A DNA stretch of 64,000 nt from Isosphaera pallida ATCC 43644. GTDB lineage: Bacteria; Planctomycetota; Planctomycetia; Isosphaerales; Isosphaeraceae. Position numbers and translations under genes: made by a program. Below the pieces are notes generated by a model. The model worked only from the letters and a program-made list of their open reading frames with translations. It was not told where the DNA came from and ran no database searches. The stretch is from assembly GCF_000186345.1 (NCBI RefSeq), contig NC_014962.1:1-64000 (forward strand), read 5' to 3'. Shown here piece by piece: positions 1-64,000 of this stretch; within the stretch, counting starts at the first letter, position 1; every line of letters starts with the position of its first letter.

Positions 1-201
1 ATTGTGGCCGCACGGTGTTCCGTGTTGCAACCAGGGTCGTCCCTTTTGACAACCCCCAACCTGCGGCGCATATCACCAAAGGACTGCTCCGCCTCGTGCG
101 GCCGATTGGTTTGCGCGCCGGCAGGTGGGTTGTCCCGGGTTCGTTTCGCCCAGTCCGCTCTGACCCCACCCGCTCCGGGACCGCCTCTTTCGACGGACGC
201 C

Positions 202-1665
202 ATGACTCCCGCCGCCTCAACGCTTCCAAGCCTGCCCCGCGAATCCGAGCTCCGCGCGGTTCTGGCCGAATTGGTGGAGCCGTCGCGCTACGCCCTCTGG
301 TTCGGCGAGGAGGTGCGGCTCGGTTTGCTTGACGGTGGGGAGACCCTAGAGGTTCAGGTTCCCAACGAGGCGTTTGGCCATCGCCTCGAATCCCGGTTCA
401 CCGATTCATTGATCGAATCGGCTCGTCGGGTTAGCGGACGTGACTCCCGCCTGCGTTTCCGAGTGAGCGACGCCCTGGACGATCAGTCTCGGTCGCAACC
501 AACCGCGACGTTGGTGGTGGACCCCGGATCGAAGTCGGTCGCCGCACCCCGGCCCGGAATGTCAGAGCGTTCCGCCAGCGTCGCGCCGCAGGGCTCAGCA
601 GCGTTGGCGGAACGTCGTGGGTTGCGGACCTTTGACGAGTTCGTGGTGGGGCCCTGCAACCAGTTGGCCCACGCCGCGGCGCTGGACGCGGCACGTGGCT
701 TGGGGCGGTCGTGCGGACCCTTGGTGTTGCATGGAGCGGTTGGGTTGGGCAAGACGCATCTGTTGGAAAGTCTGCATCATCTCGCCAAGCGTCTTCATCC
801 CTCGGCGCGAATTCTGCATTTGACCGCCGAGGCGTTCACCAATCGATTCCTGGAGGCGATCCGTGGTCAAAATCTGGGCGGCTTCCGGGCGCGTCATCGG
901 CAGGCCGATTTGTTAATCGTGGACGACGCCCATTTCCTAGCGGCCAAGCGTGCGACTCAGGACGAGTTTCTCCACACCTACAATGCGGTGTCCTCTCAGG
1001 GAGGGTTGGTGGTGGTGGCAGTTGATCGTCATCCTCGCCGACTGGAGCGAATGAGCGACGAGTTGCGCACCCGGTTCCTAGGTGGGGTGGTGGCTCCCTT
1101 GACGGTGCCCGACCAGGAGACCCGCCGCGCCCTGATCCGTTCCAAGGCAGCGGCGCGTGGCGTGGCGTTGCCCGAAGAGATCGTCGCGTTGCTGGCCGAT
1201 CCTCCCCGCGCTAGCGTCCGCGAGTTAGAGGGCGCGCTCAACGTCGTGCTGGCTGAGGTTCGTTTGACCGGGCGAGCCTTATCCCCCTTGTGGGTACGGG
1301 AGCGTCTAGGGGAACTCCTCACTGCGCCGCGTTCCAGCCCCAGTCTGGCGACGATCGAGCGAACGGTAGCCCGCGTGTTTGGAATCGCTCCCGAAGCGTT
1401 GCGGGGCCAGACGCGGTCTCGAGCCGTAACCGGCCCACGAATGCTGGCGATGTATTTGGCGCGACGCAGGGGGCGCGCCTCCTACGCCGAGATCGGCCGC
1501 CACTTTGGTGGTCGGAACCATTCCACCGTCATGGCCGCCGAAAAGCGAGTCAGCGCTTGGTTGCTCCGATCCCATGATCCCTACCGCTTCCCCGGTTTCG
1601 ACTCCGCCGCCGAGGCGCTGGCCCGCCTTGAACGTGAACTCGACGGCGACGAGGCCAGCGGGTGA
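202..1665 (+). CDS. dnaA: Chromosomal replication initiator protein DnaA
   Basis: DnaA binds DnaA boxes at the origin and melts DNA to start replication. The 487-residue product has an N-terminal domain I (about 14-90), a variable linker, an AAA+ core with Walker A GAVGLGKTH at 178-186 and Walker B LLIVDDAHFL ending near 246, and a domain IV with the DNA-binding signature GRNHSTV at 437-443 (the usual family form is GRDHTTV). I chose ATG 202 because family similarity begins just after it; an open frame runs back to GTG 4 but that 66-residue stretch looks non-coding. No dnaN, recF or gyrB follows; the next gene is convergent. No obvious DnaA-box cluster is seen in the first 200 bases, so this need not be the origin. 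Identity is very secure; the start less so. Confidence 0.93.
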   Translation: MTPAASTLPSLPRESELRAVLAELVEPSRYALWFGEEVRLGLLDGGETLEVQVPNEAFGHRLESRFTDSLIESARRVSGRDSRLRFRVSDALDDQSRSQPTATLVVDPGSKSVAAPRPGMSERSASVAPQGSAALAERRGLRTFDEFVVGPCNQLAHAAALDAARGLGRSCGPLVLHGAVGLGKTHLLESLHHLAKRLHPSARILHLTAEAFTNRFLEAIRGQNLGGFRARHRQADLLIVDDAHFLAAKRATQDEFLHTYNAVSSQGGLVVVAVDRHPRRLERMSDELRTRFLGGVVAPLTVPDQETRRALIRSKAAARGVALPEEIVALLADPPRASVRELEGALNVVLAEVRLTGRALSPLWVRERLGELLTAPRSSPSLATIERTVARVFGIAPEALRGQTRSRAVTGPRMLAMYLARRRGRASYAEIGRHFGGRNHSTVMAAEKRVSAWLLRSHDPYRFPGFDSAAEALARLERELDGDEASG

Positions 1666-1667
1666 AT

Positions 1668-1689
1668 CCGCCCCCGCGATCTGGGGCGG
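1668..1689 (+). terminator. GC hairpin after dnaA
   Basis: A 7-bp perfect stem (CCGCCCC at 1668-1674 with GGGGCGG at 1683-1689, 8-nt loop) begins two bases after the dnaA stop. There is no T-run after it, so it is at best a weak or factor-assisted terminator. Confidence 0.3.
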
Positions 1690-1811
1690 GGCGAGCGACG
1701 AACAAACAAGGCCGGACCCTCGCCCGCCGCGCAGCATTCGTGGTAGGGAGGACAGGACTGAGGGCGTGACAGGACACGGACTCTTGATCAAGTTCACGAA
1801 GGCCGGACGGA

Positions 1812-2672
1812 TCACTTGCTCTGAGCGGCTTCGACCTGTTCCTTGAGCCATCGCGCCTTGTTGGTGGTCACGCCGTCGATTCCCAGGTCGATCAGAGCGC
1901 GGGCGGCTTCGGGGTCGTCCACGGTCCAGACGTAGAGACCCAACCCAGCCGACTTGACCTTCTCGACGGCCGCGCGGTCAAACGGCCCCTGATAATACAG
2001 GTCCAGACCGTCGGCCTTGAGCGTTTTGGCCAGTTCGATGAGTTGGTCGAAGGTGATGTTCCACTCGCCCGTCTCCTTGTCTCGGCGGAAGCCGGAGAGG
2101 AAGTAGGCGGGAATCTCGGGCAGACGACGCTTGGATTCGGCCACAGTCTCAGCGTTAAAGCTGATAACCGCCAGTTGCTCCGGCTTTTTACCCGAGGTTT
2201 CGATCGCCTTCACCAGCGCTGGCACTGCCTCGGGACCGACCTTGATCTCGATGAAGCAGCGCTTGCCCTGGGGGATGGTCTCCAGAACCTGTTCCAGCAA
2301 CGGCAGAGGTTCGCCGGCGTACTTGGCGTCTTTCCAGCTTCCGGCGTCAAGTCCCTTGAGTTGGTCGTAGGTGGAGTCCTTCACCTTGAGCGAGACCCCA
2401 CAGGTGCGCTGGGTGTCGGCGTCGTGGATCACCACCAAACGATCATCCTTGGAGAGATGGACATCCAGTTCGATGGCGTCCACGTCGCGTTCCCAGGCCA
2501 GACGGAAGGCAGCCATCGTGTTTTCGGGGGCGTCGGCCGATTCGCCGCGGTGGGAGATGTATTCGACCGCGGCCTTGCGGGGCGGGTCGAAGGGGTTTGG
2601 GATGGGGGTGATGGCCGGGGCGTTGGCTGGAACCCACGCGAACAGGGATAGCGCCAACAGGGACGGATTCAT
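1812..2672 (-). CDS. Exported glycerophosphodiester phosphodiesterase
   Basis: Hydrolyses glycerophosphodiesters to glycerol 3-phosphate and an alcohol. The 286-residue protein starts with a signal peptide (MNPSLLALSLFAWVPANAPA), so it should act outside the cytoplasmic membrane. The GDPD fold is clear: SHRGESADAPENT early in the domain supplies the first catalytic His-Arg, followed by AIELDVHLSKDD and VVIHD (metal and catalytic His), IEIKVG in the middle, and YVWTVDDPE with DGVTTNKARW at the C-terminus, all standard for UgpQ/GlpQ-type enzymes. ATG 2672 was chosen over an upstream start at 2801 because it begins exactly at the signal peptide and has GAGAGG upstream. It converges with dnaA. 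Substrate range cannot be read from sequence. Confidence 0.9.
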   Translation of the reverse strand: MNPSLLALSLFAWVPANAPAITPIPNPFDPPRKAAVEYISHRGESADAPENTMAAFRLAWERDVDAIELDVHLSKDDRLVVIHDADTQRTCGVSLKVKDSTYDQLKGLDAGSWKDAKYAGEPLPLLEQVLETIPQGKRCFIEIKVGPEAVPALVKAIETSGKKPEQLAVISFNAETVAESKRRLPEIPAYFLSGFRRDKETGEWNITFDQLIELAKTLKADGLDLYYQGPFDRAAVEKVKSAGLGLYVWTVDDPEAARALIDLGIDGVTTNKARWLKEQVEAAQSK

Positions 2673-2868
2673 AGGAAAACAGCCTCTCGGGAGGATGGGT
2701 GAGCCGGTTGAGCGTCGCCGCGTGGTCAAGCTGACGCGGGAGGCGGTCCCGTCCAGATTGGGTCCGGCTCTCTGCGCAGCGGCGGTGAATTGGGCATACA
2801 ACGAGTTGGTTCCCTCGGCAAGAGTCCAAGAGGCGATTTCATGTCATCTTGACGGGATCTTCACAGGC

Positions 2869-3639
2869 TTAGACCAATTCGACGACGCCTTGACGGAGGG
2901 GGCGAATGGGCGAGGCGTCCAGGTCGTAGTCGTCGGGGTAGTGAACGAGACGGAGTCGTTCGCGGAGTTCGCTGGGCAGGGCGGCCAGTTGGGTGAGGTG
3001 GGTGTGCATTCCGGGCGGGTCGTGGGTGGTGACTTCGTGGACGATCAGATGGGCGTTGCAGGTCAACCAGGCGAGCAAAACGGGGTCGAAGGCGGTGTCG
3101 CCGCTGACCGCCAGGGTGCGCCCGGCGGCGGTGACGCGGTAGCCCTGACAGGGCAGCGAGTGGGTCGTTGGATGGCTCTCCACCTCGAAGGGTCCCAAGG
3201 TCAGTCGTTGTCCCGGCTCCAGCGGAATGGTCTCGAAGTAGCGTTCGCGGTCGATCGGTTCAAACGGTTCGCCAGCCTGGAAGCGCATCCGGCCCATGCC
3301 CGCGGCCAGCAGGTCGTCCCAGAGTGGACCGGCTAACTCGGGGTGAATCACCACCCGGGCGCGGCGTCCCAGCGCGAAATAGTTGAAGAATCCGAAATCT
3401 TCGACCCCGCTTACATGATCAGCGTGAAGATGCGTGATCAGCACGGCCTCGACTTGCTCCAGGTCGAAGGGCAGTCCAGCGGCTTGTCCCGCCTCGTGGA
3501 TCATCTTGCGGATCGGATGCGGACAGTCGATCAGGAGCCAACGCCCGTCGTATTCAACCGCCAGGCCGAAGGTGTAGTACAAACGGGTAAACGCCTCCCC
3601 AACCCCCAGGGGAAGCAACCGAAGCGGAGGCGCGGGCAT
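2869..3639 (-). CDS. Metallo-beta-lactamase-fold hydrolase
   Basis: A 256-residue cytoplasmic protein of the MBL superfamily. The metal-binding signature THLHADHVSG gives His70, His72, Asp74 and His75; THSLPC and SGDTAFD supply the later metal His and bridging Asp, and a C-terminal HYPDD follows. The arrangement resembles RNase Z/PhnP-like phosphodiesterases, but it lacks features that would settle a substrate. ATG 3639 has GGGAG about 7 bases upstream and a TATAAT box in the short leader, so it is preferred to TTG 3645. The gene lies downstream of the LarA-like gene on the same strand but has its own promoter, which is flanked by two palindromes. Confidence 0.85.
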   Translation of the reverse strand: MPAPPLRLLPLGVGEAFTRLYYTFGLAVEYDGRWLLIDCPHPIRKMIHEAGQAAGLPFDLEQVEAVLITHLHADHVSGVEDFGFFNYFALGRRARVVIHPELAGPLWDDLLAAGMGRMRFQAGEPFEPIDRERYFETIPLEPGQRLTLGPFEVESHPTTHSLPCQGYRVTAAGRTLAVSGDTAFDPVLLAWLTCNAHLIVHEVTTHDPPGMHTHLTQLAALPSELRERLRLVHYPDDYDLDASPIRPLRQGVVELV

Positions 3640-3651
3640 GACCAACTCCCA

Positions 3652-3692
3652 ACTTCATTGAAGTAAAAGATTATATAAACTTCATCAAGTTT
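3652..3692 (-). promoter_or_regulatory. Promoter with twin palindromes for the MBL hydrolase
   Basis: In an AT-rich island, the minus strand carries a perfect TATAAT -10 (plus coordinates 3670-3675). Two related inverted repeats flank it: ACTTC-ATT-GAAGT at 3652-3664, near the expected transcript start, and AAACTT-CATC-AAGTTT at 3677-3692, just upstream of the -10. They share ACTTCAT and AAGT, as expected for two operator half-turns of one repressor. The -35 is poor, which would fit regulated transcription. The regulator is unknown. Confidence 0.5.
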
Positions 3693-3868
3693 GAATCGAT
3701 TGATAAATCGCCCACGAGCCTTGGGTGTTGGGACGCTCACGGGGAGTGAGCGTTGCGTCTTTCTTGGGTGGGCAATGACGAACCGGGCGGCTTCGGTTGG
3801 CGATGGGTTTGGGGGCGGCGTGTTGGTTGGCTCAACGTCGTTGTCGTTGATCGCCGCCAATCAAGGTT

Positions 3869-5296
3869 TTAGACGATCGACGATGGCCGGCAGTAGGTCA
3901 ACCCCCCTTGCGGAAAAACCCGCACGCGGACGCCGCCGCGGACGGCCGAGCGGAAGTGGGATCCGGCCTGATCGAGATGGACCTCGACCGCGTTCCAGAG
4001 TGCCTCCAGGTTGTCGAAGAGCCGCACCGGTCCCAAGTGGGGGCCGACCACCTGGTGGAGCAAAGGACAGTACACAAAGACCGCGCGATCGACCACCAGT
4101 TCCCGCGCCCAGTGGATCATGAAGGCGGGGCGGAGTTTCCAGATGGAGGCGAGTCGATCGGCTAGTCCCAGACCGTGGCGGATCAGCCAAGCAGCGGGTC
4201 GTCCTCCCCGCCCCAGGCGTCGCAAGCTGCGGCGATCCAACGAGCGGTCTAGTTCGTCGGGACTGGCCCAGAAGAGGCCAACCAGCGCGCCTCCAGGGCG
4301 GCAGGCAGCGCGATGGTGGATCAACGCCTTGAAGCTCTGCAACGGGTCGCCGGGCCAGGGGGAGTTGCCCACCACGACCACTTCAGCAGGGGGACGAAAG
4401 GGGGCTTGGAACCGTCGTCGAGCCTCGTGGGCCAAACGCCGCTGCACCTCGTCGGGGCAGCCGGCCTCGACGCGGAGAATCTGGCCGGGCACGCCCAACA
4501 CATGACCAATCGAAAAGGTTTTGCCCGGAAGCAAAGTCATCGCCCGGGTGATCGCTTGGCGCATCGGGTTGAGGTCAGGGTCGCCTCCTAGCAGGGTCTC
4601 GGGGTGATCCTCGGGGCGAATCCCCCGGCGATGGACCGCCGCCAGGCTGGAGCGGTGGGCGCAACCGGGCAAAATCAGCTTCCAACCCCCGCCGAAACCG
4701 GCCTGAAGGTGCGGCAGGGTGGATCCGATCAACACCCGCAAATCCGCTTGGACCACCGGACGGAAAAGCCGCACCGGCAAGTCCTGGTCGATGGTTCCTA
4801 GGTCGTCGTAGGCCGTTGGGTCGTCCACCGGGGGACTCCACCATCTCAGGCGATCGGTTAACTCCGCGCCGAGACGCCGAACCATTGCCTCGCGGTCCAC
4901 CGGACGGTGACGGCCCACCGCCACCACCAAGTCGATCGAGTCGTCGCCCACCCCGGCCCGCTCCAGACGTTCCAGAACCACTGGCAAGGCGCGTTCTACC
5001 GGGGTCCAGCGCGACGGGTCGTCGATCACCAACGCCACCCGACCCAACGGCGTGGTGGCCAGGGTCTCGCTCCAGCCCGAGGCCGGATCGTCCAAAAGAC
5101 GGCCCAGCCGCGCTTCGTACTCCTCACTCGCCAATGCGTCGTCCAGAAGGGGTTGGGTGACGTCGATCAGACGCCACGATTCAGGCATCCGCAAGGCCAA
5201 CCGCTCACCCGGTCCCCAGGGGATCAAGACCTCCGGGAATCCCGGTCGGGGCCAAACGTCGGACGAGCCTGGCGGCGTGGAGCAACTCATGGACAT
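3869..5296 (-). CDS. LarA-type (nickel-dependent) racemase family protein, DUF2088
   Basis: A 475-residue member of the lactate racemase LarA family (N-terminal DUF2088), cytoplasmic. LarA enzymes isomerise 2-hydroxy acids using a covalently bound nickel-pincer nucleotide. Key residues are present at the expected spacing: His130 in VGRHRP, His196 in TLPHLQAGFGGG, Lys206 in GGGWKLILPG and His222 in AVHRRG. These match the catalytic His108/His174, cofactor-binding Lys184 and nickel-ligand His200 of Lactobacillus LarA with a constant offset of 22. DDPSRWTP near 92-99 matches the family DDxTRPTP motif. ATG 5296 or 5290 could be the start. No larB, larC or larE cofactor genes are in the window. 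The substrate could be another hydroxy acid, since the family is diverse. Confidence 0.8.
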   Translation of the reverse strand: MSMSCSTPPGSSDVWPRPGFPEVLIPWGPGERLALRMPESWRLIDVTQPLLDDALASEEYEARLGRLLDDPASGWSETLATTPLGRVALVIDDPSRWTPVERALPVVLERLERAGVGDDSIDLVVAVGRHRPVDREAMVRRLGAELTDRLRWWSPPVDDPTAYDDLGTIDQDLPVRLFRPVVQADLRVLIGSTLPHLQAGFGGGWKLILPGCAHRSSLAAVHRRGIRPEDHPETLLGGDPDLNPMRQAITRAMTLLPGKTFSIGHVLGVPGQILRVEAGCPDEVQRRLAHEARRRFQAPFRPPAEVVVVGNSPWPGDPLQSFKALIHHRAACRPGGALVGLFWASPDELDRSLDRRSLRRLGRGGRPAAWLIRHGLGLADRLASIWKLRPAFMIHWARELVVDRAVFVYCPLLHQVVGPHLGPVRLFDNLEALWNAVEVHLDQAGSHFRSAVRGGVRVRVFPQGGLTYCRPSSIV

Positions 5297-5657
5297 CGTG
5301 CGATCCGCGGCGCGTCGGCCTCAGCCGACGCGAGAGAGGACATACTTCCGGGCGTCACCATAATGTCCCCCACACGTCTTGCCAAGGGAGCCTCGAAGTC
5401 GGAGAACCCCGGATCGGTCCTTCCCCAACCCCTCGGCGACAAACCCACGCCAAGTGGTTAAACTCTCGGTGGAACGCGGACGGCGCAGCGGCGCGATTGT
5501 GCGTGATCGTCACGGCGGTGATTCCAGGCGAGATCAGACAAAACCTGCAACTCGCGGTCGTTTTCGCCGAGTCCCCAATGTGTTCCACCCAACAGCGAAC
5601 AGGCCGACTACGGCGTGTTGTCGGAACCTGGTCTCATTTGCGATCGAGTGACCCGCC
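5297..5657. other. Non-coding gap between the divergent LarA-like and Nudix genes
   Basis: About 360 bases. Short open frames on both strands show no family-like sequence. It should contain the promoters of both divergent genes, but I see no convincing -35/-10 pair. Confidence 0.5.
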
Positions 5658-6110
5658 ATGCGCGATCCGATCCCAACCTGGTATTTCGTTTTAGTGGTGG
5701 TGAGGCGGGGCGATCAGTTTCTCGTTGTCCAGGAACGTAAACATGATCAAACCTGGTATTTACCCGCAGGTCGGGTCGAACCAGGCGAGACGCTGGCCGA
5801 GGCGGCTGTGCGCGAGACCAGGGAAGAGTCGGGGGTGGAGATTGAACTGGAGGGGCTGTTGGCGATCGACCACACCCCCTCTTTGTGGGGCGGCAGCCGG
5901 TTGCGGGTGATCTATCTGGCCCGGCCCAAGGATGATCGTCCGCCCAAGGCGGTTCCAGACCAGCACAGCCTGAGAGCCCGCTGGGTGAATCTGGAGGAGT
6001 TGGATGGACTGCCGTTGCGCAGCGATGAGGTCAAGGTCTGGTTCCAGTGGGTTGCCGGCGGTGGCCCGGTCCATTCCCTGGAGTTGATCCGCTCGGAAGG
6101 TCTCGTCTGA
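5658..6110 (+). CDS. Nudix hydrolase
   Basis: A 150-residue cytoplasmic pyrophosphohydrolase of the Nudix family, which cleaves nucleoside diphosphates linked to another moiety. The Nudix box is perfect (G38, E44, R52-E53, E56-E57, G59, V60; GX5EX7REUXEEXGU). The segment before it, FLVVQERKHDQTWYLPAG, is typical of MutT/ADP-ribose-type members. The size is normal for a single-domain protein. It stands alone between a divergent gene and carB. No SD is obvious before ATG 5658. Substrate unknown. Confidence 0.9.
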   Translation: MRDPIPTWYFVLVVVRRGDQFLVVQERKHDQTWYLPAGRVEPGETLAEAAVRETREESGVEIELEGLLAIDHTPSLWGGSRLRVIYLARPKDDRPPKAVPDQHSLRARWVNLEELDGLPLRSDEVKVWFQWVAGGGPVHSLELIRSEGLV

Positions 6111-6512
6111 GTGGAACGCCCCCCCGATCCCGGACGCGGACCTAACGAGCCGGGCAGAGCCGGTTCCTACGGCGATCTTGTTCGACTCCCCCCTTGCCGG
6201 GTAAGATGTCGCCACTTCGCGCGGCGGTCGGAACCAAAGTCGATCGGTCTTCCCGGGTGTCTTGACGCGACCGCGACGCGAGCGGACGAGGCGGCGACGG
6301 CGAGGTTGGCGAGCTCGGTCCCAACCCCACGCGGCTCATGGCGGGCCGTTGGCCGCGAACGGCGTCGCGGCGTGAAACAGAATGTTCTGATGATTTGTAA
6401 TGAGGTTGGGCTCAACTCGACGATCATCCGCTCCGCGTCCACTTGAGTTGGGCGTCGGGTCGGGTTCCAACCGATCGAGGCAGCCCTTCGCACCGTCCCG
6501 AGGTTCTTCGCC
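6111..6512. other. Leader region upstream of carB
   Basis: About 400 bases without a credible gene. It contains a perfect small palindrome CAGAA-TG-TTCTG at 6378-6389, followed by TGTAAT (6396-6401), a possible -10 for carB with only a weak -35 (TGAAAC at 6373-6378). No pyrimidine-binding attenuator structure was recognised. Confidence 0.35.
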
Positions 6513-9764
<3,252 letters not shown>

Positions 9765-10315
9765 GACCGTCCGCCTTCCACGTCCACCTAGGCGGTGGCG
9801 GTGACGACACTTACCCGGATCGCCCCGGTCCCAAAGGCCGATCCGATCCAACCCAACGTTCCAACACCCCTCCCTTTCAAAGCGACCCGTTCAATACCCA
9901 AACCCAAACCCCCTCTCCACGCGGCAAGATCGAAGGAACAAACGCGGCGCCGGATCCGTTAGGTTGGATTCCTTCCGGGTCGAGCCGCGAATCGCCGCGG
10001 CTCTCACTCTTGAATGAAACACCATGACATAGCGTGGTCCGCGGCCACGCTCCGACTCATGCGATGCCATTTCCCTCCGTTACAGGGTCAGTCGATCCAC
10101 ACGCGACGTTCAACTCAGTTGGGTCCGCCTTTGAAGCAGCACGCCGCAAGGAACCGGCTCAACGGACGAATCCCTTGTGACGCGGCGGTGTCGAGCGCGG
10201 CATTGGGGACCACCTCCACAACCGCGCCGGCTGGCGCGGGACTCGGCAGGTCCGCTTCAAACACCTGGGCTTGAGGCGGGGCGTCGTTCTAAGCTCTAAG
10301 AAGGAAGAAATCGAG
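9765..10315. other. Gap downstream of carB with one GC hairpin
   Basis: About 550 bases with only weak short frames. A perfect 8-bp inverted repeat GAGCCGCG (9982-9989) / CGCGGCTC (9996-10003) with a 6-nt loop may be a terminator or operator; it has no T-run. The promoter of the following membrane-protein gene should lie here. Confidence 0.4.
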
Positions 10316-11113
10316 ATGGCGCAGTTGAGCGAGGCTTCCTCCTCGGATACGTTGACATCGGACCTAGCCGATCAGGTCAAGGGATTGCTGCCCACCAGCG
10401 ACGTGTCGGGCGACGACGACCCCGGCAAGCAGCTGGCGATGCTGGAACTCGCCGGCGAGGAGGTGGCCGCCGGGTTCAAACCCCAGTCAGTTCGCGCCCT
10501 TTCGCCCGAGGTGCAATATCTGCACATCTCTCGGACCATTCATCAGCTGGTCACCGACCGCAACCGCGCTGTGGGCACCTTTCTGTTCGTCGCCTCGCTG
10601 CTAGTCGGGGCCTCCAGCGCCATGATGAACGCCCAGCCGACGGTCGATCCGATCGTGCCAATGAGCCTTCTGGTGCGCTGGAGTCTGCCGGTCACGTTTG
10701 GAGCGCTGGGGATCATCGGCGTCTTCATGTGCTTGATCCTGATTCGCACCCGCGAAGGACTGATTTACGAAGTCACCAAGATGAATGTGATCCTCGGCAT
10801 CCCCTCGCCGCGGGTTACCCGGGTCAGTCCGCTGTCGATCTTCTACTTGATGCACTTGTTGGTCGCGCTGTTGGGCGGGGTCTGCGCTGGGGCGGCGGTG
10901 GGATTGATCCTGGTGGATCGCGGCCTCACGGGATTGGGAGGACTGGCCTTCGCCGCCGTGGTGGCGATGATCTACGTCGCCGCGTTCCTGACTCTCTATG
11001 TGATTCGCGTCCGCCGCGTGTCGCTCGATCCAATCGTCGTCAAAACCCTGGAGAACGCCGCCCACACCGCCTCGCCCCTCCCATCGGCCTCCGCAAACAA
11101 CAGCGGCGCTTGA
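10316..11113 (+). CDS. Four-helix integral membrane protein, function unknown
   Basis: I do not recognise a family. The 265-residue product has a polar cytoplasmic-looking N-terminal third (about 1-75), then four predicted transmembrane segments in two pairs: around VGTFLFVASLLVGASSAMM and LPVTFGALGIIGVFMCLILI, then IFYLMHLLVALLGGVCAGAAVGL and LGGLAFAAVVAMIYVAAFLT. A short basic loop and a small-residue tail end the protein. ATG 10316 is preferred to 10271 because AGGAAG lies 8-9 bases upstream. It is followed after 170 bases by the sdpR-sdpI pair on the same strand, but the inverted repeat before sdpR suggests separate control. It is a real gene by codon use and topology. Confidence 0.7.
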   Translation: MAQLSEASSSDTLTSDLADQVKGLLPTSDVSGDDDPGKQLAMLELAGEEVAAGFKPQSVRALSPEVQYLHISRTIHQLVTDRNRAVGTFLFVASLLVGASSAMMNAQPTVDPIVPMSLLVRWSLPVTFGALGIIGVFMCLILIRTREGLIYEVTKMNVILGIPSPRVTRVSPLSIFYLMHLLVALLGGVCAGAAVGLILVDRGLTGLGGLAFAAVVAMIYVAAFLTLYVIRVRRVSLDPIVVKTLENAAHTASPLPSASANNSGA

Positions 11114-11193
11114 TCCCCGCCGTTTTCAGCGGCCCGCCCGCCAAGTCGATGAACCTATTGCCCCAGTTCCCTCCCGGCTTGTCTTTCAACGAA

Positions 11194-11211
11194 TTTCGAT
11201 CATCTTCGAAA
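11194..11211 (+). promoter_or_regulatory. Candidate SdpR operator
   Basis: Inverted repeat TTTCGA-TCATCT-TCGAAA about 75-90 bases before sdpR. ArsR-type repressors usually bind such palindromes in their own promoters, so autoregulation is a fair inference; no clear -35/-10 accompanies it. Confidence 0.35.
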
Positions 11212-11293
11212 GAAAAGGGAACGAGCGGCGAATCTCTTTGGAGGGCACCGCTCGGGCACCCGGCTTTGTTAGGGGAGGCGTAGCATCGACGAG

Positions 11294-11638
11294 GTGTTCA
11301 AAGCTCTGGCGGACCCCACGCGGCGAGAGATTTTGCGTCTCCTGGCGCAACGGGACATGACGGCCGGTGAGTTGGCCGACCATTTCGCCATGACCAAGCC
11401 GACGGTCTCGCACCACTTCGCGGTCCTCAAGAGGGCCGAGTTGGTGACTCACCGCAAGCGAGCGCAGCAAGTGGTTTATTCGCTCAACACCACGGTGGCG
11501 CAGGAACTTCTAGCCTGGATTTACGACCTGTTCAAAGTGGGAAACCCACCACAAACCGCCGGGATGTCCAACGAAGCGACGCGCGGAGATGAAACTGGGA
11601 TTCCTGCGTCCTCGACGACCTTCAATCAAGAGGAGTGA
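11294..11638 (+). CDS. sdpR: ArsR-family repressor, SdpR-like
   Basis: A winged-helix transcriptional repressor. FKALADPTRREILRLL, MTAGELADHF, KPTVSHHFAVLKRAELV and VYSLNTTV match SdpR, the autorepressor of the Bacillus sdpRI operon, and no metal-binding cysteines are present. The coordinates use the GTG at 11294 (114 residues). However, the strong SD AGGGGAGG (11271-11278) is 15 bases from that GTG but 6 bases from an in-frame ATC at 11285, and starting there gives the usual family N-terminus (Met-DEVFKALADPTRR). No ATG is available. The reader should treat 11285 as a serious alternative start. The unusual C-terminal 25 residues are polar. The stop codon is three bases before the sdpI start. 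Confidence 0.88.
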   Translation: MFKALADPTRREILRLLAQRDMTAGELADHFAMTKPTVSHHFAVLKRAELVTHRKRAQQVVYSLNTTVAQELLAWIYDLFKVGNPPQTAGMSNEATRGDETGIPASSTTFNQEE

Positions 11639-11640
11639 TC

Positions 11641-12378
11641 ATGTCCGTGGATCATGAATTCGACCTATTGAACGCGTCGGAGTCATCCGTGCGGGCGTCG
11701 CGTCGGGTCACCAAGGAACTGAAGGTGTGGGGCGGGAGTCTCGCGGTCCTCGCGGCGACTTGGATCAGCGCGGGGGTGGGTTATTTGGTCGCTCCCGAGA
11801 TGGTGCCGATTCACTGGAACATTCACGGCCAGGCGGATGGATTTGGCTCCCCGGCTGCGCTCTTTCTAACGCCGGCGATCGCCACGGCGATGCTTGGGGT
11901 GTTCGCGGTGATGCCCTGGATCTCGCCGCGACCGTTTCAGGTCAACGACTTCCGTTCGACCTTCTTGGATGTGGTGGGGCTGATGACCGGATTGTTCGCG
12001 GCAATCCACGCCCTGATTTTGGCCGCTACCTTCGAGGCACCCATCGACGTGGGACGATGGCTTGTCGGGGTGATGATGGTGTTTTTCATCCTGATCGGCA
12101 ACATCCTGGGGCGGGTCCGGCGCAACTTTTACATCGGCATCCGCACTCCCTGGACGATCGCCAACGAGCGAGTCTGGAACGACACCCACCGTTTTGGCGG
12201 CAAGGTGTTCGTGTTGACCGGCGTGGTCGGCCTGGGGGCGATTCTGCTGGGGGCTCCGGTGTGGGGCATCTTCGTCATGGCCCTGATCGCCGCGCTGGGG
12301 CCGGTGGTGTACTCCTTCGCCCGCTATCGCCAGCTGGAGCGGTTGGGGGAACTCGATGGCGATCACGCGGCAGCGTGA
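11641..12378 (+). CDS. sdpI: SdpI-family membrane protein
   Basis: A 245-residue polytopic membrane protein. The N-terminal DUF1648 region carries VPIHWNIHGQADGFGSP, and the C-terminal SdpI region carries GNILGRVRRNFYIGIRTPWT followed by NDTHRFGGKVFV; both are diagnostic. About six transmembrane helices are visible. In Bacillus, SdpI gives immunity to the SdpC toxin and sequesters SdpR at the membrane. Here sdpR is directly upstream with coupled translation (AGGAG at 11631-11635 inside the end of sdpR, ATG 11641), but no sdpABC toxin genes are nearby, so the pair is more likely to sense envelope stress or a foreign toxin. It converges with the next gene, 4 bases apart. Confidence 0.88.
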   Translation: MSVDHEFDLLNASESSVRASRRVTKELKVWGGSLAVLAATWISAGVGYLVAPEMVPIHWNIHGQADGFGSPAALFLTPAIATAMLGVFAVMPWISPRPFQVNDFRSTFLDVVGLMTGLFAAIHALILAATFEAPIDVGRWLVGVMMVFFILIGNILGRVRRNFYIGIRTPWTIANERVWNDTHRFGGKVFVLTGVVGLGAILLGAPVWGIFVMALIAALGPVVYSFARYRQLERLGELDGDHAAA

Positions 12379-12382
12379 CGGC

Positions 12383-13012
12383 TCAGCTTGCAATCGCGTC
12401 GCGCACCCGCGCTCCGACGAGGCGAAGGGCTAAGGCGTGGCTGGCGAAGAGGGTTCCGGTCCACACAAGGTCGCCCAGAAGGGTCCATTTGAGGAAGGGC
12501 AGGGCGTTGACATAGCAGGCGATCAGACCCGCGAGGGTGGGGTCGTACCAGACGGTCCACACCGCGAAGTTGGTGACGGCATAAAACGCCAGGGAGCAGC
12601 CGACCGCCGCGGCTGCGAGGGTCGGAGGGCCGGGGATTCCCCAAGCTCGCCAGCGGCCTGTTTGGGCCGAACGTCTCAACACGGGCCTCAGCGACGCTGG
12701 CAGGATCAGCATCGCGTAGACCGACAGGGTGATCACCGGTTCGGCGAAACCAATCACCAGGTCGGAAATCAACATCATCGCCCCCACCGTCAACGCAGCG
12801 GCCCAGCGATGAGCGAACAGAAAGCCGGCGTAAAGCGCGATCGAGGCGGCTGGGGTGAAATTGGGCGGATGCGGCAGCAAACGGGAGGCAACCCCCAACG
12901 CGATCAAACCCAGCCCTAGACCCAGCGCCAAGGCCCGCGAGGGACCTTCCTTCCAACCTGTCGTCGTGTCGGCATCCGATGTCATGGAATGACGTTGCGC
13001 CTGGTGGCTCAT
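12383..13012 (-). CDS. DUF6580-like membrane protein
   Basis: A 209-residue protein with five or six predicted membrane helices. SRLLPHPPNFTPAASIALYAG followed by an ISDLVIGF segment and a TNFAVW segment is the pattern of the DUF6580 family, which resembles substrate-binding S components of ECF transporters; the transported compound is unknown. ATG 13012 gives a short polar N-terminus; ATG 12985 is an alternative. No energy-coupling transporter genes are adjacent. It is convergent with sdpI with almost no space for a terminator. Confidence 0.72.
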   Translation of the reverse strand: MSHQAQRHSMTSDADTTTGWKEGPSRALALGLGLGLIALGVASRLLPHPPNFTPAASIALYAGFLFAHRWAAALTVGAMMLISDLVIGFAEPVITLSVYAMLILPASLRPVLRRSAQTGRWRAWGIPGPPTLAAAAVGCSLAFYAVTNFAVWTVWYDPTLAGLIACYVNALPFLKWTLLGDLVWTGTLFASHALALRLVGARVRDAIAS

Positions 13013-13563
13013 GGTCGATCCGATTTCACTCGCTCCTCAGGTCGTCGCCGGCCTTGGGAATGCGAGGCGGCGCGTCGTTCAATCAGGGGACAGATTCAGA
13101 TTCTAATTCTAAGGGGGCGATCGGGTGGATTCGGATCGGAGCGAACTAACCCGTCCGACCGATTCGGCTCAATCTGATCCGAGCCGCCCGAATTCCCGCA
13201 AGAGTCTCAATTATGGACCAAACTGTTTGGTCTCGGCAAGACCCATGTGGCGGGTGGCGGAGGCGAGCCGACGCGACTCGTCGGGGATCGGCTTGGGAGG
13301 TTGGCGGTTAATCAATCGGACCCGATGCTTGCCGAACGAAGGAGCCTGGGGGATCATAGGCTCAATGAGGTCGCGTCGAGCCGCCCACCGGGATGTCGCG
13401 GCCTCCTACGCGGGAGCGCTCGATGCGTGTTCCCCCGCGGCTCGATTTGATTTGGCTTGGTTTGGTTCGAGTTGACCCGACCGGTTCCTTTTATTCCTCG
13501 CTCTTGGGTTGGTTCGTCAGACGAGCCGTCGCCGAGTGATGGCGTTCAACGAGGTCGCTTGTG
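13013..13563. other. Gap between the DUF6580-like gene and the phosphohexomutase
   Basis: About 550 bases of divergent intergenic DNA. Short frames here look random. It contains an inverted repeat CGGCTC (13165-13170) / GAGCCG (13181-13186) with a 10-nt spacer, and a TTTGG-rich stretch near 13445-13475. No clear promoter was identified. Confidence 0.4.
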
Positions 13564-15414
13564 ATGTCCACCTCCTCTTCTGTTGCCTTTTCCGTTTCCG
13601 AGTTGTTAGCGCAGGTGGATCGCGCCCAGGCCGAGGGCGCGTTGTCGGAAGCCGCGGCGACGCGGATTCGTCAATGGCTGGTTGAGGAGCCGTTCATCCC
13701 TTATCGCGAACGCTTGGCCGAGGAGATTACAGCCGGTCGTTGGACCGAGTTGGACAACGCCTATTACACCGTGTTAGAGTTTGGCACCGGGGGCCGTCGC
13801 GGTCGAATGTATCCGGTGGGGGTCAACGTTCTCAACGAGCGGACCATCGCCGAAAGTGCCCAGGGATTGGCCGACCATGTCGTTGCGCTCAAGGGGACCA
13901 ACGCCCCACGGTCGTGCGCCATCGCGTTCGACACCCGGCACCATTCCGCCGAGTTCGCCCTGATCTGCGCCCGGGTGATGGCGGCGGCGGGGTTTACGGT
14001 TTATCTCGTGTCGCAGCCGCGTTCGACCCCGTTGCTATCGTTCGCGGTGCGTCATTTGGGGTGCGACGCCGGCATCATGATCACCGCGTCGCACAACCCG
14101 CCGGCTGACAATGGGTTCAAGTGCTACGCCGCCACCGGCGGCCAAGTGGTGCCGCCCGACGACAAGCGGATCATCGAACTGGTCAACGCCGCCTCCACCC
14201 GGGTTATCCCACTGGCCGAGGCCGACGACCCAAGGATTCGCCGGGTCGGCCTCGAACTGGACGAGGCCTACCTCCAAGCGGTGCTGAGCCAGTCGGTCGG
14301 CACGGCCCGCGACCTGACGATCGTGTACACCCCGATGCACGGCGTGGGCGACTCGGCCGTGGGCGAAGCGTTGAGGCGGGCCGGGTTCACTCGGGTGGAG
14401 GTGTTGGAGTCACAACGCGCCCCCGACGGCGACTTCCCCAACGTGCCAGGTCACATCGCCAACCCGGAGATTCCCCGCACCCTCGACGCGGCCATCGCCG
14501 AAGCCAAACGGATCGGGGCTGATCTGGTGCTGGCCTCCGACCCCGACGCCGACCGCATCGGCGTGGGACTGCCGATCCCCGGCGACCCCCAGGGAGCCTG
14601 GACCACCCTCACCGGCAATCAAATCGGTGCGCTGCTTACGGCCTTCGTGCTGGAAAAGACCCGCGAGGCTGGCCGTCTCAAGCCCGAACAGACGATCGTC
14701 ACGACGCTGGTTTCTACCGGCATGGCACGCGCTTTGGCTGATCGGTTCGGAGTCCGAACCGAGGACAACCTGCTGGTGGGATTCAAATGGATCGCCGTGA
14801 CAATCGACCGGATCGGCCCAGACAACCTGCTGTTTGCCTTCGAGGAGTCACACGGTTATCAGAAAGGCGGGCATGTCCGCGACAAAGACGCCGCAACCGC
14901 CTCGCTGCTATTCGCCGAACTCGCCGCTGACCTTAAGGCTAAAGGGAGTCACGTCCTTGAATACTTGAACGAGTTGTACCGTCAGGTCGGCCATTACGGC
15001 GAAACTCAAATCAACAAGGTGATGGAGGGACGCGCCGGAGCGCAGGCCATTAGGAACCTGATGACAGCTTTTCGCAACGATCCCCCCCGGTCCGTGGGCG
15101 GCCTTCAGGTCGTCGAGGTGGCCGATTATCACGCCCACGAGATTCGTCCGATCCGCGATGGCGGTCCGGCCCGCCCACTGCCCGAACCGTCCGGCGACTT
15201 GTTGATCTTCCATCTGGACGCGCCCGGAGTTCGCTTTGCGGTGCGGCCTTCGGGCACTGAACCGAAGATCAAGTTTTATCTCTTCGCACGTTCGGAGGTC
15301 CAAGGAGATTGGCCCCAGGCCTTGGCCGCGGCCAAAGAACGCACCGCCTCGCTGCTGGCAGCGATGGGGCGCGATTTGGACGCCTACGTCGCCCAGGCGG
15401 TTCGGGATGAGTGA
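13564..15414 (+). CDS. Phosphoglucomutase/phosphomannomutase family protein
   Basis: A 616-residue alpha-D-phosphohexomutase that moves phosphate between C1 and C6 of hexose phosphates, linking glycolysis to sugar-nucleotide and glycan synthesis. All four domains are marked: the phosphoserine loop ITASHNPPADNGFK with Ser176, the metal loop DPDADRIGVG, the sugar-specificity loop FEESHGY, and the phosphate-binding loop RPSGTEPKIKFYL near the C-terminus. The length and the GTGGRRGRMYPVG N-terminal motif resemble the large PGM2-like bacterial group rather than AlgC. GAGG at 13551 serves either GTG 13561 or ATG 13564. Substrate preference (glucose or mannose) is not certain. Confidence 0.93.
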   Translation: MSTSSSVAFSVSELLAQVDRAQAEGALSEAAATRIRQWLVEEPFIPYRERLAEEITAGRWTELDNAYYTVLEFGTGGRRGRMYPVGVNVLNERTIAESAQGLADHVVALKGTNAPRSCAIAFDTRHHSAEFALICARVMAAAGFTVYLVSQPRSTPLLSFAVRHLGCDAGIMITASHNPPADNGFKCYAATGGQVVPPDDKRIIELVNAASTRVIPLAEADDPRIRRVGLELDEAYLQAVLSQSVGTARDLTIVYTPMHGVGDSAVGEALRRAGFTRVEVLESQRAPDGDFPNVPGHIANPEIPRTLDAAIAEAKRIGADLVLASDPDADRIGVGLPIPGDPQGAWTTLTGNQIGALLTAFVLEKTREAGRLKPEQTIVTTLVSTGMARALADRFGVRTEDNLLVGFKWIAVTIDRIGPDNLLFAFEESHGYQKGGHVRDKDAATASLLFAELAADLKAKGSHVLEYLNELYRQVGHYGETQINKVMEGRAGAQAIRNLMTAFRNDPPRSVGGLQVVEVADYHAHEIRPIRDGGPARPLPEPSGDLLIFHLDAPGVRFAVRPSGTEPKIKFYLFARSEVQGDWPQALAAAKERTASLLAAMGRDLDAYVAQAVRDE

Positions 15415-15666
15415 AGGCGGGCGGCTGCAGGCAAGGCGCGGGGATGAAGCATCCTCGGGGGCGGAAATCGGGGCGACCGGCGGCCAATTGGCAAGGGACG
15501 CTGAGAAGGCGATCTCGACTTGTGGCGCTCCTCGGGAGAGGTTGACGCCAACTCCGCTGCTCGATCTTGCGGCGACGCCCGGAATGGAGATCCGATGGGA
15601 GTGGGGGGATGAATCCGCCGTTCAACCGCCCGCGTGAAGGTCATCTCGAGTGAGGCAAGAGGTTCG

Positions 15667-16851
15667 ATGAACACCAGTGAGAATCCCACCCTGGAGTCGT
15701 CCCGTTCGACGGAGGAACCGTTCGATGTGGTCATTGTGGGAGCGGGCGTCGCCGGTCTGACCCTGGCTAGTCGGTTGCGGGAGGATGCCAAAGCCCACGG
15801 CCGACCCGTGCCTCGGGTGGTTGTTCTGGACAAGGGCCGGAGCGTGGGCGGACGAATGGGGACCCGTCGTTTGGAGTGGCCCGAGGGGGGCGAACCCGCC
15901 CGTTTCGACCACGGACCGCCCGGGTTCTCGGTCATCACGGCCGCGTTTCGCAAGCTGGTCGAGCGTGCCGAAGCGGCCGGAGCCGTCCTGCCTCACCCAA
16001 AGGGCCAACGCCTGCACTGGCGGGGACGCGAGGGGGTCCGCTCCTTCGCCGCCTTCCTCGCCGAGGGCGTGGAGGTGCGTTCTTCGACCATTGTGACGGC
16101 AGTTCGTCCCGATCTGGCCGATCCGTCCCTCTGGTCGCTGGCGACCACCCCGGCCGCGCCCGGTCTCAAAGCGCCCGACATCAGCTCGGCTCCGCTCGAC
16201 CCGACCGCCCCGGTCACGACGCTGAGGGCCCGCGCGGTGGTGTTGACCTGCCCGGTGCCCCAAGCGTTGGCGATCCTGGAAGCGGGTGGGGTCGCTTTGG
16301 CTTCCGACCTGCGGGCCGATCTCGCGGTGGTCAGTTACGAGCGTTCCTGGGTCGCCCTAGCCACCTTCAACGAGCAAGACGGCCAACGCCTGGCCGATCT
16401 TGGCCCCGAGGGACTCGTGGTCGTCCCGGAGGAACTGCCTCACAAACTGATTGACCACCGGGCGCGAGGAGTCTCGCCCCGTCCAGCCTACTCGATCCAG
16501 GCCGGAGCCAACTGGTCGATGACCCACTGGGACGACCCGGCCGATCAGGTCGCGCCGACGTTGTTCCAGGCGGCTCGTCCCTGGTTGGGCGGGTCGGAGG
16601 AGGAAGTCAAGCCGGTCCACTTGGAAGCGCACCGCTGGAAGTTCGCCCGCGTGACCGTCGGCTTCCCCCGAACCGAACGCTATGCAACCCTCAACGACGC
16701 GCCCCCCCTGCTCATGGCCGGCGACGCCTTCCGAGGCGGCGCTCAAGCTGGTCCCGACGGCCGATCCCGCGACCCGGAAACGATTTATGGCGTCGAAGCC
16801 GCCTGGCTCTCCGGCCAGGCCGCTGCCGCGGCCCTCGAAGGGCGTGTTTGA
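15667..16851 (+). CDS. FAD-dependent oxidoreductase, renalase-like
   Basis: A 394-residue flavoprotein. An N-terminal dinucleotide-binding fold (VVIVGAGVAGLTLASRL) is followed by the renalase/amine-oxidase signature VGGRMGTRR and then FDHGPPGFS, where the family usually has FDHGAQYF. The C-terminal FAD contact appears as LLMAGDAFRGG with EAAWLSGQAAA. Bacterial relatives oxidise reduced pyridine nucleotide isomers or amines; the change of AQYF to PPGF at the substrate face makes the substrate uncertain. ATG 15667, with AGAGG just upstream, is preferred to GTG 15634. surE follows 69 bases later in the same direction and may be cotranscribed. Confidence 0.8.
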   Translation: MNTSENPTLESSRSTEEPFDVVIVGAGVAGLTLASRLREDAKAHGRPVPRVVVLDKGRSVGGRMGTRRLEWPEGGEPARFDHGPPGFSVITAAFRKLVERAEAAGAVLPHPKGQRLHWRGREGVRSFAAFLAEGVEVRSSTIVTAVRPDLADPSLWSLATTPAAPGLKAPDISSAPLDPTAPVTTLRARAVVLTCPVPQALAILEAGGVALASDLRADLAVVSYERSWVALATFNEQDGQRLADLGPEGLVVVPEELPHKLIDHRARGVSPRPAYSIQAGANWSMTHWDDPADQVAPTLFQAARPWLGGSEEEVKPVHLEAHRWKFARVTVGFPRTERYATLNDAPPLLMAGDAFRGGAQAGPDGRSRDPETIYGVEAAWLSGQAAAAALEGRV

Positions 16852-16920
16852 GACCAGGATCATGGTTGCAGCTCGCCCCATCCACCGCGTTCGACTTCCT
16901 TCTCCGCGAGACTTGGACCC

Positions 16921-17715
16921 GTGCTGATTCTTTTGACCAACGACGACGGCGTGTTCGCCCCCGGCCTGCGGGCATTGCGCAAGGAATTACTCAAGCTGGG
17001 CAAGGTCGTAGTGGTGGCCCCGGCTCAGGAGCAAAGCGGGGTGGGTCACTCGATCACCCTGCACTCCCCCCTGGTCGTCAAGCCGATCGACGACGACGAC
17101 GGCTCCGACCTAGGCCACATGGTCGAGGGGAGCCCCGCCGACTGCGTGAAACTAGCGATCCTAGAACTGCTCGACCGACCCCCCGACTTGATCGTGTCGG
17201 GCATCAACGCCGGCAGCAATGCCGGGATCAACGTGCTGTATTCCGGCACAGTGGCCGCCGCGATCGAGGGAGCCTTCTTCAAAATCACCAGCGTCGCCAT
17301 CTCGCTCGAATCGGCCGAGCATTTCGACTACCCCCACGCCGCCCGCCACGCCGCTAAGGTCATCGAGCGGATCATGGCCAATCGCCCCGAACCAGGCTCG
17401 CTGTTCAACGTCAACCTGCCCGCCCATGTCCGGGGCGAACCCCGGGGCGTCAAGGTGGTGCCGATGGGTCTGGGACGCTACGGCGAGGGGTTCGAGCGCC
17501 GTCGCGACCCGCGAGGCCGCACCTACTACTGGATGACCTACAAACCCCCCTTCCATCTGGAAGGGACCGAGAGCGATGTCTCGGCCCTGACCCAGGGTTA
17601 CATCACCGTCACCCCCCTCCACTTCGACCTCACCCGCGCCGAGGCCCTTGAACCCCTGACGCGTTGGGATTGGAGCGGCGTAGGCGCGACGCGGGACGGT
17701 TCGCCAGGGAGGTGA
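16921..17715 (+). CDS. surE: 5'/3'-nucleotidase SurE
   Basis: Removes phosphate from nucleoside 5'- and 3'-monophosphates in the cytoplasm. The 264-residue protein opens with LILLTNDDGVFAPG, giving metal-binding Asp8 and Asp9; Ser39 in AQEQSGVGHS and Asn96 in SGINAGSNAG complete the metal site. VLYSGTVAAAIEG follows, as in all SurE proteins. The GTG start coincides with the conserved N-terminus. It lies 69 bases after the renalase-like gene. Confidence 0.96.
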   Translation: MLILLTNDDGVFAPGLRALRKELLKLGKVVVVAPAQEQSGVGHSITLHSPLVVKPIDDDDGSDLGHMVEGSPADCVKLAILELLDRPPDLIVSGINAGSNAGINVLYSGTVAAAIEGAFFKITSVAISLESAEHFDYPHAARHAAKVIERIMANRPEPGSLFNVNLPAHVRGEPRGVKVVPMGLGRYGEGFERRRDPRGRTYYWMTYKPPFHLEGTESDVSALTQGYITVTPLHFDLTRAEALEPLTRWDWSGVGATRDGSPGR

Positions 17716-17767
17716 AACCCCTCCACGCCGAGCCTTCGCCCCTCGTGACTCGTTCAGTCCATGATGA

Positions 17768-17853
17768 GTTGAGTTGGTTAAGTCGTTGGATGCCGATCGA
17801 ATCCAATCCAGTTGAGTTGGTTAAGTCGTTGGATGCCGATCGAATCCAATCCA
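17768..17853. repeat. Perfect 43-bp tandem duplication
   Basis: Copy 1 (17768-17810) and copy 2 (17811-17853) are identical over all 43 bases and directly adjacent; each begins GTTGAGTTGG and ends ATCCAATCCA. The repeat lies between surE and the lipoprotein-like gene, about 65 bases before the latter's start, so it duplicates part of its upstream region. Confidence 0.95.
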
Positions 17854-17918
17854 ACGGAGCGGCGCGTTTCCACCACCCCACCACCTGATTCGCTCGCCTC
17901 CTGGAGCCCGACCTTGCC

Positions 17919-18572
17919 ATGATAAGTCACCCGAGTCCGATCTGTCGCCCTGGCCGCTTCCCAACCGCGTCTTCGCTGACGTTGAGCCTGATCGTGGCTG
18001 GTTTCGGCTGCGGAGGCGTGAAGTACGACTCGCCCCCGCCGTCTTCCTCAACCACCTCGGCCCCCGCCGCTCCGCCCAGCACCGCGCCCGCCAAGCCCGA
18101 CCCTAACCGGCCCGCTCTCACCCAACGCCGTACCGACGACGTCCGCGAGAGCCAGGCCGAGCAAGAGCGCGGCGCGCGGGTCATGCAGCCCGGCGAGGCC
18201 CGCGGTAAGTCGGCCATCGGTAACGTCTATGTCACCTCGGTGTCTCGAATCGCCGAGCTGAGCATCCAGGCCCGCCTCGAAACCTTCAACGCCATCGAAG
18301 GACGCTACCCTGAGAGCCATGAGGAATTCATGGAAAAAGTGATCCGGGGTGCCGACCCAATCGCCCTGCCCGCGCTGCCGCCTAACCAGAAGTACGCCTA
18401 CAACGTCGCCGAACACAAGTTGGAAATTCTGGTCTACCCCGAAGGAGTGGACCCCAACGCCACCGCACCGGTTCCCGACGCACCAACCGCGCCGGCCGCC
18501 AACACGCCTCCGCCTCCGCCCCTGGGAGGCGGACGCAATCCCTTGGGGCTCGATCTGCCCGGCGGCAGTTGA
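17919..18572 (+). CDS. Probable exported lipoprotein, function unknown
   Basis: Not recognised. The 217-residue product has a hydrophobic N-terminal segment (SSLTLSLIVAGFGCGG) ending in a cysteine near residue 31; this is lipobox-like but with Gly-Phe-Gly before Cys, so lipidation is uncertain. A Pro/Ser/Ala-rich linker follows, then a compact region (about 95-170) with LETFNAIEGRYPESHEEFMEKVI and YAYNVAEHKLEILVYPEG, and a Pro/Gly-rich tail. The compact region resembles small planctomycete periplasmic proteins of unknown role. GGAG lies about 12 bases before ATG 17919. A 43-bp tandem repeat sits in its upstream region. Confidence 0.7.
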   Translation: MISHPSPICRPGRFPTASSLTLSLIVAGFGCGGVKYDSPPPSSSTTSAPAAPPSTAPAKPDPNRPALTQRRTDDVRESQAEQERGARVMQPGEARGKSAIGNVYVTSVSRIAELSIQARLETFNAIEGRYPESHEEFMEKVIRGADPIALPALPPNQKYAYNVAEHKLEILVYPEGVDPNATAPVPDAPTAPAANTPPPPPLGGGRNPLGLDLPGGS

Positions 18573-19079
18573 TCCTCCAACATCGCATCATCCTCGTATG
18601 GGATCAGGTTGTTTTGTTCATTAGGTTCGTCAACTCGGCTTGACCTCCCCGCGCTGGCTGGGTATCAAGACCTTGCGATAGGATGAATGACTCGTGTTCC
18701 CGCTTGGCTTTAGGCATTCGGGAAGGAGTGAACGTCCCAAGTCCCTCAATCCGCGTCCAGAATGTCCCGTTCGCCGCGCCCGCGCGGCCTTCCTGAACGA
18801 CGACGCGCGGGCTTGGTTCAAATCGTATGAGAATGAGGGAGGAGGCCGAGATCACGGAACCAGGGTGAGGCTCACGGGTTTCCAAGGAAGATGGATGTCC
18901 TTCCCGTCGGTTGAATCCCGATTCTCGCAATCCGATCTGATCCGATTAGGAACCATCGTTCCCATTGCGCTGGAGCCAATAGCGGTCCCGGAGCGGCCAA
19001 GAGCGAGGCGTTCGACGTTCTTGGCCCCTCTTGCCTCTGAACTGAACCATGCCCTAGTCTTTTGGAGCGCGCCGTCAGG
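18573..19079. other. Gap before the glycosyltransferase pair
   Basis: About 500 bases. A 129-residue plus-strand frame and a 108-residue minus-strand frame overlap here, but neither has a start signal or family-like sequence. I see no RNA gene. Confidence 0.4.
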
Positions 19080-20756
19080 ATGACCACGCCTAGCGCTTCT
19101 ATACCCTCACGCACGTCCGAGGCGGAACCAACGGACGACGCTTCGTCAATCTCCTTGTCGCGTGACGCCGACTTTGAGAAACGGATTCGCATCCTGGAGG
19201 AACGGATTCGTGATCTCCGCGAGGAGAACGCGCGGCTGCGTCGTCAGTGGGACGAAACCACCCAAGCGATCTCGTGGCGAATCATCAACATGCTCAGCCG
19301 TCCGGCTCGGCGGTTGGCCCCTCTCGGGTCCCGCCGTCGCCGGGTGTTGCGCTCCGCCTGCAACCTGGCCGCGCGGGCGCGTCGCGCCTTGACGCCGATT
19401 GTTCGAGTGCCTCGACATGCGTTGACGATATCCCGCGGCGCGGCTTGGACAATCCGACGCCTCGCCGAGCGTCCCCGTCCCTTCGTCGCCGACGACCGCC
19501 CGGTGTTTCTCTTCGTCAGTCATGTGGGGGGTGGGGGAGTGAGTCGTCACATCCAAGATATGGCCGACCGTTTGCGCCTTGAAGGGGTTCGGGTCGTCGT
19601 CGCGCGGCCCAATCCACAGGGGCGTCTGGTCTTCGAGGAACTGGAGCAGGCCGGCGCGATCGCCTGGAGGGTTGAGGTTCGTCCCTGTCGTCCAATCATC
19701 AAGGCATATCTTGATGCGATTCAACCGGTGTTTGTCCATGTGCATCATCGGTTGGGCGTTCCAGAGACGCTGTTCAAGGCACTTGACGCCCGAGGTTTGC
19801 CCACCGACTGGACCCTGCACGACTACCACGCGCTCTGCCCACGAGTTCACCTCCACGACGACCGAGGAGAATACTGTGGCCAGCCGGACCCGGAAGGTTG
19901 TCGGACTTGTCTGAAGAGTCGAGGAGATTATCATGGCCGCCGCGTCAACCCCGACGTGGTCGCGCACCGCCACGCCTGGCGGGCCTGCTTGCAAGCCGCG
20001 CGGCGAATTTACGTTCCTAGCGAGGATATGAAACGGCGGCTCCAGCGCGAGTTTCCCGATCTTGACATGACGGTCCATCCTCATCTGGAACCGTCGTTAC
20101 CCCGATCCCACATGGCGCGGCGCTGGCGTGACGGAGAACCAGTGCGAGTGGCGGTTCTCGGAGTCATCACGCTGGTCAAGGGATTGAATCGGTTGCTAGA
20201 AGCGGCCCATGACGCCTGGACTCGAGCCTTACCCCTGACATTCGTCGTAATTGGCACCGCCGATCGCTCGGAGGAATTGTTGGCGACCGGTCACGTCGAG
20301 ATCACCGGACGTTATCGGGAGTCGGAAATCGAAACGCTGCTCGACGAGGCCAAATGCCACTTGGCTTGGCTGCCTAGCACACTTCCTGAAACATATATGT
20401 ACACGCTCTCGATCGCTCAGGCTGCTGGGTTTCGTCCGGTGGTCTACGACCTAGGAGCCCAGGCGGAGCGGGTGGGCACGGCTGGTCGCCGTGTGCCTCT
20501 GGAGACCTCGGCGGCCACCTTGAACGACTGTTTGCTGCAATGGGCCGCTCTCGACGCTCAGTTAGGGCCGCTCGAGCCGCCGCGGTTCGCTGATTATCCC
20601 AGCCTGCTGCGCGATTATTACGAACTGAGTCCAGCGAATCTGAAAGCGTCTCGTTCTGAAATCTTCCCCGTCACGCGCCGCCGGATCCACGGCGTCGCTT
20701 CGGCTCCGGTCCTTTTGAGGAAGACTGATGCACGCCTTCACCAGCGTCACCGCTAA
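19080..20756 (+). CDS. Glycosyltransferase family 4-like, with N-terminal coiled coil
   Basis: A 558-residue predicted cytoplasmic glycosyltransferase. An N-terminal coiled coil (about 22-60) ends in ISWRIINMLSRPARR, an arrangement common in polysaccharide-cluster glycosyltransferases. A GT-B fold follows: FLFVSHVGGGGVSRHIQDMADRL near 143-165, then a Cys-rich insert with TLHDYHALCPRVHLHDD and CRTCLK, and a C-terminal nucleotide-sugar half with LGVITLVKGLNRLLEAA and ITGRYRESEIETLL. Cysteines in the insert are typical of a subgroup. ATG 19080 was chosen; TTG 19062 is possible. The end overlaps the next gene by 29 bases, so the two are translationally linked and probably act on the same glycan. 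Confidence 0.85.
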   Translation: MTTPSASIPSRTSEAEPTDDASSISLSRDADFEKRIRILEERIRDLREENARLRRQWDETTQAISWRIINMLSRPARRLAPLGSRRRRVLRSACNLAARARRALTPIVRVPRHALTISRGAAWTIRRLAERPRPFVADDRPVFLFVSHVGGGGVSRHIQDMADRLRLEGVRVVVARPNPQGRLVFEELEQAGAIAWRVEVRPCRPIIKAYLDAIQPVFVHVHHRLGVPETLFKALDARGLPTDWTLHDYHALCPRVHLHDDRGEYCGQPDPEGCRTCLKSRGDYHGRRVNPDVVAHRHAWRACLQAARRIYVPSEDMKRRLQREFPDLDMTVHPHLEPSLPRSHMARRWRDGEPVRVAVLGVITLVKGLNRLLEAAHDAWTRALPLTFVVIGTADRSEELLATGHVEITGRYRESEIETLLDEAKCHLAWLPSTLPETYMYTLSIAQAAGFRPVVYDLGAQAERVGTAGRRVPLETSAATLNDCLLQWAALDAQLGPLEPPRFADYPSLLRDYYELSPANLKASRSEIFPVTRRRIHGVASAPVLLRKTDARLHQRHR

Positions 20757-21888
20757 CTATCTGCCCAAAGCGGCCGTCCTGGCGCGGACTTTGAAGCGAA
20801 CCAACCCCGAGGTGACGTTTCACCTGCTCATTTCGGATGACCTCCCGGACGACTGTCCCAAGGCCATCCTGGAGTCGTTCGACTCGATCGTGACGATTTG
20901 GGATCTGCCGCTGACCAATCTCGACTCCTGGACCTTCAAGCACAGTGTCGTCGAGCTTTGTACCGCGGTCAAGGGACCGATGGTCGAGTATCTGTTCGAT
21001 CGCGTGGGAGCTGAACGGGTCTACTACTTCGACCCCGACATGGTGGTGGTCGGTTCGCTGGCCGAACTCAACGCGAGGCTCTCGCAACACGCGGTGGTGC
21101 TGACGCCGCATCAGACCGTGCCGGAAACGAGCTTGCAGGCAATCGTGGACAACGAGATTTGCTCGCTGGCCCACGGGGTGTACAACCTGGGCTTTCTTGG
21201 GGTGCGTCGAACCGAGGAGGGGTTGAAGTTCGTCCGCTGGTGGGCCGATCGGCTGAGGCTGTTCTGTCACGACGACATTCCCCGCGGCCTGTTCACCGAC
21301 CAACGTTGGGTCGATTTGGCCCCAGCGTTCTTCGATGGAATCGGCGTGCTGCGCGACCCCGGCTACAACGTGGCTACCTGGAACCTCAGTACCCGTAGGG
21401 CGACCGGCCAGTCTCCTTGGAACATTCAAATTAATGGACGACCGTTGGTCTTCTATCACTTCTCCGGGTTGGACTCGGGCGCTCAATTAACCATGCTGGA
21501 ACGCTATGGGCGGGAAAGCCCAGTCCTCTTCGAACTGCGCGACTGGTATCTCGCCGAGTGCGAGTCGTACGGCCAAAGCCTGCTAGGCAACCGAACCAGC
21601 CGCTGGGGATGCTACGACAACGGCGAACCGATTACCCACGAACAACGGGTAGTCTACCGCAACCGCCTCGACCTTCAACAAGCCTTCCCCAATCCTTATC
21701 GGACCCAACCCGTTTCCAAAAGCTATTTTCATTGGTTCGCCGCAAATCATCGAAAGATGATCCTGCGCCGGGACAAACCCGAGCCAGCAATACGGACCAT
21801 GATTCGCCGTCATTCGCACCGGCCGCCGCTGAAGTGGGCTAAGAAGGCCTGGCACGCGCTGCGGACCTCGCCGCCTCCCACCATCTGA
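20728..21888 (+). CDS. Glycosyltransferase, GT8-like (GT-A fold)
   Basis: A 386-residue protein beginning MHAFTSVTANYLPKAAVLARTL, typical of nucleotide-diphospho-sugar transferases that retain anomeric configuration. The metal-binding DXD is YYFDPDMVVVG near 98-108. Later motifs HGVYNLGFLGV, FTDQRWVDLAP and VFYHFSG are the acceptor/donor loop elements seen in GT8-like and related proteins. A basic C-terminus (about 345-380) may bind membrane. GAGGA six bases before ATG 20728 supports the start, which lies inside the preceding gene. Sugar and acceptor unknown. Confidence 0.83.
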   Translation: MHAFTSVTANYLPKAAVLARTLKRTNPEVTFHLLISDDLPDDCPKAILESFDSIVTIWDLPLTNLDSWTFKHSVVELCTAVKGPMVEYLFDRVGAERVYYFDPDMVVVGSLAELNARLSQHAVVLTPHQTVPETSLQAIVDNEICSLAHGVYNLGFLGVRRTEEGLKFVRWWADRLRLFCHDDIPRGLFTDQRWVDLAPAFFDGIGVLRDPGYNVATWNLSTRRATGQSPWNIQINGRPLVFYHFSGLDSGAQLTMLERYGRESPVLFELRDWYLAECESYGQSLLGNRTSRWGCYDNGEPITHEQRVVYRNRLDLQQAFPNPYRTQPVSKSYFHWFAANHRKMILRRDKPEPAIRTMIRRHSHRPPLKWAKKAWHALRTSPPPTI

Positions 21889-21960
21889 TTCCTGAATTGG
21901 ATGCGGTTAACGCAATAATTCCGGTTGCGATCCGCGATCTCAAAACAAGACGTCAACAAA

Positions 21961-22055
21961 CCATCATCGATCCGATCAACGTCCTGAACCAAGAAGAACG
22001 AGGATCGGATCGAATTGGAGTGGTTTGATCTGGTCTGATCGAGTGGGATCAACAA
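21961..22055. other. GATC-rich intergenic stretch
   Basis: Seven GATC sites occur in about 85 bases between convergent genes, mostly in words such as GATCCGATC and GGATCGGATCG. No gene or hairpin with a T-run was identified. Confidence 0.4.
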
Positions 22056-22105
22056 ACCAAGGAATCAGAACAGGGGACGTTACCGCCGGAGTGGAGACCA
22101 ACCAG

Positions 22106-22333
22106 TCAGGGGGTGGTCTTGAACTCGTAGCCGGACCAATAGAAAATGAGCAACGCGCAACCAATGGTCATGGCGGCCATCGAGATGCCCAGAAGCGCGG
22201 TGTAGATATCGCTTTGAGCCTGGGGAACGCCAACCTTGCGGGTCTGGGCAGCGGGTTGAGCGCGTCGGGAAGAAGCGCCCCTCACCGCGCCGCGGGCGGG
22301 CTTAGAAGCCCCTTGGGAGCGTGGCCGAGACAA
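22106..22333 (-). CDS. Small single-pass membrane protein
   Basis: A 75-residue basic protein with one C-terminal membrane helix (IYTALLGISMAAMTIGCALLIFYW) and a short tail; the first 40 residues are Arg/Ala/Ser-rich. No family recognised. The start is an unusual TTG at 22333, supported by a full AGGAGG six bases upstream that lies inside the end of the preceding coiled-coil gene; the two genes overlap by 32 bases. This places it as the last gene of a three-gene membrane operon. A GTG about 50 bases further in is an alternative start. Confidence 0.72.
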   Translation of the reverse strand: MSRPRSQGASKPARGAVRGASSRRAQPAAQTRKVGVPQAQSDIYTALLGISMAAMTIGCALLIFYWSGYEFKTTP

Positions 22334-23156
22334 TGTCGCCCTCCTGCAGGAGTTTGCCCTGATAGGTTTTGCCTACGACCACCGCCGCCGATCGGTCGGG
22401 GTCGGTTTCGACGATCCGAATCTTCCCGAGGAACTCGGGAGGAGACGTGCGATAAACAAACAGCTCGTGGTCGGGGACCAGACCGACATCTGATCCGATC
22501 GAAATTTCAAGACGCTTATTCGAGGAATCGACCCGCAGGACGATACCCTCCACCTTGGGCGGGGCCGACACGCCGCGAATGGTGGCGATGTCGTCGTTGA
22601 AGCCTTTGGAGCGCATCCAGGCAGCGTAGGCAGCGTTGTCCTCGCGGAGGGTAGCATTCTGCGCCTTGGCGGTCGCCAATTCACGTGTCAGTTCGGCAAT
22701 CTTGGCGTTGAGATTAGTTTGCTCGATTTTCAAGGCGTTGGCGTCGTCCTGCGACTTCTTGAGATTGACCGAAAGCACCTCCATCTCTCGCAGGCGGAAC
22801 GCGGCCTCACTCTGGGCGGCTTCAAGCGCGCGATTCACCACTTCAAGTTCCGTGCGAGCCGCTTTCCGATCGTCCTCGATGGCAGTGATAGTGTTGCCAA
22901 TCGTTTCGAGCTGCTCCTTGAGTTTTTGGACCTCTTGAGCGAGATTAACTCGATCCGATTCTGCGTTGGAAAGGTCTTGGGTGAGGCGATCCCGCTCAGC
23001 GCGAATAGCGGCGAGGTCGCGGTTGAATTGGTCCCGCTGCTTGGTCAGCTCGACACGATGGTTCTTGGCGGTCGCAAAGACGACGGAAGCCAAGCTCGCG
23101 AACAAAATCGAGAAGACCAAGATCACCAGGACGAGGATTTTCCCGACAAAGTTCAT
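22302..23156 (-). CDS. Membrane-anchored coiled-coil protein
   Basis: A 284-residue protein with an N-terminal membrane anchor (FVGKILVLVILVFSILFASL), then an uninterrupted coiled coil from about residue 32 to 185, and a small globular C-terminal domain (VEGIVLRVDSSNKRLEISIG, then VPDHELFVYRTSP). The C-terminal part looks like an OB/SH3-type beta barrel, similar in layout to MreC-like and septum-associated proteins, but it is not MreC. Function unknown; a role as an envelope or division scaffold is inference. It follows a gene with the same anchor-plus-coil plan and overlaps the small membrane protein gene. Confidence 0.78.
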   Translation of the reverse strand: MNFVGKILVLVILVFSILFASLASVVFATAKNHRVELTKQRDQFNRDLAAIRAERDRLTQDLSNAESDRVNLAQEVQKLKEQLETIGNTITAIEDDRKAARTELEVVNRALEAAQSEAAFRLREMEVLSVNLKKSQDDANALKIEQTNLNAKIAELTRELATAKAQNATLREDNAAYAAWMRSKGFNDDIATIRGVSAPPKVEGIVLRVDSSNKRLEISIGSDVGLVPDHELFVYRTSPPEFLGKIRIVETDPDRSAAVVVGKTYQGKLLQEGDIVSATLPRGF

Positions 23157-23305
23157 AGCCGGCTCCCGAGAAACTCATCAATACGAAACGGGAAGGAAAT
23201 CATCCTCAATCCAACGATACAACAAATTGGATCGGGTAAGAATCCACGAACCATCGAATCCGAACAATCCAACCATCGAACCCCAAGACCTGGCCACGAG
23301 TGAGT

Positions 23306-23869
23306 TCATTCATTCACGGCGGTCACAACAGAGCCCGACGCGGAAGAGAGGCGTCTGAGGTCAGCCTCGTTCTTCGAGACAACTTCAACCTGACGGCGAA
23401 GGTTGACGATCCGATCATTGAGTAGTTGATTTTGCTGGTCATACTCGCGGGTCTGGAGGCGAATAGCACGCAGGTTGTCGATAGCATCATCGACCTGGTT
23501 GGCGGTCTCGCGGGTTTGCTCCAGCAGTTCGTTGGTGCGCACACGGACCTCGGCCAACGACTTGCGGGCGGATTCGATGTCGCGGGACACCTTGGTGGCG
23601 TCGGTGTCGAGTTGTTTGATTTGGGTTTCGTAGGCGGTTTGAAGATCGGCCAACTTCTTTTTGGCTTGCTCAGCGCGGGCGTTTTGGAACAGGGTGCGTT
23701 CTTCGTATTTCACTTTCTCTTGGCGCAATTCGTTGATCGACTTGTTGACTTCGGCGATGCGGGCATCCCACTTGGAGGGGATGGCGACCACGGCGATGGC
23801 CAATCCGAGGAGATACAGGCTCAGGGTGGTGATCAAGACCACGAACACTTTTCCGAGTTTGGTCGTCAT
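23306..23869 (-). CDS. Membrane-anchored coiled-coil protein, paralogue of the next gene
   Basis: A 187-residue protein: anchor KLGKVFVVLITTLSLYLLGL at the N-terminus, then coiled coil from about residue 35 to the end, with no globular domain. The anchor (GK-V-V-I-S pattern) matches that of the 22302-23156 product, which suggests common descent. ATG 23869 was chosen because it starts at the anchor; the open frame runs on upstream without coding character. Between the two genes are 149 AT-rich bases with the 10-bp word AACCATCGAA repeated at 23249 and 23271. Confidence 0.75.
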   Translation of the reverse strand: MTTKLGKVFVVLITTLSLYLLGLAIAVVAIPSKWDARIAEVNKSINELRQEKVKYEERTLFQNARAEQAKKKLADLQTAYETQIKQLDTDATKVSRDIESARKSLAEVRVRTNELLEQTRETANQVDDAIDNLRAIRLQTREYDQQNQLLNDRIVNLRRQVEVVSKNEADLRRLSSASGSVVTAVNE

Positions 23870-24339
23870 AGCCCGCAACCTCAAACCCGATCGCATAAAG
23901 GATCCATCCGCGCGTCGGGGTGTCGCATTTCCCTGGAGCGATCGAATCGAAGCCGGAACGAACACAGCGTCGTACAACGACGGAGGATCGTGCAGCCGTC
24001 CGATATTGGCATCGTAGCGGGCACCAGGGGGAGTGGACAAGGGGACGCGGGAGGAGGAGGGGAAAAACCTCGAACGATCCCCGAGCGTGGGGGCGGGGGG
24101 GGGCGTTCGATTGGGCGAAGCCAAGGAGAATCTAACCCGTCGCCGTGACCCTGGCAAATCGGCCTCGGGAACGGCGACGGTCTTTGGGGTCGCAACAGTT
24201 CGATCGGGGGGATTGTGGCGTCCCGGCGTGGGTGTTCCGTGTGGTGGTGTGGGGTTTGAGTGGGACGGCGGACGGCGGGCTAAAGTGGGATTGGGATTGA
24301 AGTGGGTCGGGTCGGGACGGGGCGGGACGGGTCACGTTT
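23870..24339. other. Gap with G-rich tracts between trxB and the coiled-coil operon
   Basis: About 470 bases between co-oriented minus-strand genes. The plus strand is strongly G-rich near 24070-24110 and again at 24285-24331. It should contain the promoter of the coiled-coil operon; none is obvious. Confidence 0.4.
24287..24331 (+). other. Potential G-quadruplex motif
   Basis: Eight runs of three or four G occur on the plus strand in 45 bases; the last six (24304-24331) are separated by loops of only one or two bases. This satisfies the standard G3+N1-7 rule several times over. It lies directly beyond the trxB stop codon, so the trxB transcript carries the C-rich complement. Confidence 0.6.
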
Positions 24340-25377
24340 TCAGGCGTGGGGCCGGGTGGCTTCGAGCCACTTTTCGCAGTCGATGGCGGCCATGCAACCC
24401 ATTCCGGCGGCGGTGACAGCTTGGCGGTAGTGGGTGTCCACCACGTCGCCGGCGGCGAAGACCCCTTCGACACTGGTGGCGGTGCCGTAGTTGGGCATCG
24501 AGTCGAGCAGACCGGCGGGGGCTTCCACTCCTTTCCAGCACAAGGCCAGGCGGTTGAGCAGGTAGCCCTCGGGGGTCATTGCCACTTGGCCTTGGTAGAT
24601 GTCGGTGTTGGGGCTGTGACCGATCGCCAGGAACAGGCCGTCGAGTTCCAAAGTCACGTCGGGCTCGCCGGTGGTCGAAGCCAGCCGGACGGCCTTGAGT
24701 TGGGCTTCGGGTTCGTGGTCGCCCAGGTACTCGGCGACGGTGCGGTTCCAAAGCGGCTCGATCTTGGGGTTGGTCAGCAAACGTTGTTGCATGATTTTGC
24801 TGGCGCGGAGCTCGTGACGGCGGTGGATCAAAAACACCTTGGAGGCGAAGCGGGTTAGGAAGGTGGCTTCCTCCACAGCGGTGTCGCCGCCGCCGACCAC
24901 GCCGACGACCTTGCCTCGGTACAGCGCCCCGTCGCAGGTGGCGCAGGTGGAAAGCCCATGACCCATGAACGTCATCTCATGGGGTAGATCTAACAGGCGG
25001 GCGTCGGCACCCCCAGCGATGATGAGGCCGTCGCAGGTGTATTCGACCGACTCGCGCTTCTCCAGGTCTGGCTTGGCAACCAGGTGAAATGGACGACGCG
25101 AAAGGTCGATCTTGACCACATTGTCGTGGTGGAAGCGGGCTCCGAATCGCTCGGCCTGGCGACGCATCAACTCGATGAGTTCGGGACCTTGGACCCCCTG
25201 GGGGAATCCTGGATAGTTTTCCACGTCGGTGGTCCACATCAATTGACCGCCGGGCACCCGGCCGCGGGGCTTGAAGCCGTCCAGCACGATCGGGGAGAGG
25301 TTAGCGCGGGCGGTGTACAGCGCGGAGGTCAGTCCCGCGCAACCCGCGCCGATGATGATGACGGACGAGTGGGGCAT
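24340..25377 (-). CDS. trxB: Thioredoxin reductase
   Basis: Transfers electrons from NADPH through FAD and a redox disulfide to thioredoxin. The 345-residue product begins VIIIGAGCAGLTSALYTARA (FAD site), has the redox pair Cys145-Cys148 in STCATCDG, an NADPH-binding GVVGGGDTAVEEA, and the C-terminal FAD contact GVFAAGDVVD followed by YRQAVTAAGMGCMAA. Length is close to the usual 310-340. ATG 25377 coincides with the conserved N-terminus; the frame extends upstream to 25785 without similarity. It is divergent from csrA. Confidence 0.95.
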   Translation of the reverse strand: MPHSSVIIIGAGCAGLTSALYTARANLSPIVLDGFKPRGRVPGGQLMWTTDVENYPGFPQGVQGPELIELMRRQAERFGARFHHDNVVKIDLSRRPFHLVAKPDLEKRESVEYTCDGLIIAGGADARLLDLPHEMTFMGHGLSTCATCDGALYRGKVVGVVGGGDTAVEEATFLTRFASKVFLIHRRHELRASKIMQQRLLTNPKIEPLWNRTVAEYLGDHEPEAQLKAVRLASTTGEPDVTLELDGLFLAIGHSPNTDIYQGQVAMTPEGYLLNRLALCWKGVEAPAGLLDSMPNYGTATSVEGVFAAGDVVDTHYRQAVTAAGMGCMAAIDCEKWLEATRPHA

Positions 25378-25861
25378 CGTCGGGATTCCGTTGAAGCGAG
25401 CCGGGTTCAGGGCAGTGGGATTAAGTATGGCACAGACCCTCGGTTTCTCCAAGGGGCGCGTTGTGAACCCGCGTCGGCCCCAACGCCAACGCGGTGGCAA
25501 TTGGTCGCGGTGTCCAGGCGTGGGGACCGACTGGTGGGTGATGGTCCGTCGTGGGCGCGGGTCATGTTCTATGCTTCGATCGCCGGGTGGAACGCCTTGG
25601 GGCGTGTCAACCAACGCGGGGGTTTGGGGCTGGACCAAGCCGGATGGGAGATCAGGATCGCCGTCGGAACCGATGATCCGTGGGCCGAGGCGCGGCGGGC
25701 AACCGATCGCGCGACCTTCTCGGCGATCCATTCCGATCCGAGCCGCTCCGCTCCGCTTTGCCGCGATCCGCGTGACCACCTCCACGTCAGACCGGCCCGG
25801 CTCTCTGGTTCGAGGATGCGACCCAACCGAGTCATGGAACGGAACAAGGGGGGCGGCCCGT
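25378..25861. other. Divergent gap between trxB and csrA
   Basis: About 480 bases. Overlapping frames on both strands are extensions of trxB and csrA frames and carry no recognisable domain. Both promoters must lie here. Confidence 0.4.
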
Positions 25862-26134
25862 ATGCTGGTTCTCAGCCGAAAGCTGATGGAGAAGGTGTAT
25901 ATCGGCGACGATATCTGCGTGACCGTCGTGCGCCTGGAGAACGGTCAAGTCCGATTGGGGATCGACGCCCCCCGACACATTCCTGTGGTTCGCGCCGAGT
26001 TGCAGGACCAGACACGGAACCGGCGTGGGGGAACGCCCGCGCGTGCCTCGGCTCACCCCACTTCTTCTCACCCTCACTCTCACCATCACACACCGCCCCA
26101 GGGTTTGAAGACCGCCTCCACTTCATCTCGCTGA
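25862..26134 (+). CDS. csrA: Carbon storage regulator CsrA with His-rich tail
   Basis: A small RNA-binding protein that controls translation by binding GGA motifs near ribosome binding sites. Residues 1-49 are a complete CsrA fold: MLVLSRKLMEKVYIGDDICV, LGIDAPRHIPVVRAEL, with Leu4 and Arg44 equivalents (the Arg of VVRAEL) that contact RNA. The protein is 90 residues instead of the usual 60-70: the extra tail has a basic QTRNRRGG, a Ser/His block (SSHPHSHHH) and ends in TASTSSR. SD-like GGGGGG lies 8 bases before ATG 25862 and contains potential CsrA-type contact near the start. No fliW or flagellar genes are adjacent. Confidence 0.9.
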   Translation: MLVLSRKLMEKVYIGDDICVTVVRLENGQVRLGIDAPRHIPVVRAELQDQTRNRRGGTPARASAHPTSSHPHSHHHTPPQGLKTASTSSR

Positions 26135-26376
26135 CAACGGAGCGGGATGGGGGGAGGGGTCGGTCCAGTCCCAGGGTTCGGACAGGTTGGATTTTGGTTT
26201 CGATGTGCCAGACGGGTCGGCAATCAAACTCCACTCAACCCCTGGCATCGACCTTGCATTCGACCGCTCTTTGAACTTGGGCAGCATGGAGCGGGGTCAA
26301 GTTGGGCCGGACCGCGATGTGAGTAGGTAGCCCCAGGCGCGCGCTGATCAGCCGGAACGCGTCGGGGCGTTGAGGT

Positions 26377-27087
26377 TCAAGATTCGGCTAGCCCGGTCTC
26401 GCGGAAGCGGTAGCCCACTCCCCGCACGGTTTCGATCAGGTCGGCGGAATGGTTGAGCTTCTTGCGAAGGCTTTTGATGTGAACGTCGATGGTGCGTTCC
26501 AGGACGACAGCGTCCTCGCCCATCGCGGCGTCCATGAGTTCATGGCGGGTGAAGGCGCGACCTGCCTGGCGCATCAGAGCCTCCAGCAGGCGGAACTCGG
26601 TGGGGGTCAACAGCAGTTCTTCGTTGTTGCACAGGGCCCGGTGGCGGTGGCGGTCGATGACGACGCCGTGACGCTCCACCACGAGGTCGCCGTTTTTGGC
26701 GTCCTCGGTTTGGCGACGCCGGTTGAGTTGGGTCTTGATCCGCTGGATCAGCACTTTCATCCGGTAGGGCTTGGACACATAGTCGTCGGCCCCCATTGCG
26801 AATCCCACGAGCTCGTCGGTTTCTTCGGTCTTGGCGGTGAGCATGATCACCGGCACGTCACGGGTGCGGGAATCGGCCCGTAGTTCACGACAGACCTCCA
26901 GGCCGGGTTTGACCGGCAGCATCAGATCCAGCACGATTAGGTCGGGCAGCTTGACCTGAGCCTGACGCAGGCCGTCCTGGCCGTCGAAAGCGGTCATAAC
27001 CTCGAACCCTTCGCGTTCAAGGTTGATCGCCAGCACCTCCACCAGCGATCGTTCGTCGTCAATCACCAGGATGCGCGGCTTGGACAT
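26377..27087 (-). CDS. OmpR/PhoB-family response regulator
   Basis: A 236-residue DNA-binding response regulator. The receiver domain has the acidic pair Asp10-Asp11, phospho-acceptor Asp54 in LIVLDLMLP, Thr84 in MLTAK and Lys106 in YVSKPY. The winged-helix output domain ends in the usual TVRGVGYRF. Similarity of the receiver (DGLRQAQ, LPVKPGLEVCRELR) and the PstB-like gene upstream on the same strand suggest a PhoB-type phosphate regulator. No histidine kinase is in the window, so its partner is elsewhere or beyond another locus. A protein-like frame continues past its stop codon in the +1 frame. Confidence 0.88.
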   Translation of the reverse strand: MSKPRILVIDDERSLVEVLAINLEREGFEVMTAFDGQDGLRQAQVKLPDLIVLDLMLPVKPGLEVCRELRADSRTRDVPVIMLTAKTEETDELVGFAMGADDYVSKPYRMKVLIQRIKTQLNRRRQTEDAKNGDLVVERHGVVIDRHRHRALCNNEELLLTPTEFRLLEALMRQAGRAFTRHELMDAAMGEDAVVLERTIDVHIKSLRKKLNHSADLIETVRGVGYRFRETGLAES

Positions 27088-27346
27088 GGCTCGACTCGAT
27101 TCCAGACGAACGGACGGACCCGCCTGCTCGGGCGGCGACGATGCGTTGTCACGGCCAGCCCGTCGGTCGGCGGCAATGACGACGCCACGTTGTCTTTCTT
27201 AGAGACCATCATACACCCCACCATGATGCGCTCCGATGAGGAATGTGTGAAGGAACGATGAAATCGACCGATGCCAGAGTGTTCCGTGGGATGAGGCTCT
27301 TGAATGGGACTGGAGTGGCAGCGGGCATCTCGCTAGAAGGGGGCGT

Positions 27347-28240
27347 TCAGCCTACCCGTCCGGTGATGTAGGCTTCGGTGCGGGGGTCGCGGGGGGTGGT
27401 GAAGATGGTTTCGGTCGCGGCGGCTTCGACGAGGAGGCCAGTGGGTCGGGTGGGGTCGGGCGAAGCGTCGTCCAGCGCGAGGCAGGCGGTCAGGTCGCTG
27501 ATCCGTTTAGCTTGGGCGAGGTTGTGGGTGACGATCACCATCGTCATCCCGTCCTTGAACTTCAGGTCCATCAGCGCCTCTTCGAGTTGCGCCGTGGCAC
27601 CCGGATCGAGCGAAGCGCAAGGTTCGTCCAACAGCAGGGCTTCAGGTTCAACCGCCAGGGCCCGGGCCAGACAGAGACGTTGACTTGGACCTGGGGGCAA
27701 TGCCTGTGCCGGGCTTTGCAGCTTGTCCTTGACCTCGTCCCAGAGGCGGGCGCGACGCAAGGCGATCTCGACCTTCTCTTCCAGGTGTTCCACCGGACCT
27801 TTGAGCCGGATCGCCCAAGCGACGTTCTCGAAGATCGACTTCGAGAAGGGTTGGGGTTGGGGGAAGATCATGCCGACTCGTCGCCTCAGTTCATCCACCC
27901 GAATGGTGGGGTCGTGGATGTCGCGTCCTTCGAGTTGGATGGTTCCCTCGACCCGAAGCAGGGGGGTCAGGTCGGTGAGGCGGTTGAAAGCCCGCAGCAG
28001 CGTACTCTTGCCGCAACCAGAGGGGCCGATCAGGGCGGTGATCCGTTCGCGGGGAATGGCGAGGTTGACGTCACGCACCACCAGGTGCCGTCCGTGCCAG
28101 ATCCTCACGCGATGGGTGGTCAGAAGCGACGACCAGACGGGGGAATCCGATCGTGGCCGACTAGAAGCCGACGCGGGCGGGGCCGCGTTCAAACCGGACG
28201 GCGACGAGGCGGCGACCGATTCGGAGTTGAAGGAGGGCAT
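27347..28240 (-). CDS. pstB: PstB-like phosphate ABC transporter ATPase, divergent
   Basis: An ABC ATPase whose overall sequence matches PstB, the motor of phosphate uptake: Walker A GPSGCGKST at 72-80, RAFNRLTDL, RRRVGMIF, SKSIFENVAWAIRL, RLCLARALAVEPEALLLDEPCASLDP and His239 of the H-loop. Two motifs are altered: the signature, normally LSGGQQQRL, reads LPPGPSQRL (181-189), and the Q-loop FQKPNPF reads FPQPQPF (126-132), removing the usual Gln. A 40-residue Ser/Pro-rich N-terminal extension is also present. ATG 28240 was preferred to TTG 28282. No pstS, pstC or pstA is nearby. It may hydrolyse ATP poorly or serve a regulatory role; this is inference. Confidence 0.85.
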   Translation of the reverse strand: MPSFNSESVAASSPSGLNAAPPASASSRPRSDSPVWSSLLTTHRVRIWHGRHLVVRDVNLAIPRERITALIGPSGCGKSTLLRAFNRLTDLTPLLRVEGTIQLEGRDIHDPTIRVDELRRRVGMIFPQPQPFSKSIFENVAWAIRLKGPVEHLEEKVEIALRRARLWDEVKDKLQSPAQALPPGPSQRLCLARALAVEPEALLLDEPCASLDPGATAQLEEALMDLKFKDGMTMVIVTHNLAQAKRISDLTACLALDDASPDPTRPTGLLVEAAATETIFTTPRDPRTEAYITGRVG

Positions 28241-28640
28241 GGCCGTCACCCCCAATCCCAACGCAAAACGATGGGAGAACAACGACGTGAAGTGAGCGGA
28301 TCAATCAAATCGAAAAAAGATAAAGCGCAACCCCTCGCGCACAATCAAAGCAAAGGATGACCCCCCTTGGGTACCCTTGATGAACATGGGCGTCGCGCCT
28401 GGGTGTGAACCGCGTGAGTCGCGGCGTGCGAGACCACCAACCCGACTAGTCCCCAGGGCATGGTCGGTTCCCTTGGCGTGAAAATCAAGGGTCCGCCCCG
28501 GTTTCACAACTCTTGGCCCGGTCGGAGGTCCTGTCGATCAGCTAAACTTGCCGTAGTTGACCGGGGGAAATTCGTTTCAGCCGGCCGGCTTGGTTGAGTT
28601 CAGAAGCTCCGAAAGTGGGCGCGGGAGGTCAACGCGAAGC
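28241..28640. other. Divergent gap between pstB-like and GT2 genes
   Basis: About 400 bases with no gene I can support. A short A-rich stretch (28305-28325) is the only AT-rich island and may hold the promoter of the pstB-like gene on the minus strand. Confidence 0.35.
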
Positions 28641-29378
28641 ATGGATGAACCGCTCTCGGTGGTGATCCCGGTTTACCATGAAGGCGACAACGTCTTGGAG
28701 GTTTATCAGCGCTTCGTTGCCGAAGCCGGGCCGTTTGGCGAGATGATCTTCGTTTGGGATACCCCCGACGATCCCACGATTCCCTTCCTGGATCAGCTTC
28801 GCGCGGCCGATCCGCGGGTGGTGTCGTTGCACAACACGTTGGGACGGGGGGTTCTCAACGCGCTGCGGGCTGGAATCGCCGCGGCGCGGGGACGCGCCAT
28901 CCTTGTAGCGATGGGGGATCTCTCCGACGAGCTTTCGATTGTTCCACAACTCATGGCCCACTGGCGCGAGGGGGCGACGGTAGTTTGTCCTTCGCGGTAC
29001 ATGCCCGGTGGTCGTCAGGAAGGCGCTCCGTGGCTCAAGTCGCTGCTGTCACGATTGGCCGGGTTATCGCTCTACGCGATCGGCGCGTTGCCAGTGCGCG
29101 ACCCCACCAATAACTTCAAATTGTATGACGCCGCCTTTCTCAAATCGGTGACGATCGAATCAGGGCGCGGCTTCGAGTTGGCCCTAGAGTTGACCGTCAA
29201 GGCTCACGAACTTGGCGGCAAGGTGGTGGAGACTCCCACCCATTGGCGTGAGCGTTCCCAAGGCCAATCCCGCTTCAAATTGATCCAGTGGTTGCCCGGC
29301 TACCTCAAATGGTACTTCCGCGCCGTGGGCAACCGTCTGAGACCGGGACGACGCGCCCTAATTTCCCAAGAGGACTGA
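28641..29378 (+). CDS. Family 2 glycosyltransferase (dolichyl-phosphate mannose synthase-like)
   Basis: A 245-residue GT-A glycosyltransferase. LSVVIPVYHEGDNVLEVYQRF opens the fold; AIRGRAILVAMGDLSDE-like sequence around 90-100 carries the acidic metal site, and DPTNNFKLYD with GFELALELTVKAHELGGKVVETP near 165-205 is typical of the DPM1/polyisoprenyl-phosphate sugar transferase group. It lacks membrane helices, so it would act at the inner face of the membrane on a lipid-linked acceptor. ATG 28641 was chosen; an open frame runs back to 28557. It stands alone and converges with the DUF1501 gene. Confidence 0.87.
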   Translation: MDEPLSVVIPVYHEGDNVLEVYQRFVAEAGPFGEMIFVWDTPDDPTIPFLDQLRAADPRVVSLHNTLGRGVLNALRAGIAAARGRAILVAMGDLSDELSIVPQLMAHWREGATVVCPSRYMPGGRQEGAPWLKSLLSRLAGLSLYAIGALPVRDPTNNFKLYDAAFLKSVTIESGRGFELALELTVKAHELGGKVVETPTHWRERSQGQSRFKLIQWLPGYLKWYFRAVGNRLRPGRRALISQED

Positions 29379-29480
29379 CCCATCAACCTGGGCGGTTCCT
29401 AGCGTGAAGGCGCGAACTGGTCGGCGTCGCCCGCCGGTAAAAAGGTGTGCGGAAGAACACAACAAGACCCCATTAAGAAA

Positions 29481-29513
29481 ACCGGCTCCAAACCCAAACG
29501 GTTTGGAGCCGGT
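29481..29513 (-). terminator. Strong intrinsic terminator of the DUF1501 gene
   Basis: A perfect 13-bp stem (29481-29493 with 29501-29513, 7-nt loop) followed on the minus strand by TTTTCTTAAT. It lies 63 bases after the stop codon at 29576 and closes the minus-strand block that starts at the ECF sigma gene. It may also stop plus-strand transcripts of the GT2 gene. Confidence 0.85.
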
Positions 29514-29575
29514 CGAGGGATCGGCGAATCAAACGCGCCGATTTCATGTGCGGAGATCAACTGGAGCCGTTTTGC

Positions 29576-30886
29576 TCAGGCCAGCAAATCCTTGATGATC
29601 GAACCGTTGCGCACGATCGCCACCGGGCGTCCGGTGGGAGTTTGGTATTCCTTGGCCGGGTCGATGCCCAGGGTGTGGTAGAAGGTAGCGGCCAAATCGT
29701 CGGGGGCGTAACCCTTGCCGTCGGCGGGACCCGCCCCGCTGGCGTCGGACGCGCCAACCACCCGTCCGCCCGCGATGCCGCCGCCGCCCATCAGGCAGGT
29801 CATAGCGCGGGGATAGTGGTCTCGACCACCGCGGGCGTTGATCTTGGGCGTCCGGCCGAACTCGCCGGTCACGAACACCGTGGTCGTCTCCCACAGACCT
29901 TTGGCCGCCAGCGCCGAGAACAACCCGGCCAGGCCGTGGTCGAGGTCGGGCAGCAGGGTATCCTTGAGTTTGGGGAAATTGTTCTGGTGAGTATCCCAAC
30001 CACCCAACGAGACGGTCACGAACCGAACGCCTGACTCGATCAGCCGGGTGGCCAACAGACAGCTTTGCGAGAACGGCGTGGTGCCAAACAAGCCGCTGAT
30101 CGCCGGCGACTCCTTAGAGATGTCGAACGCTTCGCGGCTCCTGGGCGAACGAATGATCTCGTAAGCCCGCCTTGAGAACTCGTCCAGACCGCCGATCAGA
30201 TCCGAATCGTTCTCGATCGCGTCGAAGGTTCGATCCAGACGCCGCAACAGGTCGTGACGCTTCTCGATCTCGCTGACCGTTAGACCTTGACCCAAACCGA
30301 TGCCGCGCACCCGGAACGGCTGACCGGGCCGCGGGGTCGAGGTGGTCGAAAGCGGCGCGTAGCGAATCCCGAGGTAACCGGCCACTTGGGGGGTGTTGGG
30401 GATCGCCACGAAGGGGGGCAAATCATCCGGACTACCCAGCTCCTTGCTGACCACCGCGCCGTAGCCGGGGAACTCCAGCGAGGGTAGGGGACGGTTGCCG
30501 GTGTTGAGATACTTGGTGCCCAGTTCATGGGCGGCCAACGAGTGGCTCACGCCGCGAACGATCGAGAAAAATTGAGCCACTTGGGCGAGCTTCGGTAGAT
30601 ACTCACAAATCGCCATGCCGGAGGCGGTGGTCTCGATCGGTTTGAACTCGCCGCGGATCTCTGAGGGGCCCTCGGGCTTGAGGTCGAAGGTGTCCAAGTG
30701 GGACGGCCCGCCGCCGAGATTCACGAAGATGGCCGCTTGGGCACGGCCCCGCTGATCGGGCCCGGACCCGACCGCTCCCGCGTGGGACAACCGCAGGAAT
30801 TGCGGTAGCGAAACCAGCGAACCAACTGCGCCGATCTTGAGGAAATCGCGGCGAACCACGCCGTCGCAGAATCGATGGGACGCCAT
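29576..30886 (-). CDS. Tat-exported DUF1501 protein
   Basis: A 436-residue DUF1501 family protein, which has an alkaline phosphatase/sulfatase-like fold. The N-terminus has a twin-arginine signal (VRRDFLKIGAVGSLVSLP), so a folded, probably metal-bound protein is exported. Domain landmarks: FVNLGGGPSHLDTFDLKP, VRGVSHSLAAHELG, SLGGWDTHQNNF and VTGEFGRTPKIN with GRDHYP, which carry the metal ligands of the superfamily. The family is abundant in planctomycetes and typically encoded after a DUF1549/DUF1553 protein, as here, 201 bases downstream. Substrate is unknown. TAAGGGAG about 10 bases before ATG 30886 supports the start. Confidence 0.9.
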   Translation of the reverse strand: MASHRFCDGVVRRDFLKIGAVGSLVSLPQFLRLSHAGAVGSGPDQRGRAQAAIFVNLGGGPSHLDTFDLKPEGPSEIRGEFKPIETTASGMAICEYLPKLAQVAQFFSIVRGVSHSLAAHELGTKYLNTGNRPLPSLEFPGYGAVVSKELGSPDDLPPFVAIPNTPQVAGYLGIRYAPLSTTSTPRPGQPFRVRGIGLGQGLTVSEIEKRHDLLRRLDRTFDAIENDSDLIGGLDEFSRRAYEIIRSPRSREAFDISKESPAISGLFGTTPFSQSCLLATRLIESGVRFVTVSLGGWDTHQNNFPKLKDTLLPDLDHGLAGLFSALAAKGLWETTTVFVTGEFGRTPKINARGGRDHYPRAMTCLMGGGGIAGGRVVGASDASGAGPADGKGYAPDDLAATFYHTLGIDPAKEYQTPTGRPVAIVRNGSIIKDLLA

Positions 30887-31087
30887 CGTGACCAGACTCC
30901 CTTAAGGAAATGAAAGATGCAGCAGTGAGAGGCAACGCAAGTGAGAGGAAAACGATTCGATTGAGGTCGAGACGCCACCGAATCAGACAGGACGGCGCGG
31001 AAATGAGCGGGGGAGGCGATCCCCGTCTACGTTCTTTTCAGCGCCGCCTGGCTTGGCTTGAGCTTGGCAGTGGTGGCGATGCCGAGC

Positions 31088-34000
31088 TCAGTGGTTGGTC
31101 ACGAACTCCTTGGTGTTGATCAGCGCCCAGAGCAGGTCGCGGACTCCGTCGATCGGTGTCTCCGAGGACGCGATGTAGTCGCGGGCGGCGGCGAGTTCCT
31201 CAGGCCGGGGCAGCCGCGAGAGGGTCCGCAAGTAGGCTTCATGGACCACCTCTTCGAGATCGAAGCCCGAGGCGACTGCCTTGACCTTGGCGGGGTCGTT
31301 GACCTGATTCGTTTCCCGTTGACGACGCGCCTGGGTTTGCAGGGCGACAATTCGGCGTTGCAGTTCGCCGATTTGCGCTTGCAGACGTTGGCGACGTTGC
31401 CCCTTGGTGGCGGCCGCGGCGTTGCCCGAGAGGGCACGGAGGCGTTGTTGGACTTCGACCAAGCGTGCGCGGGTCTCGGCCAGTTGTCGTTGGAGGTCGG
31501 TTCCGTCTCCCTTCCCCTCTTGAGCGGCCGCCTTGGTTTGGGCTTTGGCGAGGCGTTCCTCGACCTTGTTGGGGTTCTTCAGTTCGGTGTCGGGTTTGCG
31601 GGGTTGGCGGGCTTCAGGAGCGGGACCACCCCGGCCCTGGAGTTCGGCGAGCCAGCCGTCCCGACGATCTAGCACCGCCAGCAGTTCGCGGTCGTCGTTT
31701 TGCAGGAAGATCGCCTGGAGCAGATTCGGCTCATTGGAGCGGGCGCAGTCGCAGTTGGTGTCCCGCTTGTTTTCGCCGAAGACCGTCGCGGCATAGCTTT
31801 CCCGCTGGACCCGGCTGTTGCCCATCGGCCCGATCGCCCGATCGCCGATCCACGAGCCGGCTTGAGCTAGGCTCGCCGAGTTGGCCGTGACTTGCTTGAC
31901 CGCGTCCAGTACGACCTCGGCCGGCAGGCGGCGAATGACCGCGCGGCTGAAGTTCCGCTCATCTAGACGGTTGGTGGGATTGACTTCCCACGACCGTTGA
32001 TAGGTGTCGCTGTTGAGAATTTCCCGATGAAGCGCCTTGAGGTCGAAGCCGCTGCTGATGAACTGGCCGACTAGGTAGTCCAGCAGCGGTTCGTTGGAGG
32101 GCGGATTGGCGAGGTTCATGTCGTCGGGAGGGTTCACGATCCCCACGTGGAAGTGGTTGGCCCAAACCCGGTTGATCAAGGCGCGGGCGAAATAGGGATT
32201 CTCCGGCGATCGCAGCCACTCCATCAGCGGCTCGCGCAGGTCGGCCTCGCTGGTCACATCCACTTCGTCGCCGCCCAGCAGCTTGGGCGTGGCCACCCGT
32301 CCGCCTTGACGCCGCGGCTGGGCTTGACCCTTGGTGTTGGGACGGCGCGGAGGGGTTACGATCAGTTCCTCCAGGGGAACTGTTTCGCCATTACGCAGCA
32401 GACCGGCGAGTTCCCGGTTGAGTTGATTGTTGTTCTTCCCTTTGAGTTGGGGATGGGTCTTGGTCAGATCATTGAGCATCTGGGTGTATTCGCGGGGTTT
32501 GCCGTAACGCACCCCGGCGAAGAACTGGGTGAACTGCTGGAAGTCGGCCTGGGTCCACTGGTCGAACGGATGCTTGTGGCACTGGGCGCATTCCAACCGG
32601 ATGCCAAGGAAGGCGTGGCTGAAGGACAGCGCTTTGTCGTCAGGGGTGCGGGCATTGCGCCTGGCCCAGTAGTAGGGCATGGTGTCTCGTTCGGTGAAGT
32701 CGGCCTGATCCGCGGGATTGGGACGGTAGTAGGAGGACTCCCGTGCTGCGTAGTCGGCGTAGGATTCGCCTGGCTCGCGTCCGCGGGCCAGCACGATCCC
32801 CTCGACGATCTTGTCGTAGGGCATGTTCTCGCGCAGGCGGCGTTCGATCCATTCATACCAATGTTGCGCGGTCAAACGAGGGTTGATCGTGCCCTGGAAG
32901 TGGCGTTCGGCGTTGCCGGTGAAGTCGCAGAGCTTCATAGCCCAATAAGCCGAGTAGGTGGGCCGCTCCAGCAACTCTTCGATCTTGAGGGCGCGCTTGT
33001 TGGGTCGATCGTCGGCCAGGAAGCTTGAGACCTCCTCGGGAATCGGCAGAGTTCCGGTCAAGTCGAGGCTGACACGACGGAGGAACTCGGCGTCGTCGCA
33101 GATGCCCGAAGGCACGATGCCCAGCTTGCGGAGCTTGTCCACCACGAGGGCATCGATTTGGGTCGGGGTGGGCACCTCGGGGTAGCGGGGACCAACTTGG
33201 TCGGAGACCGGGATCAACACGGGGATAGGGGTCACACCGTTGTCATAGAAGGCGACCACGTGGGTGTCGCCCGGAGCCTTGGCGGTCACCAAACCGTACT
33301 CGTCGATCTCGGCGATCGACTCGTCGTTGGTGCGGAACCGGCTCAGACAGGTGACATCCTCGATCGTACCGTCAGACCAGTGAGCCACCACCTTGAGTTG
33401 GGCGGTTTGGCCCACGTGGTTGAATCGAAGCTCGCGCGGGGTGACTTCCAGATGCTCGAACCGGGCTGCCTCGCTGGCCGAAGGCGCGCCGGCTTCGATC
33501 CAGCGAACCAACAGATTGTATTGCCACGAGTCGATTTCCATCCGTTGGCCGCCCTTATGGGGCATTTGCAACGTTGGTTTGAGCAGGATTTTGCTGCCCT
33601 CGGGGTCGTCAAGGTTGACCCGACCGCTCTCCTTGGCCATCAGGGCGGCGTGGTCCTTCTTGAAGTCGTAACCGAACAGCGAGAGCTGGAAGCCGCCGGC
33701 TCCCTGGAACGAGCCGTGGCAGGAACGACCGTTGCAGCCCAGTTGGCCCATCAGCGGCAACACATGCTTTTGGAAGTCGGGAACCTCGACCAGTTCCCCG
33801 TCCCCCGGCTCCAACGTGGTGAAGCGTTGGCTAGCCGGAGCCAGCTCCGCAGCTTCGAGAGAAGCCTCTTGGGTCCAGGGTTGGGACGGGTTGGCGGCCC
33901 GAATCGGAGGCGTGGGCGCAACCGCCGCGCTGATCCAGGCTAGCAGGATCAAAGGACCCGCCAGCACGCCGCCGAGTTGAACCGCGTGTCGTCTTATCAT
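31088..34000 (-). CDS. CX4CH cytochrome-like DUF1549/DUF1553 protein
   Basis: A 970-residue exported protein typical of planctomycetes. Order: signal/anchor (1-35), a cytochrome-like module with LGCNGRSCHG (Cys89, Cys94, His95; a CX4CH motif), an Ig-like (BIG2) segment with DVTCLSRFRTNDESIAEID, DUF1549, a CXXCH in CAQCHKHPFDQW near 470, then DUF1553 to about 770, a coiled coil (about 790-900) and a conserved C-terminal block ending ALINTKEFVTNH. Heme binding is expected from the motifs; the enzymatic role of the family is unknown. ATG 34000 with GAGGAG 10 bases upstream is preferred to ATG 34027, which would be at the predicted transcript start. The DUF1501 gene follows. Confidence 0.9.
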   Translation of the reverse strand: MIRRHAVQLGGVLAGPLILLAWISAAVAPTPPIRAANPSQPWTQEASLEAAELAPASQRFTTLEPGDGELVEVPDFQKHVLPLMGQLGCNGRSCHGSFQGAGGFQLSLFGYDFKKDHAALMAKESGRVNLDDPEGSKILLKPTLQMPHKGGQRMEIDSWQYNLLVRWIEAGAPSASEAARFEHLEVTPRELRFNHVGQTAQLKVVAHWSDGTIEDVTCLSRFRTNDESIAEIDEYGLVTAKAPGDTHVVAFYDNGVTPIPVLIPVSDQVGPRYPEVPTPTQIDALVVDKLRKLGIVPSGICDDAEFLRRVSLDLTGTLPIPEEVSSFLADDRPNKRALKIEELLERPTYSAYWAMKLCDFTGNAERHFQGTINPRLTAQHWYEWIERRLRENMPYDKIVEGIVLARGREPGESYADYAARESSYYRPNPADQADFTERDTMPYYWARRNARTPDDKALSFSHAFLGIRLECAQCHKHPFDQWTQADFQQFTQFFAGVRYGKPREYTQMLNDLTKTHPQLKGKNNNQLNRELAGLLRNGETVPLEELIVTPPRRPNTKGQAQPRRQGGRVATPKLLGGDEVDVTSEADLREPLMEWLRSPENPYFARALINRVWANHFHVGIVNPPDDMNLANPPSNEPLLDYLVGQFISSGFDLKALHREILNSDTYQRSWEVNPTNRLDERNFSRAVIRRLPAEVVLDAVKQVTANSASLAQAGSWIGDRAIGPMGNSRVQRESYAATVFGENKRDTNCDCARSNEPNLLQAIFLQNDDRELLAVLDRRDGWLAELQGRGGPAPEARQPRKPDTELKNPNKVEERLAKAQTKAAAQEGKGDGTDLQRQLAETRARLVEVQQRLRALSGNAAAATKGQRRQRLQAQIGELQRRIVALQTQARRQRETNQVNDPAKVKAVASGFDLEEVVHEAYLRTLSRLPRPEELAAARDYIASSETPIDGVRDLLWALINTKEFVTNH

Positions 34001-34033
34001 CGGTTTTTGACTCCTCAATGTCAACATTTCAGG

Positions 34034-34061
34034 AAAATAACGTGGGTCGGTCGTGCGTCAA
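34034..34061 (-). promoter_or_regulatory. Predicted promoter of the DUF1549/DUF1553 gene
   Basis: On the minus strand, TTGACG (plus 34056-34061) and TATTTT (plus 34034-34039) are separated by 16 bases, close to a housekeeping sigma consensus. A small hairpin CAACGC-CGAAA-GCGTTG (34059-34075) overlaps the -35. This suggests the exported pair can be transcribed apart from the sigma operon. Confidence 0.45.
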
Positions 34062-34100
34062 CGCCGAAAGCGTTGGATCGGATGAAACCCCGATACCCCC

Positions 34101-35036
34101 TCAATTCTGTCTATCCTTGATCACGTCGATTTGAGCGTGACGCTGGCCGTCGGTTGGGGGCGTGGGTGGTTGGTCGGGTTGGGGGAGGCGGTTGGTGGGC
34201 GGGGAGGATGGGGAGGGGGTCGCCTCGGCAGCGCGTTTGGGGGGCGGGCCGTTTTCGGGCGGGCGGGCGCGCTGGGCCGCTTCTCCGAGGGACATCAGGC
34301 GCTTGAGGCGATTTTCGACCAGCTTGGCGCGATCCCGTTCGAGACGGGCGATTCCCTCCTCCAGTTTGCGGAGCCGAGCCTCGACTTGAGCGCGATCGAG
34401 GCGTTGCCGGTTCAACTCGGCTTCGATCTGACGGTCTAGGAGGACGCGCAATTCCCGACGCAGTGGTTCAGCTTGATCCGGGGAGGGGCTTTGGAGAAGT
34501 TTGGCCCGGAGGAGGTCAATCTTGGATTGAACGATCCAAAGTTCCAACATGATCGCATGACGGGCTGGGTCACGAGTTTGCCAAGCAGCGAGGCGTTCGG
34601 AGACCGTGAACAGTTCCAGAATCGCATCCTCGTAGGCGGCCCGATTCATCGCGGCCAGCGGACCCAGTAAGGCCAGGAGTTCGGGATGATGACGTTTGGC
34701 GAAGGCGAGTCCGGCCGCTTCGCGTTCGGGGGTGAACAGACCTGGGTTCCTCGCGCCCGTTGCCGGATTCGTCGGGCGTTTCGCCGCTCCGGTTCCGGCG
34801 GCTGGGCGTCGATCGGTTTTGGCGGACTGACCCTTAGTGTCGGCGTTGGGAAGACTTGGAGGATCGTCGCGGATCAGGCGCGTGGGCACCGCCGCGGCAA
34901 ACCACGCCGAGTGAATCGTGAGGACCAGCGACGCGGTGGCCGCCGCCAGACGCTCGCTCCAACGCGAGCGAACCCGGCGCATTCGCGGCAACTCAGGTCG
35001 GTGTTGACGGAGACGGAGACGATGTCGCATGACCAT
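34101..35036 (-). CDS. Exported coiled-coil protein in sigma-factor operon
   Basis: A 311-residue protein with no recognised family. A basic N-terminus precedes one hydrophobic segment (about 30-50, ATASLVLTIHSAWFAAAV), which may be a signal or anchor. A helical region follows (FTPEREAAGLAFAKRHHPEL onward) with a long coiled coil from about 180 to 255 rich in Arg, Glu and Leu, and a Pro-rich tail. GGAGG five bases before ATG 35036 and direct abutment with the stop of the preceding anti-sigma-like gene show translational coupling. The layout (heptad helices facing the periplasm) recalls metal- or stress-sensing proteins of the CnrX/Spy type often linked to ECF sigma factors; this is inference. 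Confidence 0.72.
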   Translation of the reverse strand: MVMRHRLRLRQHRPELPRMRRVRSRWSERLAAATASLVLTIHSAWFAAAVPTRLIRDDPPSLPNADTKGQSAKTDRRPAAGTGAAKRPTNPATGARNPGLFTPEREAAGLAFAKRHHPELLALLGPLAAMNRAAYEDAILELFTVSERLAAWQTRDPARHAIMLELWIVQSKIDLLRAKLLQSPSPDQAEPLRRELRVLLDRQIEAELNRQRLDRAQVEARLRKLEEGIARLERDRAKLVENRLKRLMSLGEAAQRARPPENGPPPKRAAEATPSPSSPPTNRLPQPDQPPTPPTDGQRHAQIDVIKDRQN

Positions 35037-35903
35037 TCACACCTCCGTCGTTGTGGGGTCGTCGAGCGCTGTGTCGGCGGGAGAGGTCGAGGTTGGATTG
35101 GGGGAGGAATCAGAAGGAACGCCCGAGGGCCCGGATTCGTTGAGCTCGGTCAAGGCCGTGGCCTCCAGGATCCAGGACGGAGGAGCGGCCGTCGGTTCGT
35201 CGTTGCGATTGAAGGAGGCCCACGCCAGGGACGCGCCAAGGCCAAGATCGAGTTCGTCATCGAGAGACGCCTCTTCGAACATCGCAACCGCGTGGAGGTC
35301 GAAATCTGTCGCCGAACTTCTGGGGACAGGGTCGTCGAGATCGGGGTCGGAGATGGCTTCGGAATCCGACTCGTCGCGTAGTTGGGACCAGGAGGTGGCC
35401 AGGGCCATCAACCGTTCGTCGTCGGCATAAGCGGTCGGGGGGGGTTGGGTGGAATTGTGGCGGGAGGGGGGAAGGTTCCGAACCAATCCAACCCCCAACG
35501 CCAGGAGCGCCGCGGCGGCCAGCGACCACGGCCCGGCCTTCCAAAGAGGTCGCCTACCACGGTTGGCCGTGGTCCGCGTCCCGAGCCTCGATGACGACCG
35601 CGTTGAGAGGGGTGATTGGGGTTGGGGACCGATGAGCCTTCGCAAACCGGCAGTTGACTCGGCGTTGAGGGCTTGTTCCAGGGTGTCGATCAGGGCCGCG
35701 GCGGCGGCCAGGGCGTCGCGGGCTTCCTGAGAGCCTTCCAGGGCCGCTTCGAAGACCAGACACTGATCCGGGTCGAGTTCGTCGAGCCGATAGCGGACGG
35801 CCCACCAGTCCCAGTCGTCCAGCCGATCCCCGGACCCAGTCGCGTCGGGGGCTGGGGGGTCGGGTTGGGAGCGGGAGCTGGGGGCGAACGTATCGGGGGT
35901 CAT
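35037..35903 (-). CDS. Anti-sigma-factor-like membrane protein
   Basis: A 288-residue protein encoded directly after an ECF sigma gene, with the ATG overlapping the sigma stop in ATGA. An acidic cytoplasmic N-terminal region (about 25-95, including DELDPDQCLVFEAALEGSQEA) contains helices of the kind that bind sigma factors, followed by one membrane helix (AGPWSLAAAALLALGVGLV) and an acidic, Ser/Asp/Pro-rich periplasmic part. No zinc-finger HxxxCxxC motif is present, so it is not a ZAS-type anti-sigma. The role is inferred mainly from gene order and topology. Confidence 0.75.
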   Translation of the reverse strand: MTPDTFAPSSRSQPDPPAPDATGSGDRLDDWDWWAVRYRLDELDPDQCLVFEAALEGSQEARDALAAAAALIDTLEQALNAESTAGLRRLIGPQPQSPLSTRSSSRLGTRTTANRGRRPLWKAGPWSLAAAALLALGVGLVRNLPPSRHNSTQPPPTAYADDERLMALATSWSQLRDESDSEAISDPDLDDPVPRSSATDFDLHAVAMFEEASLDDELDLGLGASLAWASFNRNDEPTAAPPSWILEATALTELNESGPSGVPSDSSPNPTSTSPADTALDDPTTTEV

Positions 35904-36481
35904 GGCGACGGGTCTCGATGGGAGTCGAGGAGGGAGCGAAGGCGGCCCAGGGCCAGCCTCATTCGGGTCAAGACGGTGCCTAACGGCAGGCCGTCGGCTT
36001 GGGCGATGGCAGCGAAGGTCTCGCGACCGGCCAGACGACGCAGTACCACGTCGCGCTGGGCGGGCGGCAGGGCCTCTACGGCTTGGCGGACCCGCGCGAT
36101 GGTCTCGGCGCGTTGGAGGTGATCCTCGGCGGTATCCTGATTGCCGGAGTCCGCCGCGCGAACCAGACGGGCGTCGCGGTTGGCCCGCTCGCGGAGCCGC
36201 CCCTTGCGTTTCTGGGCGATCGCTTCGTGGTGGGCCACCTGGAATAGCCAGGACTTGCGGGAGGCGGGGTCGGTTTGGTCCGGGCCGCCATGTTCGATCA
36301 GCCGCGTGAAGGTGGTTTGCAACACATCCTCGGCGGTTTCCGGATCGCGGACGATCCCCCGAATGAACCAGCGCAACGCTTGGGCGTGGTTCCGAAACAA
36401 CGCCTCGACCGTCTCGGCGTCGAGAGGCGGGGAGGCGGAGTCACGCTCGGGCAAGGGGGGGACATCGTTGTGGACAACCAA
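35900..36481 (-). CDS. ECF-family RNA polymerase sigma factor
   Basis: A 193-residue group IV sigma factor. Region 2 runs from VEALFRNHAQALRWFIRGIV to DPETAEDVLQTTFTRLIEH, and region 4 from ALPPAQRDVVLRRLAGRETF through IAQADGLPLGTVLTRMRLAL. The linked anti-sigma-like gene overlaps by four bases. The first in-frame start is TTG 36481, without a clear SD; the true start may be inside. The likely targets are its own operon and the exported DUF1549/DUF1501 genes downstream, which is inference. An AT-rich stretch at 36570-36600 could be the promoter. Confidence 0.93.
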   Translation of the reverse strand: MVVHNDVPPLPERDSASPPLDAETVEALFRNHAQALRWFIRGIVRDPETAEDVLQTTFTRLIEHGGPDQTDPASRKSWLFQVAHHEAIAQKRKGRLRERANRDARLVRAADSGNQDTAEDHLQRAETIARVRQAVEALPPAQRDVVLRRLAGRETFAAIAQADGLPLGTVLTRMRLALGRLRSLLDSHRDPSP

Positions 36482-36676
36482 GGCGCAGCGGCTCGTCTGG
36501 CGGCGGTGGCGGGGACCGATTCGACCGTAATCCCTCCTCCACGCACCAGGACGCGCGGACGGCAGCGATTATTTTCCAGTGCTCGGAAATTTTTCGACAC
36601 GGCGGCCCCTCTCGTAAGCTCAGTTAGGCGGGCGTGTCGAGTCGCAACCGCGTTCAGGTTGGGGACCGCATGTGAG

Positions 36677-38665
36677 TCATTCCCGCAGAGGTCGCGTGAC
36701 CTTTTGGGTTTGGTCCGCTAGAGTCGCGGACGTGCGGTCCGAAACGGTCGGGGACGAGGGGGAGGCCTGATCGGCCAGAGTGGCCGCCGCAGGTCGTAAC
36801 GCCCAGAGGTCCAACGGCGTGTAGCCTTCGGGCTGGAGTCGAAGAAGGCGAACCCAGCCGGGAAAGTCGGGGGTGTCCGGGGTCAGAGGCGTCCGATCAA
36901 TCGGCATCAGTACATGCGTCACCTGATCCGGAGTGATCCAATCCGTGGGGTTGGCTGTGATGTCGTCGAAGGCTTCCAAGCGAGTTCGAATCGCCCACGC
37001 CCGCGCGGCGGGGTCGCGCCTCCAGGGACCGCCGAAGCCGTCGATCCGATTGAACTCGGCCACTTGATCCCGCACGAACTCGTCGCGCGATTGGCCCTGG
37101 ACCGCCGCGTTGAGCGCGATGCGTCGGTGCCAAGTGAGGTCGTCGAAGGCGGGGCTCAGACGGGTCCAGTAGTTGGCCACCGGCACGGCCCCTCGCTTCA
37201 AACAGGCGATTGACACCGGCTTTTCGGGACCGGCCAACGGCGAGGCGGTCGGCAAGGTTCGATCGTCCAGCGCGTCCATCGCCCGCAGCCAGGCGCGCAG
37301 TTCCACCGACTCGTTGGGTCCCAACGCCTCGGCGCGTCTGACATTCAAGGCCAGGGCGAATTGGAGAACCGCCAGCAGACCCAACAGCGCGGCGATTGCT
37401 GCGGGACGCTCGCGGCCCAGAGCCAAGGTCAGTCCACCCAGCCAAAAGACCATCAGGCCCGGCCCCGCGACATATTTCCAATGGAAATTTTCAATCTCGA
37501 TCCCGGTGAGAAGCTGTTGTTTGACCAGCAACCAGCCGGTCGTGCCCAGAGCCCAGGTCAGGGTCAGCCCGGCCAACCACGTCTCCGACCACCCCCGACG
37601 CCGTGCGGTGATCAACCCCACCCAGCCCAGCAGCACCATCGCCGAGGCTCCTTTGGAAAGGTGTAAATCCTCGGTGCGGTTGACTACCAAAAACTTGTCG
37701 GTCCGCGCCAGCCAGTCATCGGGGAACTGATTGTAATAAATCGCGTCCTTCAGAATCGACCCCGCGCCGACGGTCAAGCCTAGTAGCAAAATGCCCAGGT
37801 AAGCCGTTCGTCCTCGCCAATCGCATACCGCCATGACCAGCAGAGTCGAGAACACCGCCGTCCAGTAGTAGAAATACACATGAAACAGCAATCCCATGAA
37901 GAGACCGGCCGAGACGGTGGCCCAAAACGGGGGATGGAGCGTTTCATCCGCGGCCATGTGGGATCGTGTTCGGATGGCGAAAGCGATGAACAGGGCCAGA
38001 AAGCCCTGGGTGAGCCCGGGGGTGGCCAACCTGAAGTTGGTCATGGGGCGGGGCGGGTTGGGATTGGGCGGAGATTCCTCTGTGGGCAGCAAGGAGAGCC
38101 AGTTCTCGATCAAAGGGCGGTAGTCCAGCACTCCCACGTCGGCCAGGAGGATAACCGTCAACGCCAGAGCCGAGGTTGATCGGAACCGCCGCGGACCCAA
38201 AATGGTGTGGAAGACCAAGAACCAGCCGATCCCCGCGGTCGCTCCCCCCTGAAGACGCCACACGATGCCCAGGTGATCCGCGGTCAGTCCGAACCAGCGG
38301 GCGAGGGTCACACCGGGGTCTAGCGCAGTGGATTTGTAGGGAACGCGGCCCAGTCGATCCGGGGGAAGCGCGGGGTCGCCGGGGACGCCCCTCAACGACC
38401 GTCCGCCCACGGCCAGGTAGTAGAGTTCGTCCTGGTCGGCGATCCAACGGGGATCGCCGGAACCTCGGGAGACGGGAGCCGACGCCTCTGCTTCGGCATC
38501 GATCCAGTCGGGGAGGGGCTGCTGGGAACAAACCCAGTGCGGCCAGACCGCGAGCATCGCTCCGGCAAGCGCCGCGAGAGCGGACCCAAGCGATACACGG
38601 AACCACCAGGCGAGGAACGCGCGGGTAGGTCGGGGGAGCTCCTGGAGTTGGGTTGGTTCACTCAT
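36677..38665 (-). CDS. Polytopic membrane protein, GT-C-like
   Basis: A 662-residue protein with about ten predicted membrane helices in the first 450 residues and a soluble C-terminal region. The first extracellular loop carries ADQDELYYLAVGGRSL, an acidic motif placed like the catalytic Asp of GT-C lipid-linked-sugar transferases; PGLTQGFLALFIAFAIRTRS and FHVYFYYWTAVFSTLLVMAV are typical hydrophobic segments. I cannot assign a family firmly. ATG 38665 was chosen because the frame before it (to 38875) is not protein-like. It lies downstream of bcp on the same strand, 217 bases away. Confidence 0.72.
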   Translation of the reverse strand: MSEPTQLQELPRPTRAFLAWWFRVSLGSALAALAGAMLAVWPHWVCSQQPLPDWIDAEAEASAPVSRGSGDPRWIADQDELYYLAVGGRSLRGVPGDPALPPDRLGRVPYKSTALDPGVTLARWFGLTADHLGIVWRLQGGATAGIGWFLVFHTILGPRRFRSTSALALTVILLADVGVLDYRPLIENWLSLLPTEESPPNPNPPRPMTNFRLATPGLTQGFLALFIAFAIRTRSHMAADETLHPPFWATVSAGLFMGLLFHVYFYYWTAVFSTLLVMAVCDWRGRTAYLGILLLGLTVGAGSILKDAIYYNQFPDDWLARTDKFLVVNRTEDLHLSKGASAMVLLGWVGLITARRRGWSETWLAGLTLTWALGTTGWLLVKQQLLTGIEIENFHWKYVAGPGLMVFWLGGLTLALGRERPAAIAALLGLLAVLQFALALNVRRAEALGPNESVELRAWLRAMDALDDRTLPTASPLAGPEKPVSIACLKRGAVPVANYWTRLSPAFDDLTWHRRIALNAAVQGQSRDEFVRDQVAEFNRIDGFGGPWRRDPAARAWAIRTRLEAFDDITANPTDWITPDQVTHVLMPIDRTPLTPDTPDFPGWVRLLRLQPEGYTPLDLWALRPAAATLADQASPSSPTVSDRTSATLADQTQKVTRPLRE

Positions 38666-38881
38666 GGCCGCGGACGATCTCAAGGGCGGAAGGGGAGGGT
38701 GGCGACGGGTTTGGAGGCAGCGAAGAACATCCAGCCGTTCCCGAACCGCTGCAACCCGATTGAGGTTGGGAGAGAAGGGAACCCCTCCCCGCCACCATCC
38801 CGGAAACGCCTGGTCCCGTCGATCATCGACCGTCCGACCCCGCGCCGTTTCTTGGGAAGAGCTGGGTTGACTCAACTCGAT

Positions 38882-39373
38882 TCAGAGCGATTGAATCACC
38901 TTGAGAACCGCCTCCACATGACCGTCCACCTTCACTCTGGGGAAGATTGTCACGATTTGGCCGTTCCGGTCAATGACGAAGGTCGTTCGCTCCACTCCCC
39001 AGGATTTCCGGCCGTACATGGTCTTCTCCTTCCAGACCCCGTAAGCCTGGCAAACCACCTTGTCGGGATCGGCCAGCAGGGTGAAGTTCAGACCGTGTTT
39101 GGCGGCAAACTTGCGGTGCGATTCCACATCGTCGGGGCTGACCCCCAGCACCACCGCGCCGGCGGCCTCGTAGTCGGCCCGGGCATCTCGGAAGCCGCAC
39201 GCCTCGGTCGTGCAGCCAGGCGTGTCGTCCTTGGGATAGAAGTAGAGCACCACGGGACGGCCCCGGAACGACTCCAAACGGACCTCCTGACCCTCTTGAT
39301 CGGTCAGCGTGAACAACGGAGCCGGTTGACCCGCTTCCAGCTTGACCACCGGCGGAGCGACAGGTTCGGACAT
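38882..39373 (-). CDS. bcp: Thioredoxin-dependent peroxiredoxin, Bcp type
   Basis: Reduces hydrogen peroxide and organic hydroperoxides with thioredoxin as donor. The 163-residue protein has the peroxidatic Cys54 in YPKDDTPGCTTEACGFRD and a resolving Cys59 five residues later, as in atypical 2-Cys Bcp/PrxQ proteins; Arg127-equivalent lies in GVERTTFVID. AAGGAG eight bases before ATG 39373 fixes the start. Upstream is a 7-bp inverted repeat TGGAAAC/GTTTCCA (39424-39430 and 39451-39457) that could be an operator. Confidence 0.95.
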   Translation of the reverse strand: MSEPVAPPVVKLEAGQPAPLFTLTDQEGQEVRLESFRGRPVVLYFYPKDDTPGCTTEACGFRDARADYEAAGAVVLGVSPDDVESHRKFAAKHGLNFTLLADPDKVVCQAYGVWKEKTMYGRKSWGVERTTFVIDRNGQIVTIFPRVKVDGHVEAVLKVIQSL

Positions 39374-39865
39374 GACGCGAACTCCTTTTCCTCAACTTGT
39401 ATCGAGATGGATAAAAACCACCCTGGAAACTTACCGTGCGGTTCTCTGTAGTTTCCACGCTCTCCCACGCGAGCGTGGCGGCGACACACCACAAGACGAC
39501 GCAACGCGAAACGATTTCCGTCTGATTTGTCATAGGCGGCGGACGGCTCCGGTCCAGACGTTGGCATGTTCGTGAACGCCGCCGGCGCGGGGTTGGCTGC
39601 AATTCGCCGTAGGTGTTGACTTCAACGGTTCGTCAACCTCCTTCAAGTCAGCTCGGATCAGTCTCCACGTGCGGAAATGCAATCGTGCGTGTTGCCCAGA
39701 TTGGTGAAGAGGCTTAGGATGAAGGAGAATTCCTTGAAAGCTGTCGCGGTGCCTCTGCAACCCTCCGCGTTCCCGCGCGTGTCAGTTCCCCCCCAAAACG
39801 CTTTGGTCGAGCGCTCGACTTGATGCCGATCCGACTCAGACTCGACCCGAGAGGAGACGCCCATC
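39374..39865. other. Divergent gap between bcp and the VWA gene
   Basis: About 490 bases. It contains the TGGAAAC/GTTTCCA inverted repeat on the bcp side and a TTGACTT...AAGTCAG imperfect palindrome near 39617-39653. No small gene or RNA was recognised. Confidence 0.4.
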
Positions 39866-42094
39866 GTGTCGCTCCATCCCCCCGATTCGGCTGTGATGGC
39901 TCGCGCCGCCGGTTCCGACGCCAACGCCTCGCCGGTTCCAGCGTTGCCCGTCGATCCCGCGCCCATGTGTCGGACGGCGTCACAGAACGGAGGTCGGACC
40001 AAAATCAGCCGAGTGGATCACAATCGGTCTGCCGAGCCTCGACGAGGCTCCGCGTTGGTGGTCGAACCCAGCGCCTTGCCTGAGGGTGATCTTGGGGACG
40101 TGGTCGGCTCGTCAACAGACCGGGGACGGCGAACGAGCGAGGGGATCAAGCTGGGCGTGACGCTCGATCCCGAGGATAACCCAGCGGCCACCGCCAACGT
40201 CCCGTCGCCGCCCCCCGCGACCAAGGCTCGACCCGAGACCGAGTCCGACGAGGCACCGCCGGTGATCTCCCGGTTGGACCTCAAGGTGTTGGCCTTCAGC
40301 GCCCTGATTCACATCGCGCTGTTGCTGGCAACCGGCCTGCTGGTAGTCCACACCGCCGACGTCGAACTGCCGATCCAATTGACCTCGACAAACACCGATA
40401 CCATCGTGCCCGAAACCGATCGGCTCGAACTAGAGTCGTTGACGACCGAAGCCGTCGGCGGCCTGGACGCGATCGCCGCGGGTAGCTTCGCGCCGGCGGT
40501 AGGCGCGCCGGCGCAGGTGGCCAACCCAGTGGTCGAACAAGCCGCGCGAATGCCTAACCCCAACGTCGAAATCGCCGATATCCCCCTGCCCAGGGCCGAG
40601 GAATCCAACCTCATGCTCAACGTCCAGGGCAGCGGGGCCGAACATGTCGGTGGGGCCGAGGGAGCCGTCGATCGGGTGGCGATGGAAATTTTGCGACGTC
40701 TGGAGCGAGGACCGGTCCTGGTCGTCTGGGCGCTCGACGCCTCGGGCAGCCTCTATGAAGAACGTCAGAGACTCTCCAAATATATCGGTCAAGTTTATCA
40801 AGACGTGTTGAAGCTTGATAACGAAGAGCTATCAGCCGGCGACAATCTGCTAACCGCGGCGGTGGCCTTTGGAAGGGACCGCAAGGTCTTGATCGAAACG
40901 CCGTCGCGCGACTTGTCGCGGATCCGCGAGGCGATCGAGAATGTGCCGCTGGATAAGACCGGCATTGAAAGTACCTTCACCACTGTTGCCGAGATTGCCC
41001 GCTACTTTGGTCGCTTTAAGCGGAACGACACCCGCTACCAAACTCTGTGCGTCATTTTGACCGACGAGGTGGGCGACGACGAGGAACGGCTCGACTTGGC
41101 GATCCAGGCTGCCCGCGACGCGGCAATGCCGGTTTATGTGTTGGGGTCGGCGGCGCTGTTCGGTCAGGTCCTCGGCATGGTCCCCTACACTGACCCCGAA
41201 AGCGGCCAGCATTATCCGGCCTTGCCGGTGCGTCAGGGCCCCGAAAGTATCCGCAACGAGATGATCAACCTGCCATTTTGGAACCGGGGGCAGGATGCGC
41301 TCCACCTGGATTCCGGTTTCGGACCTTACGCACTGAGCCGTCTTTGCGGTGCGACCGGGGGGATCTACTTCATCACCCGCCTCGGCGCGACCAAGGTTCA
41401 ATTCGATCCGGCCCGGATGCGGGAATACAAGCCGGATTGGGTGTCGATCCCCGAATACGAAGTGATGCTCGCCAAGAATCCGCTCCGCATGGCGGTGGTA
41501 CAGGCAGCTCAGATCACTCAACAACGCTTGCCCGGCCGTCCCTCCTTGACCTTCCCGCCTACCGGCACTGACGCCTTCAACACCGCGATGCGCGAAAACC
41601 AGTTCCGCGCCGACCGGACCCGGATCACCGTGGACGAAGCGTTGGAGCCAATCCTCAAGGTCGCCAAACTGCGGGACCGCGAACCCTCCAAACGCTGGCA
41701 GGCTCATTACGACCTGGCGCGGGGACGACTGATGGCGATGAAGATCCGCTGTTTCGAGTACAACTCAGCCTGTGCCCGAATGAAGATTGACCCGCTCAAG
41801 TTCAAGAATCCCAACTCCAACGCCTGGCGTTTAGTGCCGGACAACCAGGTGCGGTTCAGCGATCAAGCAGCCAAGGCGGCCGAACAGGCCCGCGAGTTGC
41901 TCAAGCGGGTCGAAACCGAACACGCCGGCACCCCTTGGGCTTATCTGGCTCGTCTGGAGCTGGAAGAGCCGCTAGGCTTCAGGTGGGAGGAAACCTATGT
42001 CGAACCGCCTCAGAGGAACGACAACCCTCCCAACCGCAAGAACACTCCCAAGAAGGCCGAGATGGCTCGGCCTCCTGAACCACCCAAGATTTAG
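39866..42094 (+). CDS. Membrane-anchored von Willebrand factor A domain protein
   Basis: A 742-residue protein. A long polar N-terminal part (1-135) precedes one membrane helix (LDLKVLAFSALIHIALLLATGLLV, about 138-161), so the rest is probably periplasmic. A VWA domain starts near 283 with VLVVWALDASGSLYEE; Asp291, Ser293 and Ser295 form the MIDAS, with Thr in ESTFTTVAEIARYF and Asp in CVILTDEVGDDEE completing it. A helical C-terminal region (about 560-700) and a Pro/Lys-rich tail follow. GAGAGGAG lies 9 bases before GTG 39866. The family is common in planctomycetes; function unknown, presumably metal-dependent protein binding. Confidence 0.82.
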   Translation: MSLHPPDSAVMARAAGSDANASPVPALPVDPAPMCRTASQNGGRTKISRVDHNRSAEPRRGSALVVEPSALPEGDLGDVVGSSTDRGRRTSEGIKLGVTLDPEDNPAATANVPSPPPATKARPETESDEAPPVISRLDLKVLAFSALIHIALLLATGLLVVHTADVELPIQLTSTNTDTIVPETDRLELESLTTEAVGGLDAIAAGSFAPAVGAPAQVANPVVEQAARMPNPNVEIADIPLPRAEESNLMLNVQGSGAEHVGGAEGAVDRVAMEILRRLERGPVLVVWALDASGSLYEERQRLSKYIGQVYQDVLKLDNEELSAGDNLLTAAVAFGRDRKVLIETPSRDLSRIREAIENVPLDKTGIESTFTTVAEIARYFGRFKRNDTRYQTLCVILTDEVGDDEERLDLAIQAARDAAMPVYVLGSAALFGQVLGMVPYTDPESGQHYPALPVRQGPESIRNEMINLPFWNRGQDALHLDSGFGPYALSRLCGATGGIYFITRLGATKVQFDPARMREYKPDWVSIPEYEVMLAKNPLRMAVVQAAQITQQRLPGRPSLTFPPTGTDAFNTAMRENQFRADRTRITVDEALEPILKVAKLRDREPSKRWQAHYDLARGRLMAMKIRCFEYNSACARMKIDPLKFKNPNSNAWRLVPDNQVRFSDQAAKAAEQARELLKRVETEHAGTPWAYLARLELEEPLGFRWEETYVEPPQRNDNPPNRKNTPKKAEMARPPEPPKI

Positions 42095-42159
42095 ATTGTT
42101 TGATGGCCCACCCCCGTCACCTTAAACGCGTGGCGGACCTCAAATCGACGTCAACGCGC

Positions 42160-42209
42160 CGCCGCCGGGTCGGTCGAACCCCACTCCAGGTTCATCCGGC
42201 CCGGCGGCG
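42160..42209. terminator. Nested hairpin between convergent genes
   Basis: Outer perfect 10-bp arms (CGCCGCCGGG at 42160-42169, CCCGGCGGCG at 42200-42209) enclose inner arms GAACC (42176-42180) / GGTTC (42189-42193). Located between the stops of the VWA gene and hflX, it is well placed as a bidirectional terminator, though there is no T-run. Confidence 0.5.
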
Positions 42210-42257
42210 TGGGCGTTGAGCAACCCCTGCACCTTGTCTCCGATCAGAACGGCTTGG

Positions 42258-43664
42258 CTACGCCGTGGCGGTCCAAGTCAGGCTCAGGCCGAGTGGGTTG
42301 CTGTTGCTCAGATCTCGACGCTTGGAAATCATCTCCTTTTGGTCCTCCCGCATCGGCGTTTGATCAACGAGAGTGGTGATGTGGAGATTCACCCCTTGCT
42401 CACTGAGGAAGCCAAGACATTTGCGGGGCAGGCGACAGAGCAAACGCACATGAAGGTCGTCGGTGTTAGAATAGTCTTGGGAGTGGATGTGAGCATGTTG
42501 GGCGAGATAAGCCAGCACCTTGCCGTCGCCGGCGTGAGTGTGAATCTCGACATCGAGCGCCGTCTCGTTGAGCTTGGCCCGCACGGCGGCTTCCAGTTCG
42601 GCCAGGCCGGTGCCGGTCGCGGCGCTGATTTCGACCACCTCGGGATGACGGGCCCGCAAAATCGCTAGGGAGTCCTGGTCCCGAACCCGGTCGCACTTGT
42701 TGAGGACCAACAAGGTGGGCACGTCGCTCAGAGCGAGTTCATGCAGCACCGCTTCGACCGCTTCGATTTGACGCTCGGCTTCGTGGCTGGAGGCGTCCAC
42801 CACGTGGAGCAGCACGTCGGCCTGCCGCGCCTCCTCCAGGGTCGCTTTGAACGAGGCCACCAGCGAGTGGGGCAAGTTGCGGATGAAGCCGACTGTGTCG
42901 GAGAGCAGCACATGGCCGCCCCCTTTGAAATGCCACTGGCGGGTTCGGGTGTCGAGGGTGGCGAACAGTTGGTCGGCGGTGTACACCCCCGCGCCGGTCA
43001 GCGCGTTCATGAGGGTGCTTTTGCCGGCATTGGTGTATCCGACCAGCGAGACGGTGGGGACCTCGGTGCGGGCGGCGACTTCGCGTTCCTTGCGAGCCTG
43101 GACCACCGCCAGCTTGGCTTTGAGGTCCTGAATTCGTTTGGCGACCAGCCGACGGTCCTCTTCGAGCTGCTTTTCGCCCGGCCCGCGAACTCCCACGCCC
43201 CCCTTGTAGCGGGAAAGGTGGGTCCACATCCGTTTGAGCCGAGGCATGGCGTATTCGAGTTGCGCCAATTCGACCTGGAGACGGGCCTCGTAGGTCCGCG
43301 CTCGAGTGGCGAAGATGTCCAAAATCACCTCAGTGCGGTCGATCACCTTGACCTTGAGTTGCTGCTCCAGGTTGCGGGTTTGGGCGGGCCCCAGGTCGTT
43401 GTCGAACAGCACGAGATCCGCCTCGTGAGCTTCGACGAGCTCCTTGAGTTCGGCCACCTTGCCCGAACCGATGTAGGTGGCGGGATCGACCTCGCGGCGG
43501 TTTTGCAGCAAACCGGCCAGCACGACCAGGCCGGCCGTTTCGGCCAGACCGCGAATCTCGTCGAGGGGATCGTCCGGGTTGTATTGCCCGTCGGGCAGCA
43601 ACACCCCCACCAGAATGGCTCGCTCCCGACGGTTGCGAGGTTGAGTGGATTTGAGTTCGGCCAA
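42258..43664 (-). CDS. hflX: Ribosome-associated GTPase HflX
   Basis: A 468-residue GTPase that splits or rescues stalled ribosomes. The N-terminal HflX domain has ATYIGSGKVAEL and LFDNDLGPAQTRNLE; a coiled helical linker with YKGGVGVRGPGEKQLEEDRR is the family signature; the G domain has GYTNAGKSTLMN (about 209-220), DTVGFIRNLPHSLVASF and NKCD. The C-terminus is of usual length. The start is a TTG at 43664 with AAGGAG 10 bases upstream. truB lies upstream on the same strand, 118 bases away, so the two RNA/ribosome genes may be cotranscribed. Confidence 0.96.
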   Translation of the reverse strand: MAELKSTQPRNRRERAILVGVLLPDGQYNPDDPLDEIRGLAETAGLVVLAGLLQNRREVDPATYIGSGKVAELKELVEAHEADLVLFDNDLGPAQTRNLEQQLKVKVIDRTEVILDIFATRARTYEARLQVELAQLEYAMPRLKRMWTHLSRYKGGVGVRGPGEKQLEEDRRLVAKRIQDLKAKLAVVQARKEREVAARTEVPTVSLVGYTNAGKSTLMNALTGAGVYTADQLFATLDTRTRQWHFKGGGHVLLSDTVGFIRNLPHSLVASFKATLEEARQADVLLHVVDASSHEAERQIEAVEAVLHELALSDVPTLLVLNKCDRVRDQDSLAILRARHPEVVEISAATGTGLAELEAAVRAKLNETALDVEIHTHAGDGKVLAYLAQHAHIHSQDYSNTDDLHVRLLCRLPRKCLGFLSEQGVNLHITTLVDQTPMREDQKEMISKRRDLSNSNPLGLSLTWTATA

Positions 43665-43781
43665 GCGCGTCTCGCTCCTTTCCGACCGAGTCGCCTCCCG
43701 TCCGACATCGGATCGGGAACCCTCGATCCAATAGGCTCCAATCAGTCTAGACCGGAGACGCGGCTCCGGTCAACGCGGCCT

Positions 43782-44765
43782 TCACATTCCTTGGACCCCC
43801 CTGAAGTCCGTGGGGTTCGCGTTGGTGGCCAAAACCCGACGCGGTTGCAACCAGACGATCCCCGAATGCCCCAGCGGCTCGGCCAGCGCGACCAGGTCGC
43901 CACCCCGCGACTCAGGCGCGACCAGCGCCACCTCGCCCTGGTCGTTGATGGCCGGCGGACTCGCCCACGCGACCACCGAAGCATCGAGCCGCTTCCCCTG
44001 AAGGATGGCGTCCATCTGTTCTTCCGTCAAACGGACGCGGGGTCGGCCTATCATCGCCTCCAACGGCGCGATCAGAACCTCCTCCAGTCGATTCAGGCTC
44101 AGATCGCTCGGCGCGTGGGCTTCCTCCAGCCGGAACCGACCGATTCGGGTCCGGGTCAATACCTCGATGATTCCGCCAGTCCCCAACGTTTGGCCAAGAT
44201 CGCGGGCGATCGACCGGATGTACGTCCCCGCGCCGCATTCAATCTCGATCTCGACCCGCGGCCATTGGTACCCCGTCAACCGAATGGCGTCGATCCGCAC
44301 CGGACGGGCGGCCAGTTCGACCGTCTCCCCCGCGCGGGCCAACTCGTAAGCGCGCCGCCCGCCCACCTTGAGCGCGGAGTGCGCGGGCGGGACCTGTTGA
44401 ATAGTCCCGACCTGCTCTTGCAAAGCGTTCTCAATCTGTTCGACACTTGGCGGAACCAAACCTGCTGGGTCGCGTTCGACCACCACGCCAGCGGCGTCGA
44501 GGGTGTCGCTGTCGGCTCCCAGCCGAATCGTGGCGGTGTAAACCTTGGTTTGAGCCTGCACCCGGTCGATGAGCTTGGTGGCCTCGCCCACCGCGACGAC
44601 CAGAACCCCCGTGGCCAGCGGGTCGAGCGTGCCGGCGTGCCCCACCTTGGGAGCGCTCCGCCTCGGGAACAGCCGGACCACGAAATCGACCACCTCCCGC
44701 GAGGTCCAACCCGGCGGCTTGGCCAGGTTGAGAAAGCCGTGGAGCGACGAACTAAAGGGTTTCAC
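43782..44765 (-). CDS. truB: tRNA pseudouridine-55 synthase TruB
   Basis: Converts U55 in the T-arm of tRNAs to pseudouridine. The 327-residue product begins just before the conserved FLNLAKPPGWTSREVV and carries the catalytic Asp48 in VGHAGTLDPLATGVL, then the motif GAGTYIRSIARDLG. The C-terminal part (about 245 onward) is a PUA-like extension. GTG 44765 has AAGGA 10 bases upstream and gives a normal length; the frame also offers ATG 44840 and a start at 44927, both of which would add non-conserved sequence. It is divergent from the GT-C-like gene. Confidence 0.94.
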   Translation of the reverse strand: MKPFSSSLHGFLNLAKPPGWTSREVVDFVVRLFPRRSAPKVGHAGTLDPLATGVLVVAVGEATKLIDRVQAQTKVYTATIRLGADSDTLDAAGVVVERDPAGLVPPSVEQIENALQEQVGTIQQVPPAHSALKVGGRRAYELARAGETVELAARPVRIDAIRLTGYQWPRVEIEIECGAGTYIRSIARDLGQTLGTGGIIEVLTRTRIGRFRLEEAHAPSDLSLNRLEEVLIAPLEAMIGRPRVRLTEEQMDAILQGKRLDASVVAWASPPAINDQGEVALVAPESRGGDLVALAEPLGHSGIVWLQPRRVLATNANPTDFRGVQGM

Positions 44766-44935
44766 GGCAAACCAGTCCTTGAGTCGAGACAGGATCGAAG
44801 CGCGAGCAGAGCAACCCGGAACCAGTGACTCAAACCACATCGCGTCATGGGCTACACTGACGACGCACCGTCCTTGCGCTGCCATTGCCCCGCGAGCGGA
44901 GGTTCCCCGCCATTGTGACCCCCACAATCAACCCC

Positions 44936-46510
44936 ATGCCCTCCTCGATCAAGACCGCGGCCCCCTGGGGTTGGTTCGGCGGGATCGTCACCGCCCTAGT
45001 TTCCCTCCGCGCGGCGATGTGGGCGGTGGGGGCGTGGGCGGCGATCGGGTTGCCGTTGGAGTCGTTCCACCTCGAAGCCAAAATGGTCCACCACGCCCGA
45101 CGGGTCCAGCTCGGCAAGGAATTGTACCCAGCTTGGGATCGCTCGCCGTCGTTGCCCAACTTCTTCGGGCCGGTTCATCCGATGCTGGTGGGGGGGCTGG
45201 CACGAGTCGTCAACGCCGACCTTCCCGCCGTGTTCACGATCGGACGGGTTGTGAGTGTCGCGGCGACCGTGTTGGCAGCGCTCGGGATCGGCTGGTTCGT
45301 GGGACGGATCGAAGGGCGGGGGAAACGTCTGGGGCTGGTGGCCGGGTTGGCGACCCTGGGCGGGGTGCCGCTGGTGGGCTTCTCCACCATGACCCGTTGC
45401 GACCTTCTGGCCGATACCCTGGGCATCCTGGGGTTTGGGCTGGCTGGTTGGGCGGTTGGGCGGCCGTGGTTGAGTTCGCCGAGCGTCGGTTCGGATAACC
45501 ATCCGAACGAGCAACGCTCGGCGTCCCCGGGGTTGGTGGCAGCCTCGGTGGTGTTGGCCGCGGCGATCCTCACCAAGCAAACCAGCGGGATTTATCTGAT
45601 CGCGGCGGTGGTGGGCTTGGTCTGGGCCGGACGACGACGCGAGGCGATCGCCTTGAGCTTGGGGACGCTGGGTCTTACGGCGCTGGTCGTGGCGGCGTTG
45701 TCCTTGACGGTCACGCCCCGCCTGGCCGCCTCGTTGCTGGGCGAGTCGTCCGCCCCGTGGTCGTTGAGCCACTGGGCGCGGGTCGTGGGCCGTCTGGTCC
45801 GCAATGGTCCCGAGTTATTGATCCTGCCCGCGCTGGGGTTCGGCCTTTGGGCGCGATCGGGCCAACCGCTCAAGGCGTCGCTGGCGATCGTGACGCTGGC
45901 GGTTTCGTTGGCCGCGTCGGCCAAGATCGGTTCGGATCAGAACTATTTCCTCGGTCTCCGCCTGGTCGCCGCATTGGCGCTGGTTGAGGTGATGATCCTT
46001 GCCCCAACCTATCGCGGCCGTACAGTGCTACGCGTGCTGGCGTTGGGTTCGCTTTTGCCGAGTCTGGCGTTGCAATTCGGCGCGACCTCGCAAAGCTGGC
46101 AAACCCGTAGTTTCTTCGATTCGGTTGCCGGTCGCGTGGCGCTCGAGCCTTACGCCGCGCTGTTCCGTCAGGCGTCCGACCGCTCCGCTCCGCCGTTTTT
46201 GACTGATTCAGGTCTGCTCAGCCTTTACCAGGACGAAGTCGGCCGCGCCTGGTTCGTCGATCCCTGGCTGTACCGTTTGATGGTCGTCACCGGGCGAACC
46301 GACCCCGGAGCGCTGGTGGAAGCAGTCGAGGCCCGTCGGTTTGAGCGTCTGGTGCTGACCTCGGACCTCTTCTCCGACCTCTACGACACCTACGAGTTCG
46401 GCCTGCCGCCCCAAGTGGTCGCCGCGGCGCGACGACATTACCGCCTGGTCGGTCGGGTCGCCGATCTGTTCCTTTACGAGTTGAACCCGCTGCCCTTGTC
46501 GTCGTCCTAA
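44936..46510 (+). CDS. Polytopic membrane protein, GT39/PMT-like
   Basis: A 524-residue protein with about ten predicted membrane helices. FHLEAKMVHHARRVQLGKEL in the first loop, TRCDLLADTLGI and ILTKQTSGIYLIAAV are in positions typical of ArnT/PMT-type lipid-linked sugar transferases of the GT-C fold. The C-terminal 120 residues are soluble (DLFSDLYDTYEFG). Substrate unknown. Start uncertain: ATG 44936 is used, but GTG 44915 has GGAGG 12 bases upstream. dapF follows after 53 bases in the same direction. Confidence 0.78.
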   Translation: MPSSIKTAAPWGWFGGIVTALVSLRAAMWAVGAWAAIGLPLESFHLEAKMVHHARRVQLGKELYPAWDRSPSLPNFFGPVHPMLVGGLARVVNADLPAVFTIGRVVSVAATVLAALGIGWFVGRIEGRGKRLGLVAGLATLGGVPLVGFSTMTRCDLLADTLGILGFGLAGWAVGRPWLSSPSVGSDNHPNEQRSASPGLVAASVVLAAAILTKQTSGIYLIAAVVGLVWAGRRREAIALSLGTLGLTALVVAALSLTVTPRLAASLLGESSAPWSLSHWARVVGRLVRNGPELLILPALGFGLWARSGQPLKASLAIVTLAVSLAASAKIGSDQNYFLGLRLVAALALVEVMILAPTYRGRTVLRVLALGSLLPSLALQFGATSQSWQTRSFFDSVAGRVALEPYAALFRQASDRSAPPFLTDSGLLSLYQDEVGRAWFVDPWLYRLMVVTGRTDPGALVEAVEARRFERLVLTSDLFSDLYDTYEFGLPPQVVAAARRHYRLVGRVADLFLYELNPLPLSSS

Positions 46511-46563
46511 CCGGTAGGACCCCGCCCCACTCCATCCTCCCTTCCATGAGGTTGCACGCAATC

Positions 46564-47445
46564 ATGGCACTGCGGTTTGTGAAAATGCATGGAATTGGGA
46601 ATGACTACATATATATCAGTGGTTTTGATCAGCCGATTCCCGATGATCCCTCGGCGCTGGCGGTTCGGATCGCCGATCGTCATTTTGGGGTAGGTGGAGA
46701 TGGGTTGATCCTGGTGTTGCCTCCTGAGCCGGGGTCGGAGGCGGACGCGGTGATGCGGATGTTTAACGCCGATGGATCGGAAGGGGGGATGTGTGGCAAC
46801 GGGATTCGCTGCGTCGCCAAGTTCCTTTACGATAGCGGATACGTCCGTGCGCCGAGGATTCGAGTCAAGACCAAGGGGGCCGGGGTATTGAGCCTCGATC
46901 TGGAGATCGATCCGGCGTCGGATCGGGTGCGGCGGGTGCGGGTCGAGATGGGCGCGCCGATTCTCCGGGCGTCGGCCATTCCCACTACGTTGCCCGGCGA
47001 CCCGCCGTTAGACTATCCCATCGCCGTCACGTATGATGGGAAAACGATCACATATCGAGGCACGGCGGTTTCGATGGGCAATCCGCATTTGGTGATGTTC
47101 GTGGAGGATGTCGCGTCGATTGATCTGGAGCGGATCGGGCCGCTGCTGGAGCGTCACGAGGCGTTTCCCGATCGGGTCAATGTCCACGTTGCCCAGGTGG
47201 ACGCGCCCGACGTAGCGCGGATGCGGACTTGGGAGCGCGGCTCGGGGATTACCTTGGCCTGCGGCACCGGCGCGTGCGCGGTGTTGGTGGCCGGAGTGCT
47301 GACTGGGCGAACTGCCCGCGCCGCGCGGATTCATCTGCCCGGCGGCGCGCTCGACCTGGAATGGCCCCGCGACGGCGAAACCGTCATCATGACTGGTCCC
47401 GCTGTCACGGTGTTCGAGGGGGTGTGGGATGAGTCGCGCGTCTGA
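46564..47445 (+). CDS. dapF: Diaminopimelate epimerase
   Basis: Interconverts LL- and meso-diaminopimelate in lysine and peptidoglycan synthesis. The 293-residue protein has both catalytic cysteines: Cys77 in SEGGMCGNGIRC and Cys233 in GITLACGTGAC, plus FVKMHGIGNDYI at the N-terminus and AVSMGNPHLVMFV. The presence of dapF fits peptidoglycan-containing planctomycetes. ATG 46564 begins at the conserved N-terminus; ATG 46546 is an alternative. Confidence 0.96.
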   Translation: MALRFVKMHGIGNDYIYISGFDQPIPDDPSALAVRIADRHFGVGGDGLILVLPPEPGSEADAVMRMFNADGSEGGMCGNGIRCVAKFLYDSGYVRAPRIRVKTKGAGVLSLDLEIDPASDRVRRVRVEMGAPILRASAIPTTLPGDPPLDYPIAVTYDGKTITYRGTAVSMGNPHLVMFVEDVASIDLERIGPLLERHEAFPDRVNVHVAQVDAPDVARMRTWERGSGITLACGTGACAVLVAGVLTGRTARAARIHLPGGALDLEWPRDGETVIMTGPAVTVFEGVWDESRV

Positions 47446-48409
47446 TCGGATCGCGCTGCTGCTTGATTGCAGATCGGATCAGTCCATAAAGACGACGTGC
47501 TTGCTTCCTGGTGCCTCGCGCTTGGTGTTCATCACCACGCGGCACCACCAGGTCGGAGTGATGCGCGGAGGGGTCGGGGTGGCGGATCTTCCCTTTGACG
47601 AACAAGCCGGCATGGATCCAAACCGCGCGGAACCGCGCCGACTTCTCTGGGGAACCGGAATCCCATCGCGGCATGATCGACAGGTTGGAGCGGGTCTACG
47701 CGCCGGCCTGTTTGCAGGCGGTCGCCCAAGTATTGCGGAGCGACGCCTGATCGACGCGGCAAGGATCCCGAACCGCAAAGCTGACGAATGGCTCGCCGCG
47801 GCGGTCCTTCTCGATCCCAACCTTGTGGAATCCTCCGACCGGAACGCTCCTCAAGAATCCCGTTGACCCAACCCGCCCCTCACGCGCGACCCGACGCGAG
47901 CGCCCATTTCTTCCTGAGACGCCACAGCCAATCGCACCGGGTTTGACGGCGAGAGGCTGTTGAAAAAGAATTGGGCATTGGTTACGCCGGCGAAACCCCA
48001 TTGGCGACGCGAGCCCAGCTCCGTAGAATGGTTGACGGAGATAAGATCAACAAGGAGCAGGGTGCCTAGTTCCATCCCGAACGTTCCGTCAGCGTGCGAG
48101 GCCGCCGTCAGGATTCGCGGGTGATTCTTCCGTATCCGATCCGACTTCTCCTCAATGGGGTCTCCAGAATCGCTCGCCCCGTCGGATTGAGCAGCGCGTC
48201 CCGCTCTTGTAACAGGGGCCGGCGCGAGGTGCGGGATATCGGTTGACCTCACCCGCCGGGCTGGATTCGATGGCTCCCTTCCTGGTACCAGTTCCCATTC
48301 AACGAGCCTTCCGTCGTCGCCTCGAACTCGACAATCATAATCATTGCTTCCCTCCCGCCTTCCCTCCCCCGCCTTTCGGTCTTCCCCGCCCCGCGAGGAG
48401 ATTCCCGCC
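47446..48409. other. Gene-poor region with a possible decayed minus-strand gene
   Basis: About 960 bases without an intact gene. On the minus strand, a protein-like frame (48001 to 47696, with KVGIEKDRRGEPFVSFAVRD and LRNTWATACKQAGA) meets a TAG at 47698-47696 and continues in the same frame (PEKSARFRAVWIHAGLFVKG); the next protein-like piece (TPTWWCRVVMNTKREAPGSK) is in another frame and ends at 47479. This pattern fits a gene broken by one stop and one frameshift, but I recognise no family and cannot exclude chance. The last 70 bases before 48410 are pyrimidine-rich. Confidence 0.35.
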
Positions 48410-51400
48410 ATGTCTTTCGTTCGCCCGATTTGGATCCGAACCCGGTGGATGACCTGGCTCATCCTCGGTTCGAGCGCGTTGCTTCCGCCGGCCTGGTCGG
48501 CTCCGCTCCGCGTCGTGGACGAAGCGGCCGCGTCCCAGCCACCCGCGACCGTTAGCTATTACGAGCAGGTCCGACCAATCTTCCAAAACCATTGCCAGGG
48601 TTGCCATCAGCCCGCCAAAGCGCAAGGCGGGTATGTCATGACGGAGTTTTCTGCCCTGCTCAAGGGGGGCGACATTGGCAACGCGATCGTGCCTGGCGAT
48701 GTCGAGGCCAGTGAATTGGTGATGCGTTTAGAATTGGAGGAGGGGGACGAGGCGCTGATGCCCAAAGGCGGGCCTCCGCTGTCCAAGCTCGAAATCGAGA
48801 CCATTAAGACCTGGATTGCCCAGGGAGCCCGCGACGATACCCCCGAATCAGCCAAGCGGACCTACGACGCCGAGCATCCCCCCATCTACAATCGTCCGCC
48901 AGTGGTCGCGGCGTTGGACTTCTCGCCCGACGGCCGGTTTTTGGCGGTGGGCGGCTTCCATGAGACGCTTCTAATGAGCGCCGACGGGTCGCAACGGCTG
49001 GCTCGTCTGATCGGGGTTTCGGAGCGGATCGAGTCGGTCAAGTTCTCGCCCGATGGCAAGCGTCTGGCCGTTTCGGGCGGTTTGCCCGCGCGGATGGGCG
49101 AAATCCAGGTTTGGAACGTCGAGACCGGCAAGCTCCTGTTGTCGGTTCCGGTCACCTACGACACGGTTTACGGCGTCAACTGGTCGCCGGACGGAACGCT
49201 GATTTCGTTCGGCTGCGCTGACAATACCGTGCGGGCGATCGATTCGCGCACCGGCAAACAAGTGGTGTACATGGGGTCGCACAACGATTGGGCGCTGGAC
49301 ACCGTCTTCACCAAAGACGGCAGCCGCCTAGTCTCGGTCAGCCGGGACATGACCGCCAAACTGACCGAGGTGGCCACCCAACGTTTCATCGACAATTTGA
49401 CCTCGATCACCCCCGGCGCGCTCAAGGGCGGGCTGGCGGCCGTGGCGCGTCATCCGGAGCGTGACGAGATCGTGGTGGGCGGCTCCGACGGCAAGCCGCG
49501 GGTTTATCGGATCGACCGCCTGACCGCGCGGGTCATCGGCGACGACTCGAACCTGATTCGCCAACTGCCGGGCGTCAACGGTCGGATCAACGATGTGGCG
49601 GTCAGTCCCGACGGCAAGCGGATCGCCGTGGTGGGCGGTCTCGACGGCCAAGGCGAACTGGTGATCCACTCCTACGAGTTCGACACCGGATTGCCCGAGG
49701 ACATCAAGGCGATCAACGCTAAGGTGATTTCCTCCCGCACCGCCGAAGAGAACGCCAAGCTGGCGGCCTACTACGTCAAGGACATCCGGGAAGTGGCGCG
49801 GGTGGGACTGGCCTCCACCGCGCTTTACGCCGTTGCCTTCGCCGCCGACGGCCAAAGCGTGGCGGTGGCCGGGACTGACGGCCTGGTGCGGGTTTATGAG
49901 ACCGAGACCGGCAAGCCGGTCCGCGAATTCCTGGCCGCTCCGGTGGGCGAATCGACTCCCACGCCCGCGGAGGCGTTGGCCGCCACGCCCAACGCCTCGG
50001 TGTCCAACACGGTGACCACCACCTCCCGCGCCTGGTCGGCCACTGGGATCGACCTGCCCGGCGAGATCAACCCACCCAGCGAAACCTTGCCACCAGGCCG
50101 CACGGTGACCACTCTGAGCGTCGCGCCCCAGGCGATCGAGCTGGATGGCCCCTTCGCTTACGCGCAGCTCGTGGTGTCGGCCACCCTCGACAGCGGCGAC
50201 GTGGTGGATGTCACCCGGATGGTCCGCTACGAACTCTCGGCCCCGGTCGCGGCGATCTCGCCCACCGGCATGATCACCGCCGAAAACGACGGCCGCGCCG
50301 AGCTCAAGCTGACCCTGGGGGATCGGGTGTTGGTGGTGCCGGTGAGCGTGACACGCCACGATCCGCCCGCCGATCCATCCCAGCAGTTCGTGCCCGACTT
50401 CGTGCGCGACGTCAACCCAGTGCTGTCCAAACTGGGTTGCAACCAGGGAACCTGCCACGGCGCGGCTCAGGGCAAGAACGGTTTCAAGCTGTCGTTGCGG
50501 GGCTACGACCCGATTTTCGACATCCGAGCGCTGACCGACGACCACGCCGCTCGCCGAGTCAATCTCGCCTCGGCTGAGGACAGCCTGATGCTGCTCAAGC
50601 CCACCGGGTCGGTTCCCCACCAGGGCGGGCGGCTGATGACCCCCGGCTCGACCTACCACACCATCGTGCGCGACTGGATCGCCGCCGGAGCCAAACTCAA
50701 CCGCGACACCCCCAAGGTGGTCAAGATTGAGCTGTTCCCGCTCAACCCGGTCGTACAGACCGTCGGCGGCCGTCAGCAACTGCGGGTGTTGGCCACCTAC
50801 GCCGACGGCCAGGTCAAAGACGTGACCCGTGAGGCGTTCATCGAAAGCGGCAACACCGAAGTCGCCACCGCCGACCGCAACGGCCTGATGACCTCGCTGC
50901 GTCGCGGCGAAGCCCCTATGCTGGCCCGCTACGAGGGAGCCTACGCCGCCACGACCCTAACCGTCATGGGGAACCGCGACGGCTTCCAGTGGACCCCACC
51001 CCCCTCCTGGGGACGGATCGACGACTTGGTGGCCGCCAAGTGGCAACGGATGAAGATCCAACCCTCCGAACTCACCACCGACGCCGAGTTCCTCCGTCGG
51101 GTTTACCTCGACCTGACCGGATTGCCACCCACCCCCGAGGAGGTCTCCGCCTTCCTTGCCGACTCCCGGGACACCCGCGTCAAACGCGACGAGGTCATCG
51201 ACCGTCTGATCGGCTCCGAAGCATTCATCGAACATTGGACCAATAAATGGGCCGACCTACTCCAGGTCAACAGCAAGTTTCTCGGCCCCGAGGGAGCCAA
51301 AGCGTTCCGCGACTGGATTCGCAACGAAGTCGCCGCCAACACCCCTTACGACCAGTTCGCCCGCAAGATTCTGACCGCTTCAGGATCAACCCGCGAAAAC

Positions 51401-53644
51401 CCGGCCGCGTCGTACTTCAAAATCCTCCGCAGCCCCGACGCGATCATGGAAAACACCACCCACCTCTTCCTCGGAGTCCGGTTCAACTGCAACAAGTGCC
51501 ACGATCATCCCTTCGAGAGGTGGACGCAAGATCAGTATTACCAAACGGCGGCCTACTTCGCCCGGGTCGGCCTGGACACCGACCCCGAGAGCAAGGGTCG
51601 GATGATCGGGGGCACGGCTGTTGAGGGCGGCAAGCCGCTCTACGAAATCGTCAGCGACAAGCCTGAAGGGGAAGTGATCCACGATCGGACCCAGCAACCT
51701 ACCCCGCCCAAGTTCCCGTTTGAGTGCCACTACTCCTCCCCTGGTGAAGGGGCCAGTCGTCGCGCGGAACTGGCGGCCTGGATCACCTCGCCGGACAACG
51801 CCTATTTTGCCAAGAGCTACGTGAATCGGCTGTGGGGCTACCTCCTGGGCGTGGGGATCATGGAGCCCATCGACGACCTGCGTGCTGGCAATCCGCCCTC
51901 CAACCCGGAACTGCTGGATTACCTCACGGCCGAGTTTCTGGCCTCGGGCATGAATCCCCGGGCGATCATGGCCCAGATCTGCAAGTCGCGTGTCTACCAG
52001 CTTTCGGTGAAGACCAACCGCTGGAACGAGGATGACACCATCAACTTCTCGCACGCGCAGCCGCGTCGTCTCCCGGCCGAGACGTTGTACGACGCGATCC
52101 ACGCCGTGACCGGGGTTCCCTCGACGATTCCTGGCGTCCCCCCCGGCACCCGCGCCGCGGCGATCCCGGATTCAGGCATCGACCTACCCAGCGGCTTCTT
52201 CGCAACCTTCGGCCGTCCGGTTCGGGAAAGCGCCTGCGAATGTGAGCGCTCCAGCGACCTGCAACTTGGTCCAGTCATGGCGCTGGTGAGCGGGCCGACC
52301 CTGGCCGACGCCATTGCCGCCCCCAACAACGCCATTGCCAAACTGGCTGAAACCACCCCGGACGACCGCGATCTGATCGCGTCGATCTATCTGCGGGTGT
52401 TGAATCGTCCGGCGACCCCGGCTGAGATTGAAGCCGGTCTGGAGTTCTTCACCCGGGTCGAACTAGACCACGCCCAGGTGGTCGCCGACCTGGCTGCCGC
52501 CGAGGCCGAAGCCGCGCCCCGAACCCTGCAACGGGCCAAGGCGCGCTTGGAGGCGATCGACCAGGCCCGCGCTGCTCTGGAGGCGTATCAGCCCGAACGT
52601 CTCGCCAAACTCAAGGAGGCCGAGGCGCGGCGTCTGGAAGCCATCGCCCAGGCCGAGAAGGCGGTCGAGGACTACAAAGCCACCAAGTTCGGCGAGAAAC
52701 TGGCCGCCTGGGAGGCTGAACAAACCCACCGAGTCGCCTGGTCGATCCTGGAACCGACCGACCTCAAGGGCGGAGCCAAAGACCTCGTTCTGACCCGCGA
52801 GGCCGACGGCTCGATCACCGCTTCGGGTCCCTCCGCCAAGACCACCTACGTCGTGACCGCGCCGGCCCCCGCCGGGATCCAACGGATCACCGCGCTGCGG
52901 TTGGAGGCGATGACCGATCCCCGTCTGCCCGCCAACGGCCCCGGACGCGCCCAGAACGGCAACTTCGTGGTCAACGAACTGACCTTGAAAGTCGGCCCCA
53001 AGGACGACCCCAAGGCGGCCCAACCCGTCAAAATCAAGGCGGCCCACGCCGATTACACCCAGCCCGGTTTCGACCCGGCCCACCTCTTCGACGGTCAGAC
53101 CGGACAACCCAACAACGGTTGGGCGATCCATCCGGCGATGGGTGTGACCCACTGGGTGACTCTGGAACTCGACCAACCGATCGAAGTCTCCGCCAACACC
53201 ATGCTGACCGTCGCCCTGGCGCAAAACTACACCGACGGCCAACACGCCCTAGGACGGTTCCGCTTGGCCGTCAGCGGCGCGGAGAACGTCGGTCTGAGTC
53301 TGGCGGGCGAATACGACGCGATCCTCTCGACCCCCGCGTCCGAGCGGACCGAACAGCAAACCGCGACCCTACGCCACTATTTCGCCGCGCTTGACGAGGA
53401 GTTCCGCAAGCTGGTCGCGGCCGTGGACGAGGCCAAAAAGCCGGTGCCGCCCGACCCGCGGCAGCTTGAACTGGAGGCGGCCCTGGCCCGTGCGAGGGCT
53501 CCGCTCCAACCCGAACCTCGGTTGGTTCAGTTGCGGGCCGATCTGGAAATGTCGCTCAAACAGGTCGCCAACCCGCGGCTCACCGCCGCGCAAGACCTCA
53601 CCTGGGCGCTAATCAACAGCCCCGCCTTCCTGTTCAACCATTGA
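48410..53644 (+). CDS. Cytochrome-WD40-DUF1549-DUF1553 fusion protein
   Basis: A 1744-residue exported protein. Order: signal peptide (1-31); planctomycete cytochrome module with CQGCH at 62-66 and the MPKGGPPLS methionine loop; a WD40 beta-propeller (about 140-520) with repeats such as ALDFSPDGRFLAVGG, VKFSPDGKRLAVSGG and VNWSPDGTLIS; an Ig-like segment; a second cytochrome-like module with LGCNQGTCHG (CX4CH, about 677); another Ig-like domain; DUF1549; CNKCHDHPFERW (CXXCH, about 1028); DUF1553; a coiled coil (about 1360-1430); a beta-rich insert; and the family C-terminus ALINSPAFLFNH. Three heme-type motifs suggest electron transfer or redox sensing; the catalytic role is unknown. GAGGAG 9 bases before ATG 48410 supports the start. 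Confidence 0.9.
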   Translation: MSFVRPIWIRTRWMTWLILGSSALLPPAWSAPLRVVDEAAASQPPATVSYYEQVRPIFQNHCQGCHQPAKAQGGYVMTEFSALLKGGDIGNAIVPGDVEASELVMRLELEEGDEALMPKGGPPLSKLEIETIKTWIAQGARDDTPESAKRTYDAEHPPIYNRPPVVAALDFSPDGRFLAVGGFHETLLMSADGSQRLARLIGVSERIESVKFSPDGKRLAVSGGLPARMGEIQVWNVETGKLLLSVPVTYDTVYGVNWSPDGTLISFGCADNTVRAIDSRTGKQVVYMGSHNDWALDTVFTKDGSRLVSVSRDMTAKLTEVATQRFIDNLTSITPGALKGGLAAVARHPERDEIVVGGSDGKPRVYRIDRLTARVIGDDSNLIRQLPGVNGRINDVAVSPDGKRIAVVGGLDGQGELVIHSYEFDTGLPEDIKAINAKVISSRTAEENAKLAAYYVKDIREVARVGLASTALYAVAFAADGQSVAVAGTDGLVRVYETETGKPVREFLAAPVGESTPTPAEALAATPNASVSNTVTTTSRAWSATGIDLPGEINPPSETLPPGRTVTTLSVAPQAIELDGPFAYAQLVVSATLDSGDVVDVTRMVRYELSAPVAAISPTGMITAENDGRAELKLTLGDRVLVVPVSVTRHDPPADPSQQFVPDFVRDVNPVLSKLGCNQGTCHGAAQGKNGFKLSLRGYDPIFDIRALTDDHAARRVNLASAEDSLMLLKPTGSVPHQGGRLMTPGSTYHTIVRDWIAAGAKLNRDTPKVVKIELFPLNPVVQTVGGRQQLRVLATYADGQVKDVTREAFIESGNTEVATADRNGLMTSLRRGEAPMLARYEGAYAATTLTVMGNRDGFQWTPPPSWGRIDDLVAAKWQRMKIQPSELTTDAEFLRRVYLDLTGLPPTPEEVSAFLADSRDTRVKRDEVIDRLIGSEAFIEHWTNKWADLLQVNSKFLGPEGAKAFRDWIRNEVAANTPYDQFARKILTASGSTRENPAASYFKILRSPDAIMENTTHLFLGVRFNCNKCHDHPFERWTQDQYYQTAAYFARVGLDTDPESKGRMIGGTAVEGGKPLYEIVSDKPEGEVIHDRTQQPTPPKFPFECHYSSPGEGASRRAELAAWITSPDNAYFAKSYVNRLWGYLLGVGIMEPIDDLRAGNPPSNPELLDYLTAEFLASGMNPRAIMAQICKSRVYQLSVKTNRWNEDDTINFSHAQPRRLPAETLYDAIHAVTGVPSTIPGVPPGTRAAAIPDSGIDLPSGFFATFGRPVRESACECERSSDLQLGPVMALVSGPTLADAIAAPNNAIAKLAETTPDDRDLIASIYLRVLNRPATPAEIEAGLEFFTRVELDHAQVVADLAAAEAEAAPRTLQRAKARLEAIDQARAALEAYQPERLAKLKEAEARRLEAIAQAEKAVEDYKATKFGEKLAAWEAEQTHRVAWSILEPTDLKGGAKDLVLTREADGSITASGPSAKTTYVVTAPAPAGIQRITALRLEAMTDPRLPANGPGRAQNGNFVVNELTLKVGPKDDPKAAQPVKIKAAHADYTQPGFDPAHLFDGQTGQPNNGWAIHPAMGVTHWVTLELDQPIEVSANTMLTVALAQNYTDGQHALGRFRLAVSGAENVGLSLAGEYDAILSTPASERTEQQTATLRHYFAALDEEFRKLVAAVDEAKKPVPPDPRQLELEAALARARAPLQPEPRLVQLRADLEMSLKQVANPRLTAAQDLTWALINSPAFLFNH

Positions 53645-53922
53645 TGGAAGGCCTCAGCTCAGCCTGATGGAGCGGGTGATTGGTGCCGAGTCACGCGGTG
53701 GCCAACCCCTCCAACGGTCGCGGCGGGTGACAAACGGGAAGGATCGGCCGGCTCAGCTCGATCAACTCGACTCGACACCGCTCGATCCTCCCGACCCCAC
53801 TCTATCCCGTGGGTTCCATTCCAACCCGCCATCTGGTTCGCCGCCGTTTGGAACCCTCCCTCATCCCTTCACTTTCCCTCCCCCCCTCCCTCCCGTTTCC
53901 CCTGCGTCAAGGAGCCCCGGTC
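53645..53922 (+). promoter_or_regulatory. Pyrimidine-rich leader before the second DUF1501 gene
   Basis: 278 bases between the fusion gene and the DUF1501 gene. The last 60 bases before the SD (about 53855-53905) are almost entirely C and T on the plus strand, like the tract before 48410. No gene is seen. Confidence 0.4.
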
Positions 53923-55416
<1,494 letters not shown>

Positions 55417-55907
55417 GAACGGCCAAGTCGAGGCGATTTGCCCATCTTGATTCCGCTCCACCTCCAGCCCGCGTCCGCCTCGCGCGGCTAAGTGGGGCCG
55501 TTCCATCTCAACTTAGTCGCTGACGCTTGCCGCCGGCTCCGATCGTTCGTCTTGCCGCGATGGTCGGAGCTGGTGGCGTTGTTCGGTCCCGCCCCAACTT
55601 GACGCGCCCCGCCTACCGCGGCGATCCAACCCGTCTTGTCCGATCCCCACCGCGATCGAGTCGAGCGCGGGAGTTGAAACGCCGAGATTTTCGCGTGACG
55701 TAACCATTGGGCGTGAAAACGGTTACGTTGGGAAAACCGAAGAGCTGGTTGGGTTCGACTTGGGAACAGTGACGATTGAGACTATCCTATTGAAGAGGAT
55801 CGCAGGCCGAGGATCGGCCCGCGAATTAGGCGGTTGGGTCGCAACTCATCAACACAGCACACCCCGGGGCCGACGGTGAAGACGGGTTTGGTTCCACGTC
55901 TGTCACG
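55417..55907. other. Upstream region of sucA
   Basis: About 490 bases between the DUF1501 gene and sucA with no supported gene. It contains the inverted repeat and promoter listed separately. Confidence 0.5.
55698..55788 (+). promoter_or_regulatory. Candidate operator and promoter for sucA
   Basis: A perfect inverted repeat ACGTAACC (55698-55705) / GGTTACGT (55721-55728) with a 15-base spacer lies just upstream of a possible promoter: TTGGGA (55760-55765), 17-base spacer, TATCCT (55783-55788). This gives a leader of about 110 bases. The repeat position would suit an activator. Confidence 0.4.
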
Positions 55908-58900
55908 ATGTCTCATAACCGGGTGGCCGGGATGTTTCCCATGAATCGCTCGACAGTGGCGAGTCGGTGGAATCTGGATCTCCTTGAAGCTAAACTCGCC
56001 GATTGGAAACGCGATCCCTTAGCGGTCGAGGAATCGTGGCGGTTGTTTTTTGAAGGTTACGAACTGGGTCTGACCGACCTGGAAACCAAACGTCCGGCGG
56101 CGACCGCGGCCCCGGCCGCGGTGGCCCCTGTGCCGCCGCCTGCAAGCGAGGCGGGCCGCGCTCCGGCGAGTTTCTCCGAATACGACCTGGACATTGCACG
56201 CAAGCAGGCGTCGGTCACCCGCCTGGTGGACGCCTATCGGGAAATCGGCCACTTCCTGGCCGACCTCGACCCGCTCCAGCTCACCCCCAAACTCGAACGC
56301 CACGAATTGCTCGACCTCGAAGCGTTCGACCTGGACGAAACCGATCTCGACACCGTGTTCTACACCCGGTTGTTCGAGCCCAACCGAGCCAGCCTACGCG
56401 AACTGATCGCCGCGCTTCGGGAAACCTATTGCCGCACGATCGGCGTGGAATACATGCATATCCACGACAACCGAATCCGGCAATGGCTTCAAGCTCGCAT
56501 GGAACCAATCCGCAACCGGCCCAATCTGGGGACGCACAAGAAGCGGCGATTGTTGCTCAAGTTGTACGCGGCCGATCTCTTCGAGCGGTTTCTTCAGAAG
56601 CATTACGCTGGTCAAAAGCGATTCGGTCTGGAAGGGGCTGAGTCGGTCATCCCCCTGATCGATGCCATCATCGAACGGGGGGGAGCCGGCCAAGTCCGCG
56701 AGGTGGTGCTGGGGATGCCCCACCGAGGCCGGCTCAACGTGTTGGCCAATATTCTGCACAAACCCTATGGCATGATCTTCGGCGAATTCGAAGGTCACAT
56801 GGCCCCGGAAACCGTCTGCGGCGACGGCGACGTGAAATACCACCTGGGCTTCTCCGCCGATCATGTGACTAGCTGCGGCCAGATGGTCCACCTCTCCCTG
56901 ACTCCCAACCCCAGCCACCTGGAGGCGGTCAACCCTGTGGTCGAAGGCCGGGTCCGCGCCAAGCAACGCCACCTTCGCGACCGCGACGGCCGCATGGTCC
57001 TGCCCCTGCTGATCCACGGCGACGCCGCCTTCGCCGGTCAGGGAATCGTGGCCGAAACCCTCAACCTCTCCCGCTTGCCCGGCTACCGCACCGGCGGCAC
57101 CGTCCACATCATCGTCAACAACCAGATCGGCTTCACCACCGCCCCCAAGGACGCCCGTAGCTCGCCCTACTGCACCGATGTCGCCAAGATGATCGACGTG
57201 CCGATTTTCCACGTCAATGGCGACGATCCCGAGGCGGTGGTCCACGTCGCGGAAATCGCACTGGATTTCCGCCAGACCTTTGGCATGGACGTGGTGATTG
57301 ACCTCGTTTGCTACCGTCGCCACGGCCACAACGAGTTGGACGAACCGCGCTTCACCCAGCCGCGGATGTATCGGGCGATCGACGCCCGCCCGCCGGTCAA
57401 GCAGATCTACACCGATCAACTGATCGCCTCCGGCGAACTGACCCGTAAGGAGGCTGAGACGATCGCCGAAACCTTCGAGGAGAAGATGGAGGCGATCTTC
57501 AACGAGATCCACAACCAACCGCCACCCACTCCCACGCCGCCCAAGAGCTTTGGCGGTCCCTGGAAGGGTCTGGTCCGCGATTACTCGTTCGAGCCGGTGG
57601 AAACTGGGGTCTCGCAAGAAACCCTGGCGCGGATCGTGGCCCATGTGACCACCCCACCGCCGCCCGGCGCTTACGGTCGACCCGACCGTCCGTTCAAACT
57701 CAACCCGATCCTCGACCGGATCCTGCGCCAACGCGCCAAAGCGATGGCCGAGGGGGGCCCAATCGACTGGGCATTCGCCGAGACCCTGGCGTTCGGCTCG
57801 CTGCTGATCGAAGGACACCCGGTTCGGCTCTCTGGCCAGGACTCGCGGCGAGGCACCTTCTCGCAACGCCACGCCGTCTGGGTCGATCCCGAAACCGGCG
57901 AGGAATATTACCCGCTCCGCCACCTCGCCCCCGAAGCCGCCGAATTCTTCGTTTACGACAGTTTCCTGTCCGAAGCCGCCGTGTTGGGCTTCGAGTACGG
58001 TGTGGCGTTGGATTCCCCTCATGTTCTGGTGATGTGGGAAGCCCAGTTCGGCGACTTCGCAAACGGCGCTCAGGCGATCATCGATCAATTCATCGCCTCC
58101 GGCGAATCAAAGTGGGGACGTGCCAACGGGGTGGTGCTGCTGCTGCCCCATGGCTACGAAGGCCAGGGGCCAGAACACTCCTCGGCCCGTCTGGAACGGT
58201 TCCTCCAACTCCACGCCTCCGCCGAAAACAACATCGAAGTGGTCTACCCCACCACCCCCGCCCAGTATTTCCACCTGCTGCGCCGGCAGCTCAAACGCAA
58301 CTTCCGCAAGCCCCTGATCGTGATGACCCCCAAGAGTCTGCTGCGCCGCAAGGAAGCCACCAACACCGTAGCCGACCTAACCACGGGCCGGTTCCGCGAA
58401 GTGCTGGACGATCCCGCCATCACTAACCCCGACCAAGTCAAGCGCGTGATCCTCTGCTCGGGCAAGGTGTACTACGATCTGGCGGCTCGTCTCGCCAAGG
58501 AGACCGAACTCCGCGGCAACATCGCGCTGGTGCGGATCGAGCAACTGGCCCCCTGGCCGCTCGACGCCCTCAAGACGCTCAAGGCCCGCTACCATCAGAC
58601 CCGCCAATGGATCTGGGCGCAGGAGGAATCGCAGAATATGGGGGCCTGGAGCTTTGTGTCCCCCCGGTTGCGCGACCTGTTGGGAATCGCTGTGCCCTAT
58701 GTGGGGCGGGACTCCAGCGCCTCGCCAGCGACCGGCTCTTCCAAGGTCCACGACCGCGAGCAGGCGGAACTCGTCGAAGCAGCGCTGTTCGGCGACGGCG
58801 GCCATGTGGTCACCGCCACCCCCCGCACCCCTCATCTCGTGTCGGTACCTACCGCCGCCAACGGCTCCGCCTCATCGTCGGCCTCTGCTGCCAATGGCGC

Positions 58901-58958
58901 TTCCACCGGCCACGCCGCCGTCGTCCAGTCAGCCGGCGGGGCGCGCCACTCCTCTTGA
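55908..58958 (+). CDS. sucA: 2-oxoglutarate dehydrogenase E1 component
   Basis: Thiamin-diphosphate enzyme that decarboxylates 2-oxoglutarate and passes the succinyl group to E2 in the TCA cycle. The 1016-residue product has the N-terminal E2-binding helix ([15 protein letters not shown]), [15 protein letters not shown], the ThDP/Mg loop around [11 protein letters not shown] and VNNQIGFTT, and [12 protein letters not shown], followed by the transketolase-like C-terminal half ([34 protein letters not shown]). A 45-residue Ala/Ser/Gly-rich tail extends beyond the family end. ATG 55908 has no clear SD; ATG 55932 and 55941 are alternatives. Confidence 0.96.
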   Translation: [1016 protein letters not shown]

Positions 58959-59502
58959 TACGATCCGCTCGACGCGCGGCGCGGCTTCGCAACCCGCGTC
59001 CGTGCCAGGCCAACCCAACCAACCCTCGTCGGTTCACCACGCGCAGCCAAGGGGATGAGCGGCCGCATGCGTCGCCAACCCCTTGCCGAATCCAGAGCGA
59101 TTGCGGACCATCCCACCTGGAGAGGTGAACCGCGACGCGTTTTCGTCCGCAACATGGGTTTGGTTCGATTCGGTTCGTTCCTCGAAATCGCCCGCCGGTT
59201 CCCCTCGGCGTCGCATCCTTCGCCGCCGTCCCGTTGCGTCAGGCTGTCAGTGTTGTGCTGTGTGTCTCGTTGTTCCGTTTCCCAACCCCCCCGCGCCGAG
59301 GAAACGCGCCAGGCGGCGTTGGAACCGCGCTGAATCGAGTCCAAGAAGTTGAGTCGAATCGCGTGTGTCCGTCCGGTCCAGTTGTTCGTACCAACGAACT
59401 GACCCGGATCGTCCTCAGCGATCGCCTGCTCAACTCGCCCGCGCTGGTTTTCGCCGCCGTGGTGCCGTTCCCGCTGCGTGTTGACCGGAGCCGTCTCGTC
59501 CC
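58959..59502. other. Long gap between sucA and sucB
   Basis: About 540 bases, unusually long for genes of one complex. Small frames here look random and no terminator or RNA gene is evident. sucB probably has its own promoter. Confidence 0.4.
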
Positions 59503-60822
59503 ATGGCCCAAGCCGCCGTCCCCGTCGTGGTGCCCAACGCCGGGGAGTCGATCACTGAAGGCATCCTCGCCCGCTGGATCAAACCGAACGGGTCGTTCGT
59601 CCAAGCGGGCGACGATGTGTGCGAAATTGAAACCGACAAGACCACCAACCCCGCCAAAGCCAGCGTTTCGGGCATTTTGATTTGGAAGGCTCAGGAGGGG
59701 GATACGGTGCAAATCGGCGCGATCATCGGCGAAATCGATCCGTCCGCCCAACCCGTCGTCTCGACGGTGCCTGCTAGCGATTCCCCCGCCTCGTCCAGCG
59801 TCGCCGCATCCGGGTCCTCCACGAGTTCGGTCAACGTCAACGGCGGCGCGTCTGTTCCGCCGATGACTCCAGCGGGCCGCCGAATTGCCGCTGAATTGGG
59901 GGTCAACCCCGCCGAAGTGACCGCCACCGGTCGTCACGGCCTAGTCACCAAACCCGACGTGATCGCCCACTTGGCCGGCCGCGTTGATGCCCCCGCCTCC
60001 CCCCCACCCACGCCCGCGCCAATCCCCGCTCCGACGCCCGCGCCTGCGACGTTGACGCCGCCGACATCGACTCCCACGCCGGCCTTCGCCACCGGTCCCG
60101 TGGCGGCCACCGGCCCAGGGCGACCCCGCGAAATCCGCGAACGCATGTCCGGCCTGCGTCAGAAGATCGCCCAACGTCTGGTCGAAGCCCAGCACACCGC
60201 TGCCATCCTGACCACCTTCAACGAGGCCGACCTCTCCCGCGTGATCGAACTGCGAACCAAGTACAAAGAATCGTTCCAGAAAAAGCACGGCATCAGCCTG
60301 GGCTTCATGTCGTTTTTCATCAAGGCCGCCGTCGATGCCCTCAAGACCTATCCCCGCGTCAACGGCCGGATCGAAGGCAATGAGATCGTCATCAACCAGG
60401 TGTACGACATCGGGGTGGCGGTTAGCACTGAACGCGGCCTGATGGTGCCGGTCATCCGTGACGCCGACCAAAAAGGGTTCGCCACCCTGGAAAAGGAACT
60501 GGCCGCTTACGCCACCCGCGCCCGCGAGAACAAGATCGACGTGGCCGACCTTCAGGGCGGCACCTTCACCATTACCAACGGCGGTGTCTTCGGCTCGCTG
60601 CTGTCCACCCCGATCCTTAACCCGCCCCAAAGCGGCATCCTCGGCATGCACGCCATCCAGAAACGCCCAGTCGTCCTCGACGATCAGGTCGTCATCCGTC
60701 CCATGATGTACCTGGCGCTCTCCTACGACCACCGGATCATCGACGGTCGCGAAGCGGTCGGCTTCCTAGTCCGCATCAAGGAATGCGTCGAAAACCCCGA
60801 GCGGATGCTGATCGACATTTGA
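59503..60822 (+). CDS. sucB: Dihydrolipoamide succinyltransferase E2 component
   Basis: Core of the 2-oxoglutarate dehydrogenase complex; transfers succinyl from lipoyl-lysine to CoA. The 439-residue protein has one lipoyl domain with lipoyl Lys46 in EIETDKTT, an Ala/Pro/Ser-rich linker, a peripheral subunit-binding domain (about 121-158, [13 protein letters not shown] to PDVIAHL), a Pro/Thr-rich linker and the catalytic domain, with His410 and Asp414 in SYDHRIIDG. The lipoyl and catalytic motifs are those of SucB rather than the pyruvate E2, and sucA is directly upstream. Confidence 0.94.
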
Positions 60823-61054
60823 TCGCCTGTCTCGGCCCGACTCGACGCGGCACGATTTGGCCTGGTTCCCATCGACGCGACCGTTCGAACCACCACTATG
60901 CCGTCGCGCCGGGCGACCGGGACATTCGGTTCCGCCGCGTCCCGTCCTCGCGTGACGAAACTAAACGGGAAACCAGTCCAATCGCTCAAATGAAACCGTC
61001 GTGGTCTTCTCAGACTCACGCTTTCCCTATCGAGAACAACACTTGGATTCACCC

Positions 61055-62518
61055 ATGTCTCAATCATCACCCTCGACGGCGACGGGCGGCCGTTACGATC
61101 TCATCGTCATCGGCGGCGGTCCCGGCGGCTATGTAGCGGCGATCCGCGCGGCGCAACTTGGTCTCAAGGTGGCCTGCGTCGAAAAGCGATCGACCTTGGG
61201 CGGCACCTGTTTGAATATCGGCTGTATCCCCAGCAAGGCACTACTGGATTCCAGCGAACTGTACCACCTCGCCCACCACCGATTCCAGCGTCATGGGATC
61301 AAGTTCGCCAACGTCGAACTCGACCTGGGCGCGATGATGGGCCGCAAGGACGAGGTGGTGACCCAACTGACCCGTGGTATCGAAGGCTTGTTCAAGAAGA
61401 ACAAAGTCGCATGGCTGCATGGCTTCGGACGGCTGGCCTCGCCCACCACGGTGGCCGTCAAAGCTGCGGACGGAGTGGAAACGTTCCACGAGGCCGGGCA
61501 CATCCTGCTGGCCACCGGCAGCGAACCAACCGAACTGCCATTCCTTAAGTTCGACGGCCACACGGTGGTGAGTTCCACCGAGGCGTTAGCGTTCGACCGC
61601 GTGCCGGACCACCTGGTGATCGTTGGCGGCGGCTACATCGGTCTGGAACTGGGCTCGGTGTGGAAGCGTCTGGGATCCAAAGTCACCGTGTTGGAATTTT
61701 TGCCTCGGATTGTCCCGTTCGCCGATCACGAGATTGCCGATCATCTGCTCCGCAGCCTCAAGAAGCTCGGCCTGGAATTTCACTTGGAAACCAAGGTCAC
61801 CGGCGCATTGATCTCCAACGGAGCCAACGCCAATGGGTCGGGCGTCCCCCCCGCAGCGGTGGTGTTGGCCGAATCCAAGAGCGGCGAAAAGCTGGAGTTC
61901 CCTTGCGACAAGGTGTTGGTCTCGGTGGGACGGCGGCCTTATCTCGACGGGTTGGGGTTGGCTGAGATCGGTGTCGAATACGACCCCAAATCCGGCAAGG
62001 TCAAAACCGATTCCCATTTCCGAACCAACATCCCCACCATCTCGGCGCTGGGCGATCTGATCGACGGGCCAATGCTGGCCCACAAGGCCGAAGAGGAGGG
62101 AGTGGCGTTCGCCGAGTTGCTAGCAGGCAAGCCGGGCCACATCAATTACGACACGATTCCCGCCGTGATCTATACCTGGCCCGAAATGGCCAGCGTGGGG
62201 ATCAACGAACAGCAAGCCCGCGAACGAGGCTACGACCTGGCGATCGGCAAATTCCCCTTCACCGCCAACGGCCGCGCCAAAGCGATGGATGAAACCGAGG
62301 GGTTGGTCAAGATCATCGCCGACGCCAAAACCGACCGGGTTCTCGGGGTTCATATCATCGGCCCCCGCGCCTCGGACATGATTGCCGAAGCGGTGGCGGT
62401 CATGGAATTCGGCGGCACCGCCGAGGACATCGCTCGCACCTGTCATGCCCACCCCACCCTCTCCGAAGCATTCAAGGAGGCGGCGCTGGCGGTCGATCGT
62501 CGCGCGATTCACATCTGA
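61055..62518 (+). CDS. lpdA: Dihydrolipoamide dehydrogenase E3 component
   Basis: Reoxidises dihydrolipoamide with NAD+ through FAD and a disulfide. The 487-residue protein has the FAD site VIGGGPGGYVAAIRAAQ, redox Cys52-Cys57 in GGTCLNIGCIPSKALL, the NAD site IVGGGYIGLELGSVW, and the catalytic His-Glu in HAHPTLSEAFKEAAL at the C-terminus. ATG 61055 begins a short polar leader before the conserved region; an upstream ATG at 61001 adds non-conserved sequence. It completes the sucA-sucB-lpd set. Confidence 0.95.
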   Translation: MSQSSPSTATGGRYDLIVIGGGPGGYVAAIRAAQLGLKVACVEKRSTLGGTCLNIGCIPSKALLDSSELYHLAHHRFQRHGIKFANVELDLGAMMGRKDEVVTQLTRGIEGLFKKNKVAWLHGFGRLASPTTVAVKAADGVETFHEAGHILLATGSEPTELPFLKFDGHTVVSSTEALAFDRVPDHLVIVGGGYIGLELGSVWKRLGSKVTVLEFLPRIVPFADHEIADHLLRSLKKLGLEFHLETKVTGALISNGANANGSGVPPAAVVLAESKSGEKLEFPCDKVLVSVGRRPYLDGLGLAEIGVEYDPKSGKVKTDSHFRTNIPTISALGDLIDGPMLAHKAEEEGVAFAELLAGKPGHINYDTIPAVIYTWPEMASVGINEQQARERGYDLAIGKFPFTANGRAKAMDETEGLVKIIADAKTDRVLGVHIIGPRASDMIAEAVAVMEFGGTAEDIARTCHAHPTLSEAFKEAALAVDRRAIHI

Positions 62519-62592
62519 CGCCATGATGGATGACCGACTTGTTGGCTTAGTTGGGACGGTCATCCCACGACATGACGAGATGCGAAAAATAG

Positions 62593-62620
62593 CCCACCCC
62601 GGCGATCTCGCCGGGGTGGG
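62593..62620 (-). terminator. Strong intrinsic terminator of the DsbD-like gene
   Basis: A GC-rich perfect 12-13 bp stem (62593-62605 with 62608-62620) followed on the minus strand by CTATTTTTCG. It lies 35 bases after the DsbD-like stop codon and may also stop transcripts arriving from lpd. Confidence 0.85.
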
Positions 62621-62654
62621 ACGCCGGCTTGGCTCCATGAACCCCAGCCAGGGC

Positions 62655-64000
62655 TCAGCGAGCGGCGGTACGCGAGTCGCCGGCGGGGGTGGCGGTCCGA
62701 GCAGCTTGAGCCTTGGCGCGGGCGTTTTTGAGGAAGTCCACAAAGACCTCCACCGACCTCTTGCCGCCGATCGAGTCAATGACCGTTTCGGTGACGGGGT
62801 CCAACACCACATAGGTTGGGTTAGTTGTGGAACCGATCAGATTGACCATCAGCTCGAAGTTGCGTTCGGCGAGAGCTTGCTGCTGTTGGACGGTCAGGGA
62901 GCCAATTGGCACCTTGTCGTTGTAGAGCGCGACCGTCACAAACTTCTTCATTTCCTCAACCACTGCCGGTTTGGGGAAGACCTCTCCCTCCATCGCGCGA
63001 CAGTTAGCGCACCAGACGCCAGTGAAGTCGATCAAGACCAGCTTGGATTCCTTACGGGCCCGCTCCAGAGCGGCCTGGTAGCTCATGCCCCACTCGACGC
63101 CGTGAAATTTGGTTTCCTCGCGTTCGGCCTGGTCGGGATCGGTCGAGGTCGCCTTCTTGGCTAATGCCTCGCCGCCGCCCGTAGACGCCCCCACGCCGCC
63201 GAAGCCGCCGCCGCGTTCGAGGTTAACATAGTCGGGAGGCAGCAGTCCCAGCGCGAAGAACTCGTAGGCTCGACTCCGCGGCGGAGCGCCAAAAAGGGCC
63301 GGGGCCAGATACAACGCGATGGCCAGAAATGCCGTGCCAAACACCAATCGTCCCGGACCAATCATCGGTTGTTCATAATCATATTTAGTGCGGAACATAC
63401 CCAAAAGGTACAATCCGCAAACCGCCGCCGTGACCGACCAGATGGCGATTAACGCATGCGCATTGAACCAGGCATCGCTTGGGTCGGGCACGAAGGCGAG
63501 TTCAACGTTGTTGACGAATTTGAACGCCGCTCCCAACTCTAGCAGACCGCCCACCACCTTGACGCTGTTCATCCAGTCGCCGCTTTTGGGCAGCGACTTG
63601 AGCAGCCCCGGTGCGATCGACAAGGCGAAGAACGGCAGGGCTACCACGGTCGAGAAAATCAACATGCCGAGGATCGGATAAAGGTACGATTCCCCCACGG
63701 CCGCGGCCACCAATAGCGCTCCGACGACTGGCGCGGTGCAGGTGAAGGAGGTAATCACGAGGGTCAGCGCCATGAACATCACGCCGACGACTCCGCCGAC
63801 CTGTTCGCCCCGCGAGGAAAGGTTGAGCAGCGAGCTGGGCAGTCTCAGCTCGAAGAGACCCAACAGGCTCAAACCAAACGCGATGAACATGACGGCGATG
63901 AAGCCATTGATCCAAGGATTGATGGCGATGTCCTGAAGCGCTTTGGCCCCGAACAGCACTGCTACCATGACGCCCAGGATGGTGAACATACCGATGATCG
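62655..64000 (-). CDS. DsbD-like thiol:disulfide interchange protein (partial)
   Basis: The 3' part of a gene whose start lies beyond the window end; the frame is open to base 64000. The visible product of about 448 residues has membrane helices of the DsbD electron-transfer domain, including SFTCTAPVVGALLVAAA, where Cys corresponds to the second membrane cysteine of DsbD, further helices, a Gly-rich linker, and a C-terminal periplasmic thioredoxin domain with GVWCANCRAMEG (CxxC). It would carry electrons from cytoplasmic thioredoxin to periplasmic proteins, for example cytochrome maturation or peroxidases. The other membrane cysteine and any N-terminal domain are outside the window. Confidence 0.9.
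   Translation of the reverse strand, partial: IIGMFTILGVMVAVLFGAKALQDIAINPWINGFIAVMFIAFGLSLLGLFELRLPSSLLNLSSRGEQVGGVVGVMFMALTLVITSFTCTAPVVGALLVAAAVGESYLYPILGMLIFSTVVALPFFALSIAPGLLKSLPKSGDWMNSVKVVGGLLELGAAFKFVNNVELAFVPDPSDAWFNAHALIAIWSVTAAVCGLYLLGMFRTKYDYEQPMIGPGRLVFGTAFLAIALYLAPALFGAPPRSRAYEFFALGLLPPDYVNLERGGGFGGVGASTGGGEALAKKATSTDPDQAEREETKFHGVEWGMSYQAALERARKESKLVLIDFTGVWCANCRAMEGEVFPKPAVVEEMKKFVTVALYNDKVPIGSLTVQQQQALAERNFELMVNLIGSTTNPTYVVLDPVTETVIDSIGGKRSVEVFVDFLKNARAKAQAARTATPAGDSRTAAR

What the first reader, a model, noticed from the sequence alone, without database searches (positions are those of the whole stretch)
22106..23869. Operon of two paralogous membrane-anchored coiled-coil proteins and a small membrane protein
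Both larger proteins start with a similar GK-rich membrane anchor and continue as coiled coil; only one ends in a beta-rich domain. The third product is a 75-residue single-pass protein. Planctomycetes lack FtsZ and have unusual envelopes, so an envelope or division scaffold is a reasonable hypothesis.
Basis: partly seen in the sequence, partly recalled or inferred. Interest (0 to 1): 0.5.

Follow-up and report, generated by a model that had tools for sequence, protein, structure and literature searches.

The report
Periplasmic strut left from cell-shape operon
Two of these three genes belong to a pair of membrane proteins found in most planctomycete genomes searched, usually sitting in front of the cell-shape genes mreB and mreC, and this bacterium has kept the pair although no mreB, mreC or wall-precursor gene murG could be detected in it, which makes the pair a good lead on how such planctomycetes hold their shape.

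Summary
In detail: three minus-strand genes encode an anchor plus coiled coil (P0001, 187 aa), an anchor, coiled coil and beta-barrel (P0002, 284 aa), and a single-pass protein (P0003, 75 aa) overlapping P0002 by 32 nt. The P0001 and P0002 anchors are homologous (0 of 10,000 shuffles score as high).

P0002 matches in 174 of 196 Planctomycetota genomes and, with the profile, 38 of 40 relatives. Outside class Planctomycetia, MreC lies 1.6-3.1 kb downstream on the same strand in 60 of 68 genomes with both listed hits on one contig. The common order is lnt - P0002 - P0003 - mreB - mreC. A small one-pass ORF fills the P0003 slot in 38 of 38 regions where P0002 and mreB are neighbours. Of 80 named loci, 4 keep mreB and mreC, 8 mreB only. 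Isosphaera keeps P0002-P0003 without detectable MreB, MreC or MurG.

Best reading: P0002 is a fixed-length, MreC-like periplasmic strut, first part of the elongation machinery, now working without it; P0001 is a headless paralogue found in few relatives. Function is inferred. No genome of 196 has FtsZ over cut-off, so a tie to FtsZ loss is untestable by profile.

The parts
22302..23156 (-). P0002: 284-aa membrane-anchored coiled-coil protein with C-terminal beta-barrel; core of the conserved pair
23073..23144 (-). P0002 signal anchor (about residues 5-28, GK motif at 5-6)
   Evidence: sequence; G5 invariant and K6 nearly invariant in 30 orthologues; membrane crossing inferred from hydrophobicity
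22608..23069 (-). P0002 single long helix, residues 30-183, about 23 nm if straight
   Evidence: model; spacing residue 33 to G204 is 175.8 +/- 4.4 residues in 70 sequences
22320..22556 (-). P0002 C-terminal beta-barrel, residues 201-279 (GSDxG and GD motifs)
   Evidence: model, fold matches, FlgT_C hits in 3 of 30 and 6 of 25 family members
22106..22333 (-). P0003: 75-aa single-pass protein, basic N-terminal tail, TTG start
22136..22198 (-). P0003 transmembrane segment (about residues 46-66)
   Evidence: read from the sequence and the aligned family
22302..22333 (-). 32-nt overlap of the P0002 end and the P0003 start; same 32 nt in 18 of 29 loci scored
23306..23869 (-). P0001: 187-aa headless paralogue (anchor plus one helix 34-186, no barrel)

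Best explanation
P0002 and P0003 are the remnant of a planctomycete cell-shape operon, lnt - P0002 - P0003 - mreB - mreC (mreD follows in the one locus where it was checked). P0002 works like a second, longer MreC: a signal anchor holds it in the inner membrane, a coiled coil of conserved length (about 23 nm) crosses the periplasm, and the terminal beta-barrel docks on a partner at the wall or outer membrane. P0003, probably made by coupled translation, puts a short tail on the cytoplasmic side and may link P0002 to MreB where MreB exists. In Isosphaera, where MreB, MreC and MurG are not detectable, the pair persists as an inner-membrane-to-outer-envelope spacer or tether that does not need them. 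P0001, with the same anchor and helix length but no head, may pair with P0002 and tune it. Shown: gene order, distribution, paralogy, length conservation, predicted folds. Inferred: topology, oligomer, docking partner, coupling, P0003-MreB contact, spacer role, direction of change.
For: Linkage: in the (capped) listings, 96 genomes outside the class carry both a P0002 and an MreC hit, 68 on one contig, and in 60 of 68 MreC is 1.6-3.1 kb downstream on the same strand. In 40 fetched regions (all but three chosen for that proximity) 37 show P0002-mreB-mreC colinear and one more P0002-mreB at a contig end. A small one-pass ORF lies between P0002 and mreB in 38 of 38 such regions, 0.9 expected from shuffles. 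Pfam confirms LNT_N, MreB_Mbl, MreC and MreD in L153. lnt within 2 kb upstream on the same strand in 41 of 77 loci, within 2.5 kb in 45 of 80 named loci. Erosion series in the 80 named loci: L232, L233, L271, L273 have mreB and mreC downstream; eight have mreB only (seven with room for mreC in the DNA held); 68 have no mreB, 62 of them with at least 1 kb of DNA behind P0002. Own genome: no MreC at E<=0.001, MreB-profile hits weak and below cut-off (best 64.7 bits in a 637-aa frame), no MurG at E<=0.001; PMC5352709 passages state MreB is missing in four Isosphaeraceae; PMC12283558 passages state loss of murA, C, D, F, G, J and ftsW in Isosphaerales. MreC-like build: top Foldseek match by E-value is MreC 2j5u, 6.6e-4; barrel profile against MreC P 1.5e-4, versus 0.58 for MreB and Lnt, 0.067 for reversed and at least 0.094 for 40 shuffled MreC profiles; the MreC profile hits one P0002 orthologue at 2.3e-8 (database size set to 1,000) across the coil-barrel junction.
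Against: No interaction, localisation or deletion data. Class genomes with MreC (f2) have P0002 far from it in 7 of 7 with both on one contig. PF04085 does not match P0002 in the own genome. The Foldseek MreC alignment is poor as a superposition (rmsd 12.5 A over 115 columns, TM 0.17/0.22); FlgT-type and F1-ATPase barrels superpose well and MreC is not in the rows shown by the second aligner; the barrel-only HMM finds one genuine MreC, at 0.0023. mreB and mreC are non-essential in Planctopirus limnophila (passages). Four of four f44 regions have lnt-mreB-mreC without the pair, so the pair is not required for Mre function there. Both models have low pTM. The wall-independent role rests on gene loss alone, and some peptidoglycan genes (murB, murE, mraY) remain in Isosphaeraceae (passage).
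Confidence: 0.5

Rival explanations
1. Division scaffold: the three proteins form part of the FtsZ-independent division machinery, with P0002 and P0001 as a heteromeric coiled-coil ring or hub.
For: Widespread in a phylum without canonical FtsZ (0 of 196 over cut-off; P0002 in 174 of 196); kept where no MreB is detectable.
Against: Operon partners are elongation genes; no P0002 match in eight listed f44 genomes, which have no FtsZ match either; P0001-like genes detected in few genomes.
Confidence: 0.15
2. Lipoprotein-pathway helper: P0002-P0003 assist Lnt or lipoprotein transfer to the outer membrane, and the Mre link is incidental.
For: lnt lies upstream within 2 kb in 41 of 77 loci and within 2.5 kb in 45 of 80, also in many Isosphaeraceae loci that have no mreB.
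Against: In four of four f44 regions lnt and mreB are neighbours without the pair; in Isosphaera itself lnt is not in the 64-kb window (the rest of the genome was not searched for it); no lipoprotein-handling domain appears in the family lists shown.
Confidence: 0.15
3. P0002 is a true member of the MreC family, that is, a diverged duplicate of mreC kept in the same operon. (This concerns descent and does not exclude the best explanation.)
For: Same order of anchor, coil and barrel; best Foldseek E-value is MreC; barrel profile P 1.5e-4 above its controls; weak HMM hits in both directions.
Against: One barrel of about 80 residues against the 147-position MreC core; FlgT_C is the Pfam family hit by the most members of the phylum-wide set (6 of 25); the barrel-only HMM finds one genuine MreC, at E 0.0023; one HMM alignment looks out of register.
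Confidence: 0.25
4. Generic coiled-coil envelope proteins whose neighbourhood with mreB is only inherited gene order, without functional link.
For: f2 genomes have the genes apart; sequence is poorly conserved (mean column identity 44% in A1; 33% in A4).
Against: Length and head are conserved in the 70 sequences compared, and gene order in 60 of 68.
Confidence: 0.15

Closest known systems
MreC (PF04085), periplasmic rod-shape protein
   Same: Anchor, coiled coil, terminal beta domain; usually in the same gene neighbourhood outside the class; best Foldseek E-value is MreC 2j5u; weak but controlled profile similarity
   Different: About 154-residue helix and a single short barrel; PF04085 does not match it in the own genome; coexists with a genuine MreC in 96 listed genomes outside the class
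FlgT C-terminal domain (PF16538)
   Same: Barrel hit by 3 of 30 (best 1e-4) and 6 of 25 (best 6.1e-5) family members; structural match Z 9.9 to 8z5n (LPHT ring chain, taken to be FlgT) and 9.0 to FlgT 3w1e
   Different: FlgT is a flagellar basal-body protein without this anchor and long coiled coil (recalled); flagellar genes near P0002 were not searched for
N-terminal beta-barrel of F1/V1-ATPase subunits
   Same: Same kind of barrel, Z about 9
   Different: No ATPase domain, different architecture; a common fold only
MreB-MreC-MreD elongation operon
   Same: P0002-P0003 sit at its 5' side, often behind lnt
   Different: The pair reaches no curated cut-off in the family lists seen, and remains in Isosphaera where MreB and MreC are not detected

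Membership tests
MreC | PF04085 barrel-core match | tested here: not met
   Own genome, which holds P0002, has no PF04085 match at E<=0.001
MreC | N-terminal anchor, coiled coil, C-terminal beta domain | tested here: met
   Model; one barrel only
MreC | Sequence homology of the barrel | tested here: inconclusive
   hhalign P 1.5e-4, probability 51%, controls 0.067 and at least 0.094; barrel-only HMM weak
MreC | Gene next to mreB | tested here: met
   In 38 of 40 regions, most of them chosen for proximity, with a P0003-slot ORF between; not in the window, where no mreB is found
MreC | Binding to PBP2 or MreD | not testable with these tools
   no interaction data
FlgT_C | PF16538 match | tested here: inconclusive
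   Best 6.1e-5; 6 of 25 phylum-wide members and 3 of 30 class members; not among the 25 of 30 families shown for the window protein
FlgT_C | Part of a flagellar basal-body protein | not tested
   A PMC5352709 passage says flagellar genes are poorly represented in four Isosphaeraceae
FtsZ-replacing division protein | Present where and only where FtsZ is absent | tested here: inconclusive
   0 of 196 genomes over the FtsZ cut-off, so no contrast within the phylum; eight listed f44 genomes have neither
FtsZ-replacing division protein | Localises to the division site | not testable with these tools
   needs microscopy
P0002 family (this work) | P0001 shares the anchor and coil | tested here: met
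P0002 family (this work) | P0001 carries the barrel | tested here: not met

The most novel reading that the evidence does not exclude
P0002-P0003 are the core of an envelope-spacing and shape system that arose inside the Mre operon and then took over from MreB and the classical wall pathway in Isosphaerales, Gemmatales and Pirellulales, so that these bacteria keep shape, and perhaps bud, by periplasm-spanning coiled-coil struts of fixed length instead of an actin-guided wall.
Probability: 0.2. Interest if true: 0.88.

Novelty: new variant of a known kind. Interest (0 to 1): 0.62.

Why it matters
How planctomycetes without FtsZ, and in some orders without MreB and most wall-precursor enzymes, keep their shape and divide is a long-open question. 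This gives two widespread, uncharacterised proteins that are tied by gene order to the elongation machinery, yet retained where it is not detectable. They are short, P0002 gives one match in most of the relatives searched, and they can be tested in genetically tractable planctomycetes. The finding also recasts the anonymous genes in front of planctomycete mreB as likely elongation or envelope components.

Tried and rejected
Coiled-coil hits to eukaryotic proteins, SMC, Rad50, myosin and crescentin were set aside as shared coiled-coil composition. No Rfam match at gathering level and no tRNA in the window. No match of P0002 in the plasmid collection. Promoter and terminator scans gave two matches each, near the shuffle means of 0.9 and 2.6. 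The phylogenetic profile against FtsZ proved uninformative. The 'HlyD-like adaptor' idea was dropped: a single straight helix, not a hairpin, joins anchor and barrel in the model. The gene tree of P0001 and other upstream paralogues places P0001 with those of one other Isosphaeraceae lineage (support 93/88), but long branches meet there, so one or several duplications cannot be told apart. In one search the 'mreC' label of L224 falls on the P0002 frame itself (the MreC profile cross-hits it) and was not counted; the frame after mreB in L280, L282 and L283 shows the P0002 label because one frame matched both profiles, and I read it as mreC from its place. The P0003 profile alone misses many P0003-slot genes (match in 49 of 196 genomes at E<=0.1, not all beside P0002); the slot was therefore tested by position and hydrophobicity. 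MreC did not appear among the 50 rows shown by VIA-align. My single-sequence search missed P0002 in three of four f3 genomes; the profile found it in all four, G039 only in pieces of one frame. A first profile comparison of the barrel with MreC, with another setting, gave P 2.8e-5 and probability 48%. I saw no paper on this pair beside mreB in the listings of six searches of the held library; the listed papers were not read except for passages of five; Jogler et al. 2012, the most relevant paper I know of, is not held, so prior mention there is possible. Presence outside Planctomycetota was not tested: the one genome-contig scan kept the best 80 of 251 relatives.

Full report
WHAT IS THERE. 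The three genes are at the stated coordinates, all on the minus strand. P0001 and P0002 are 149 nt apart; P0002 and P0003 overlap by 32 nt. The same 32-nt overlap occurs in 18 of 29 loci scored by a crude start rule, 15 of them with a TTG start, which suggests translational coupling.

STRUCTURE. AlphaFold2 with a 30-sequence alignment gives P0002 as one helix from residue 3 to 183 followed by a small six-stranded domain. P0001, with 7 sequences, is an anchor helix and one helix from 34 to 186 with nothing after it. At 0.15 nm per residue both helices would be about 23 nm long beyond the anchor. pTM is low in both (0.39 and 0.37), so relative placement of the parts is not known. P0002 length hardly varies: 285.1 +/- 4.0 residues in 40 sequences outside the class, and the stretch from residue 33 to G204 is 175.8 +/- 4.4 in 70 sequences, although identity to the first sequence is only 16-31% in the phylum-wide alignment. 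A conserved length in a poorly conserved coil is what a spacer would show; this is inference.

PARALOGY. The P0002 profile finds P0001 at 2.3e-20 in the own genome, far ahead of any other coiled coil (0.0019). The anchor alone also passes: 29.2 bits, 0 of 10,000 shuffles as high. P0001 is thus a headless paralogue. Similar upstream paralogues occur in G005 and G022 among Isosphaeraceae, in four f2 genomes and in 13 of 80 named loci. Tandem copies also occur in L153 and L162. The tree does not settle the number of duplications.

DISTRIBUTION. P0002 was found in 35 of 40 relatives by single sequence; with the profile the three missed f3 genomes are also positive (G039 in pieces), leaving only G010 and G018, 81% and 77% complete. 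Across the phylum, 174 of 196 genomes match at 1e-5 or better; this is a lower bound, because a broader profile finds the gene in regions of G065 and G146, which were listed as negative. Eight f44 genomes of 99-100% completeness are listed as negative.

THE MRE OPERON. MreC (PF04085) is over its cut-off in 170 of 196 phylum genomes. Matching the two capped listings, 107 genomes hold both hits, 96 of them outside the class; 68 of the 96 have both on one contig, and in 60 of those 68 MreC is 1.6-3.1 kb downstream on the same strand. HMM annotation of 40 regions, all but three picked because of this proximity, shows P0002-mreB-mreC in 37, P0002-mreB at a contig end in one (L186), and no such order in L185 and L187. 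In all 38 regions where P0002 and mreB are neighbours, a small ORF with one hydrophobic segment lies between them; shuffled regions would give 0.9. Pfam names the neighbours in L153: LNT_N, MreB_Mbl, MreC and MreD. lnt lies within 2 kb upstream of P0002 in 41 of 77 loci, some of which hold little upstream DNA. In four of four f44 regions and one f68 region (L285), lnt is followed by mreB and mreC; the gap of 61-204 nt holds neither P0002 nor any ORF of 30 codons or more. So the pair was either inserted there in other lineages or lost in these. In a second f68 region (L284) mreB-mreC is found without lnt or the pair.

EROSION. Within the class the operon is found in several stages. Of 80 named loci, P0003 was detected in 72, lnt upstream in 45, mreB downstream in 12, and mreC as well in 4 (L232, L233, L271, L273). 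Of the 68 without mreB, 62 have at least 1 kb of DNA behind P0002, enough to show it if it were there. In the 40 relatives MreB is over its cut-off only in the four f2 genomes; G028 keeps an MreB relative (263 bits) directly behind P0003 and G029 one (149 bits) about 2 kb away on the other strand. MreC is over the cut-off in the same four f2 genomes only. MurG is over the cut-off in three f2 genomes, below it in the fourth (231 against 250 bits), at 192 bits in G029, and over it in none of 25 Isosphaeraceae; the own genome has no hit at E<=0.001. Published passages agree: MreB is missing in four Isosphaeraceae including I. pallida (PMC5352709), and Isosphaerales, Pirellulales and Gemmatales lost murA, C, D, F, G, J and ftsW (PMC12283558). 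P0002-P0003 are still there. Passages of PMC5352709 also say that several genes for peptidoglycan synthesis (murB, murE, mraY) remain, so 'without peptidoglycan' is not shown. That the stages are losses rather than gains is inferred from the wide distribution of the full order outside the class.

WHAT THE BARREL IS. The best Foldseek E-value is MreC (2j5u, 6.6e-4), but with rmsd 12.5 A over 115 columns and TM 0.17/0.22; F1-ATPase barrels and FlgT (3w1e, 5.2e-3) follow. After realignment the LPHT-ring chain 8z5n (taken to be FlgT; Z 9.9, 75 residues, 2.1 A) and ATPase barrels (Z about 9) lead, and MreC is not in the rows shown. Pfam FlgT_C is hit by 3 of 30 and 6 of 25 family members. Profile comparison of the barrel with planctomycete MreC gives P 1.5e-4, against 0.58 for MreB and Lnt, 0.067 for reversed and at least 0.094 for 40 column-shuffled MreC profiles. 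The full MreC profile hits one P0002 at 2.3e-8 over the coil-barrel junction and two more at 3.7e-6 and 6.7e-6 with strong composition bias; one HMM alignment in the other direction looks out of register, and the barrel-only HMM finds just one genuine MreC, at 0.0023. So P0002 works like MreC in build and place, but membership in the MreC family is not established.

MECHANISM. Most likely, P0002 is a membrane-anchored strut whose coil crosses the periplasm and whose head docks on the wall or outer membrane, with P0003 as its inner-face partner. In MreB-bearing planctomycetes it would serve the elongation complex; in Isosphaera it would continue as an envelope spacer or tether. Gene order, distribution, paralogy, length conservation and folds are shown; topology, partners and the spacer role are inferred. 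The two chief functional rivals are a division scaffold and a lipoprotein-pathway helper.

NOVELTY. No curated family was found to cover either protein: the window's P0003 has no Pfam or NCBIfam match at E<=1, and of 26 P0003 family members one has a CD20 hit at 0.0056 in Pfam. In the lists shown for P0002 and its family (best 25 families each) there are coiled-coil hits, none over a curated cut-off in the rows that give one, and weak FlgT_C. The listings of six paper searches in the held library showed no paper on this pair beside mreB. I rate it a new variant of a known kind: an extra, MreC-like module of the Mre operon that outlived the operon. Five papers were seen as passages only (PMC10632474, PMC5147048, PMC12288469, PMC12283558, PMC5352709).

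Noticed in passing
L153:8091-8606: MreD (PF04093, 3.8e-8) follows mreC, although a passage of PMC5147048 says MreD is found in no PVC proteome.
   Followed up: partly
L280, L281, L282, L283, L285: In four f44 regions and one f68 region lnt stands directly before mreB-mreC with no P0002 or P0003-slot gene between, which brackets a gain or loss of the pair.
   Followed up: partly
L051 (G027), L055 (G031): Two further anchor-plus-helix frames precede P0002; the G027 contig has the genome length printed for Kolteria novifilia Pan216.
   Followed up: no
window 25271-26134 (+): This frame contains MLVLSRKLMEKVYIGDDI, which looks like a CsrA-type RNA-binding protein (family recalled, not searched).
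   Followed up: no
L185 (G054) 3750-8369: A P0002-like match sits inside a frame of about 1,500 residues, possibly a fusion.
   Followed up: no
G135, G048, G106, G092, G213, G172, G119: Weak FtsZ/tubulin-type matches below the curated cut-off in 7 of 196 planctomycete genomes.
   Followed up: no
window 22302-22333: TTG-started P0003 overlaps the P0002 end by 32 nt; the same 32 nt in 18 of 29 loci scored (15 TTG, 2 ATG, 1 GTG).
   Followed up: partly
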